From contig JAHJLF010000044.1 of NCBI GenBank assembly GCA_018821925.1, forward strand, positions 1 to 42,563: a DNA stretch of 42,563 bases, written 5' to 3'. Origin of the DNA: Candidatus Edwardsbacteria bacterium. Its GTDB lineage: Bacteria; Edwardsbacteria; AC1; EtOH8. The notes below the pieces were generated by a model, which was given only the letters and a program-made list of their open reading frames with translations, was not told the DNA's origin and did no database searches. The translations under genes were made by a program, and so were the position numbers. Below, in pieces: positions 1-42,563 of this stretch (its first letter is position 1; each line of letters opens with the position of its first letter).

Positions 1-1
1 C

Positions 2-463
2 ATGCCCGGGGCCGGCGGCCTGGATGTTTTGAAACAGATCATCGTACAATATCCTAAACTGCCGGTGCTGATCCTCAGTATGCATCCCGAAGAGGAATAT
101 GCCGTCCGGGCCATGAGGGCCGGAGCCATGGGATATCTAACCAAAAAAAGCGCTCCAGATGAACTGGGTATGGCGATAACCCGCATAACACAGGGGCGGC
201 GTTATATAACGTCATCGTTGGCGGAACAGCTGGCTGATGTATTGCATGGCGAGCATGAAGGAGCTCCGCACGAGTCATTAACGGACCGCGAATATCAAAT
301 ATTGCTTATGATCGCTTCGGGGAAAAGATTAAAGGAAATTGCCGGCGAACTGACGTTGAGCCCCAAAACCGTCAGCACCTATCGCGGGAGGATTTTAGAG
401 AAAATGGGCATCCAGAGCAATGCCGACATAGTCCGGTATGCCATAGAACATAAAATTAAGTAA
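2..463 (+). CDS. Response regulator, NarL/LuxR family (5'-truncated)
   Basis: This is the C-terminal part of a two-component transcription regulator; the true start lies upstream of the window. The visible protein opens at the MPG..G loop that follows the phosphoacceptor Asp in receiver domains, so that Asp is probably just outside the window. The rest of the receiver (about residues 1-70) keeps a Ser in LILS and the conserved Lys in LTKK. A LuxR-type helix-turn-helix occupies about residues 90-150 (LTDRE, IA..L.LS.KTVSTYR, K.GI). Such regulators bind DNA as dimers after phosphorylation by a sensor kinase; no kinase is visible here. A strong terminator follows. The family call is secure; the signal sensed is unknown. 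Confidence 0.9.
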   Translation: MPGAGGLDVLKQIIVQYPKLPVLILSMHPEEEYAVRAMRAGAMGYLTKKSAPDELGMAITRITQGRRYITSSLAEQLADVLHGEHEGAPHESLTDREYQILLMIASGKRLKEIAGELTLSPKTVSTYRGRILEKMGIQSNADIVRYAIEHKIK

Positions 464-504
464 AGTAAATGGGCGGTTTGTAAGTTAAACCTTACAAAAT
501 AAAA

Positions 505-547
505 GGGCGAAGCTTGATAATGAAAATCAGGTTTCGCTTCTTTCTTT
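505..547 (+). terminator. Rho-independent terminator after the response regulator
   Basis: A 14-bp stem (505-518 with 526-539, including four G-U pairs) closes a 7-nt loop and runs into a T-rich tract at 541-549. It separates the response regulator from pal. Confidence 0.85.
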
Positions 548-601
548 TTATGCCCGAAAATCATATAATTCATAAAACACAAAACAAACAAGGAGGATAA
601 A

Positions 602-1081
602 ATGTTAAAAGTTCACCTTACCATCGCGCTGGCTGTTCTCAGCATCGGCCTGTTCGGCTGCGCTAAAAAACAGACCCTGAAACAAGAGCCACCGGTTATG
701 CAAACGGAAGTTGCCCCGCCCCAGGCCAAAGAGGAGAAACCCGAGGCCAAGCTGGAAACCCAGACAATCTATTTCGATTTAGATTCTTACGAACTCCGCT
801 CCGACGCCAAGAACACACTCAACCGGGCCAGCGCCCAGCTGCGGAGCAATTCCAAAGTAGCCCTGTCAATAGAGGGTCATTGTGATGAAAGAGGCACCAC
901 CGAATATAATCTGGCCCTGGGAGAGAAAAGAGCCATGGCGGTAAAGGGATACCTGGTTAATTCGGGATTGGACAAAAGCCGGCTGCAGACCATAAGCTTC
1001 GGCGAGGAGAAGCCCGCGGCTGCCGGACACGATGAGCAAAGCTGGGCAAAAAACCGCCGGTCCGAGATTAAGGTAAAATAA
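602..1081 (+). CDS. pal: Peptidoglycan-associated lipoprotein (OmpA C-terminal domain)
   Basis: This is a 159-residue Pal-type lipoprotein that would sit in the inner leaflet of the outer membrane and bind peptidoglycan, helping the two membranes constrict together during division. The N-terminus is a lipoprotein signal with lipobox LFGC (Cys at about 20). A Lys/Glu/Pro-rich linker covers about 21-55, followed by an OmpA_C domain at about 56-159. Family-typical elements are YFDLDS, the EGHCDERGT diaminopimelate-binding loop, YN..LGE.RA and the terminal NRR.EI. The start is fixed by an AGGAGG site about 7 nt upstream. tolB and tolQRA are not adjacent, so the usual Tol-Pal operon is split. A possible TATAAT lies at 564-569, with no clear -35. 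Confidence 0.93.
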   Translation: MLKVHLTIALAVLSIGLFGCAKKQTLKQEPPVMQTEVAPPQAKEEKPEAKLETQTIYFDLDSYELRSDAKNTLNRASAQLRSNSKVALSIEGHCDERGTTEYNLALGEKRAMAVKGYLVNSGLDKSRLQTISFGEEKPAAAGHDEQSWAKNRRSEIKVK

Positions 1082-1119
1082 ACACACCCAGGAAATCAAA
1101 TTAAATAGGGGACTGCGCC

Positions 1120-1716
1120 ATGAAAAAGATTTTTGTTCCGATCATGCTTGCGATAGTGCTGGCCGTATCAAGCCAGGGGTGCTTTACCAGGGATGCTAAA
1201 TACGTTGAATATATAAAAACATTGGTCAGCGCCTACCAGCTTGAGGTCACCAGAATGGTGGATTTTGAAAACCAACCATTCAAGGGCCTGGAGAAAACAG
1301 TGGGATTCTATGAGGGCCATAAAAACAATCTCCGGCAGATCCAGAACAAGCTGACCATAGCGCCCAAGGCCAAGGCGGCAAAATGGAAAGAATTTCACAG
1401 CGAATTCGATGGATTGCTGAGCAGGGCTGTTGCATCGGGGGACATGACCAGCGGCGCCATGACATCCGCGTTGAATAAAATGAAAACCCCCAATGGCTCA
1501 AAACCCGCCACGGCTAAGAAGGGCAGCAAAGATAAGAGGGCGGCTGCGGCCTACCTGGCCAATAAATGGGAGACCCAGGCTTTTGATGCCAGGGGAGAAT
1601 TAATCCAAGCCAATGCCAAGGTAACTCCTTTCGTAACCACCGAATTTAAAATCGTGCTGCCCGATATTGGGGAAAATAAACTTTTGCCGCCATTGAAAAA
1701 ATGTTTCAAGCAATAA
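1120..1716 (+). CDS. Hypothetical lipoprotein
   Basis: I do not recognise this 198-residue protein. It begins with a charged n-region and hydrophobic stretch ending in SSQGC, a plausible lipobox with Cys at about 21. The mature part is mostly helical and Lys-rich, with a low-complexity basic section around residues 125-145 (PATAKKGSKDKRAAAA) and a hydrophobic C-terminal end. A weak purine-rich ribosome site (AGGGGA) precedes the ATG. It lies 38 nt after pal with no terminator between them, so the two are probably co-transcribed, and an envelope role linked to pal is a reasonable guess only. Confidence 0.75.
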   Translation: MKKIFVPIMLAIVLAVSSQGCFTRDAKYVEYIKTLVSAYQLEVTRMVDFENQPFKGLEKTVGFYEGHKNNLRQIQNKLTIAPKAKAAKWKEFHSEFDGLLSRAVASGDMTSGAMTSALNKMKTPNGSKPATAKKGSKDKRAAAAYLANKWETQAFDARGELIQANAKVTPFVTTEFKIVLPDIGENKLLPPLKKCFKQ

Positions 1717-1724
1717 AATTTCTC

Positions 1725-1753
1725 TTGACAAATTATACTATTTAGTATACAAT
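1725..1753 (+). promoter_or_regulatory. Near-consensus sigma-70 promoter for a non-coding RNA
   Basis: TTGACA at 1725-1730, a 17-nt spacer, then TACAAT at 1748-1753. This is one of the best promoters in the window. It faces a stretch with no substantial ORF; transcription would begin near 1760. Confidence 0.85.
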
Positions 1754-1759
1754 CCGGTT

Positions 1760-1945
1760 GTTCACAAAAACCTTTAACCTTTTAAGTGCCGAGAGGGCGA
1801 TAGCGAAAATGATTCACAATATGCTAAAATATCGCAATTTTGCAGTTCCCACGACCGACAGTGGGATAGGTGCGCCCATCGGCCATACCGTATGATCTAA
1901 CATCTTTTACGGGCCATGGGTTCACCAAAACCTGTGGCCTTTTTC
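1760..1945 (+). ncRNA. Candidate structured small RNA, about 185 nt, unknown family
   Basis: The transcript predicted from the promoter at 1725-1753 ends at an intrinsic terminator (stem 1912-1922 with 1929-1939, then T-rich). Inside it I can pair 1788-1799 with 1873-1883 (10 bp with an internal mismatch), 1847-1852 with 1861-1866 (6 bp, perfect), 1803-1808 with 1838-1843, and 1888-1892 with 1908-1912. The last pair touches the terminator stem by one base. The 5' end (1760-1773) repeats 13 of 14 bases of the terminator region (1920-1933), so an alternative fold is conceivable. The only ORF inside is 28 codons with a poorly placed ribosome site. Size would suit 6S RNA, but the fold is multi-stemmed rather than rod-like and I match no known family. 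A leader or riboswitch for downstream genes is the main alternative. Confidence 0.55.
1912..1945 (+). terminator. Terminator of the RNA candidate
   Basis: An 11-bp stem (1912-1922 with 1929-1939, two G-U pairs) with a 6-nt loop is followed by TTTTTCTTTT. Confidence 0.85.
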
Positions 1946-1976
1946 TTTTGCCATTTTATGATGGTAAATCCCCAAG

Positions 1977-2011
1977 AGCCGCAGGAAAACAATAAAACCT
2001 GTGGCTTTTTT
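1977..2011 (+). terminator. Second, partly duplicated terminator
   Basis: A 9-bp stem (1977-1985 with 1998-2006) with a 12-nt A-rich loop is followed by TTTTTATTTT. Its right arm and flank (AAAACCTGTGGC then T-run, from 1994) repeat those of the terminator 67 nt upstream, whereas the left arms differ. Confidence 0.8.
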
Positions 2012-2016
2012 ATTTT

Positions 2017-2062
2017 ACCTCCCCTAAATCCCCTCCTTGATCAAGGAGGGGAAAGGGGTGGT
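2017..2062. repeat. GC-rich palindromic intergenic repeat
   Basis: A perfect 22-nt palindrome at 2030-2051 (CCCCTCCTTGA and its complement) sits inside outer arms 2017-2025 and 2054-2062 that pair at 8 of 9 positions. The right edge AAGGGGTGGTCAG (2053-2065) recurs exactly, inverted, at 29669-29681, so this looks like a dispersed repeat family. No T-run follows, so it is not a standard terminator. Confidence 0.7.
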
Positions 2063-2126
2063 CAGTAGGCATCAAGATCAGCAATGAAAGATCAAATCAG
2101 CCACGACAACGAAGGGAGGACAGAAT

Positions 2127-2258
2127 ATGCTGAAGATATTGGAACAATGTCTTAAAAGCGACCCCGAATTGAATAAATTGTATGTGATCCAACAGATCAT
2201 TAATAACAGTTTTTTAAACGATTCACGGGTCATCAGCGGCAAATCGCTGCTGAATTGA
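2127..2258 (+). CDS. Small ORF, 43 residues, unknown function
   Basis: A 43-codon ORF starts at an ATG 7 nt after a strong GGGAGG ribosome site (2114-2119). The translation begins MLKILEQCLKSDPELNKLY and ends GKSLLN; it is soluble-looking, with alternating charged and hydrophobic residues compatible with two short helices. It stands in an otherwise non-coding gap, after two terminators and a palindrome and 79 nt before rsgA. An imperfectly explained 8-bp hairpin (2268-2275 with 2293-2300) follows its stop. I do not recognise the protein. The ribosome site is the main support; it could be a degraded gene remnant or a leader peptide for rsgA. Confidence 0.45.
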   Translation: MLKILEQCLKSDPELNKLYVIQQIINNSFLNDSRVISGKSLLN

Positions 2259-2337
2259 AAAATGGATATTGGCCTTTGAAAACATATAGAACAGGCCAAT
2301 AACCAAATCCCAAACAGCACAATAAGGAAATCATATA

Positions 2338-3456
2338 ATGGACCTAAAAAATATCGGATGGGATGCTTTCTTTGAGAGCCATCTGGAACGGATCATGAAA
2401 AATGCCAAGTACGATTACAAATTCCTGGTGGGACGGGTATCGGCTGTCCACAGCAACCTGTGCCGGGTACTGACCGAGGGCGGCGAGATCACCGCTCAAA
2501 TTTCGGGCAAAATGAGGGATAAAATCAACAACGAGATCATCTCTCCTACCGGAGAAATGCTGGATGCGGGCCTTCCGGCGGTAGGCGACTGGGTGGCGAT
2601 GATCCACGACCAACAACACAATTCCGGGATGATCAGGATGATCCTGCCCCGGAGGACCAAATTCTCCAGGAATGCGGCCGGCGTTACTTCGCAGGAGCAG
2701 GTAATAGCTTCCAATATCGATTATGCTTTTATCGTGGCCGCTCTCAATGCCGATTTCAACCCCAGCCGGATCGAGCGGTACCTGGTCACAACCTGGAACA
2801 GCGGGGCGGTCCCGGTGATACTGCTCAACAAGGCCGATCTCTGCGCCGAAGTTGACGCCAAGATCGTGGAAATGGAAAAGACCGCGGTGGGTGTCTCGGT
2901 TCATGCCATCAGCGCGGCCCAGGGGGAGGGATTGGAGCAGTTGACGCCATATCTTCAAAACGGCAGGACTTCGGTATTCATCGGCTCCTCGGGAGCGGGG
3001 AAGTCCACCATCATCAACCGGCTGCTGGGCCGGGATGTCATCAAGGTGGTGGAAACCTCCGATTACAAGGACAAGGGGCGGCACACCACCACCAGCCGGG
3101 AGATGTACATCCTAGAGGGCGGGGGCATCGTGATAGACTCCCCGGGCATGAGGGAGCTACAGCTTTGGGAGGGCGAACAGGGGCTTTCCGAAACCTTCGA
3201 CGATATCGAACAATTGGCCGCCCAATGCCGGTTCGGCGACTGCCGTCACCAGGAGGAGCCGGGCTGCGCCGTCAAATCGGCCCTGGAAAGCGGGGAGATA
3301 GACCGGACCAGGTACGAGAATTACCTGAAATTACAGCGCGAGCTTAAGCACCAGGAGACGCGAAACAATGCCAAGGTTCGGATGGAACAATCAAAGAGAT
3401 GGAAGAATATTGCCAAGACTAGGAGGCATTTAAATAAGGATTCAACAATCCGATGA
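2338..3456 (+). CDS. rsgA: Ribosome small subunit GTPase RsgA (YjeQ)
   Basis: RsgA is a circularly permuted GTPase that checks late maturation of the 30S subunit. In this 372-residue protein an N-terminal extension and OB-fold cover about 1-110. The GTPase motifs then appear in permuted order: G4 NKAD at 164-167, G5-like ISA, G1 GSSGAGKST at 216-224, G2 in the HTTTSRE segment and G3 DSPG at 267-270. The zinc site follows with Cys297, Cys302, His304 and Cys310, then a basic helical tail. The roughly 30-residue extension before the OB fold (GWDAFFESHL) is typical of the longer RsgA variants. A purine-rich site (AAGGAAA) precedes the ATG. Confidence 0.95.
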   Translation: MDLKNIGWDAFFESHLERIMKNAKYDYKFLVGRVSAVHSNLCRVLTEGGEITAQISGKMRDKINNEIISPTGEMLDAGLPAVGDWVAMIHDQQHNSGMIRMILPRRTKFSRNAAGVTSQEQVIASNIDYAFIVAALNADFNPSRIERYLVTTWNSGAVPVILLNKADLCAEVDAKIVEMEKTAVGVSVHAISAAQGEGLEQLTPYLQNGRTSVFIGSSGAGKSTIINRLLGRDVIKVVETSDYKDKGRHTTTSREMYILEGGGIVIDSPGMRELQLWEGEQGLSETFDDIEQLAAQCRFGDCRHQEEPGCAVKSALESGEIDRTRYENYLKLQRELKHQETRNNAKVRMEQSKRWKNIAKTRRHLNKDSTIR

Positions 3457-3510
3457 CTCTTCTCAAATCTCAAAATGGATTAATGCAAATCATAAAAAAG
3501 AGACAAACAT

Positions 3511-5298
3511 ATGTGGATGGATGATAGTTTAGACGATCTTCCCGCAGGGAAGAAAATATACGACCGGCAACTGTTAAAACGGATGTTACCATTACTGAAA
3601 CCATTTAAATTGAGCATCCTGGGCGGCGGGTTGATACTAGTGGTATCCTCCGGGCTAGGGCTGCTGCCCCCCCTGTTGCTCAAGCGGGCCATCGATGTCA
3701 ACATCGCCGGTTCGGATTTCAACGGGTTGCTTATAACCGTAGGGCTGTATGTTTTGCTGCAATTGGCCACCTTCGGGGTCAACTACCTGATGCTGGTGGT
3801 GCTGGAATCGCTGGGGGTCCGGATCGTATCGGCCCTGAAAGAGCAGTTGTTCGGCCATATGTTGGGATTGGACATCGCCTATTTCGATCAGCACCCGGTG
3901 GGCAGATTGATCGCCCGTGTGGAGAGCGATACCGAGGCCATCCGCCGACTGTTCACCTCCACCATGTTCACCGTGCTGGGGGCGGTGGTCAGCCTGGCCG
4001 GGATGGTGTTCATCATGATGAAGGTCAGCCTGCAACTTTTTCTGGCGATCTCCACCCTGATCCCGGTGATATTCCTGCTGACCGTTCTGTTCCAGAAAAA
4101 GGTCCGGCCGCTATTCCTGGTAGTCCGTAAAAAATACGCCGAGATCGTGGCCTATCTTACTGAGATGGTTCAGGGCATGAAAGTGATCCAGGCCTTCTCC
4201 CGGGAGAGTGCGGTCAAACAAAAGATGGCTCAGCTCAACCGGTCGTATATCAAGACCCTGCTGCCGGCCGATGTTCTGACCATGGGCTTCTTCAGCCTGG
4301 TGGGGGTATTCGAGATAACCGGGTTGGCCATCATCCTGACGGTGGGCGGAAATATGGTGGCCAAAGGACTTTTGACCATCGGGGCCATGGTGTTGTTTCT
4401 GGGGTATTTAAGACAATTCTTCATGCCGGTATACGCTTTCTCCGAGCAGGTTGGCATCATGCAGCGGGCCTTTGCCGCCGCCCAGCGGGTCTTTGAGATC
4501 ATGGATATCGAACCCAAGGTGATCAATGTTGTTTCAGGCAACAACTGGGACAATTTTAAAAATTCAATTGAATTCCAAGATGTCGATTTTTCCTATGTTA
4601 CCAGGGCCGGAAACGACGAGCCCGACTGGGTGCTGCGGGACATCAATTTCACCATCAGCAAGGGCGAGAAGATCGCCCTGGTGGGCGCCACCGGCGGGGG
4701 AAAAAGTTCCATCATCAATCTGATGTTGAGGTTCTACGACCCCCAGGCCGGTAGCATATCCATCGATGGGATCGACATCAAGGAAATACCCATAGACAAA
4801 CTGCGCCGGCACTTCGGCCTGGTGCTGCAGGATGTGTTCCTTTTTCCGGGAACGGTGCGGGAGAACCTGACCCTGGGCGCCGAGATGACCAGGGAGCAAT
4901 TAGACCGGGCTGTCGAGATATTGGGACTGCAGAGGATATTGGACAAGATGCCCAGCGGTCTGGAGTCGGAACTGACTGAAAGGGGGGCCAACCTCTCCCA
5001 GGGCGAGCGCCAGCTGGTATCCTTTGCCCGGGCCCTGGCCTTCGATCCGCAGATACTGATCCTGGACGAAGCCACCTCCTCGGTGGATCCCATGTCGGAA
5101 CGGCTGATCCAGCAGGGCATCAGAAGACTGCTGGAGGGTAGGACCGCAGTCATCGTGGCCCACCGGCTCTCCACTATACTGGACGCCGATAAAATAATGG
5201 TGATACATAAGGGGCGGATCGTGGAATCCGGCAGGCATCAGGAGCTGTTGGAGAAGAACGGTTATTACGCTAAATTGTACCGGATACAATTTGCTTGA
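3511..5298 (+). CDS. ABC exporter subunit 1 (fused TMD-NBD, canonical Walker B)
   Basis: This 595-residue half-transporter has about six membrane helices (residues 25-310) followed by a nucleotide-binding domain. Walker A is GATGGGKSS at 392-400. The signature motif is LSQGE at 495-499, deviating from LSGGQ. Walker B ends in Asp519 with catalytic Glu520 (DEATSSVD), and the H-loop His is in AHRLST. Together with the next gene it fits a type IV heterodimeric exporter of the LmrCD/TM287-288 kind, exporting drugs, lipids or peptides from the cytoplasm. The start is uncertain: ATG at 3511 or 3517, with no strong ribosome site. The substrate cannot be read from sequence. Confidence 0.92.
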   Translation: MWMDDSLDDLPAGKKIYDRQLLKRMLPLLKPFKLSILGGGLILVVSSGLGLLPPLLLKRAIDVNIAGSDFNGLLITVGLYVLLQLATFGVNYLMLVVLESLGVRIVSALKEQLFGHMLGLDIAYFDQHPVGRLIARVESDTEAIRRLFTSTMFTVLGAVVSLAGMVFIMMKVSLQLFLAISTLIPVIFLLTVLFQKKVRPLFLVVRKKYAEIVAYLTEMVQGMKVIQAFSRESAVKQKMAQLNRSYIKTLLPADVLTMGFFSLVGVFEITGLAIILTVGGNMVAKGLLTIGAMVLFLGYLRQFFMPVYAFSEQVGIMQRAFAAAQRVFEIMDIEPKVINVVSGNNWDNFKNSIEFQDVDFSYVTRAGNDEPDWVLRDINFTISKGEKIALVGATGGGKSSIINLMLRFYDPQAGSISIDGIDIKEIPIDKLRRHFGLVLQDVFLFPGTVRENLTLGAEMTREQLDRAVEILGLQRILDKMPSGLESELTERGANLSQGERQLVSFARALAFDPQILILDEATSSVDPMSERLIQQGIRRLLEGRTAVIVAHRLSTILDADKIMVIHKGRIVESGRHQELLEKNGYYAKLYRIQFA

Positions 5299-5317
5299 TA
5301 AGCATTATTAATTATGG

Positions 5318-5337
5318 ATTCCCGCCTGCGCGGGAAT
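5318..5337. repeat. ATTCCC-N8-GGGAAT hairpin repeat (copy 1)
   Basis: A perfect 8-bp stem (ATTCCCGC with GCGGGAAT) encloses a 4-nt loop. It lies between the two ABC genes and is flanked by TGG and GAC. A second copy in inverted orientation lies at 41313-41332. The layout resembles the 20-bp dRS3-type repeats described in Neisseria and similar intergenic repeats in other genomes. Confidence 0.75.
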
Positions 5338-5380
5338 GACACAAAGCATTTATTCAATAATAAAAATGTATTAGGTTTAT

Positions 5381-7189
5381 ATGTCAAACAAAATAGAAAA
5401 TAAAAAAGACACCGGCAGTTTAAAGCTCATCTTCGGGTGGCTGTACCGCTACTGGAGATCGCACAAACTAAAGCTTCTGGTGCTGATGATCATGACCCTG
5501 GTCTACACCGCGCTGGCCATCAGCTACCCCATCTTCTTCAAGATGGTGGTGGACGGTCTGATTAACAAGCTTCCGGCTCATCAGTTGAACCGCTACGTGT
5601 TGTATCTGTTGCTGTTGGGGGCCGGGGCGGCCTTAGTCAACTGGATACTGATGTCCACCCGGGGCTGGACCAACATGAATATCGAGGCCGAGTTCAGGAA
5701 CAACATCTTCGCCAACCTAACCAGGCTGGGGCCGTCAACCCTGTCCTCCTACCGGACCGGGGATGTGGTTACCCGGCTGACCGACGACCTGGCGGAGAAA
5801 CTATCCTGGTTCACCTGCTCCGGTCTGTTCCGGGCGGTGCAGGGAGTAGTCTTGCTGAGCTTTATATTGATAGTGATGTTCAGGATGAACCCCACCCTGG
5901 CGGCTTTTTCACTGCTACCGGTGCCGGTGGTAGCCGGACTGTTTCTGTTCAACGAGAGGACCTTCGAGAGACGCTATCAAAAATTGCAGGGCGCCATCTC
6001 GGCGGTCAACGATTTCCTGGAGGCCTGCTTCTCCGGTATCCGGGTGCTCAAGGTCTACAACCGTCAGGAGCACCAGAGACAGGGTTTCTCCCGGGCTATG
6101 GACCACCGGATAAAGGCCGAGGTCAGAAGCATCCAATCGGAGGGGCTGTTCAACTCGTCGAATATATTCATCGATCAGCTGGGAGTCCTGGTGGTGCTGC
6201 TGGTGGGCGGATACCTGGTCATCAAGGGAAGCCTGACCCTGGGCAGCTTCGTGGCTTTTAATACCTACAGCCTGATGCTGATCGAGCCCCTGTGGAACAT
6301 TGGGTATTTCTTCGTCTCGGCCAAGCGGGGCTCGGTGTCCTATGCCCGGGCCCATGAGTTGGAGATAGCTTTGGCTGAAGTCGGCGATCCGCCCAACCCT
6401 AAGGAAATATCATTCAATCGAACAATTGATTTTGAAAAGGTATCGTTCGGCTACGGAAAAAGCGACAAGCTGCAGCTTAAAGACATCAGTTTCAGCGTTG
6501 ACAAGGGGCAAAAGGTGGCCCTGATGGGAGAGGTGGGCTGCGGCAAGACCACCCTGGTGCACCTGCTGCTTCGCCTGCACGATCCGACTTCCGGCTCGGT
6601 CAGTATTGATGGCACCGATATAAAAGATTTCAGCCTGGCCGGGCTGCGCAGCATCATAGGCTACGCCCCGCAGGAGGCCTTGCTGTTCTCGGACAGCATC
6701 CTCAACAACGTCATCTTCCACCGGGAAGAGGTGGATAATGACCGGGCGGTGGAGGCCGGGCGCATCTCCCAGCTGGAGAAGGAGGTAAAAGGCTTTGCTA
6801 AGGGATATGACACTCTTATCGGTCAGCGCGGCACCAGCCTGTCCGGTGGCCAGAAACAGCGGGCATCACTGGCCCGGGCCATAGTGGAGAGGATAACCCA
6901 GGGGCATCCCAAAATATTGATCCTGGATGACATCACCTCGGCTTTGGATGGCACCACCGAGGCCCTGGTCTGGCAGGAGCTCAATGAAAAACTGCCGAAC
7001 GTCACCTGTTTCATCATTTCGCACCGGACCTCCACCATCGAGCGGGCCGACAAGATACTGGTCCTGAAGGATGGGCAGATCGTGGAGCAGGGCAGCCATC
7101 AGGAGCTGATGGCCAACGACGGGTACTACGTGACCTTGCGGGAGAAGGAGAAGCTCCAGGAGAACGGGAATGGAAATGTTGTAAAATAA
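5381..7189 (+). CDS. ABC exporter subunit 2 (fused TMD-NBD, degenerate Walker B)
   Basis: This is the 602-residue partner of the preceding gene: membrane domain at about 20-330, then a nucleotide-binding domain. Walker A is GEVGCGKTT at 383-391 and the signature is canonical LSGGQ at 487-491. In Walker B the catalytic Glu is replaced by Asp517 (LDDITSALD). The H-loop His is in SHRTST. In a heterodimer, this subunit's Walker motifs face subunit 1's altered LSQGE, giving one degenerate site, while subunit 1's Walker motifs face this LSGGQ, giving one active site. The start has only a weak ribosome site. A terminator follows. Confidence 0.92.
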   Translation: MSNKIENKKDTGSLKLIFGWLYRYWRSHKLKLLVLMIMTLVYTALAISYPIFFKMVVDGLINKLPAHQLNRYVLYLLLLGAGAALVNWILMSTRGWTNMNIEAEFRNNIFANLTRLGPSTLSSYRTGDVVTRLTDDLAEKLSWFTCSGLFRAVQGVVLLSFILIVMFRMNPTLAAFSLLPVPVVAGLFLFNERTFERRYQKLQGAISAVNDFLEACFSGIRVLKVYNRQEHQRQGFSRAMDHRIKAEVRSIQSEGLFNSSNIFIDQLGVLVVLLVGGYLVIKGSLTLGSFVAFNTYSLMLIEPLWNIGYFFVSAKRGSVSYARAHELEIALAEVGDPPNPKEISFNRTIDFEKVSFGYGKSDKLQLKDISFSVDKGQKVALMGEVGCGKTTLVHLLLRLHDPTSGSVSIDGTDIKDFSLAGLRSIIGYAPQEALLFSDSILNNVIFHREEVDNDRAVEAGRISQLEKEVKGFAKGYDTLIGQRGTSLSGGQKQRASLARAIVERITQGHPKILILDDITSALDGTTEALVWQELNEKLPNVTCFIISHRTSTIERADKILVLKDGQIVEQGSHQELMANDGYYVTLREKEKLQENGNGNVVK

Positions 7190-7202
7190 ATAGAATTTAT
7201 TT

Positions 7203-7240
7203 AAAAGAGCATCCGGGTATTCCGGGGGCTCTTATTTTTG
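7203..7240 (+). terminator. Terminator after the ABC exporter pair
   Basis: Arms 7205-7210 and 7228-7233 (AAGAGC with GCTCTT) enclose an inner CCGG/CCGG pairing and a short loop. TTATTTTTG follows. Confidence 0.75.
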
Positions 7241-7320
7241 CTTGTTTTTTGGAATAGGGTGTGATATCTTAGTGACGTAGTTTCCCCATAATCTAAAATC
7301 CAACAATTAAAATCTAAACA

Positions 7321-9927
7321 ATGCCTACAGTAATGCTTGTCGACGGCACGGCCCTGGCCTACCGGGCTTATTTTGCCTTCATCCGTAACCCGCTGATAAA
7401 CTCCAAGGGCGAGAACACCAGCGCCAGCTACGGCTTTGCCACCATCCTGATCAACCTGTTAAAAAAGCATCAGCCAGATTATTTAGGGGTGGCCTTCGAT
7501 ACCAAAGCCCCCACCTTTCGCCACGTAAAATTCGAGGCCTATAAGGCCCAGCGTCCCGGCATGCCGGACGAGCTCAAGGCCCAGCTGCCGCGCATCAAGC
7601 AGGTCCTCAAGGCCATGGAGATAGCGGTGCTGGAGAACGACGGCTACGAGGCCGACGATGTTCTGGCCGGACTGGCCAAGCAGGCCGAAGCCAAGAACTG
7701 GCCCAGCTATATCGTCACCGGGGACAAGGACCTGCTGCAGATCGTCACGGACAAGATCAAGGTCATCCGCCCCCGGACCGGCAAAAACGAGGAGCAGATA
7801 TTCGGGCCGGCCGAGGTCAAACGGGAATACGGGGTGATCCCCGATAAGATCAAGGACATCTTCGCCCTGTCCGGCGATGCGGCGGACAACGTTCCGGGCG
7901 TGCCGGGCATCGGGCCCAAAACCGCCACCGAGCTGATAATAGAATTCGGATCGTTCGATAACCTATATCAGAATTTGGACAAGGTCAAAAAGCCCCGTAT
8001 AAAAAAACTTTTGGAGGACAATAAGGAGCAGGCCGTGATGTCCCGGGAACTGGTAACCCTGCACATGGATGAACTGCCGCTGGTTTCGCTGTCCGATCTG
8101 CGGATCCATGAGCCGGACCGGGAGAAGGTGGCCCATTTGTTTCGCGAACTGGAGTTCGGCTCGCTGCTGAGGGAGTTTCAGGCCGGTCAGGTGAAAAGCG
8201 TGGAGTTTCAGACTATCCGGGCCGGAACCGATCTAGAACTAGTGATCGGAAAAATCAAGAAAGCCGGGGAATTGTATTTCGAACCGGAGTTCCGCCAGGA
8301 CAAGATCTTTCGGGCAGCGGTGATGGTGGACAGCAAACCGCTGATAGTGGAGAATAAGCATCTAAATAAACTCAAACTGGTCTGGGAGAATCATAAGATC
8401 ACCAAGATCGGCCACGATATTAAATCCACCATCCGGAAAAGCGGTCTGGCTATGAACGGGCCGATGTTCGACACCATGCTGGCGTCGTATTTGATAGACC
8501 CGTCCTGGCGGCATCACCAGTCGCTGGAGGCCATGGCCGGGGAGCATCTGGGACTGGCTTTTGAGGCGACCCAGCCATCCACCAAGAAACAGACCGAGCT
8601 GGCCTTCGAAATTGATGATGAAACGCGCGACCAGATGTTGGGGCGCAGACTGGATGCCATCAAGTCACTCAAGGAAAAATTCCAACAAGAGATGGATGAG
8701 AAAAATCTGACCGAGCTGTTCCAGAAAGTGGAGATGCCTTTGCTGGCGGTGCTGGCGGAGATAGAATCCTACGGGGTTCTGCTGGATCTTAATATTTTCA
8801 AAACCATGTCCCGCGATCTGGAAAAGCAGATCGGCAAACTGGAAAAGGAGATATATAAAGAAGCCGGCGAGGAATTCAACATCAATTCTCCGAAACAACT
8901 GGGGGTGATACTGTTCGACAAGCTGAAGATCGGCAAGGCCAAGAAGACCAAGACCGGATACTCCACCGACGTTTCGGTGTTGGAATCATTCGCCAATGTT
9001 CATCCACTGCCGCAGTTGATTCTGGATTACCGCCAGTTGTTCAAGCTAAAATCAACCTATGTGGACGCCCTGCCGGCCCTGGTTGACGATAAAACCGGCC
9101 GGCTGCACACCACCTTCAACCAGGCCCTGACCGAGACCGGGCGGCTGTCCTCCTCAGATCCCAATCTTCAGAACATTCCAATGCGGGAAGGAGTGGGACG
9201 GGAGATCCGCAAGGGCTTTATCGCCGAGAAGGGGCATCTTTTATTATCGGCCGATTATTCCCAAGTGGAACTCCGGCTGGTGGCACACCTATCCGGGGAC
9301 CAGCGCCTGCAGCAGGCCTTCAGGTCCCAGCGCGATATTCACACCGAGACGGCCTGCGCCGTGTTCGGCTGCGAGGAGGGCGAGGTTGCGCCCGACATGC
9401 GGCGCAAGGCCAAGGCCATCAATTTTGGCATCATCTACGGCATGGGGCCCTATGGGCTGGCCCAGCAGCTGGGCATTGGAGTGGGCGAGGCGGCCACATT
9501 CATAGAACAGTATTTCCAACAGTTCCCCCAGGTGCAGGCCTGGATAGCGTTGACCACCGCCCAGGCCAAAAAGGACGGTTTCGTCTGCACCATGCTGGGC
9601 CGCAGGCGTTACCTGCCGGAGATCAACTCCGACAACGGCCAGAGAAGGGCCTTTGCCGAACGCACCGCGGTCAATACCCCCATCCAGGGGACGGCGGCCG
9701 ACCTGATAAAATTGGCCATGGTCAACATTGCCAGAAGATTTGAGGATGAGAAGCTAAGAAGCCGGATGATCCTGCAGGTGCATGACGAACTGCTGTTTGA
9801 GGTAGAGAAGAGCGAGCTGGCCAAGGTGAAAAAGATAGTCAAGCAGGAGATGGAGAACGCCATAGAGATCTCGGTGCCGGTGGTGGTGGAGATGGGCGAA
9901 GGGGAGAACTGGTTTGAGGCTCATTAA
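7321..9927 (+). CDS. polA: DNA polymerase I
   Basis: This 868-residue Pol I acts in Okazaki fragment maturation and repair. The 5'-3' flap exonuclease domain covers about 1-290 (MLVDGTALAYRAY, EADDVLAG, VTGDKDLLQI, GDAADNVPGVPGIGPKTA). A 3'-5' exonuclease-like domain covers about 295-480, and the polymerase domain about 490-868. Motif A is DYSQVELR from Asp645, motif B is RRKAKAINFGIIYG at 694-707 with Phe and Tyr in FG..YG, and motif C is VHDE with His821-Asp822-Glu823. In the middle domain the usual D-x-E reads E-P-E (321-323) and the next metal Asp aligns with Ser369, so proofreading is probably weak or absent, as in several Pol I lineages. No clear ribosome site precedes the ATG. Confidence 0.96.
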   Translation: MPTVMLVDGTALAYRAYFAFIRNPLINSKGENTSASYGFATILINLLKKHQPDYLGVAFDTKAPTFRHVKFEAYKAQRPGMPDELKAQLPRIKQVLKAMEIAVLENDGYEADDVLAGLAKQAEAKNWPSYIVTGDKDLLQIVTDKIKVIRPRTGKNEEQIFGPAEVKREYGVIPDKIKDIFALSGDAADNVPGVPGIGPKTATELIIEFGSFDNLYQNLDKVKKPRIKKLLEDNKEQAVMSRELVTLHMDELPLVSLSDLRIHEPDREKVAHLFRELEFGSLLREFQAGQVKSVEFQTIRAGTDLELVIGKIKKAGELYFEPEFRQDKIFRAAVMVDSKPLIVENKHLNKLKLVWENHKITKIGHDIKSTIRKSGLAMNGPMFDTMLASYLIDPSWRHHQSLEAMAGEHLGLAFEATQPSTKKQTELAFEIDDETRDQMLGRRLDAIKSLKEKFQQEMDEKNLTELFQKVEMPLLAVLAEIESYGVLLDLNIFKTMSRDLEKQIGKLEKEIYKEAGEEFNINSPKQLGVILFDKLKIGKAKKTKTGYSTDVSVLESFANVHPLPQLILDYRQLFKLKSTYVDALPALVDDKTGRLHTTFNQALTETGRLSSSDPNLQNIPMREGVGREIRKGFIAEKGHLLLSADYSQVELRLVAHLSGDQRLQQAFRSQRDIHTETACAVFGCEEGEVAPDMRRKAKAINFGIIYGMGPYGLAQQLGIGVGEAATFIEQYFQQFPQVQAWIALTTAQAKKDGFVCTMLGRRRYLPEINSDNGQRRAFAERTAVNTPIQGTAADLIKLAMVNIARRFEDEKLRSRMILQVHDELLFEVEKSELAKVKKIVKQEMENAIEISVPVVVEMGEGENWFEAH

Positions 9928-10657
9928 AATCAAATCAATTTATCTTATAGCAGCATCGATTTCTTTGATCTTTGTTGCAAAAGCAACTGCCTGTAGTCAA
10001 TGTCAATTTGCGTATTTTGATTATTTCATGCCCCCGATTCAGATTTGGTGCTTAATCGCATTGGGTTGGTATTTGGCAACGGCAATATTATCCACAGTTT
10101 ATAAGGTAAAGCTCTGGGCTATTCCTAATATAGCTTTAGTTGTATTATTAATTGTTATTTGCTTGGTGGCCAGCTTTATTATGTTGGGGCCTTTGTCGCT
10201 GTTACCCTTTATGATACCGCCCCTAGCTAATTTTATTGGTGTTTTAAAACAAAAAAACAAATACTCGCAGAAAATTAGTAAAACGATTATAAATATTGGG
10301 ATCTTTGCATTAATTTTGTTATTCATTTTCACAATTCAAAGTATTAAGATTGTGATGACCAGAACTGATGTCAAGTATATTGTAAAATGGGATGGTACTA
10401 TACCGGCAATAGTTGCTTTTAATAAGATACTCAAGAAAAACCCAGAAAGATTGGATGTGTATAGATATATAATAGAAAATGAAAAAAGTATGCATTATGC
10501 GGCAAAAGGATCATTAAAACGCATTGCGATTTTAGGGGATCCGCAAGAAGATATACCAAGGTTGAATAGAGTTATGGATAGGGCAAACAAATATGATAAA
10601 CCGTTAATACAGGGAACTATTGATGCTTTGAAAGCAAAAGGAAAAATTACAAATTGA
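9914..10657 (+). CDS. AT-rich polytopic membrane protein, unknown
   Basis: A 247-residue protein starts at a TTG that overlaps the polA end by 14 nt; AGGGGAG about 7 nt upstream supports this start. Residues 8-27 look like a signal or first membrane helix, followed by a CSQCQ motif. Further hydrophobic helices lie at about 43-60, 70-105 and 125-150. A soluble C-terminal part (about 165-247) has a helical, possibly HEAT-like pattern (RLDVYRYIIENE, AAKGSLKRIAILGDPQ). Its AT-rich codons (ATA, TTA, AAA) contrast sharply with polA and the dcw genes, suggesting a lineage-specific or acquired gene. I cannot name a family. Confidence 0.7.
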   Translation: MRLIKIKSIYLIAASISLIFVAKATACSQCQFAYFDYFMPPIQIWCLIALGWYLATAILSTVYKVKLWAIPNIALVVLLIVICLVASFIMLGPLSLLPFMIPPLANFIGVLKQKNKYSQKISKTIINIGIFALILLFIFTIQSIKIVMTRTDVKYIVKWDGTIPAIVAFNKILKKNPERLDVYRYIIENEKSMHYAAKGSLKRIAILGDPQEDIPRLNRVMDRANKYDKPLIQGTIDALKAKGKITN

Positions 10658-10781
10658 AAATTGATAAGAAACGCAGATAAAATGAAAATATCAGAAATAA
10701 TTATTGTTATGATACATCAAAGCGATAAGAATATTTTCGTGAATTAAACATTACAAATCATAAATAAAAAACATACTTTTT

Positions 10782-10806
10782 AGCCCCCATTTTGGGGGCT
10801 TTTTTC
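10782..10806 (+). terminator. Terminator before the dcw operon
   Basis: A 7-bp GC-rich stem (AGCCCCC with GGGGGCT) with loop ATTTT is followed by six T. Confidence 0.9.
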
Positions 10807-10866
10807 ATTGGTTTTTCGGCTCAGATCAAGCCCGGCAAAAAAATATAAAATATTTTCATTTTTTAC

Positions 10867-10895
10867 TTGACAATGGGGCAAAATGTATATAGAAT
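10867..10895 (+). promoter_or_regulatory. dcw operon promoter
   Basis: TTGACA at 10867-10872, a 17-nt spacer and TAGAAT at 10890-10895; transcription would start near 10902. The first MraZ-type repeat begins at the last base of the -10 box. Confidence 0.85.
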
Positions 10896-10939
10896 GGTTC
10901 GAAGTGGGACAAAGTGGGGCATAGTGGATAAGAGTGGAA
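10895..10939 (+). promoter_or_regulatory. MraZ operator: five TGG repeats at 10-bp spacing
   Basis: TGGTT, TGGGA, TGGGG, TGGAT and TGGAA start at 10895, 10905, 10915, 10925 and 10935, exactly one helical turn apart. MraZ in E. coli is known to bind TGGGN direct repeats with 5-nt gaps upstream of its own gene. Here they cover the -10 edge, the predicted start site and the early transcript, so MraZ binding should repress the operon. Confidence 0.85.
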
Positions 10940-11035
10940 TTTAAACCCATAGCTCTATGTTTTCAATAACTTACGAACAAAGCCCTGCTATCTATTAAAA
11001 GCCGTTTCAACTAAAACGGTTCGGGAGGTGCCATC

Positions 11036-11470
11036 ATGACCATTTTCGGGGGAACATACCATCATAATCTCGATGCCAAGGGCCGGCTGAATATTCCGGC
11101 CCAGCTTCGGAAGATGATCTCCGCCCAAGCCAACAACCAGCTGTGGATCACCCGCGGCCTGAAGGACGGCTGCCTGTTCGTCTATCCCAATGATAATTGG
11201 CTGAGGAAGATGGAGGAGTTGAATGCCCTTCCCCGCACCGAGGAGAACCGCAACGCCATCAGGATCTTTTCGGCCGAGAGTTTTCCGGTGGAGATAGATT
11301 CGCAGGGGAGGATCATCATCCCCGCCCAGTTCCAGAAGCAGGCCAACCTCAGCAAGGAGGTGGTGATCGCCGGGGTGATGGACAAGATAGAATTGTGGAA
11401 TCCCTCGGCTTACGAAAAATTCCTGGGCGACAACAGCGATAACTACCAGGAACTGGTCAAGCAGCTTTAA
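11036..11470 (+). CDS. mraZ: Transcriptional regulator MraZ
   Basis: MraZ is the DNA-binding regulator that heads dcw operons and represses its own promoter as a ring-shaped oligomer. This 144-residue protein has the two expected AbrB-like half domains, each with a D-x-K/Q-GR motif (DAKGRLNIPAQLR near residue 15, DSQGRIIIPAQF near 85). The start is set by GGGAGG about 8 nt upstream and by the family-typical FGGTYHH N-terminus. Its probable operator is the five-repeat array at 10895-10939. It is the first gene of the operon. Confidence 0.96.
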   Translation: MTIFGGTYHHNLDAKGRLNIPAQLRKMISAQANNQLWITRGLKDGCLFVYPNDNWLRKMEELNALPRTEENRNAIRIFSAESFPVEIDSQGRIIIPAQFQKQANLSKEVVIAGVMDKIELWNPSAYEKFLGDNSDNYQELVKQL

Positions 11471-11502
11471 ACCAATTCATCACCTATAGGGAGATAAAAA
11501 AG

Positions 11503-11892
11503 ATGAGGATACAAGTTTTACCGGCCGGACAGAACGCCACCAAACTGGAGGTCAACGGGATGATCAATCTCCAGGGTTTTTTTCAGATCGAGGAAGCTAT
11601 TTTGAGGGTGATCAAAAAGAATTGCTTCAGGGTGGAGATGGATATGTCCCAGGTAAAACATATGGACTATCGGGGGGTGGAGATCCTTTTAAAACGGGCC
11701 GAACGGCTGCGCAGTTACGGAGGGGACCTGATCTTAAGCGGTCTGTCCCCCTATCTGGTGAACATCCTGCGAATGGCCGGGGCGGCCGAATCCTTCGAGG
11801 TCCTGGATAACGATGCTGCCGCCCAGGGCGACCTTTTCAAACGGCAGGATAATTCGGACCAGGAGAATCCCCCGTTGTCGGCCGTGGCCTGA
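11503..11892 (+). CDS. STAS-domain protein (anti-sigma factor antagonist-like)
   Basis: This 129-residue protein lies between mraZ and rsmH, which are normally adjacent. Residues 1-105 fit a STAS fold (LEVNGMINL, a central D.S.V..MD..G segment, then L.L.GLSP.....L.MAG), and an acidic disordered tail follows. In SpoIIAA-like antagonists a phosphorylated Ser follows the Asp of MD-S. Here Asp55 is followed by Tyr56 and Arg57, so Ser phosphorylation as a switch looks lost. It may act as an unswitched partner of an anti-sigma factor, or as a STAS adaptor for a membrane complex. Ribosome site GGGAG, 32 nt after mraZ, hence co-transcribed. Confidence 0.82.
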   Translation: MRIQVLPAGQNATKLEVNGMINLQGFFQIEEAILRVIKKNCFRVEMDMSQVKHMDYRGVEILLKRAERLRSYGGDLILSGLSPYLVNILRMAGAAESFEVLDNDAAAQGDLFKRQDNSDQENPPLSAVA

Positions 11893-11908
11893 ATTGCATC
11901 GACCGATC

Positions 11909-12832
11909 ATGTCCCAACCATTCCAACATCGACCGGTTCTTTTAAACCAAAGCATAGATCATCTGGCCGTCAAGCCCGGAGGAAACTACCTGGATGGGAC
12001 ACTGGGCGGCGGCGGACACAGCAAAAAAATATTAGAGAGAAGCTCGCCGGACGGAAAACTGATCGGCTTGGACCGCGACCCAGTGGCCCTGGCGGCGGCC
12101 CGGGAGAATTTAAATACATTCGGCAACAGGGTTTTGTTCTTTGAGAGAAATTTTTCGGAGTTGGCGGATATCATGGCCAACATCTCCTTTGACATCCACG
12201 GGGTGCTGCTGGACCTGGGGGTTTCCTCTCCCCAGATCGACCGGCAGGAGCGGGGTTTCTCCTTTCAGGGCGACGGTCCGCTGGACATGCGGATGGGAAA
12301 TTCTTCCCTGACGGCCGAGGAGATCATAAATAACTACCAGCCGGCTGAACTAAAGAAGATTTTTTGGGAATACGGCCAGGAAAGGTTTTCCGGCAAGATA
12401 GCCAGGGCGATCGCAAAAGCAAGAGAGATATCCAGAATAACAACCACCGGACAACTGGCTGAAATCATCAAGAGTACCAGGCCTGAGATGCCGACCAAGA
12501 CACTTTCCCGCATATTTCAGGCCATAAGGATAGAGGTCAACGACGAGCTGGGTTCATTGAAAAAAGGATTGCAGGCGGCGATTGACATCATGGTTCCCGG
12601 CGGAAGACTGGTGGTGCTGACCTATCATTCGCTGGAGGACGGAATGGTCAAGGATCTTTTCCGCCAGGCGGCCGATCCCTGCACCTGCCCCAAACAATTG
12701 CCTTTCTGCGCCTGCGGCAAGAAGCCGGCAATAAAAATACTGAGCCGTAAGCCGGTATTGCCGGATGATGACGAAATCGTCCAGAATCCCAGGGCCCGAA
12801 GCGCCCATCTCAGAACGGCGGAAAAATTATGA
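11909..12832 (+). CDS. rsmH: 16S rRNA (cytosine1402-N4)-methyltransferase RsmH
   Basis: RsmH (MraW) methylates N4 of C1402 in the 16S decoding centre using S-adenosylmethionine. I take the ATG at 11909, giving 307 residues, because MSQPFQHRPVLL is the family N-terminus. The frame stays open upstream to 11813, but that extension overlaps the STAS gene and has no family resemblance. Motifs are DGTLGGGGHS (SAM loop), DLGVSSPQ, RGFSF..DGPLDMRM and the C-terminal HSLEDGMVK segment, with Cys pairs near CTCPKQLPFCACG. No strong ribosome site is seen 16 nt after the STAS stop, so translation is probably coupled. Confidence 0.95.
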   Translation: MSQPFQHRPVLLNQSIDHLAVKPGGNYLDGTLGGGGHSKKILERSSPDGKLIGLDRDPVALAAARENLNTFGNRVLFFERNFSELADIMANISFDIHGVLLDLGVSSPQIDRQERGFSFQGDGPLDMRMGNSSLTAEEIINNYQPAELKKIFWEYGQERFSGKIARAIAKAREISRITTTGQLAEIIKSTRPEMPTKTLSRIFQAIRIEVNDELGSLKKGLQAAIDIMVPGGRLVVLTYHSLEDGMVKDLFRQAADPCTCPKQLPFCACGKKPAIKILSRKPVLPDDDEIVQNPRARSAHLRTAEKL

Positions 12833-13221
12833 GCAAGTACTTACATAGAGGCGAATACCAGCCGGGCCGGGACAAGACCGGTTGGCTGATCGCGGCCATC
12901 TCCCTGGCCTTTTTTGCCGTATTGTTCTGCTACGTATGGCAGAAGATATATCTGGCCCGGCAGGTGGCGGCCATAGAATACTATCAGGAAGCCAACCGCA
13001 GGGTCTCCGACCGGGTAAAGATGCTGACGGTGGAGAAACAGCAATTATCATTCCGGGGCAGGATAGAGCAGATGGCGGTGGGCAGTCTGGGGCTGGCCTA
13101 TCCTGAGAAATCCCAGATAGTGGCCATGATCCTGCCGCCCAGAGGCAGGGGCAAAGCCAGTTGGTCCTCTAACCTGGCCGGGGTCTTCAAGCCGGCATCA
13201 ACCGCTTGGGGGCAGCAATGA
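12829..13221 (+). CDS. ftsL: Cell division protein FtsL-like
   Basis: This 130-residue protein sits at the ftsL position between rsmH and ftsI. A basic cytoplasmic segment (1-20) is followed by a single membrane helix at about 21-42 (GWLIAAISLAFFAVLFCYVW), and then an extracytoplasmic coiled-coil-like stretch at about 43-85. A Gly/Ser/Pro tail follows. FtsL forms a complex with FtsB and FtsQ that activates FtsWI. The call rests on topology and position, because FtsL is poorly conserved. Its ATG overlaps the rsmH stop (ATGA). Confidence 0.82.
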   Translation: MSKYLHRGEYQPGRDKTGWLIAAISLAFFAVLFCYVWQKIYLARQVAAIEYYQEANRRVSDRVKMLTVEKQQLSFRGRIEQMAVGSLGLAYPEKSQIVAMILPPRGRGKASWSSNLAGVFKPASTAWGQQ

Positions 13222-14723
13222 ACCGGGGCCGGCTTACCATATTGGCGTTAGCCGGCCTGGTGATATGGTCCGTTATGTTTGGCCGTTTGGTCTGGCTGCA
13301 GTCAGTCAGGGGCGGCCATTATAAATATCTGGCCCAAAGACAGCACCAGCAAAGGATAGGGATCCTGCCGGAGCGGGGGAGGATATACGATCGTTGCGGC
13401 CGGCCATTGGCATTGTCTTTTGATGGCCGGCGTTCCTATCCCTACGGTTCGATGGGGGCCCAGCTGCTGGGTTTCATCGGAGACGATGGCCGGGGCCTGG
13501 AGGGAATGGAGCTCCTATACGACGATCTGTTAAGAGGGCAGAGCGGCTGGGCCATCAGACAGCGCGACGCCACCGGCCGGACCCATGCCACCCTGGAATA
13601 TGCCTCGTCCCCGGCCAAGGCCGGCCACAGCGTTTTCCTGACCATCGATGCCGAATACCAGGCCATAGCCGACCAGGAACTGGATAGGGGGGCCAAGTCA
13701 GCCAGGGCGTCCTCGGGCGCAGTGGTGATCTCCGACCCCGGCACCGGCGAGATACTGGCCATTGCCAGTTATCCCTCGTTCGATCCCAACCGTTTCAATA
13801 ACTATGGCCGGGGATCATACATTAACCGGGCGGTGCTGGAGCAGTTCGAGCCCGGCTCCACTTTTAAGATCATCACCATGGCGGCCGCGATCGAGGAAGG
13901 GGTGACCGGACCGGAGGATATCATCGACGGGGAAAAAGGCACTTTCAGCATCGGCGGCTACAAAATCGGCGAGGCCGAGAAACATAAATACGGCCCGATA
14001 ACCGCCTCGGAGGCCATTGCCCACTCCAGCAATATCTGCCTGGTCAAGGTCGGCCAGGAACTGGGCAAGGAGAAACTCTACCAATATGCCCGTTCCTTCG
14101 GCTTCGGATGCAAGACCGGAATAGAGTTTCCCGGAGAGACCGAGGGGGTGATGGAGAGGCCGGATAAATGGTCGGTGATCCAGGGCGCCAACATCAGCTT
14201 CGGCCAAGGTCTCTCGGTCAATGCCATTCAGCTGACGGCAGCCTATGCCGCCATCGCCAATGGTGGATTTCTGGTGAAACCGCGGCTGCTTAGGGGGTAT
14301 GGGGAAAACAGTGAAGCAGTGCCGGGATCCGAGAAAGCCGATACCCTCCGCCGGGTGATATCCCAGGAGACCTCCAGAATACTGGTGGCCATGCTGGAAC
14401 AGTGCGTGGAGAAAGGCACCGGCCAGCCGGCGGCCATCAACGGCTGGAAGATCGCCGGCAAGACCGGCACCGCCCAGAAGAAGGCCGAAGGCCGCAAGGG
14501 CTACGATCGGGATAAATACATCGCCTCGTTCATCGGTTTTATTCCGGCGGAATCCCCCCGGCTGGTGGTGACGGTGATAATCAACGAACCGCACGGCAAG
14601 GTGTATGGCGGCCAGGTGGCGGCGCCCGTCTGCCGCAATATAATGAAGCGGATCATCAGCCTGCCCGGAGGTTTCGCCCAGGACCTGATGGCCAACCATA
14701 CGGGGATAAATACGAAATTGTGA
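13218..14723 (+). CDS. ftsI: Septal peptidoglycan transpeptidase FtsI (PBP3), short pedestal
   Basis: FtsI cross-links septal peptidoglycan with FtsW. I choose ATG 13218, overlapping the ftsL stop as ATGA and giving 501 residues, over a TTG four codons earlier. One membrane helix lies near 8-28. Catalytic motifs are S214-TF-K217, S270-S-N272 and K415-TG, and no PASTA domains follow. The segment between the RGRIYDR.GRPLA box and the YP.G....LLGF box is only a few residues long, whereas E. coli FtsI has roughly 75 residues there. The non-catalytic pedestal is therefore much reduced. The reading frame is continuous, so this is not an obvious frameshift. Confidence 0.93.
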   Translation: MNRGRLTILALAGLVIWSVMFGRLVWLQSVRGGHYKYLAQRQHQQRIGILPERGRIYDRCGRPLALSFDGRRSYPYGSMGAQLLGFIGDDGRGLEGMELLYDDLLRGQSGWAIRQRDATGRTHATLEYASSPAKAGHSVFLTIDAEYQAIADQELDRGAKSARASSGAVVISDPGTGEILAIASYPSFDPNRFNNYGRGSYINRAVLEQFEPGSTFKIITMAAAIEEGVTGPEDIIDGEKGTFSIGGYKIGEAEKHKYGPITASEAIAHSSNICLVKVGQELGKEKLYQYARSFGFGCKTGIEFPGETEGVMERPDKWSVIQGANISFGQGLSVNAIQLTAAYAAIANGGFLVKPRLLRGYGENSEAVPGSEKADTLRRVISQETSRILVAMLEQCVEKGTGQPAAINGWKIAGKTGTAQKKAEGRKGYDRDKYIASFIGFIPAESPRLVVTVIINEPHGKVYGGQVAAPVCRNIMKRIISLPGGFAQDLMANHTGINTKL

Positions 14724-16186
14724 TGAAGATAACAGAACTCATAAAATCCTGCCCCGATCAGATCGTCTCCCGGTCAGCACTGCCGGAGGGGATGGAGATC
14801 AGCGGGATGCATTATGATTCCCGGAAAATAGAGAAGGGAAATCTGTTCTTTGCCATTTCCGGCTACCAATCCGACGGCAATAAGTTCGTCGGGCAGGCTT
14901 TGGCCAACGGGGCCGGCCTGATCGTCAGCGAGAGCAATAAAATATCGGATGATGTCCCCTGGATCAAAGTGGCCAATTGCCGCCGGGCCATGGCTCTGAT
15001 GTCAGCCGCTTTCCTGGGCCGGCCGGCGGACCAGCTGGATATGATCGCGGTGACCGGCACCGCCGGGAAGACCACCACCACCTATCTGCTGCGCTCCATC
15101 ATGGAAACGGCCGGCAGGAGGACCGGCCTTTTGGGCACCATCAACTACTGGATACGGGACAGAAAATTCTCGGCCCCCAACACCACTCCGGAATCGCTGG
15201 ACCTCCAGGATCTGCTGTTCCGGATGGTCAGCGCCGGGGCCGATACCGCCATCATGGAGGCCTCGTCGCACGGCATCGAGCTGGACCGGGTGGCCGGCAT
15301 AAATTTCTCCACCGCGGTTTTCACCAACTTCTCCCAGGATCACCTGGATTTCCACGGCGATATGGAAAGCTATCTTAAATCCAAGCTGAAGCTGTTCCAG
15401 AACCTGTGGGGCGGGGCCACGGCGGTGATCAACCTGGATGACCCGGCAGCCGGCCGGGTCAGGGAAGCGGTCAGGACCAAAACCTTGACCTTCGGAATAG
15501 ACAGCCAGGCTGATATCACGGCGGATAATATTATCAGCACTCCACAGGGCTCAAAGTTCGGATTAAAAATAAGCGATCGGGCGATAGAAATAAACCTGGC
15601 GGTAGCCGGCCGGCACAATATTTATAACGCCCTGGCGGCTGCAGCTGCGGCTTTGTCCTGCGGCATACCGCTGGAAGAGATCAGGTCCGGCCTGGAGAAG
15701 ATCAGCAGCGTGCCCGGCAGGTTCGAGCCGGTGAACCTGGGCCAGGATTTTTCGGTGATAGTGGATTATGCCCATACCCCCGAGGAACTGGAACATCTCC
15801 TGAATGCGGCCAGGGAGCTTAAGCCCCAAAGGATCATAGCCGTTTTCGGCTGCGGGGGCGACCGCGACCGCAGCAAGCGCCCCCTGATGGGCAGGGCGGT
15901 GGCAAAGAATTCCGACATAGTGGTCGTAACTTCGGACAACCCGCGAACCGAGGACCCGGATCAGATCATCAACGATATTCTGCCCGGTCTGTCCGGCCGG
16001 GAATATATCCTGCTGCCCGATCGCAAAGAGGCCATATACAAATCCATCGAACTGGCCCAAAAAGGGGACATGGTAATCATAGCCGGCAAAGGCCATGAGG
16101 ATTACCAGATACTGAACGCAGCCAAGATCCATTTTGACGACCGGGAGATCGCAGGAGAAGCCCTGAAACAAAGGCTGGGCGTCTGA
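14723..16186 (+). CDS. murE: UDP-MurNAc-tripeptide ligase MurE (meso-DAP type)
   Basis: MurE adds the third amino acid of the stem peptide to UDP-MurNAc-L-Ala-D-Glu. The 487-residue protein has the ATP loop GTAGKTTTT at 112-120, the substrate segment NTTPESLDLQ and DNPR at 405-408. That Arg-containing motif marks enzymes adding meso-diaminopimelate rather than lysine. The ATG at 14723 shares its A with the ftsI stop; a GTG one codon earlier is possible. Family length is normal. Confidence 0.96.
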   Translation: MKITELIKSCPDQIVSRSALPEGMEISGMHYDSRKIEKGNLFFAISGYQSDGNKFVGQALANGAGLIVSESNKISDDVPWIKVANCRRAMALMSAAFLGRPADQLDMIAVTGTAGKTTTTYLLRSIMETAGRRTGLLGTINYWIRDRKFSAPNTTPESLDLQDLLFRMVSAGADTAIMEASSHGIELDRVAGINFSTAVFTNFSQDHLDFHGDMESYLKSKLKLFQNLWGGATAVINLDDPAAGRVREAVRTKTLTFGIDSQADITADNIISTPQGSKFGLKISDRAIEINLAVAGRHNIYNALAAAAAALSCGIPLEEIRSGLEKISSVPGRFEPVNLGQDFSVIVDYAHTPEELEHLLNAARELKPQRIIAVFGCGGDRDRSKRPLMGRAVAKNSDIVVVTSDNPRTEDPDQIINDILPGLSGREYILLPDRKEAIYKSIELAQKGDMVIIAGKGHEDYQILNAAKIHFDDREIAGEALKQRLGV

Positions 16187-17538
16187 TGGAGAACATGAGC
16201 CTGTCGGAGATAGCCCGGGCGGTGGGCGGAACGCTTTCGGGCAGGGATGGCCTGGCCGAAGGGCTCAGCATCGACTCCCGCACCATAAAGCCGGGGGAGC
16301 TGTTCATCGCCATAAAAGGACCCAAGTTCGACGGGCATGAATTTGTTGCCCAGGCGATCAGGAACGGGGCCTCTGGGGTCATGATATCCGGAAACATAGA
16401 CCGGAACGGCGAAACGGTTCCCGGATTCATCAAGGTGTCCGACACTCTCAGGGCGCTGAAGGAGCTGGCTTATTTTTATCGGAAAAAATACAATCCCAAA
16501 ATGATAGGCATCACCGGCACCAATGGCAAGACCACGGTCAAGGAGATGACGGCGGCCATCCTTTCCGCCAAATACAATGTTCTCAAGAATCAGGGGAACC
16601 TGAACAACCAGTACGGCATACCGCTGTCACTGTTCAAACTTACCGTAGAACACCAGATCGGGGTGATGGAGCTGGGGATGAGCGCCCTGGGTGAGATAGC
16701 CGATCTGTGCCGTCTGGTGGAGCCGGAGATCGGGATGATAACCAACGTGGGCGAGGGCCATACCCTGTACCTGAAAGACCTACCAACGGTGGGCCGAGCC
16801 AAGGGCGAATTATTGGAGGCCCTTCCCAAAGGCGGACTGGCGGTGGTCAACGGCGATGATGCAAACGTAATGGCTCAGACCACCAGAACCAGGGCCAAAA
16901 TCATAAAATTCGGGATGGGCGATGATTGCCATTACAGGGCCGAGCAGATAAATTACGGCCCGGACGGGACCTCCTTCAAAGTGAACGGGCAGTGGGTCAT
17001 TATCAGGCAACCGGGACTGCATAATGTTTACAATTGCTTGGCGGCCATTGCTGTCGGGGAGGCGCTGGGGGTGGATATCAAAAGCGCTGCCGAAAAGCTG
17101 GCCGGGCTGGAACCAAGCCCCATGCGCCTGGAAGTAATAACGGCCGGCAAATTCACCATTATCAACGATGCCTATAATGCCAACCCGCCATCGATGAGGG
17201 CGGCGCTTAAAGTACTGGGATCATGGGATGTTTCCCGGAGGAAGGTGGCCATCCTGGGGGAGATGCTGGAACTGGGGGGCATCGAAAAGCTGAGGCACCA
17301 CGACATCGGGGCATTTGCGGCGGAGAATGCCGACCTGGTGTTGGCGGTGGGGCCGCTGGGGAACGATATCTATCTGGGGGCCTCCGGCTTGAAGAAGAAC
17401 AGCCGCCATTATCAGGATAATGCCGCTTTGATAGCCGAGCTGGGTAACATCCTGAAAAAAGGCGATGTGGTCCTGGTAAAAGCCTCCCGGGGCCGGCATT
17501 TCGAGGAGATCGTCAACGCCATAAAAGGATTATCATAG
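16186..17538 (+). CDS. murF: UDP-MurNAc-tripeptide D-Ala-D-Ala ligase MurF
   Basis: MurF adds the D-Ala-D-Ala dipeptide to finish UDP-MurNAc-pentapeptide. This 450-residue protein shows the three Mur ligase domains: N-terminal substrate domain (SIDSRTIKPGELF), ATP-binding centre (GITGTNGKTTVKEM, about residue 107) and C-terminal domain (NDAYNANPPSMRAAL, LGEMLELG). The start overlaps the murE stop (TGATG). No ddl occurs in this window, so its dipeptide substrate must come from a ligase encoded elsewhere. Confidence 0.96.
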   Translation: MENMSLSEIARAVGGTLSGRDGLAEGLSIDSRTIKPGELFIAIKGPKFDGHEFVAQAIRNGASGVMISGNIDRNGETVPGFIKVSDTLRALKELAYFYRKKYNPKMIGITGTNGKTTVKEMTAAILSAKYNVLKNQGNLNNQYGIPLSLFKLTVEHQIGVMELGMSALGEIADLCRLVEPEIGMITNVGEGHTLYLKDLPTVGRAKGELLEALPKGGLAVVNGDDANVMAQTTRTRAKIIKFGMGDDCHYRAEQINYGPDGTSFKVNGQWVIIRQPGLHNVYNCLAAIAVGEALGVDIKSAAEKLAGLEPSPMRLEVITAGKFTIINDAYNANPPSMRAALKVLGSWDVSRRKVAILGEMLELGGIEKLRHHDIGAFAAENADLVLAVGPLGNDIYLGASGLKKNSRHYQDNAALIAELGNILKKGDVVLVKASRGRHFEEIVNAIKGLS

Positions 17539-18627
17539 ATGCTGTATCTGCTGTTATACCCATTGGCCGATAAGATCCACTTCTTCAATCTGTTTCGCTA
17601 CATCACTTTTCGCTCGGCCTATGCCCTGGTGACGGCGCTGCTGATATCCTTTCTGATCGGGCCCTACATGATCCGGTGGCTAAAAAAGCTCAGGATCGGC
17701 GATATCGGCCGGGAGGACACCCCTGATCATCATAAAAAAAAGGCTGGGACCCCCACCATGGGCGGGTTGATCATCCTGGCGTCCATAATAATACCGGTGC
17801 TGCTGTGGGCCGACCTGACGAACCGGTATATTCAGATCGCGTCCGTGGTCACTATTTGTCTGGCTGCTATCGGCTTCAGCGACGATTATCTAAAAGTGGT
17901 CAAAAAGCAGCCCAAGGGCCTGGTGGGAAGGAAAAAATTGGCCTGGCAAATAGTTCTGTCGGTAATAATAGGGGCCATCCTTGTCATCTATCCGTTGAAT
18001 CCGGAATTTGCCACCAAGACCAATTTTCTGTTCTTTAAAAATATCTTCATCAATCTGGCCTGGTGGATGTTCATTCCCTTCGTGGTCATGGTCATAGTGG
18101 GGACATCGAATGCAGTCAATCTGACCGACGGGCTGGACGGCCTGGCCATAGGAGTGGTGCTGTTCGCCGCCGCGGCCTATGCCGTCATGTGCTATTTTGC
18201 CGGGAATTTCAAGCTGGCCAGCTATCTTAACATCATCTTCATGAAGGGCTCCGGAGAGCTGACCATATTCTGCTCTGCAATTGTCGGGGCTTCGCTGGGT
18301 TTCCTGTGGTACAACGCCCATCCGGCCGAGATAATGATGGGCGACACCGGCTCGCTGGCCCTGGGCGGGGCCATAGGCACCACTGCCGTTCTGATAAAAC
18401 AGGAGATACTGCTGCTGATCGTGGGCGGGGTCTTCGTAATGGAGGCCCTATCGGTCATCCTACAGGTAGCTTCCTTCAAGATGACCGGGAAGCGGATATT
18501 CAAAATGGCTCCCATCCATCACCATTTTACCCTGATGGGCTGGAGCGAGGAAAAAATTGTCACCCGATTCTGGATAATAGCGCTGATTTGCGCCCTGGTG
18601 GCCCTGAGCACCCTGAAGATAAGATAG
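17539..18627 (+). CDS. mraY: Phospho-MurNAc-pentapeptide transferase MraY
   Basis: MraY transfers phospho-MurNAc-pentapeptide onto undecaprenyl phosphate at the inner membrane, making lipid I. The 362-residue protein has about ten membrane helices. The family signatures are DTPDHHKKKAGTPTMGG near residue 60, FSDDYLK, NAVNLTDGLDGLA, MGDTGSLALGG and PIHHHF near the C-terminus. The acidic residues in SDD, TDG and GDT are those associated with Mg2+ binding and catalysis. It starts immediately after the murF stop. Confidence 0.97.
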   Translation: MLYLLLYPLADKIHFFNLFRYITFRSAYALVTALLISFLIGPYMIRWLKKLRIGDIGREDTPDHHKKKAGTPTMGGLIILASIIIPVLLWADLTNRYIQIASVVTICLAAIGFSDDYLKVVKKQPKGLVGRKKLAWQIVLSVIIGAILVIYPLNPEFATKTNFLFFKNIFINLAWWMFIPFVVMVIVGTSNAVNLTDGLDGLAIGVVLFAAAAYAVMCYFAGNFKLASYLNIIFMKGSGELTIFCSAIVGASLGFLWYNAHPAEIMMGDTGSLALGGAIGTTAVLIKQEILLLIVGGVFVMEALSVILQVASFKMTGKRIFKMAPIHHHFTLMGWSEEKIVTRFWIIALICALVALSTLKIR

Positions 18628-18628
18628 A

Positions 18629-19993
18629 ATGAAGCTCGATCTGGCACATAAAAAAATCTCGGTGATCGGCCTGGCCCGTAGCGGGATGGCGGCGGTCAGA
18701 CTTTTAAAAAAAGCCGGGGCGGATGTCTTTGTCTCCGATTTTAAAAGCATCGGCTCCGAAGAACTACAAGAGTTGGATAATTTGGGCGTGGCCTATGAAA
18801 CAGGAGGGCACACCGAAAAGCTGCTGGGCAGCCGGATGATAGTGGTAAGCCCGGGGGTCCGCACCGATATTCCGATCCTGCAGAAGGCCGCCAGGATGGG
18901 CATCGAGGTGATCGGCGAGATCGAGCTGGCTTACCGGGCAACCAGGTCCCGGATCATCGCGGTCACAGGAACCAATGGCAAATCCACCACCGTCTCCATG
19001 ATCGGCAGCATCCTTAAAAAATCGGGACTGGACGCTCATATCGGCGGAAACTTAGCCCCGGGACGGCCCCTGTGCCAGCTGGCCGTCGAAGCCAATCCCG
19101 AGAGCATCATAGTGGCAGAGATCAGCACTTTTCAGATAGAGACCATAAAGACCTTCAAACCCTACATCGGCGTGGTGACAAATATATCGCCGGACCACCT
19201 GGACCGGCACCCTGATTTCGAAAGCTATGCCCGGCTCAAAGGGGAGCTGTTGAAAAATCAGGATGAAACGGACCATTCTGTTCTGAATCTGGATGATTCC
19301 AATGTTCAGAAATATTGCAGCGGGTACCGGGGAAAAAGACGGGGTTTCAGTTTGACAAAAACAGTGGAGAACGGAGCCTGGTGGGACGGCCAAAGCCTAT
19401 ACATATCACATGATAAAAAAAGCCACAAAGTTTTGGATGCCAAGGAACTTAAAATTCCGGGAAAACATAACATCGCCAATGCCCTGGCGGCGATAGCCGC
19501 AGCCTCCGTCCTAGACGTTTCTTTGTCCGATATGGCGGCAGGATTGGTTTCGTTCAGGGGAGTGCCGCATCGCCTGGAGGAGGTGGCGACGATAAAGGGC
19601 GTCCGATATATAAACAATTCCATGTGCACCAACAGCGCAGCCGGGGTAAGCTCCCTTCAGGCTTTTAACTCACCACTGATTGTGATAGCCGGCGGCAAGG
19701 AGAAGGGGATTGATCTCTCCGATTTCGTGGCCGAGATTTCCCAGCGGGCCCGGGCAGCGGTGTTGATAGGGGAGGCCAGAGAACGACTCAAAGCCGAGCT
19801 GGATTCTCTGGGCTTCAGCAAGGCTCTTTTGGCCGGCAACATGTCCGATGCCGTCCGGCTGGCGTCCCAGCAGGCCCAGGCCGGCGATGCGGTGATACTG
19901 GCGCCAGGCTGCGCCAGTTTCGACATGTTCAGGGATTTTGAGGACCGGGGGGAACAGTTCAAACAGGCGGTTCATAATTTGGAGAACAGATGA
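18629..19993 (+). CDS. murD: UDP-MurNAc-L-alanine:D-glutamate ligase MurD
   Basis: MurD adds D-Glu to UDP-MurNAc-L-Ala in the cytoplasm. Its 454 residues include the N-terminal Rossmann-like domain (ISVIGLARSGMAAVRLL), the ATP loop VTGTNGKSTTVS (about residue 113), the NISPDHLDRH segment and the C-terminal NNSMCTNSAAG and APGCASFDMF.....RG signatures. It begins one base after the mraY stop, and its own stop overlaps ftsW (ATGA). Confidence 0.96.
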   Translation: MKLDLAHKKISVIGLARSGMAAVRLLKKAGADVFVSDFKSIGSEELQELDNLGVAYETGGHTEKLLGSRMIVVSPGVRTDIPILQKAARMGIEVIGEIELAYRATRSRIIAVTGTNGKSTTVSMIGSILKKSGLDAHIGGNLAPGRPLCQLAVEANPESIIVAEISTFQIETIKTFKPYIGVVTNISPDHLDRHPDFESYARLKGELLKNQDETDHSVLNLDDSNVQKYCSGYRGKRRGFSLTKTVENGAWWDGQSLYISHDKKSHKVLDAKELKIPGKHNIANALAAIAAASVLDVSLSDMAAGLVSFRGVPHRLEEVATIKGVRYINNSMCTNSAAGVSSLQAFNSPLIVIAGGKEKGIDLSDFVAEISQRARAAVLIGEARERLKAELDSLGFSKALLAGNMSDAVRLASQQAQAGDAVILAPGCASFDMFRDFEDRGEQFKQAVHNLENR

Positions 19994-21225
19994 ACAGCAG
20001 GAGCGGAGAAATAGATCATTACCTATTGGTGGCGGTGCTGGTGCTGACCGGATTCGGACTGATCATGAGTTTCAGCGCCGGGGGGTTCATGTCCGGAAGT
20101 TCGGCCAAATTCTCCAACGACAGCCTGTTCTTTTTCAAGCGGGAGCTGATAAGGGTGGCCTTGGCCCTGGTATTTTTCCTGGTAGCTCTCAATATCAATT
20201 ACCGGAAATTAAGGAGCCTGATAGTACCATTCTTCGGGGTGATGCTGGTGGTGCTGCTGCTTACCCTGGTTCTGGGCCAGTCTGTCAGAGGATCCCGTAG
20301 CTGGATAATGGGACTACAGCCGGTGGAGATTGCCAGGATCGCCTTGGTGTTATTTCTGGCCGATTTCATAGATAAAAAGGGCGAGGATTTCAAAAAAATA
20401 AAGATCGGATATATTCCGGGGGTGGCGGCGGTGGTGTTGCTGGCGGTCATCATTGGCCTTCAGCCCGATTTCGGGAGCGCCATGGCATTATCGATCCTGG
20501 GCTATACCATGCTGTTCCTGGGCGGGGCCAACCTGCTGGCCTGGGTGGGCGGGCTGGGCCTGGCCTCGGTGGCATTTGCGGCCGCGGCCCTGACCCAAAA
20601 GCATGTGCTGGGCCGGCTGACCGGATTTTGGTGGGGGCTGACCAGACCCGAGGAGTTATCTGCTTTGATAGAATCCTCCTCGGGGCATATCAAAAACACA
20701 TTGGTGCAGACCCATCAGTCCCTCCTGGGAATCGGCTCCGGCGGGTTTTTTGGGGTGGGTTTGGGGCAAAGCCGGCAGAAGTTTCTTTTCGTAAGCGAGG
20801 CCCATACCGATTTCATCTTCTCTATCATCGGGGAGGAGGGCGGTCTCTTGTTTGCCGGGATAATCATGCTGGTCTTTCTGGTCATCCTGTGGCGGGGGAT
20901 TAAACTCTCGCTGCAATTAAGCGACCGGTTCGAGTCCCTGACGGTGCTGGGATTAAGCTGCGGAATATTCATCTATGCGGTCATCAACATCAGCGTGGCG
21001 CTGGGGATCTTTCCCATCACTGGCCTGCCGCTGCCTTTCCTGAGCTACGGAGGCTCGGCCCTGCTGGCCAATGCGGTATCGGTGGGTTTGATACTGAATA
21101 TCTCAAAGCACCGGGGGGAAAAGTCCGGTCAAACTTTTATCAGGAAGAACAATGGAGTTAGCGATAGCCGGTGGAGGGACGGGAGGTCATCTCTATCCTG
21201 GTCTGGCCGTAGCCGCCGCCGTTAA
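19990..21225 (+). CDS. ftsW: Septal peptidoglycan polymerase FtsW (SEDS)
   Basis: FtsW is the SEDS glycosyltransferase that polymerises lipid II at the septum with FtsI. The 411-residue product has about ten membrane helices and the signatures SRSWI, QPDFGSAM, ..GHIKNTLVQTHQSLLGIGSGG.FGVGLGQS..K....EAHTDFIFSIIGEE and GLPLPFLSYGGSAL. The last 24 or so residues form an Arg/Ser-rich tail (DSRWRDGRSS, SGRSRRR) encoded inside murG in another frame, giving a 74-nt overlap. The tail has no FtsW-like conservation that I recognise and might reflect a drifted stop codon. Confidence 0.95.
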   Translation: MNSRSGEIDHYLLVAVLVLTGFGLIMSFSAGGFMSGSSAKFSNDSLFFFKRELIRVALALVFFLVALNINYRKLRSLIVPFFGVMLVVLLLTLVLGQSVRGSRSWIMGLQPVEIARIALVLFLADFIDKKGEDFKKIKIGYIPGVAAVVLLAVIIGLQPDFGSAMALSILGYTMLFLGGANLLAWVGGLGLASVAFAAAALTQKHVLGRLTGFWWGLTRPEELSALIESSSGHIKNTLVQTHQSLLGIGSGGFFGVGLGQSRQKFLFVSEAHTDFIFSIIGEEGGLLFAGIIMLVFLVILWRGIKLSLQLSDRFESLTVLGLSCGIFIYAVINISVALGIFPITGLPLPFLSYGGSALLANAVSVGLILNISKHRGEKSGQTFIRKNNGVSDSRWRDGRSSLSWSGRSRRR

Positions 21226-22252
21226 ACAAGCGGACCCTCAGACCAGGATCACGTTCTACGGTACCAAGCGGGGCATAGAATCGCGGGTGCTGCCGGGGAT
21301 GGGCTATAAGATAAAATATATTTCAGCCAGGGGCTTTTTGGGGAAGAGCTGGACAGCCAAAATATTTTCCCCTCTCTGGATGGCAACCGGCACCATCCAA
21401 TCGCTCTTTCACATGATCAGTAACCGCCCGGATGTGGTGCTGGGCACCGGCGGTTATGTTTCGGTCCCTCCGGTGATGGCGGCCTGGGTGTTAAGAATTC
21501 CGGTGGCCCTGCTGGCCCTGGATGTGATGCCCAGCCAGGCGGTGAGGTTTTTGGCCCGGTTCGCCGGCCAGATATATGGAGGCTTCCCGGAATGCGCCCG
21601 TTATCTGAATCCCAAGTCCCAGGTTATCTTCACCGGAAATCCCATCAGGCCCGAGATCGGAAGAATAGCAAGGGGCCAGGGAACGGCCCGGTTCGGGCTG
21701 GATGAAAATAAAAAGACCATCTTGGTATTCGGCGGAAGCCAGGGGGCCCACAGCATCAATGTTTCGGTGCTGGATTCTTTGGAATATCTCGATCGATCCG
21801 GATATCTTAAGGATATTCAGATAATATTCCAGACCGGCAAAAGAGATCATGCCCTGGTAGCAGAAGGCATCAAACAGTTTGCAACAAAAATAAAAATACT
21901 GGCCTATATTGATGAAATGCCTCATGCCCTGGCGGCCGCCGACCTGGTAATCAGCCGCTCCGGGGCCGGGGTCTCGGAAACACTGGCCTGTGGCCTGCCC
22001 TCGATACTGGTGCCGTATCCTTATGCCGCCAGCAATCACCAAGAATACAATGCCCGAAGTCTGGAGCAGGCCGGGGCGGCGATGATGATCTTGGACCGGG
22101 ATCTGAACGGGGAAGTGCTGGCGAAAAAGATATCGGGTATCTTATTCGACCAGAAAAAATACAACCTGATGGGCAATGCCGCCAAAACTCTGGCCAGCCC
22201 GGATGCGGCAAATAAAATCGCAGATAATATAATAAGAATGACGGGAAAGTAA
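21152..22252 (+). CDS. murG: UDP-GlcNAc:lipid I GlcNAc-transferase MurG
   Basis: MurG converts lipid I to lipid II on the cytoplasmic face. This 366-residue GT-B enzyme begins at the Gly-rich loop GGGTGGHLYPGLA just after residue 6, which fixes the start at 21152, with AGGAAG as ribosome site. Other signatures are GTGGYVSVPP, FGGSQGAHSIN and the nucleotide-sugar segment SRSGAGVSETLACGLPSILVPYPYAASNHQ. The start lies 74 nt inside ftsW. Its stop overlaps murC (TAATG). Confidence 0.97.
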   Translation: MELAIAGGGTGGHLYPGLAVAAAVKQADPQTRITFYGTKRGIESRVLPGMGYKIKYISARGFLGKSWTAKIFSPLWMATGTIQSLFHMISNRPDVVLGTGGYVSVPPVMAAWVLRIPVALLALDVMPSQAVRFLARFAGQIYGGFPECARYLNPKSQVIFTGNPIRPEIGRIARGQGTARFGLDENKKTILVFGGSQGAHSINVSVLDSLEYLDRSGYLKDIQIIFQTGKRDHALVAEGIKQFATKIKILAYIDEMPHALAAADLVISRSGAGVSETLACGLPSILVPYPYAASNHQEYNARSLEQAGAAMMILDRDLNGEVLAKKISGILFDQKKYNLMGNAAKTLASPDAANKIADNIIRMTGK

Positions 22253-23613
22253 TGTTCGGAAAGATTAAAAAAATACATTTTGTGGGCATCGGGGGGATCG
22301 GCATGAGCGGGATCGCCGAGGTGCTTCTCAACCTGGGTTATTCGATCTCGGGCTCCGATCTTAAATTTTCCGAGGTTACCGAGCACCTGCAGAAACTGGG
22401 GGCCAAAATAGTCGAGGGGCACCGGGCCGAGAATGTGGGACAGGCTGAAGTGGTGGTCACCTCATCGGCGGTTCACGATGACAACCCCGAGGTCAGGGCC
22501 GCTCATGAGAAAAAGATCCCGGTGATCCGCCGGGCCGAGATGCTGGCCGAACTGATGCGCCTTAAGATAGGCATTGGTATAGCGGGAACCCACGGCAAGA
22601 CCTCCACCACTTCCATGATCGGCCAGGTGCTGACCCAGGCCGGGCGGGATCCCACCCTGGTCATCGGCGGGAAGGTCCGCTCATTAGGCAGCAACGCCAA
22701 GCTGGGCACCGGAGAATATCTGGTGGCCGAGGCCGACGAGTTCGACCGTTCGTTTTTGAAGCTGGCCCCGGTGATAGCGGTGATCACCACCATCGAAGCC
22801 GAACACCTGGACTGCTACAAGGACCTGGACGAGATCAAGAATGCCTTTGTGGAATTCGCCAACAAGGTTCCCTTCTACGGAGCCATCATTGCCTGCTTAG
22901 ACGAGCGGGGAGTGCAGGCCATCATGCCGCGCCTGGAGAAGAGGTGCATCACCTACGGCCTGTCATCGCAGGCTGACCTGCAGGCCAGGGATTTGAAGTT
23001 CGACGGAATGAAAACCAGCTTTGAGGTGCACAATGGCCGGGGGTTTATGGGAAATATAAACCTGAACCTGCCCGGAGTGCACAATGTAAAAAATTCGCTG
23101 GCGGCCATCGCGGTGGGGCTGGACATGGAGATACCTTTTGAAAAAATCGCCCAGGCATTAGCGGAATTCAACGGGGTCTATCGCCGGTTCGAGATAAAGG
23201 GCGAGAAGAACGGGGCGCTGGTGATTGACGATTACGGCCATCATCCCACCGAGATAGAGGCCACCCTCAAGGCGGCCAAGGACGGCTTTTCCCGCCGGGT
23301 GGTGGCGGTCTTCCAGCCGCACCTGTACAGCAGGACCCGGGATTTCCACACTGAGTTCGGCGGGGCGTTTTTCCAAGCCGACGTGCTGGTGGTCACCGAC
23401 GTTTACCCGGCCCGGGAATCCCCGATCCAGGGGGTGACAGGGGAGCTGATCGCCAAGGCGGCCAGAGAGAAGGGCCACCGCAATGTCCACTATGTGGCCG
23501 ATAAAAATAATATTCCGGACGAACTGGAGAAGATAGTCAAGCCCAACGATATCGTCATTACCCTGGGGGCCGGGGATATATATAAATACGGGGAAGAATT
23601 CCTTAATAAATGA
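22252..23613 (+). CDS. murC: UDP-MurNAc:L-alanine ligase MurC
   Basis: MurC adds L-Ala, the first residue of the stem peptide, to UDP-MurNAc. The 453-residue protein has the N-terminal HFVGIGGIGMSGIAE loop, the ATP loop GIAGTHGKTSTTSM near residue 108, the EADEFDRSFL segment, and the C-terminal DDYGHHPTEIEATL and FQPHLYSRT signatures. Length and domain order are normal. It overlaps murG by one base and murB by four (ATGA). Confidence 0.97.
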   Translation: MFGKIKKIHFVGIGGIGMSGIAEVLLNLGYSISGSDLKFSEVTEHLQKLGAKIVEGHRAENVGQAEVVVTSSAVHDDNPEVRAAHEKKIPVIRRAEMLAELMRLKIGIGIAGTHGKTSTTSMIGQVLTQAGRDPTLVIGGKVRSLGSNAKLGTGEYLVAEADEFDRSFLKLAPVIAVITTIEAEHLDCYKDLDEIKNAFVEFANKVPFYGAIIACLDERGVQAIMPRLEKRCITYGLSSQADLQARDLKFDGMKTSFEVHNGRGFMGNINLNLPGVHNVKNSLAAIAVGLDMEIPFEKIAQALAEFNGVYRRFEIKGEKNGALVIDDYGHHPTEIEATLKAAKDGFSRRVVAVFQPHLYSRTRDFHTEFGGAFFQADVLVVTDVYPARESPIQGVTGELIAKAAREKGHRNVHYVADKNNIPDELEKIVKPNDIVITLGAGDIYKYGEEFLNK

Positions 23614-24521
23614 AGATCCCATCAAATATATTAAAACAGCTGGCCGCCAAGGCCAAAGGACAGTGCCGTTTCAGCGAGCCGATGTCCCGCCATACCTCCT
23701 TCAGGATAGGCGGGCCGGCCGACCTGCTGGTGATCCCGGCCGATGAGGCTGACCTGCAGAACCTGCTGGCCGGGATACATAAGTCAAGGATTCCATATAT
23801 GGTTCTGGGAAACGGCACCAATCTGCTGGTGCTGGACGGCGGCATCCGGGGAGTGGTGATAAAGATGACCGCCGGGTTCCGGCAGGCGGACAGAAAAGAA
23901 AACACCCTTAAGGTTGGCGCCGGGTACGCCCTTCCCCGGCTAGTGGAAGGATCGGCCGAAATGAGCCTGGCCGGGCTGGAGTGGGGAGTGGGGATCCCGG
24001 GCTCGGTGGGCGGGGCGCTGTTGATGAATGCCGGGGCCTATGGCGGCCAGATGTCGGATATAGTCAAAAAGGTCTGGGGATATACTCAATCCGGTGACCG
24101 GCTGACCTTGCGGGCCGCCCAGATAAATTTCGGCTACCGCCATTCCGAATATCCCGAGGGCTTTGTGATCGCTGGCACCGAGCTTGAGATGCAGCAGGGC
24201 CGAAGGAACAGGATAAAGTCAGCCATGGAACAGTGGATGAGCAAAAGGCAGAGAAATCAGCCCTTGAGCCTGCCCTCGGCCGGATGCATCTTCAAAAATC
24301 CAACTAATGATTCAGCCCGCCGACTGATCGGCGTAGCAGGCCTAAAGGGGAAAAAGATAGGCGGGGCAAAGGTCTCCAGCAAACATGCCAACTTCATTAT
24401 CAACAACGGCGGGGCCCGAGCGGCCGATGTATTGAAGTTGATCGGCATCATAAAGGAAAGAACCTATAAAACTATCGGCATAGAGCTGGTGCCCGAAGTC
24501 AAGACCGTCGGGGAACCATGA
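23610..24521 (+). CDS. murB: UDP-N-acetylenolpyruvoylglucosamine reductase MurB
   Basis: MurB reduces enolpyruvyl-UDP-GlcNAc to UDP-MurNAc using NADPH and FAD. The 303-residue protein shows TSFRIGGPAD and LGNGTNLLV (FAD-binding PCMH fold), GLEWGVGIPGSVGGALLMNAGAYGG, and the active-site SAGCIFKNP near residue 228. The residue that donates a proton in E. coli MurB is Ser229; here the aligned position appears to be Cys, a functionally plausible replacement. C-terminal features are IGGAKVSSKHANFIIN and PEV. The short single-piece layout suggests the type IIb form. Confidence 0.95.
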   Translation: MKIPSNILKQLAAKAKGQCRFSEPMSRHTSFRIGGPADLLVIPADEADLQNLLAGIHKSRIPYMVLGNGTNLLVLDGGIRGVVIKMTAGFRQADRKENTLKVGAGYALPRLVEGSAEMSLAGLEWGVGIPGSVGGALLMNAGAYGGQMSDIVKKVWGYTQSGDRLTLRAAQINFGYRHSEYPEGFVIAGTELEMQQGRRNRIKSAMEQWMSKRQRNQPLSLPSAGCIFKNPTNDSARRLIGVAGLKGKKIGGAKVSSKHANFIINNGGARAADVLKLIGIIKERTYKTIGIELVPEVKTVGEP

Positions 24522-25309
24522 CCGCTTATTTCGACCGGAAGAGCGCCGGGCGACTACATAAAAAGCGCCGGCAAAAAGGTAAACTGAAAGCCGTATTGGT
24601 TCTGATCATCTTCTCGGCAATGCTGGCCGCAGGATTCTATGGATATAAACAAGTCCTTAAAAAAGGGATCTTTACCATAAAACAGGTCAATATCAACGGG
24701 AACCGGATGACGGATACCGCCGGGATCATGGAAATAGCCGGAGACCTGAACGGCCGGATCCTCTGGAGGGCAGGGTATAACAAAATCGCGGCCCGGGTCT
24801 GCCAAAAATATCCGGCGGTAAAAAGAACCAAATTCACGGTGTGGCCCTGGGGGATAGTGGACCTCCATATCACCGAGCGGAAGCCTCTGGCCGAACTACA
24901 GCATGATGGCCAGCTGATTATCGACGCTGAAGGGATGGTCTTCAGGACCGCTCTAATGTCCGCTGACAGCTGCAGGGAAAAACTTCCCCGATTGAAGATG
25001 AAGGGAGCCGGCACAGTGGGAGTCTGGCGGACCCTGAGGCTGATAGAGTCGGCCCCCTGGGTGGAGAACGAGTGGTTGTTCGATCCGGCCGACGAGAACG
25101 ATATAAAGCTGTGGCTGCCGGGAGGGGTGGCGGTACACTTCGGCAACGGTCACTTTAAAAAGCAATGGCAGAAGCTGGGAGAGGTGCTGGAAACCCTGAA
25201 GAACGAAAACCTTACCACCACCGGGATAGACCTGCGTTTCAACGGACAGGCTGTGATCAAGAGACAGGCGCTGGTCCTGGGACAAGAAGATAAAGCCAGA
25301 GACAACTAA
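24518..25309 (+). CDS. ftsQ: Cell division protein FtsQ/DivIB
   Basis: FtsQ links FtsL-FtsB to other divisome proteins. The 263-residue protein has a very basic cytoplasmic N-terminus (KSAGRLHKKRRQKGK), one membrane helix at about 26-45, a POTRA domain at about 50-125 (FTIKQVNINGN, the VKRTKFTVWPWGIVDLHITERKPLA region) and an FtsQ beta domain ending near 255. Placement between murB and ftsA is classical. It overlaps murB by ATGA and is followed by a 51-nt gap. Confidence 0.93.
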   Translation: MTAYFDRKSAGRLHKKRRQKGKLKAVLVLIIFSAMLAAGFYGYKQVLKKGIFTIKQVNINGNRMTDTAGIMEIAGDLNGRILWRAGYNKIAARVCQKYPAVKRTKFTVWPWGIVDLHITERKPLAELQHDGQLIIDAEGMVFRTALMSADSCREKLPRLKMKGAGTVGVWRTLRLIESAPWVENEWLFDPADENDIKLWLPGGVAVHFGNGHFKKQWQKLGEVLETLKNENLTTTGIDLRFNGQAVIKRQALVLGQEDKARDN

Positions 25310-25360
25310 AAATATTTTTGAAAATATAAATCGTCAAGAGCATCATAAAGGAGGCCGGAA

Positions 25361-26590
25361 ATGGCTAATACAATCGTGGGTTTGGATCTGGGCACCACCA
25401 AGATCGCCTGCATAATCGCCGAGGTCGAGAGGGATCAGCTTAAAATAGTGGGGGTCGGCACCTGTTCCTCGGAGGAGGGCCTGCGGAGGGGGGTGGTGGT
25501 CAACCTGGAGAAGACCGCCCGGTCCATCGAGAAGGCGGTCTCCGAGGCCGAGCTGATGGCGGGGGTCAAGATAAACTCGGTCTATGCCGGGATCGCCGGG
25601 GATCATATCCGCTCCATCAATTCACGGGGGGTGATCGCCGTCTCCCGGGGGGGCAACGAGATAACCCAAGCTGACGTGGAGCGGGTGATAGATGCCGCCC
25701 AGGCGGTGGCCATTCCCATGGACCGGGAGATCCTGCATGTGATCCCCCAAGGCTTCATCGTCGACGACCAGAAGGGCATCAAGGACCCCATCGGGATGGC
25801 CGGGGTGCGGCTGGAGGTGGAGGTCCATATAGTCACCGGGGCGGTGGCCTCGGCCGAGAACATCTACAAGAGCATCAAGCGGGCGGGACTCAAGGTGGAC
25901 GACCTGGTGCTGCAGCCGCTGGCCTCCAGCTATGCGGTGCTGACACCGGACGAAAAGTCGCTGGGAGTGGCGCTGCTGGACATCGGGGGCGGGACCACCG
26001 ATATCGCCATGTTCTTCGAGGACTCCATCCGTCACACAGCGGTGATAGGTTTAGGCGGCAACAACCTGACCAGCGATATCGCCATCGGTCTTCGGACCCC
26101 CACCGAGCAGGCCGAGAGCATCAAAAAGAAATACGGCTGCGCCACCCTGTCGCAGGTCAAGGAGGATGAGATGATCGGGGTGTTCGGGGTGGCCGGGCGC
26201 GAGGAGCGGGAGGTGTCCCGCCAGGTTTTGGCCCAGATAATCGAACCGCGGATGGAGGAGATATTCAGCTTAGCCAGCCGGGAGATCAAGCGGTCCGACT
26301 ACGGCGAGATGCTGGGGGCCGGGGTGGTCCTAACCGGCGGTGCGGCCAAGCTTCCCGGGTCCGCTTCCCTGGCGGAGCAGGTGTTCAACCAGCCGGCCAG
26401 GCTGGGCGAGCCGCGCGGCGTCAGCGGGGTGGTGGACCTGATCAAGGACCCGATGTACGCCACCGGCGTGGGGCTGGTGCTTTACGGCTACGCCCGGAGG
26501 TTCAAGGGGGACTCGATAGACGACAGCAATCCCTTCGAATCGATCCTGGGCAAGATGAAGGGCTGGTTCGGCGATCTTTTCAACGGATGA
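25361..26590 (+). CDS. ftsA: Cell division actin-like protein FtsA
   Basis: FtsA is the actin-like ATPase that tethers FtsZ to the membrane and recruits later divisome proteins. In the 409-residue protein, the phosphate 1 loop is VGLDLGTTKIACI near residue 5, the FtsA-specific 1C (SHS2) domain lies around 85-165, phosphate 2 is LLDIGGGTTDIA near 205, and the adenosine loop is VVLTGGAAKLPG near 325. The C-terminal amphipathic helix ILGKMKGWFGDLFNG is the membrane-targeting sequence. A strong AAGGAGG ribosome site precedes the ATG, so translation starts independently of ftsQ. Confidence 0.97.
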   Translation: MANTIVGLDLGTTKIACIIAEVERDQLKIVGVGTCSSEEGLRRGVVVNLEKTARSIEKAVSEAELMAGVKINSVYAGIAGDHIRSINSRGVIAVSRGGNEITQADVERVIDAAQAVAIPMDREILHVIPQGFIVDDQKGIKDPIGMAGVRLEVEVHIVTGAVASAENIYKSIKRAGLKVDDLVLQPLASSYAVLTPDEKSLGVALLDIGGGTTDIAMFFEDSIRHTAVIGLGGNNLTSDIAIGLRTPTEQAESIKKKYGCATLSQVKEDEMIGVFGVAGREEREVSRQVLAQIIEPRMEEIFSLASREIKRSDYGEMLGAGVVLTGGAAKLPGSASLAEQVFNQPARLGEPRGVSGVVDLIKDPMYATGVGLVLYGYARRFKGDSIDDSNPFESILGKMKGWFGDLFNG

Positions 26591-26645
26591 AAATAAAATC
26601 ATATAAACTCGTTATCAGGGAACACGAAAATCAGGAGGTCCGATC

Positions 26646-27920
26646 ATGGCCGAACAGATAAAACTTTTGGAACAGCAGATCGCCGAGGCGATCGCCGAGC
26701 CGTTGTACGGCATCATTCAGAACGAACCCAAGAAAATAAATAAAGGAGAAGAGAGAATGCTGGAATTTGAAGAGGATGTTATCAGCGAACGCTGCAACAT
26801 CAAGGTAGTGGGAGTGGGCGGCGGCGGCGGTAACGCCGTCAACCGGATGGTGGAGGCCGGCCTGAACGGGGTGGACTTCATCGCCGTCAATACCGATCTG
26901 CAGGTGCTGAGGAAATCATTGGCCAACCAGAAACTGCAGATCGGGCACAAGCTGACCAGGGGTTTGGGCTCGGGGGGCAATCCCGAGATCGGGCGCCGGG
27001 CCTTCGAGGAGGACAAGGCCCGGGTGGCCGAGATGATCTCGGGCAGCGATATGCTGTTCATTACCGCCGGGATGGGCGGGGGCACCGGGACCGGGGCCGC
27101 CCCGATGGTGGCTGACCTGGCCCGGGAGATGAATATCCTAACCGTGGCGGTGGTCACCAAGCCCTTCGAGTGGGAGGGTCGCAAGAGGATCCTGCAATCC
27201 GAGGAGGGCATCCGGGATCTGAAGGAGCGGGTGGACACCCTGATCGTCATCCCCAACCAGCGGGTGCTGTCGGTGGTGGGCAAGCAGACCAAGCTGACTG
27301 AATCCTTCCGGATCATAGACGATGTGTTGCTCAAGGCCACCCGCGGCATCTCGGACCTGATCACCGTTCCCGGCCTGGTGAACGTAGACTTCGCCGACGT
27401 TCGCTCGGTGATGCTGGAGCGGGGCGATGCCCTGATGGGCGTGGGCATCGGCACCGGCGAGAACCGCTCCATCACCGCGGCCGAGGAAGCCATCGCCAAC
27501 ACCCTGCTGGAGGGCGTTTCCATCAAGGGGGCCAAGGCCATCCTGCTGAACATCTCGGCCAGCGACGAGCTGACCCTGACCGAGGTCAACGAGGTGGCGT
27601 TGGTGATCCGCAGTGCGGCCGGCGAGGAGGCCAACCTGATCTTTGGAACGGTGATAGACCCTGAGGCCGGGGATAATATGAGCGTGACCGTGATCGCCAC
27701 CGGCCTGGGCGGCGGCGCACCCAAGATGGAGAAGGACCTCCCTGACAACAACCGGATAGATTTTCCCCAGTCCTTCCGCAAGGAGAACCTGGCTCCGGGG
27801 ACCTTTCAGCGCAAGGACCAGCGCTCCAACATCCAGACCATAGTCACCAAAGGCCAGGTCAGTGCTGTAAAACAGGACGATTTGGAGATACCCACCTACA
27901 TGCGGCGTTTGATGGACTAA
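26646..27920 (+). CDS. ftsZ: Cell division GTPase FtsZ (two possible starts)
   Basis: FtsZ is the tubulin-like GTPase that forms the division ring. The canonical start is probably ATG 26757 (387 residues, N-terminus MLEFEEDVISERC) behind AAAGGAGAAG. An in-frame ATG at 26646 behind AGGAGG would add 37 residues. Counting from 26757, the GTP signature GGGTGTG lies at 107-113, the synergy loop is NVDFADV, and the C-terminal conserved peptide LEIPTYMRRLMD ends the protein and would bind FtsA. It is the last gene of the dcw operon; a strong terminator lies about 110 nt downstream. Confidence 0.97.
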   Translation: MAEQIKLLEQQIAEAIAEPLYGIIQNEPKKINKGEERMLEFEEDVISERCNIKVVGVGGGGGNAVNRMVEAGLNGVDFIAVNTDLQVLRKSLANQKLQIGHKLTRGLGSGGNPEIGRRAFEEDKARVAEMISGSDMLFITAGMGGGTGTGAAPMVADLAREMNILTVAVVTKPFEWEGRKRILQSEEGIRDLKERVDTLIVIPNQRVLSVVGKQTKLTESFRIIDDVLLKATRGISDLITVPGLVNVDFADVRSVMLERGDALMGVGIGTGENRSITAAEEAIANTLLEGVSIKGAKAILLNISASDELTLTEVNEVALVIRSAAGEEANLIFGTVIDPEAGDNMSVTVIATGLGGGAPKMEKDLPDNNRIDFPQSFRKENLAPGTFQRKDQRSNIQTIVTKGQVSAVKQDDLEIPTYMRRLMD

Positions 27921-27969
27921 AAAAGGGTCTCGGTCTGCGGATAACGGATAATAGGATTAAGATTTTATA

Positions 27970-28034
27970 AGCCAAGGCTGTCCGCTATCTCTTCGGCGGA
28001 TGGCCGGAAGTGGTTTGATCTCTTCTTTATTTAA
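27970..28034. repeat. Hairpin repeat, copy 1 (left of the TPR gene)
   Basis: A 65-nt element with a 10-bp stem (GGCTGTCCGC with GCGGATGGCC) and loop TATCTCTTCG recurs at 29366-29430. A 28-nt core beginning GTCCGCTATC is identical in both copies, and I count about ten differences over the full element. Confidence 0.75.
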
Positions 28035-28062
28035 GCTTCATCCTTAGCGGATGAAGCTTTTT
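28033..28062 (+). terminator. Terminator of the dcw operon
   Basis: A perfect 11-bp stem (28033-28043 with 28049-28059) with loop TTAGC is followed by a T-run. It abuts the hairpin repeat copy 1. Confidence 0.88.
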
Positions 28063-28071
28063 AAATAAGGA

Positions 28072-28101
28072 TTGACGAAATACTTGTTTTTAATGTATGA
28101 T
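28072..28101 (+). promoter_or_regulatory. Promoter of the AT-rich TPR gene
   Basis: TTGACG at 28072-28077, an 18-nt spacer and TATGAT at 28096-28101, immediately after the dcw terminator and about 30 nt before the TPR start codon. Confidence 0.65.
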
Positions 28102-28130
28102 TCTGTAAATTATCAAATGACACTTCAAGT

Positions 28131-29291
28131 ATGGATAATAAGAAAAAAATAGCTACCAAAATAATATGGGCCATATTTTTATACGCCCTGTTGTTGATAA
28201 TAGCAATATATGTCTTGTTAAATAACGGGACTGGCTTATATTATCTGGGAAATTTATATCTGCACCTCAATTTAAACAATAAGGCCATTGGTTGTTATGA
28301 AAGGCTTATGGAGAGTGATTCTAGAAAACCGGAGATACACTATTCGTTGGGAAAGGCATATGAAAATGTTGGTGAAAGGGATAAGGCGATAAGCCAGTTT
28401 CAAAAAGCCGTTCAAATGAATCCCGGATATACTGACGCCTATATCTTGTTGGGATGGTGTTACTATAAAAAAGAAATGTTTTCCGCGGCTAAAAGTGTTT
28501 TAGAAAAGGCCATAGAATGTGAACCAAAGGATGCCAACCCCTATTACTATCTGGGTATTATCCATGAAAAAGAAGGACAAACTTCAACAGCAATTGATTA
28601 TTATAAATATGCCATAAACTTAAACCCAAAATACAATTCAGATATATATGTCTATTTAGGCAATTGTTACGATAAACTTGGAGATCGAGAAAAAAGCATA
28701 CTGGAATATAATAAAGCTCTCAAATTGAAATCAAACGGTGCTGGGATTTATTATAATATCGGTCTTGCATATTATAAACTTGGCAACAAACAAAAAGCCA
28801 TTGAATACCTTGAAAAGGCCGTGAAATTGGAAAAAGACTTTAGTGAAGCCAACTGTTTACTGGGCTTGATATACGCAATTAATGATAGGCATTCTACGGC
28901 AATATTTTACTTCAACCGAGTGATTGAATCTGATCCAAATTATGATGAAATATATTTTAGTTTGGCCCTCAGTTATGGCAAACTGCGAAATTACACTGAA
29001 GCAATAGAAGCGTTTAAAAAAGCAATAGATAAAAAACCAGGATTTATTGATGCATACCTAAAATTATCACAATGTTACTGCTATATCGGCCAATACAATG
29101 AAGCTAAAAAAGTATGTTTTGATGTTCTTGAAATCGAAAAAGATAGAAATGATATACATTACAACTTAGGTTTAATATATTTATTGCTTGAAGATAAATA
29201 TTCTGCATTAAATGAGTATGAAACTTTGAAACATAAAGATATATCCCTTGCGGAAAAATTAAAGACGGAAATTGACAGGTGTTACAAGTAA
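28131..29291 (+). CDS. Membrane-anchored TPR protein
   Basis: A 386-residue protein has one N-terminal membrane helix at about 12-30 and then roughly nine consecutive 34-residue tetratricopeptide repeats to the end (for example Y.LG.AYE..G...KAI..F.KA...NP). With no cleavage site evident it is probably an inner-membrane-anchored scaffold facing the periplasm. The gene is visibly AT-rich (many ATA, TTA, AAA codons), unlike ftsZ before it, and no ribosome site is seen. It has its own promoter and is bracketed by two copies of a hairpin repeat, which suggests later insertion. The partner is unknown. Confidence 0.85.
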   Translation: MDNKKKIATKIIWAIFLYALLLIIAIYVLLNNGTGLYYLGNLYLHLNLNNKAIGCYERLMESDSRKPEIHYSLGKAYENVGERDKAISQFQKAVQMNPGYTDAYILLGWCYYKKEMFSAAKSVLEKAIECEPKDANPYYYLGIIHEKEGQTSTAIDYYKYAINLNPKYNSDIYVYLGNCYDKLGDREKSILEYNKALKLKSNGAGIYYNIGLAYYKLGNKQKAIEYLEKAVKLEKDFSEANCLLGLIYAINDRHSTAIFYFNRVIESDPNYDEIYFSLALSYGKLRNYTEAIEAFKKAIDKKPGFIDAYLKLSQCYCYIGQYNEAKKVCFDVLEIEKDRNDIHYNLGLIYLLLEDKYSALNEYETLKHKDISLAEKLKTEIDRCYK

Positions 29292-29365
29292 GAAAAATAG
29301 GAATCTATGGCGATTTAGTATTTGATTTATCATTGTTTTATAACATATAATGAAATTGTTACAAA

Positions 29366-29430
29366 AGCGAAGGCCGTCCGCTATCTCTTCGGCGGATGGC
29401 CGGGAACGCTTTGATATCTCCTTTATTTGA
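29366..29430. repeat. Hairpin repeat, copy 2 (right of the TPR gene)
   Basis: Same orientation as copy 1 at 27970-28034, with a 10-bp stem (GGCCGTCCGC with GCGGATGGCC). The T-to-C difference at 29375 against copy 1 keeps the pairing (G-U becomes G-C). Confidence 0.75.
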
Positions 29431-29486
29431 ACACCTCCAGCCCAACCCCCGCCATTAGCCTGTAGCCCATATAGGCGGGCAGGCCT

Positions 29487-29514
29487 ACCCCTTCCCCACT
29501 GGGAAGGGGTTTTT
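29487..29514 (+). terminator. Strong terminator-like hairpin
   Basis: A perfect 10-bp stem (ACCCCTTCCC with GGGAAGGGGT) with loop CACT is followed by TTTTA. It is about 195 nt after the TPR stop and could end that transcript. Confidence 0.7.
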
Positions 29515-29521
29515 ATATTGA

Positions 29522-29681
29522 CCTCACCCCCTTGTCTCCTCTCCTGCTAAACCAGGCGAGGGGATTTATCTCCCCTAATAAGGGGAGGACAGGAGGGGTG
29601 TTTTGGTTGCATGCCAAATCCAATATTGTAGGGGCGATTCGTGTATCACGCCCACATACATGCCTGTCCTGACCACCCCTT
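29522..29681. repeat. Composite GC-rich inverted repeat
   Basis: CACCCC (29525 region) pairs with GGGGTG (to 29600) around an inner perfect hairpin (CTCCCCT/AGGGGAG with loop AATA). The segment 29669-29681 is an exact inverted copy of 2053-2065. It is probably a degraded member of the family seen at 2017-2062. Confidence 0.5.
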
Positions 29682-29825
29682 CCGAGGCTTTTCATTTTCC
29701 CTCACCCTCCAAAAAAATATTTTAAAGAATCTTAATTTGGGTCATTGACAAAAATCAATAAATTGTATTAGTATAATCTAATGGCAATGTCAATATCGTA
29801 ACACTAAATAGAATGTCAGTTGTTT

Positions 29826-31103
29826 ATGAAAACTGCATATCATTTGACCCTGGTGGTGCTGTTTCCAGTCTTAGCCGTTGCCTCCTTTGAAGAGATCCAG
29901 ACCGATGCCCGGCTCTACGGTCTGGCCGGGGCCGGGGTGGCGCTATCCGACATGACCGGCAGCGACCTGTATAATCCGGCCCTGCCGGCGCTGGCAGGCG
30001 ATCTCTCGGCCTCCAGCGGCAGTGCGATCCCGTTCGGGCTGACAGACCTGACGGCCTTCTCCGGCGCCTATGCCCATCGTAAGGATAAAATGGGCGTGGG
30101 CGTGGTGCTGGCTACTATGGGCAATCGCCTTTACCGGGAAAATATTTTAAAAGGGGCTTTCTCCTACCGCCTGATAGAAAAGGCGGCAGTGGGTGTTTCC
30201 CTTAACTGCTATCAGTTAAACATCGAAAGATACGGCTCAGCGGCCGGAATGGGGCTGGACCTAGGGTTGCTGGGCAAACCGGCAGAATGGCTGGCGCTGG
30301 GAATGATGGCTGCCAATGTGAACCGACCGACCATCGGCCAAAACCGGGAGGAGATCTCGCAAAGCCTTTCGCTGGGCGTGGCGGTGGAGCCCTCAGATGA
30401 AATTACATTGTCCTTTGAACTGTATTGCCAGCGCGACTGGCCCAGCCAGGTACGCATCGGGCAGGAATACCGCTATCGCAACCTTTTAGCCCTCCGGGCC
30501 GGATTCTGCGACCGGCCAAATGCAGCCAGCCTGGGCTTCGGGGTGATATATAAAAATTTAAGGCTGGATTATGCCGTCAGGACCCACACCGATCTGGGGC
30601 TATCCCACTGCCTAAGCCTGAACTATATCACCCAGAGGATATTTGCCAGGCATGAGGAGGTCAGGATAGAGAATACTCAAACCGTCAAAATCATCGAAAA
30701 GATAGATCCCAACGGCGCTTCATTTGATGACCTCTGCCTCCTGCCGGGTATCGGGCCCCAATCGGCCGCGGATATCATTGCTTATCGCGACAGCATCGGG
30801 CCGTTCAAATACCTCGATGACCTGGCCGAAGTCAGGGGGATCGGCCTCTCAATGCTGGAGAGAATGGTACCGTATATGACTCTGGAATACAAACCCGATA
30901 TTCCGGTAATTATCAATATCAACCAGGCCTCGGCCCAGGAATTGGCCGCTCTGCCGGGCATCGGATCCAAGACTGCCGGGGACATTACCGCCTACCGCCA
31001 GGAGAACGGACCATTCCGGAGCCTGGAGGATATAATGAACGTCAAGGGCATCGGGCGGAAGACCTACGAAGAGATAAAGAATCTTATCACTATCGGGCCA
31101 TGA
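29826..31103 (+). CDS. Outer-membrane PorV-like barrel fused to two ComEA-type HhH modules
   Basis: This 425-residue exported protein (ATG 29826; a TTG two codons earlier is also possible) has a signal peptide (about 1-18) and then about 260 residues of PorV/UPF0164-like barrel. The tell-tale opening is RLYGLAGAGVALSDM.GSDLYNPAL, followed by alternating beta strands (GVGVVLATM, AVGVSLNCY, LSFELYC). The C-terminus carries two helix-hairpin-helix units of the ComEA kind: LLPGIGPQSAADIIAYR near 302-320 and ININQASAQELAALPGIGSKTAGDI near 360-385, each followed by the second GIG hairpin. ComEA modules bind double-stranded DNA in the periplasm during transformation; a barrel fusion would place them at the outer membrane. 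The stop overlaps the next gene (ATGA). The function is inferred. Confidence 0.78.
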   Translation: MKTAYHLTLVVLFPVLAVASFEEIQTDARLYGLAGAGVALSDMTGSDLYNPALPALAGDLSASSGSAIPFGLTDLTAFSGAYAHRKDKMGVGVVLATMGNRLYRENILKGAFSYRLIEKAAVGVSLNCYQLNIERYGSAAGMGLDLGLLGKPAEWLALGMMAANVNRPTIGQNREEISQSLSLGVAVEPSDEITLSFELYCQRDWPSQVRIGQEYRYRNLLALRAGFCDRPNAASLGFGVIYKNLRLDYAVRTHTDLGLSHCLSLNYITQRIFARHEEVRIENTQTVKIIEKIDPNGASFDDLCLLPGIGPQSAADIIAYRDSIGPFKYLDDLAEVRGIGLSMLERMVPYMTLEYKPDIPVIININQASAQELAALPGIGSKTAGDITAYRQENGPFRSLEDIMNVKGIGRKTYEEIKNLITIGP

Positions 31104-32977
31104 ACAAATTCCTGAAGGGCTTGGTGATGCTGATAGCAATCTCCTTAAATGCTGGCGCTCAGGAGATGCCCGACATCGAGGACGAGCAGGCCTCGCAGGA
31201 TCTTGCCGAGCAGATGCTCTATCTGCAGGAGCACCCGGTAAATCTCAATCATGCCAATCTTGATCAACTGATGATCCTTCCGGCGATCACCCCCTACCAG
31301 GCCCTCCGGCTGGACCGGTATTTAAAAAGCCACCCCAAATTGAACGACCCATTCATTCTGGCCAGGGATTCCATTTTGGATCTGCCGGCCGTGGAATCTT
31401 TGCTGCCCTATATTTGCCTTGATTCCTATCTCCCCACCAATAGCGTCAAATTAAAGTTTTCCACCAGGCTGCAGCGAAAATGGCCGGATGCGGACGGCAT
31501 TGCCGACGGCAGTTTTCACGGTTCGCCGATGGAGAGCCGCACCCGGATGTGGTTTCGCCCGGAGAAAAATTGGGAGATGTTCGGGCAATGCCAGCATGAT
31601 GTGGGCGAGCCGGCCTGGAACGACTATTATTCCGGCAATGTATGGTGGTCGGATGGCGGGGGAACAAAGCAGGTAATAATAGGGGATTATCAGATGAAGA
31701 TCGGGGAGGGGCTGGTGTTCGGCGGCAGCTCACCCCGCATATTCTCCAGCTACTGGACCGGCTCGGCCCGGCTTGACGCGGCAGCGATCCGGCCGTATTT
31801 TTCATCCCATGAATACAGGGGCTTAAGGGGACTATGCTTAAAATACCCATTAGATGACAACTTAAACATTATCTGTTTTGCCTCCCGGCGGCAGATGGAT
31901 GCCAAAATAGATTCGCTGGACCAAATAACCAGCATCTATGACGACGGACATCATCGCAGCGATGCGGAGCTGGAAAGGAAAAACAATTCGGCCGAAACCA
32001 TCATCGGCGGACGGGCGGGCATAAGCGCCGGCCGCTTCTGCAATATCGGGATAACCGGCTATAACCGGTCCTTCGATAAAACGTCGGTCGAAGGATTATA
32101 TAATGCTTCCCTGATCAGCCTGGATGCCAGGACCATAAGGGATAAAAACTGGGCCTCGCTTGAGCTGGCCAAGGGAGAGGGGGCGGTTGGCGGGTATATC
32201 GGGGAGATCGGGTTTATGGAGCGGGATTATGCCGGCCGAATCAATTTTTACGGATATTCCCCGGAATTCAACCCTCCCCGTTTCAATTCGGAAAATTATT
32301 ACGGCGGCGATGACGAAAAGGGGGCCACCATCGCCGGTTTGTACCGGGCTCCTTTGGGTTTTGATGTATCGGCCATCTATAACCAATTCTATCCCTGGCA
32401 GCCATTTCCCATTTCATCCCAGGGTTACAGGGGTTTTCGCTACGAAGCCAGGCTGGATAAAAAAATACTCCAGGGTCTCCTGGCCGATCTTCGGATCAGA
32501 TCCCTGCAGAAGGAATATTTTGACGATGGACAATCCGGCGATCCGGTATACCATACCTCGAACATTACCCTCAAGGCCGGGCTGCGGTGGCAATTGGCAA
32601 AAAATTACAGCGCCGGCGGCAGGTATCAAACATCCTTTTTCGGGGATTCCCGGTACGATGGCAAGAAACGCGGCGAAATAATATCCTTAGCCGTAAAAGC
32701 CCAGCTGCCTAAAGATATTACGATCCAAACTCAATCGGTTTTTCATCACGCACCCAGTTACGATGCCAGACTCTACCTGGCGGAGCCGGAGCTAAGGTCC
32801 GGGGGGAGCTTTCACGGCTACTGGGGCCTGGGGCGGCGGGATGCTTTATTTTTGAGATATGCTTTGGGGCGCTCCGGGGCCTTTTATCTGAAAATAGCCA
32901 GGCAGATAAGGGATTACCAGGGCCAGATTACTAAAAACACTGAGCTGGGAATCGAACTGGAATTTTTGTTAAAATAG
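31100..32977 (+). CDS. HhH domain plus large outer-membrane beta-barrel protein
   Basis: A 625-residue exported protein has a signal peptide at 1-20 (LVMLIAISLNAGAQ). A ComEA-like segment at about 45-110 follows (PVNLNHANLDQLMILPAITPYQALRLDRYL), in which the usual PGIG hairpin is degenerate (PAIT). The rest (about 115-625) is beta-rich with many aromatic, alternating strands ending in EFLLK, as in outer-membrane barrels. The segment VIIGDYQMKIGEGLVFGG recalls helix-hairpin-helix/barrel proteins of Bacteroidetes-like bacteria, whose role is not established to my knowledge. The 4-nt overlap with the preceding barrel-HhH gene implies coupled expression and perhaps one complex. Confidence 0.75.
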   Translation: MNKFLKGLVMLIAISLNAGAQEMPDIEDEQASQDLAEQMLYLQEHPVNLNHANLDQLMILPAITPYQALRLDRYLKSHPKLNDPFILARDSILDLPAVESLLPYICLDSYLPTNSVKLKFSTRLQRKWPDADGIADGSFHGSPMESRTRMWFRPEKNWEMFGQCQHDVGEPAWNDYYSGNVWWSDGGGTKQVIIGDYQMKIGEGLVFGGSSPRIFSSYWTGSARLDAAAIRPYFSSHEYRGLRGLCLKYPLDDNLNIICFASRRQMDAKIDSLDQITSIYDDGHHRSDAELERKNNSAETIIGGRAGISAGRFCNIGITGYNRSFDKTSVEGLYNASLISLDARTIRDKNWASLELAKGEGAVGGYIGEIGFMERDYAGRINFYGYSPEFNPPRFNSENYYGGDDEKGATIAGLYRAPLGFDVSAIYNQFYPWQPFPISSQGYRGFRYEARLDKKILQGLLADLRIRSLQKEYFDDGQSGDPVYHTSNITLKAGLRWQLAKNYSAGGRYQTSFFGDSRYDGKKRGEIISLAVKAQLPKDITIQTQSVFHHAPSYDARLYLAEPELRSGGSFHGYWGLGRRDALFLRYALGRSGAFYLKIARQIRDYQGQITKNTELGIELEFLLK

Positions 32978-32988
32978 ATCCAATTTTA

Positions 32989-32997
32989 TGTTATAAT
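32989..32997 (+). promoter_or_regulatory. Possible extended -10 promoter
   Basis: TGTTATAAT at 32989-32997 forms an extended -10 element; no good -35 lies upstream. It precedes the TPR gene at 33033. Confidence 0.4.
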
Positions 32998-33032
32998 GAT
33001 GCACTGGATTAAAGATCGAAAGGAACCGGTTT

Positions 33033-34223
33033 ATGCCTGGAGACAGGGACCAAATAAAAAGCAAAGAGCTTGAGCTGAGGGAGGCGGAAGCAAGGCTCGG
33101 TCCGGACAGCCCCGAATTGATCCCCCTGCTAAAAGAACTGGCGGAGATCTATACCCACTGGGGAAAGTTTTCCTTGGCCGATCGCCTGCACCGCAAAATT
33201 ATGGAGATAACCATCAGGGAATCCGGCCCGGAGAGCCTGACAGTTGCTTCTTGTTTTAATAAGGTGGCAGTTTTGTGCAGCATTCAGGGGCGTTATTACG
33301 AGGCCCTGCCGTTTTATGAAAAATCCCTCAACCTCTATAAAAAACTGGCAGAGCACGATAACTTGGCGCAGGCCAGACTGATGGCCAATATCGGGACGGT
33401 TTACAAAATACTGGGCCGGTTCGCACCGGCCGAGGAAATTTTACTTAAGGCCCGGGAAATCTTCCAAAAGGAATCCGGCGCCAATGATCCGATGCTGGCA
33501 GAAATACTGATGAATCTGGCCGGGCTGTATCGCGATCTGAACCGTCTGCCGGCGGCCGAGTCCCTGTGCAATACGACCCTCGAAATGTCACTGAACGCCT
33601 ACGGCCCCGAGCACCCTAGAATAGCCTTATGCTACAACAACCTGGCCGAGGTTTATACGGCTCAGGGAAGAAAGAGCGAGGCCGAGGAGCTATACCTGAA
33701 AGCCATAGAAATAAAAGAAAAGACACAGGGCCCGGAACATCCGGATATCTCAATATATCTAAATAACCTGGGGGACCTCTACCGAACGCAGCAGAAATTT
33801 GTGGAGGCCGAAACCATCTACCGCCGGGCTTTGGAGATAGACGAGATCCATTTGCCGCAGGAAAGTCCCTATCTGGCCACCACCTATAAAAACCTGGCCA
33901 CCCTTTCTTCGGTCCAGGGATATTATGATAAAGCCGAGGCCTATTATCTCCGGGCCATCTCCATTTATGAACGCACCCTGGGGCCGGATCATCCCGAGGT
34001 GGCGGAGCCCCTGGTCCGGCTGGCGGAGCTGCAGCACGGGCAGGGCCGGAACAGCGAGGCCGAGGCCCTCTGCTACCGTTCGATGGCCATCTGGCAGAAA
34101 GGATACGGTCCCAAACACATCAAGGTGGGGGAGATGCTGAAGATGCTGTCCAAATTGTGTTTTGCCCAGGAAAAGATGTCCGAGGGAGAGGCGTTTTTAA
34201 AGCAGGCCTTTGAGATAAAATAA
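33033..34223 (+). CDS. Kinesin-light-chain-type TPR protein
   Basis: This 396-residue protein has no signal peptide and consists of about eight 42-residue TPR units of the TPR_12/kinesin-light-chain kind. Each carries a linker such as LGPDSPEL, YGPEHPRIALCYNNLAEVY or LGPDHPEVAEPL. Such proteins are cytosolic protein-protein scaffolds; nothing here tells the partner. An AAAGGAA site precedes the ATG. Base composition matches the GC-richer core genes, unlike the other TPR gene at 28131, so the two are not recent duplicates. Confidence 0.88.
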   Translation: MPGDRDQIKSKELELREAEARLGPDSPELIPLLKELAEIYTHWGKFSLADRLHRKIMEITIRESGPESLTVASCFNKVAVLCSIQGRYYEALPFYEKSLNLYKKLAEHDNLAQARLMANIGTVYKILGRFAPAEEILLKAREIFQKESGANDPMLAEILMNLAGLYRDLNRLPAAESLCNTTLEMSLNAYGPEHPRIALCYNNLAEVYTAQGRKSEAEELYLKAIEIKEKTQGPEHPDISIYLNNLGDLYRTQQKFVEAETIYRRALEIDEIHLPQESPYLATTYKNLATLSSVQGYYDKAEAYYLRAISIYERTLGPDHPEVAEPLVRLAELQHGQGRNSEAEALCYRSMAIWQKGYGPKHIKVGEMLKMLSKLCFAQEKMSEGEAFLKQAFEIK

Positions 34224-34248
34224 AGCAAATTCATTAAAGGAGGTTCCC

Positions 34249-34989
34249 ATGCACCGAGTCTTACTGCCGGCATTGGTCTCCCTTATTATTATTATTTCAC
34301 CACAAAGTAAAGCATATTCACAAACTGCAGCATCCGATAGCGTTTCTATCCAGCAAACAGAAACAGAGGTTTTAAATCCCGAATCTCCAGCACCCGTTAC
34401 TGTAATAACCGATAGCATTGCCGTTATTAAATCTTTCGAACCCTCCCTGCGGTTGGAGGGTTTCAGTATGTATAATTTTGCCTCCGCCTATTTTTATAGC
34501 CGCCAGAAAGTAACCGGACTTGTTTGGTGGGACGAGACCAGTTATGAGTACACCTATACCACAACAATTTTTGCAGCCGGGGCGAGCTGGAATTACCTGA
34601 TAAATAACGGACTTTCTTTGGGTGGCAGTGTGGGATTCATTAATATCGGAACATCCATGTCCAGCAGCAACATTAGTTATTATTATTCGCCGTACAGCAG
34701 CAGTTCCACCATGACCTTGATCGGGCCGCGAATTGCCCAGTACTTTGGAAACAAGAACAGTAAGTTCCTGCCTTTTGTGGCCGGCGAGATGGATATCATT
34801 ACCAGCTCATCTGGAAATTATAGCCAAAGCGAAACAATCTTCAGGATCGGCGGCGGGGCGGTCATCAAACTTGTTCCCAGCGTGGGAATTTCCCTAGGCC
34901 TGGATTATCTTAAGGTCGAAGATCAAAAGAACACGGTGAATATTTTGGGCACCATGGGTCTGGTTTGCATGCCTTTTAATAACAAATAA
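34249..34989 (+). CDS. Predicted small outer-membrane beta-barrel protein
   Basis: A 246-residue exported protein has a signal peptide at about 1-26 (LVSLIIIISPQSKAYS), a short Ser/Thr/Pro-rich linker to about 70, and then alternating beta strands rich in Tyr, Gly and Ser. Examples are MYNFASAYFY, LSLGGSVGFINIG, FRIGGGAVIKL, VGISLGLDYLKV and ILGTMGLVCM. This pattern fits an 8-stranded OmpA/OmpX-like barrel. The start has a strong AAAGGAGG site. It sits between a TPR gene and rseP. No specific family is recognised. Confidence 0.7.
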   Translation: MHRVLLPALVSLIIIISPQSKAYSQTAASDSVSIQQTETEVLNPESPAPVTVITDSIAVIKSFEPSLRLEGFSMYNFASAYFYSRQKVTGLVWWDETSYEYTYTTTIFAAGASWNYLINNGLSLGGSVGFINIGTSMSSSNISYYYSPYSSSSTMTLIGPRIAQYFGNKNSKFLPFVAGEMDIITSSSGNYSQSETIFRIGGGAVIKLVPSVGISLGLDYLKVEDQKNTVNILGTMGLVCMPFNNK

Positions 34990-35007
34990 CAAACAGGAGT
35001 CATAATA

Positions 35008-36354
35008 GTGATAACAATTCTGGCAACATTGTTCGTTCTGGGGATCATGGTGTTTGTCCACGAGCTGGGCCATTTCTACGTGGCCAAGAAGGTGGGCATC
35101 AGGGTCTTGAAATTCTCCCTGGGATTCGGCCCCAAATTGTTCGGATTCAAAAAAGGCGATACCCAGTATTTGATCTCGGCTCTCCCGCTGGGGGGATATA
35201 TAAAATTGGACGGCGAGGAAGCTTTTGAAGAAAACTATGTCGCTAAGCCCGGCGACTATATGGCCGCCCCCTGGTGGGGCCGGGTGCTGATGGCCCTGGC
35301 CGGCCCGATGGCCAATCTGCTTACCGCCTTTCTGATATTTATTATGCTGGGGCTGGTCGGATTCAACGCTCCAGATTATTCCACTTCGGTCGGCAAGGTG
35401 GGATCGGGAAGCATAGCCCAGCAGATAGGCATAACCGAGGGCGATCGGATAGTTTCGATTGACGGGAAAGAAGTAAAAACCTGGCACGGCATGTGGCAGG
35501 AACTGCAGACGGAGAGAGCGGCCGACTCATTATCCCTCACCTTAGACCGGACCGGAGAGAGAATAGTTCTTAATATTCCCTCATCCCAACGGATAAAATT
35601 CCTGGAGAATATCGAGCCCGCGGTGCCGGCGCAATTGGGAGAGGTCTACCCCAGCCTGCCGGCCTATCAGGCCGGGCTTAACGCCGGGGACATCGTACTG
35701 GCCATAGACAGCCTGCCGGTAAAAACATGGGACGGCATGAGGGAGATCATCAATAAGAATGCCGGGCGGGAGACCAAGCTGTTGATCGAACGTGGTTCCG
35801 ATACCTTCAGTGTTCGGATCACCCCGGTGGAACAGGATTATCCGGGGCAGGGCACGGCGGGCGTCATTGGTGTCACCGCCCCGGTGTTCGGGAGTTATAA
35901 ACTGCGCCTGGGACTTTGGGCCTCGATCGCCAATGCCACGGTCAGCACCGGAAGCTTGGTGGCCCGCACTTATGGCGTGTTATACAAGATAGTGGTAAAA
36001 CCCTCCTCGGCCAAACAGCTGGGCGGCATTCTGATGATAGGAGAGATGGCCGGGAGCACCGCCAAAAAAGGCTTCAGCGACCTGATGCTGCTGGTGGCGC
36101 TACTTTCCATCAGTTTGATGGTTCTTAATCTCCTGCCCTTGCCGGTGCTGGACGGGGGCGTGATATTCTTCAGCCTGCTGGAGGGGATAAGAAAAAAGAC
36201 CCTGCCGGTCAAGGTGCAGGTGGTCATCCAGCAGATCGGGATCGCCATTCTGATCATGCTGATGCTGTTCACCATTCTCAACGACGGCATGAAGATATTC
36301 AGCCGGCACTCGGCGGTCAAGAAGAACAGCCAGCAGATCGAGCAGGCCAAATAA
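35008..36354 (+). CDS. rseP: RIP zinc metalloprotease RseP
   Basis: RseP is the membrane-embedded site-2 protease that cuts anti-sigma factors or leftover signal peptides within the bilayer. The 448-residue protein begins at GTG behind AGGAG. Zinc ligands are in HELGH at 18-22, the third-ligand motif is LPVLDGG with Asp382, and there are about four membrane helices. Two PDZ domains lie near 130-195 and 210-275 (SIAQQIGITEGDRIVSIDG; AYQAGLNAGDIVLAID), the two-PDZ layout of Gram-negative RseP. In many genomes rseP follows bamA or dxr; here its neighbours are a barrel protein and an EF-G paralogue. Confidence 0.95.
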   Translation: MITILATLFVLGIMVFVHELGHFYVAKKVGIRVLKFSLGFGPKLFGFKKGDTQYLISALPLGGYIKLDGEEAFEENYVAKPGDYMAAPWWGRVLMALAGPMANLLTAFLIFIMLGLVGFNAPDYSTSVGKVGSGSIAQQIGITEGDRIVSIDGKEVKTWHGMWQELQTERAADSLSLTLDRTGERIVLNIPSSQRIKFLENIEPAVPAQLGEVYPSLPAYQAGLNAGDIVLAIDSLPVKTWDGMREIINKNAGRETKLLIERGSDTFSVRITPVEQDYPGQGTAGVIGVTAPVFGSYKLRLGLWASIANATVSTGSLVARTYGVLYKIVVKPSSAKQLGGILMIGEMAGSTAKKGFSDLMLLVALLSISLMVLNLLPLPVLDGGVIFFSLLEGIRKKTLPVKVQVVIQQIGIAILIMLMLFTILNDGMKIFSRHSAVKKNSQQIEQAK

Positions 36355-36423
36355 GCAGATTACGGCTGGGATGATTGGTGCCAGGTTCACAATCGGGGGT
36401 TCGGCTGAAAAATCAATATATTG

Positions 36424-36453
36424 TTGACTTTTATATATCAAGATTGTTATAAT
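36424..36453 (+). promoter_or_regulatory. Promoter of the EF-G-like gene
   Basis: TTGACT at 36424-36429, an 18-nt spacer and TATAAT at 36448-36453, giving a short 5' leader to the TTG start at 36509. Confidence 0.8.
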
Positions 36454-36508
36454 TCAAATCCTGTTTACTTTATAAAACAACAAAATTACATATATCGGGA
36501 GGGACGTT

Positions 36509-38593
36509 TTGAAGAATTATACTGCGGACAAGATCCACAACATTGTATTGGCTGGCCACGGCGGTTGCGGAAAGACCACCCTGGCCGAGGCCATGGTCCA
36601 TGCCGGCAACCCCACCGGGCGCCTGGGGCGGGTGGACGACGGCAACACCATCTTCGATTTCGACATCGATGAGACCACCCGCAAGATATCCATCTTCTCG
36701 GCCCTGGCGGCCTGCGAACACCAGGACCATAAGCTGAATGTAATAGACACTCCGGGCTACGCTGATTTTGCCGGCGAGGTCAAGGCCGGAATGCGGGTGG
36801 CCGACTGCGTGATCATCGTGGCCCAGGGGGTGGCCGGGATAGAGGTGGGCACCGACAAGTGCTGGAAGTACTCAGACGAACTGAAGCTTCCCCGGGCCAT
36901 CTTCCTGACCCGCCTGCTGAAGGAGCATGCCGATTTTTATAAATCGCTGGAACAGGTCCGCGACATGTTCGGCCATCAGGCAGTGCCCCTGACCCTGCCC
37001 ATCGGCGACCAGTTGAACCTGAAGGGAGTGGTGGATCTTACGGTGATGAAGGCCTTTACCGAGAGCGAGGGAAATTCCACCATCGGAGAAATTCCGGCCG
37101 ATATGGCCGGCAAAGCCAAGGAATACCGGGATAAACTGGTGGAGGCGGTGGCCGAATCCGACGATAGCCTGATGGAGAAATTTTTGAACGGCGATAGCCT
37201 GACCGATCAGGAAGTATCCAAGGGTTTAAAAATAGCCATCAGAAAAGGAAGTTTGGTCCCGGTGTTCGCCGGAGATGGTTATTTCCAGGTGGGGGTTAAC
37301 GCCATGTTGAATTCCATTGTGGCCTTCTTCCCGACGGCGGCCGATACCGAAGAAGTGGTTGCCAAAAAAGCCGGCAGCGATGAAGAAATAATCATCAAGT
37401 GCGACCCGGCCGGAACCCCGGTGCTGTTCATGTTCAAGACTTTTATCGAACCGCATGCCGGCAATCTGAATTATTTTCGGATGTATTCCGGCACGCTGGA
37501 GCCGGGGATAGAGCTTTATAACGCCTCCCTCAGCAAAGCCGAAAAAATCGGACAGTTCTACTTTCCCAACGGCAAGGACCGCATCGATGCAACCAAAATC
37601 AATTGCGGCGACATCGGCATCGCAGTAAAGCTGAAAGAATCGGGCACCGGCGACACCATCAGCACCAAGGGCAACCAGATCATCCTGCCGGAGGCCATCC
37701 TTCCCCATCCGTCGATATCGGTCGCAGTTGAAGCCAAATCCAAGGATGACGAAGGCAAGATATCGGTCGGGCTTTCCCGACTTAACGAGGAGGATCCCAC
37801 CTTTACCTACGGCTTCGTCCCTGAGATCCGGCAGACCCTGATCAACGGCCTGGGCGAACTGCACCTGGATATCATGGTCGGGCGGTTGAAGAGGAAATTC
37901 GGTGTGGAGGTCACCATCATCAAGCCCAGAATCCCTTACCGCGAGACCATCTCCAAGAAGGTGGAGATTCAGGGCAAGCACAAGAAACAGTCGGGCGGGC
38001 ACGGCCAGTACGGAGATGTCTGGCTGCGCCTGGAGCCGCTGCCCCGGGGCGGAGGATTCGAGTTCGTGGACGAGGTGGTGGGCGGAGTGGTGCCCGGAAA
38101 CTTCATCCCCTCAGTGGAGAAGGGCGTCAAGGCGGCCATGCTGGAAGGGGCGGTGGCGGGCTACCACATTGTGGACTTAAGGGCGGCCATATATTTCGGC
38201 TCTTATCACCCGGTGGATTCCTCCGGAACCAGCTTCGAGATCGCCGGATCGATGGCCCTCAAGAAGGGCGTGCTGGATGCCTCCCCTGTTCTACTGGAGC
38301 CCATCATGAAACTGGAGGTGGCCCTCCCTGAGGAATTCGCCGGCCAGGTGATGGGCGACCTCAATTCCCGCCGGGGCCGCATCAGCGGGATGGATTCGGC
38401 CAAGGGCATGCAGGTGATCAAGGCCACCGCGCCCCAGGGCGAGATGTACAAATATTCCACCTCCCTGCGTTCCATGACCCAGGGACGGGGCAGCTTCGAG
38501 ATGGAGTTCTCCCATTACGATCCGGTGCCTTTCGAGGCCACCCAAAAGATCATCGAAGAGGCCAAGAAGGAAAAGGAAGAAAAACAGAAATAA
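36509..38593 (+). CDS. EF-G-like translational GTPase (EF-G paralogue)
   Basis: A 694-residue protein has all EF-G domains: G domain (1-275), domain II (about 300-380), domains III-V to the end, and a charged tail. It starts at TTG, supported by GGGAGGG 6 nt upstream. G1 is GHGGCGKTT at 16-24 and G3 is DTPG at 80-83. The position of G4 (NKMD in EF-G) reads T134-R-L-L137 within FLTRLLKEHADF, and the G5 SA motif is altered to AGDG. The gene stands alone under its own promoter, not in the str operon. It matches the EF-G2 paralogue group, whose role is unclear. Loss of NKxD implies weakened or changed nucleotide specificity. Confidence 0.88.
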   Translation: MKNYTADKIHNIVLAGHGGCGKTTLAEAMVHAGNPTGRLGRVDDGNTIFDFDIDETTRKISIFSALAACEHQDHKLNVIDTPGYADFAGEVKAGMRVADCVIIVAQGVAGIEVGTDKCWKYSDELKLPRAIFLTRLLKEHADFYKSLEQVRDMFGHQAVPLTLPIGDQLNLKGVVDLTVMKAFTESEGNSTIGEIPADMAGKAKEYRDKLVEAVAESDDSLMEKFLNGDSLTDQEVSKGLKIAIRKGSLVPVFAGDGYFQVGVNAMLNSIVAFFPTAADTEEVVAKKAGSDEEIIIKCDPAGTPVLFMFKTFIEPHAGNLNYFRMYSGTLEPGIELYNASLSKAEKIGQFYFPNGKDRIDATKINCGDIGIAVKLKESGTGDTISTKGNQIILPEAILPHPSISVAVEAKSKDDEGKISVGLSRLNEEDPTFTYGFVPEIRQTLINGLGELHLDIMVGRLKRKFGVEVTIIKPRIPYRETISKKVEIQGKHKKQSGGHGQYGDVWLRLEPLPRGGGFEFVDEVVGGVVPGNFIPSVEKGVKAAMLEGAVAGYHIVDLRAAIYFGSYHPVDSSGTSFEIAGSMALKKGVLDASPVLLEPIMKLEVALPEEFAGQVMGDLNSRRGRISGMDSAKGMQVIKATAPQGEMYKYSTSLRSMTQGRGSFEMEFSHYDPVPFEATQKIIEEAKKEKEEKQK

Positions 38594-38610
38594 TTCCATA
38601 CAATCAAAAA

Positions 38611-38638
38611 ACGGGGCGATAAGATCGCCTCGTTTTTT
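38611..38638 (+). terminator. Terminator of the EF-G-like gene
   Basis: A 10-bp stem (ACGGGGCGAT with ATCGCCTCGT, one G-U pair) with loop AAG is followed by a T-run. Confidence 0.9.
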
Positions 38639-38705
38639 CTTAAAAGCCGGGCTTTTTTGCAGTAATATTCAGTTGTATTGGACAAGCTTATAATGTTAAC
38701 TTTTT

Positions 38706-38824
38706 AACCGCCAAGACGCGAAGATTCAGCATATCTATGTAACTTGTGATAGACTAGATTCCACAAAAACTCACTGCATAATAATAGAAATGAAAATTAC
38801 TTTGTGTCTTTGTGCCTCTGTGGT
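38706..38824. repeat. Degenerate inverted repeat pair in the asparaginase upstream region
   Basis: AACCGCCAAGACGCGAAG (38706-38723) and CTTTGTGTCTTTGTGCCTCTG (38800-38820) are imperfect reverse complements: 9 of 11 bases match at the inner edge. They bracket about 75 AT-rich bases. No ORF lies inside. Confidence 0.5.
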
Positions 38825-38845
38825 AAATAAATCAATGTTAAATAA

Positions 38846-39844
38846 ATGACAAAACCAAAAATAGCCATCATCTTCACCGGCGGCACTATCTCCATGAAAT
38901 CCAGCAAAAAGAGCGGGGGCGCGGTGCCGGCCTTCAAGGGTCGGGACATCCTCAAGCTTCTGCCGGTGATCACTAAAAATTTCAAGATAGAGGTGCACGA
39001 CTACGGGCAGTTCCCCGGGCCGCATATCACGCCGGAGATGATGCTGGAGATATCCAGCATCGCCAGAAAATATCTAGCTAAGGCAGATATCAAAGGCGCG
39101 ATCATCACCCACGGCACCGATACCCTTGAGGAGACGGCCTACTTTCTTGACCTGGCCATATCCTCTCCCAAGCCGGTGGTGGTGGTCGGGGCCATGAAGG
39201 ACTGCACTGAGCTGGGCTGGGACGGCCCGGCCAACCTGATGGGCGCCGCCCGGACAGCGGTCTCGCCCGATGCCCGCAACAAGGGGGTGCTGGTGTTCCT
39301 GAATAACACCATCAACTCGGCCGGGGAGGTGACCAAGACCAGCACCGATTCTTTTGAGACATTCCGTAGCCCCGACCTTGGGCCCTTGGGCTGGGTGGAT
39401 CAGGACCGGGTGCTGTTCTATCGCCAGCCGATGTACCGTGAGCATTATGCAGTCAGGAAGATACAGCCCAGGGTGGATCTTTTTAAAATGGCAGTGGGGA
39501 TGGACTCGCGACTTATTAGATATGCCGTCGATTCCGGGTCGAAGGGAATAGTGATCGAGGGCATGGGCCGGGGCAATATTCCGCCAGATGTAGTGCCCGG
39601 CATAGAATACGCCATCGGTAAAAAGATCCCGGTCGTTCTTTGTTCCCGCTGCATCGGGGGCAGGGTGTTGGGAACCTATGCCTACCCTGGCGGCGGGGCA
39701 CAGCTGATCAGGAAGGGCGTGATCCTGGGCGGGCATCTGCCGGGGCAGAAGGCCCGGATCAAGCTGATGATCCTGCTGGGCAAAGGGATGAACATAGCTC
39801 AAATAAAAAAGGCCTTCGAATGCCGCGAATATTTCTGCGCTTAA
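38846..39844 (+). CDS. L-asparaginase, cytosolic type
   Basis: This enzyme hydrolyses L-asparagine to aspartate and ammonia. The 332-residue protein has no signal peptide, as expected of type I cytosolic enzymes. Catalytic elements are the nucleophile Thr in FTGGTIS (Thr11-Thr14), THGTDT at 88-93 and Lys118 in GAMK. The C-terminal domain runs from about 215 (GIVIEGMGRGNIPPD, CSRC.GG). The AT-rich leader lacks a clear ribosome site. Only 7 nt separate it from the following FAD oxidase gene, so they are probably co-transcribed. The preference for asparagine over glutamine is not certain from sequence. Confidence 0.92.
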   Translation: MTKPKIAIIFTGGTISMKSSKKSGGAVPAFKGRDILKLLPVITKNFKIEVHDYGQFPGPHITPEMMLEISSIARKYLAKADIKGAIITHGTDTLEETAYFLDLAISSPKPVVVVGAMKDCTELGWDGPANLMGAARTAVSPDARNKGVLVFLNNTINSAGEVTKTSTDSFETFRSPDLGPLGWVDQDRVLFYRQPMYREHYAVRKIQPRVDLFKMAVGMDSRLIRYAVDSGSKGIVIEGMGRGNIPPDVVPGIEYAIGKKIPVVLCSRCIGGRVLGTYAYPGGGAQLIRKGVILGGHLPGQKARIKLMILLGKGMNIAQIKKAFECREYFCA

Positions 39845-39851
39845 GGAGAGA

Positions 39852-41252
39852 ATGGATTATAACCAGGTAAATAACCATATTCTAAAAAAATTGGTTTCTA
39901 TCGTTGGGGAGAAATATCTGATAACCCTGGACGACGACAAGGAGCCCTATTCCCACGACGAGACCCTGCACCACAAGTTCATGCCGGCGGTGGTGGTCAA
40001 GCCGGCCGATACGCTTGAGGTTTCGGCCATAATGAAACTGGCCAACGCCGAGAAGATCCCGGTTACTCCCCGGGGCGCCGGCACCGGATTGTCGGGCGGG
40101 GCCCTGCCGGTGTGCGGCGGAATCCTGCTGTCATTGGAGCGATTCAACAAAATCCTGGAGATAGACCAAGAGAATCTGATGGTGGTCACCCAGCCGGCGG
40201 TGATTACCGGACAATTGCAGAAGGAGGTCGAGGAGAAGGGGTTGTTCTATCCGCCGGATCCGGCCAGTCTGGAGTCCTGCTCCATCGGCGGGAACATAGC
40301 CGAGAACGCCGGCGGGGCCAGGGCCTTCAAATACGGCGTCACCCGGCACTATCTGTGCGGGTTGGAGGTGGTCTGGCCCAACGGCGATATCTCCCGGCTG
40401 GGGGGCAGGATCATCAAGGACGTTTCGGGTTACGACCTGATGCATTTGATATGCGGGTCGGAAGGAACCTTGGCCATCATTACCGAGATCACTTTGCGGC
40501 TGCTGCCCAAACCCAAGGCCCAGGTTGACCTCCTGATCCCGTTCTCCTCTATCGAGGACGCGGTGAAGGCCACCAATGCCGTGATCCGGGAAAGGATAAT
40601 CCCCGCCACCATGGAATTCATGGAGAAGAAGGCCATTCTGGCGGCCGAGGCCTTTTTGGAAAAGAAGGCACCCTACCGGGAGGCCGAGGCTCATCTGCTG
40701 GTCCAGCTGGATGGAGAGGCCCGGGAGGATCTGCAGAAGCTGTACGAAAGGATCGGAGAGATCGTCTCAAATTACGGCGCTTTGGATGTGCTGGTGGCCG
40801 AGGACCGGCCTTCGCAGGACCGGCTGTGGGAGATCCGGCGCTCCCTATCCGAAGCACTGACCGCCAAGAGCCCGGTCCGGGAGCGGGAGGATGTGGTGGT
40901 CCCCAAGTCAAAAATACCGCAGCTTTTTTTGGAGCTGAGCCGGCTGCAGAAGAAATATTCCATGGAGATCGTTTCCTTCGGGCATATCGGAGACGGAAAC
41001 ATCCATGTCAATATCCTCAAAGGGGAATCCCAAACCGAAAAATGGCAGGAGGTTCTGCCGGATCTGCTCAAAGAGATGTTCTCCAAGGTGGTGGAGCTGG
41101 GCGGGACCATCTCCGGGGAGCACGGCATCGGCTATGTTAAGAAAAAATACCTGCCGCTGGCGGTGGACGCCCCGGCCCTGGCTATGATGAAGGCCGTCAA
41201 AGGGGCCATTGACCCGCAGAACATATTGAATCCCGAAAAGATATTTTTATAA
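39852..41252 (+). CDS. GlcD-type FAD-linked oxidase/dehydrogenase
   Basis: A 466-residue flavoprotein of the glycolate oxidase GlcD / D-lactate dehydrogenase group, which oxidises 2-hydroxyacids. The FAD_binding_4 (PCMH) domain spans about 40-180, with TPRGAGTGLSGGALP and the PPDPASLESCSIGGNIAENAGGARAFKYG segment. The FAD-oxidase C-terminal domain spans about 220-465, with HIGDGNIHVNI and GEHGIGYVKK. A TAAGGAGAG ribosome site precedes the ATG. No glcE or glcF partner follows, so the electron acceptor and exact substrate stay open. Confidence 0.92.
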   Translation: MDYNQVNNHILKKLVSIVGEKYLITLDDDKEPYSHDETLHHKFMPAVVVKPADTLEVSAIMKLANAEKIPVTPRGAGTGLSGGALPVCGGILLSLERFNKILEIDQENLMVVTQPAVITGQLQKEVEEKGLFYPPDPASLESCSIGGNIAENAGGARAFKYGVTRHYLCGLEVVWPNGDISRLGGRIIKDVSGYDLMHLICGSEGTLAIITEITLRLLPKPKAQVDLLIPFSSIEDAVKATNAVIRERIIPATMEFMEKKAILAAEAFLEKKAPYREAEAHLLVQLDGEAREDLQKLYERIGEIVSNYGALDVLVAEDRPSQDRLWEIRRSLSEALTAKSPVREREDVVVPKSKIPQLFLELSRLQKKYSMEIVSFGHIGDGNIHVNILKGESQTEKWQEVLPDLLKEMFSKVVELGGTISGEHGIGYVKKKYLPLAVDAPALAMMKAVKGAIDPQNILNPEKIFL

Positions 41253-41261
41253 TTCCTTTCC

Positions 41262-41290
41262 CCACGAAACACACGAAACGGCGCGAAAAA
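41262..41290. repeat. CGAAA-rich short repeat
   Basis: CACGAAAC, CACGAAAC and GCGCGAAAA follow one another 9-10 nt apart just after the FAD oxidase. It resembles degenerate intergenic repeats of the type seen at 38706-38824. Confidence 0.35.
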
Positions 41291-41312
41291 TATTTTCCGT
41301 TGTCCAATCGTC

Positions 41313-41332
41313 ATTCCCATGAAAATGGGAAT
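41313..41332. repeat. ATTCCC-N8-GGGAAT hairpin repeat (copy 2)
   Basis: A perfect 8-bp stem (ATTCCCAT with ATGGGAAT) with a GAAA loop, flanked by GTC and CCA. It is the same family as 5318-5337, in opposite orientation. Confidence 0.75.
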
Positions 41333-41370
41333 CCACGAGAAATAATATATAGAAATGATAGGCTTAAACT

Positions 41371-42563
41371 ATGAACCATATATTAAAATATCTCAGTTTG
41401 GCAACAATACTTGGCATTTTGTGCCTTTATGGCAATAATTATCTTTGTGCGGCCGAACAGCCTGATAGCGAAGCCGTTCATACAGTTTGGACCAGCCCGG
41501 AACTGGACGGAGAAGTGTTGGAACTGTTCTTTAGCCCGGATACGACTGTTTGCTATCCGGAGAAAGCGTTGATATTTAGGGAAACATATTGGTATAAGTT
41601 GGTTTATTTTAACAGTGGTGGCGGAATAGTTAAAACGACAACATTAGCAACAAGAAGCGAAAAACCTTGGGATATACCATGGGCAATTAGCTGGACGCCT
41701 GATGGTAAGAAATTCTGCGTTTCAAGTCAGTATATTGGCTCAGCGAACGGGTATGATATAAGATATAAATATATAATTTATGACGAGGCCGGAGCGAAGT
41801 TGCTTTCGAAAAATGATGCTGGCATCACCAATGCCATTAGCCCTGATGGGAAGTATATATTAACCATCAATGGCATAAAAGGGATGATTGAATTGTATGA
41901 CAATAAAGGCAGTCTGATTAAGGCGATTGATAAACCGGTTGGATATTATGAAGGGATAGGGCCTACGGGTAAGGTTCAGTTTGTGAAGGACAAGATATTC
42001 GTCTTGGTTAGAAATGAATTAACCGACGTCAACTCATATAAACTATATGCCCTTAAACGCAATGGTGATCTGCTTTTTAAAGTAGAGGATTTTAATAGGG
42101 AGTATGTTACTGCCGATTTTGTTACATCAAATAAAGGTGATTTTGTTATTTTACACTCAGGCAATCCTTATAAGGGATATTTAAGAAAATATAATGATAG
42201 CGGTAAAATGATGTGGCAAATTAATACAGAAGTAGGACAACTAGGACTTATATTAAGTGATAATAATAAATATCTTTGTGCACATTTAGATGGTGGGGCC
42301 TTTTTGGTGAATACTAGTACCAAAGCATACTACAAAGTTATAAATGAAAAAATAAGTACAAGCGGTAGAAAAGTAATGGTATTTGATAATGGCACTGCGA
42401 TGTTCACTCAAAATGAAAATAATTTGGCATTTATTAATAAAGATGGGCAATTTGAAATGGAAGAAATGCCGGGTTTGCCATTTTCAAGATATATTAATTT
42501 AAAAAGGGGCATATTTATTAGTATAGAATCCAAATACGATGAGCTTCAAAAAATGATAATTAA
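41371..42563 (+). CDS. Exported propeller-like protein, 3'-truncated by the window
   Basis: An open frame of 397 codons runs from ATG 41371 to the window edge without a stop. The N-terminus is a signal peptide (HILKYLSLATILGILCLYG, cleavage probably near CAA-EQ). The mature part has repeated beta-blade phrases such as SWTPDGKKFCVSS, AISPDGKYILTI, IELYDNKGSLIKAI, LYALKRNGDLLFKV and LRKYNDSGKMMWQI, which fit a WD40/PQQ-like beta-propeller in the periplasm or outside the cell. It is strongly AT-rich against the preceding oxidase gene and has no clear ribosome site. The family assignment is general only. Confidence 0.75.
   Translation, partial: MNHILKYLSLATILGILCLYGNNYLCAAEQPDSEAVHTVWTSPELDGEVLELFFSPDTTVCYPEKALIFRETYWYKLVYFNSGGGIVKTTTLATRSEKPWDIPWAISWTPDGKKFCVSSQYIGSANGYDIRYKYIIYDEAGAKLLSKNDAGITNAISPDGKYILTINGIKGMIELYDNKGSLIKAIDKPVGYYEGIGPTGKVQFVKDKIFVLVRNELTDVNSYKLYALKRNGDLLFKVEDFNREYVTADFVTSNKGDFVILHSGNPYKGYLRKYNDSGKMMWQINTEVGQLGLILSDNNKYLCAHLDGGAFLVNTSTKAYYKVINEKISTSGRKVMVFDNGTAMFTQNENNLAFINKDGQFEMEEMPGLPFSRYINLKRGIFISIESKYDELQKMII

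Follow-up and report, generated by a model that had tools for sequence, protein, structure and literature searches.

We propose that positions 1725-2016 of the window are the leader of an operon consisting of ORF2, rsgA and two ABC half-exporter genes, and that this leader is, with good probability, a ribosome-mediated transcription attenuator in which two terminators operate in relay. The window is the whole stretch of 42,563 nucleotides analysed here, from contig JAHJLF010000044.1 of a Candidatus Edwardsbacteria genome (assembly GCA_018821925.1); all features described below lie on its forward strand. Candidatus Edwardsbacteria is, to our knowledge, a candidate phylum without a cultured member. 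The attenuator reading is based on conservation, synteny, complementarity and folding under simulated ribosome positions. If it is true, the candidate phylum gains a predicted translation-stress response in which one operon combines a ribosome-assembly GTPase with a multidrug-type exporter. Further, the textbook four-segment attenuator would be extended to six segments, and the shared arm of tandem terminators in leaders of this kind would be explained.

Promoter, terminators and fold

The leader starts with a promoter, TTGACA (1725-1730) and TACAAT (1748-1753) at a spacing of 17 nt (1725-1753), which matches the consensus in 11 of 12 bases and ranks first among sigma-70-like sites in a scan of positions 1-6000. 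The original prediction had called it near-perfect. In relatives the hexamers and the 17-nt spacing are kept despite diverged spacer sequences. In genomes G004 and G007, which retain TTGACA, 17 nt and TACAAT, the spacers are entirely different. The -10 box reads TAAAAT in one of ten genomes (G008); the contig of G005 begins at the -10 box TATAAT, and its -35 box therefore lies outside the visible sequence. Transcription would be expected to start around 1760.

Two intrinsic terminators are positioned between a leader ORF and the structural genes in all ten genomes. T1 (1912-1948) has its left arm at 1912-1922 and its right arm at 1929-1939, designated segments 3 and 4; T2 (1977-2016) has its left arm at 1977-1985 and its right arm at 1998-2006, segments 5 and 6. 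Each is followed by a U-rich run, and transcription presumably terminates at either of them. That the second terminator shares the right arm of the first had been noticed earlier and is correct; T1 and T2 contain 26-nt copies at a distance of 67 nt, and the right arms are copies of each other. The predicted stable folding is likewise confirmed. The RNA 1760-1947 is more stable than its dinucleotide shuffles (z -2.7), and the 255-nt RNA 1760-2014 is more stable than 200 of 200 such shuffles (z -4.8). A dispersed palindromic repeat, CCTCCCCTAAATCCCCTCCTTGATCAAGGAGGGGAAAGGGG, which has many copies in the source genome and in the relatives, occupies 2017-2062. It is located between T2 and ORF2 in the source genome and in G001 and is absent from this place in G002 and G003.

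A DNA search found the leader region 92-93% identical in three sister species, with weaker matches in five further family members. A covariance model was built from nine family genomes, with G005 left out of the building; it recovers the G005 copy with an E value of 7.8e-8. This left-out genome possesses the leader ORF in the same frame, both pairings of the ON state described below, ORF2 and rsgA. All in all, the leader with promoter, T1 and T2 is present once per genome in ten of ten genomes of this Candidatus Edwardsbacteria family, and the genomes compared span four genera. A multi-copy element was considered and rejected; the DNA query finds one copy in the source genome and the model finds one in each of the ten.

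A leader ORF conserved in position and frame

The original prediction had stated that no gene is inside the RNA. This overlooked an ORF of 28 codons at 1809-1895, MIHNMLKYRNFAVPTTDSGIGAPIGHTV, with the stop codon TGA. An ORF of 26-28 codons is present at the same position in all ten genomes; it begins at an aligned ATG, and position, length and frame are conserved throughout. The distance from its end to T1 is 16-26 nt across genomes. Landmarks within the ORF stay in frame, their spacings differing by 3 or 6 nt, and the loop of a hairpin located inside the ORF (P4, 1847-1866) differs between clades in steps of 3 nt. For any single genome, an ORF of this length arises in about 6-7% of shuffled sequences. 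The ribosome-binding site is weak except in the genus comprising G006, G008 and G009.

The peptides themselves have diverged: MIHNMLKYRNFAVPTTDSGIGAPIGHTV in the source genome, MINHTIIIANLLPTDDFSGIVAPPCHS in G009, MEKILLIVRSTDPTNGGTGAPVGQCS in G004 and MRMLPYIFLLSDTGNGRRGAPIGRYS in G005. Amino-acid changes are as frequent as silent changes, i.e., the peptide sequence is under no visible constraint. The GAP(I/V)G at its end coincides with an RNA strand, segment 2, which participates in the pairings discussed below. It seems that the act of translation was kept rather than the peptide. The ORF is taken here as probably translated. Two genera use TGA as its stop codon and two use TAA, and for this reason sensing of a release factor was not considered further.

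Competing pairings

Segment 1 (1786-1799) carries the 5' strands of two stems, P1 (1788-1792) and P2 (1795-1799), and overlaps the region in which the leader ORF has its weak ribosome-binding site; a G-rich stretch precedes the ORF in this region. Segment 2 (1873-1884) is the 3' strand of P2 and P1, and the two stems join 1788-1799 to 1873-1883. P1, P2 and P4 recur across genera. Within segment 2 the strand 1875-1884, CCCAU(C)GGCC, pairs with the T1 left arm; throughout the ten genomes, this arm has no better partner upstream in the leader. The antiterminator 2:3 and T1 are mutually exclusive, both using the T1 left arm. Similarly, the right arm of T1 (1931-1938) is complementary to the left arm of T2 (1978-1985), and in ten of ten genomes the two arms of T2 pair with each other less strongly than this.

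How unusual are these complementarities? The 2:3 duplex is rarer than 4% among shuffles in the source genome, G002, G003, G004 and G007; in the genus of G006, G008 and G009 (about 20-29%) and in G001 (26%) it does not exceed shuffles. In G004 and G007 the T1 left arm has changed from AUGGG to ACGGG and segment 2 from CCCAU to CCCGU, i.e., an A-U pair is replaced by G-C. In G006, G008 and G009 a U-to-C change loses one pair of T1 and strengthens the pairing of the T1 right arm with the T2 left arm. Over the family alignment 93.5% of cells are paired in the ON pairings compared to 27-44% when these are slid, and the covariation score is equalled in 4 of 500 shuffles, a test which ignores relatedness. 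The covariation comprises one both-sided change and one series G-C/G-U/A-U, and it is limited to these because there are only four genera. The search for compensatory changes in relatives, which had been suggested at the outset, thus yields covariation for the ON pairs but none for the OFF structure alone in the family alignment; an RNAalifold consensus over the whole alignment contains few compensatory changes.

An alternative fold which competes with the terminator, as foreseen in the original prediction, does exist. The competitor, however, is the strand 1875-1884 of the ORF and not the 5' end of the RNA to which the role had been assigned. The 5' repeat of the T1 loop and arm does match in 13 of 14 bases in the source genome, yet this drops to 10-11 of 14 in the sister species and to 8-9 of 14 in the other genera. 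Pairing of the 5' leader with the T1 left arm is reached by 292-935 of 1000 shuffles and is unconserved.

The downstream operon

T2 is followed at a distance of about 110 nt by ORF2 (2127-2258), which codes for a protein of 43 aa and has a strong ribosome-binding site. An ORF of 41-43 aa occupies this place in nine of ten genomes, with a 38-aa variant in G003; the versions of G004, G007 and G005 barely resemble that of the source genome. ORF2 has no match in Pfam or NCBIfam. Next is rsgA (2338-3456), the gene of the ribosome small-subunit biogenesis GTPase (Pfam PF03193, E 2.7e-54; TIGR00157 above cut-off). Two ABC half-exporters complete the operon: ABC1 (3511-5298) with a canonical Walker B motif, ILILDE, is close to TmrA and BmrD/YheH, and ABC2 (5381-7189) with a degenerate Walker B, ILILDD, has BmrC/YheI as its best match among bacterial half-transporters (E 5e-89). 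A degenerate Walker B (LDD) is expected of one partner in heterodimeric exporters, and as a pair ABC1 and ABC2 are similar to TmrAB and BmrCD, both heterodimeric multidrug exporters. ABC1 and ABC2 are thus putative drug exporters, which the leader would control.

The order ORF2, usually rsgA, then two ABC half-exporters is kept; ABC1 and ABC2 are found behind the leader in the source genome and wherever the examined stretch reaches far enough. The contig of G003 stops before rsgA, and the stretch examined in G005 covers rsgA only and not the ABC genes. In G004 and G007, which retain the leader, rsgA is absent from the operon and ORF2 is followed by the ABC genes. G001 and G002 have a GNAT acetyltransferase gene between the ABC genes (L039:9730-10284 and L040:9667-10221) which the source genome does not have. 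A different picture emerges upstream, where the genes vary. As read from translations, these are a DUF gene in the source genome and G003, a cation-efflux-like gene in G001 and G002, divergent genes in G008 and G009 and an arginine-repressor-like (argR-like) gene in G006. In G004 and G007 (L034, L038) a tRNA-Arg(TCG) gene is located directly 5' of the leader promoter. The downstream genes are kept and the upstream genes changed, therefore the leader looks like a cis-regulatory element.

Could the RNA nevertheless be a trans-acting small RNA, with a promoter and terminator of its own and with incidental downstream neighbours? Promoter and terminator are both strong and the fold is stable, and the free-standing position, with variable upstream genes and the gap between T2 and ORF2, would suit such an RNA. 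Yet synteny is retained precisely on the downstream side. TTGACA-17-TACAAT is the sole promoter-like site of its quality ahead of ORF2-rsgA-ABC-ABC, none comparable being found between T2 and rsgA, i.e., the operon would be left without a comparable promoter. A conserved leader ORF and two conserved alternative pairings also speak against a small RNA. We consider it unlikely, and the orphan RNA of the original prediction very unlikely, given that the downstream genes are conserved and that no other promoter-like site of comparable quality precedes them.

A proposed ribosome-dependent switch

In the attenuator reading the leader would alternate between two states. The OFF state would comprise the pairings 1:2 (P1/P2), 3:4 (T1) and 5:6 (T2), the ON state 2:3 (1875-1884 with 1912-1920) and 4:5 (1931-1938 with 1978-1985). 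A ribosome which completes the leader ORF would mask segment 2; T1 and then T2 would form, and transcription would stop. If the ribosome were instead held at the ORF start or close to it, it would mask segment 1 and leave segment 2 free to capture the T1 left arm. This in turn would free the T1 right arm to capture the left arm of T2, both terminators would fail together, and the exporter operon would be transcribed. A single decision of the ribosome could in this manner open both terminators. With no ribosome at all, P1/P2 is predicted to leave T1 mostly formed in most genomes. The signal would most likely be slowed translation, e.g., by ribosome-targeting antibiotics. Slowed or blocked translation is suggested by the analogy to the bmrBCD attenuator and by the company of rsgA.

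Folding with simulated ribosomes is consistent with such a switch. In a model which blocks 30 nt and folds the RNA up to the end of T1 at equilibrium, and which differs in this respect from co-transcriptional folding, the probability of T1 across ten genomes is 0.00-0.83 with the ribosome at the start codon and 0.91-1.00 at the stop codon. The mean swing between these positions is 0.71. In shuffled leaders it is 0.04 on average and 0.24 at most (150 trials), and the value of each genome is reached by at most 3 of 150 shuffles. The left-out genome G005 behaves like the others; a small swing is predicted for G007 (0.16), G002 (0.31) and G004 (0.41). When folding is extended to cover the whole of T2, the state of T2 tracks that of T1 in almost every case, as in a relay. 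If just one ribosome is placed on codons 3-11 of the source-genome ORF, T1 still dominates as long as T2 has not been made; therefore induction is predicted mainly for other stall positions. According to the model these would be stalls at initiation or near codons 13-15, or situations in which the upstream strand is also covered.

Sensors other than the ribosome

A leader which binds a ligand or a protein would account for part of these observations. It might be a riboswitch or an autoregulatory element, responding, e.g., to RsgA or a ribosomal protein; P1, P2 and P4 would then be the sensor and the ORF an accident. The genera share these stems, which act on segment 2; the product of rsgA is an RNA-binding ribosome factor, and the leader-peptide sequence is weakly constrained. 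The middle part of this putative sensor, however, shows no conservation from genus to genus, yet the reading frame is kept. G004 and G007 retain the leader without having rsgA in the operon. Further, an Rfam covariance search of the leader returned nothing at gathering score; the best relaxed match had an E value of 0.7, and the families were unrelated. A binding leader is in our estimation improbable.

The same search disposes of the named RNA families. The earlier statement that the RNA fits no family which can be named holds, and a riboswitch, a T-box or any other Rfam family is rejected for want of a match at gathering score. 6S RNA (RF00013), similar in length at near 185 nt, had been considered possible by size. 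It is excluded; the family model does not match the leader, and the source genome has a separate bona fide 6S gene at G000:C74:2989-3165 (84 bits). Relatives which carry the leader also have an ordinary 6S gene elsewhere. A tRNA or tmRNA is rejected, none being found in the window.

It is also conceivable that the attenuator responds to charged tRNA of one particular amino acid, having been inherited from a biosynthetic operon. The tandem architecture is shared with trpE leaders of other groups, and some leader peptides contain runs of Ile, Leu and Val (IIIANLL, ILLIV). However, the peptide of the source genome has no such run and no residue is enriched in the leader peptides of all four genera, nor is there a biosynthetic gene in the operon. 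A check of leader peptides and downstream genes found no combination of a cognate-codon run with a matching biosynthetic operon. We give this possibility hardly any credence. An attenuator which responds to translation as such, and which relays the decision from T1 to T2, is the reading we prefer.

The relay pattern in other genomes

A relay is recognizable by its pattern and can consequently be searched for across genomes. We ran such a pattern on 290 genomes; it is restricted to GGCC-type arms and says nothing on the frequency of the design. It gave seven sites compared to one for the reversed pattern. Of the seven, four are located ahead of trpE; the leader peptide contains WWW or WWWW in three, and the fourth is cut by the contig end. 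Two (L080 and L081, about 1405-1600) precede a gene for 2-amino-3,7-dideoxy-D-threo-hept-6-ulosonate synthase. Trp, Phe and Tyr abound in their leader peptides (NWFWFYYWWG and YRWFWFYFG), and neither leader has an Rfam match. The seventh (L079:1405-1620, genome G111 of another group) has a leader ORF, MLSRLAKLSIGLLDEGGVCP, of no special composition ahead of a DrrA-like ABC ATPase of the daunorubicin-resistance type, possibly an independent case of the same exporter control. Thus, trpE or an aromatic-pathway gene follows six of seven sites, and in five of these six a cognate-rich leader peptide is visible. The pattern itself demands a match between the T1 right arm and the T2 left arm, and this match is therefore no independent evidence; the retrieval of attenuators whose leader peptides are cognate is. 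The best matches of the covariance model outside the family are trp leaders as well, with E values of 4e-4 to 2e-3 per genome, which are not significant over 290 genomes.

As a tentative generalization, which we would stop just short of calling probable, relay attenuation may be a distinct and widespread six-segment design in which the right arm of T1 is the antiterminator of T2 and which recurs in several unrelated bacterial groups, serving amino-acid operons and translation-stress exporters alike.

Comparison with known systems

In the literature searched for tandem-terminator relays we found only mgtCBR, which has tandem attenuators of another kind, and the rimP leader with its second tandem terminator (Naville and Gautheret, 2010, PMC2965389). 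The latter shows that a single leader can have two terminators in tandem; the passage on it mentions neither a leader peptide nor a relay between the terminators. Attenuators of the trp and his type, with pairings 1:2, 2:3 and 3:4, correspond to segments 1 to 4 and to the ribosome logic of the Edwardsbacteria leader. Differing from these, its leader peptide has no run of a single residue, and the additional pairings 4:5 and 5:6 would carry the decision to a second terminator. The tandem trpE and aromatic leaders (L077, L078, L080-L083) come closer in architecture, having two terminators with complementarity between the right arm of T1 and the left arm of T2, a short leader peptide and a regulated gene. 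Their peptides, however, carry WWW, WWWW or WFWFYYWW and their genes are biosynthetic; we claim no sequence homology.

The closest system in its logic is, we take it, the bmrBCD attenuator of Bacillus subtilis, in which a translated small ORF, a terminator, an antiterminator and an anti-antiterminator precede a heterodimeric multidrug ABC exporter (PMC4191407). By this analogy the Edwardsbacteria leader would be an extension from four to six segments. Common to both are a small leader ORF, competing hairpins and a downstream ABC pair of the BmrC/BmrD type, ABC2 being most similar to BmrC/YheI and ABC1 having BmrD/YheH among its best matches. The differences are equally clear. The terminator of bmrB is single and inside the ORF (PMC4191407), whereas here the ORF ends before T1, and T2 is tied to T1 by the shared arm. 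In Edwardsbacteria ORF2 and rsgA intervene between leader and exporter genes, and a response to antibiotics would be expected by analogy to bmrBCD.
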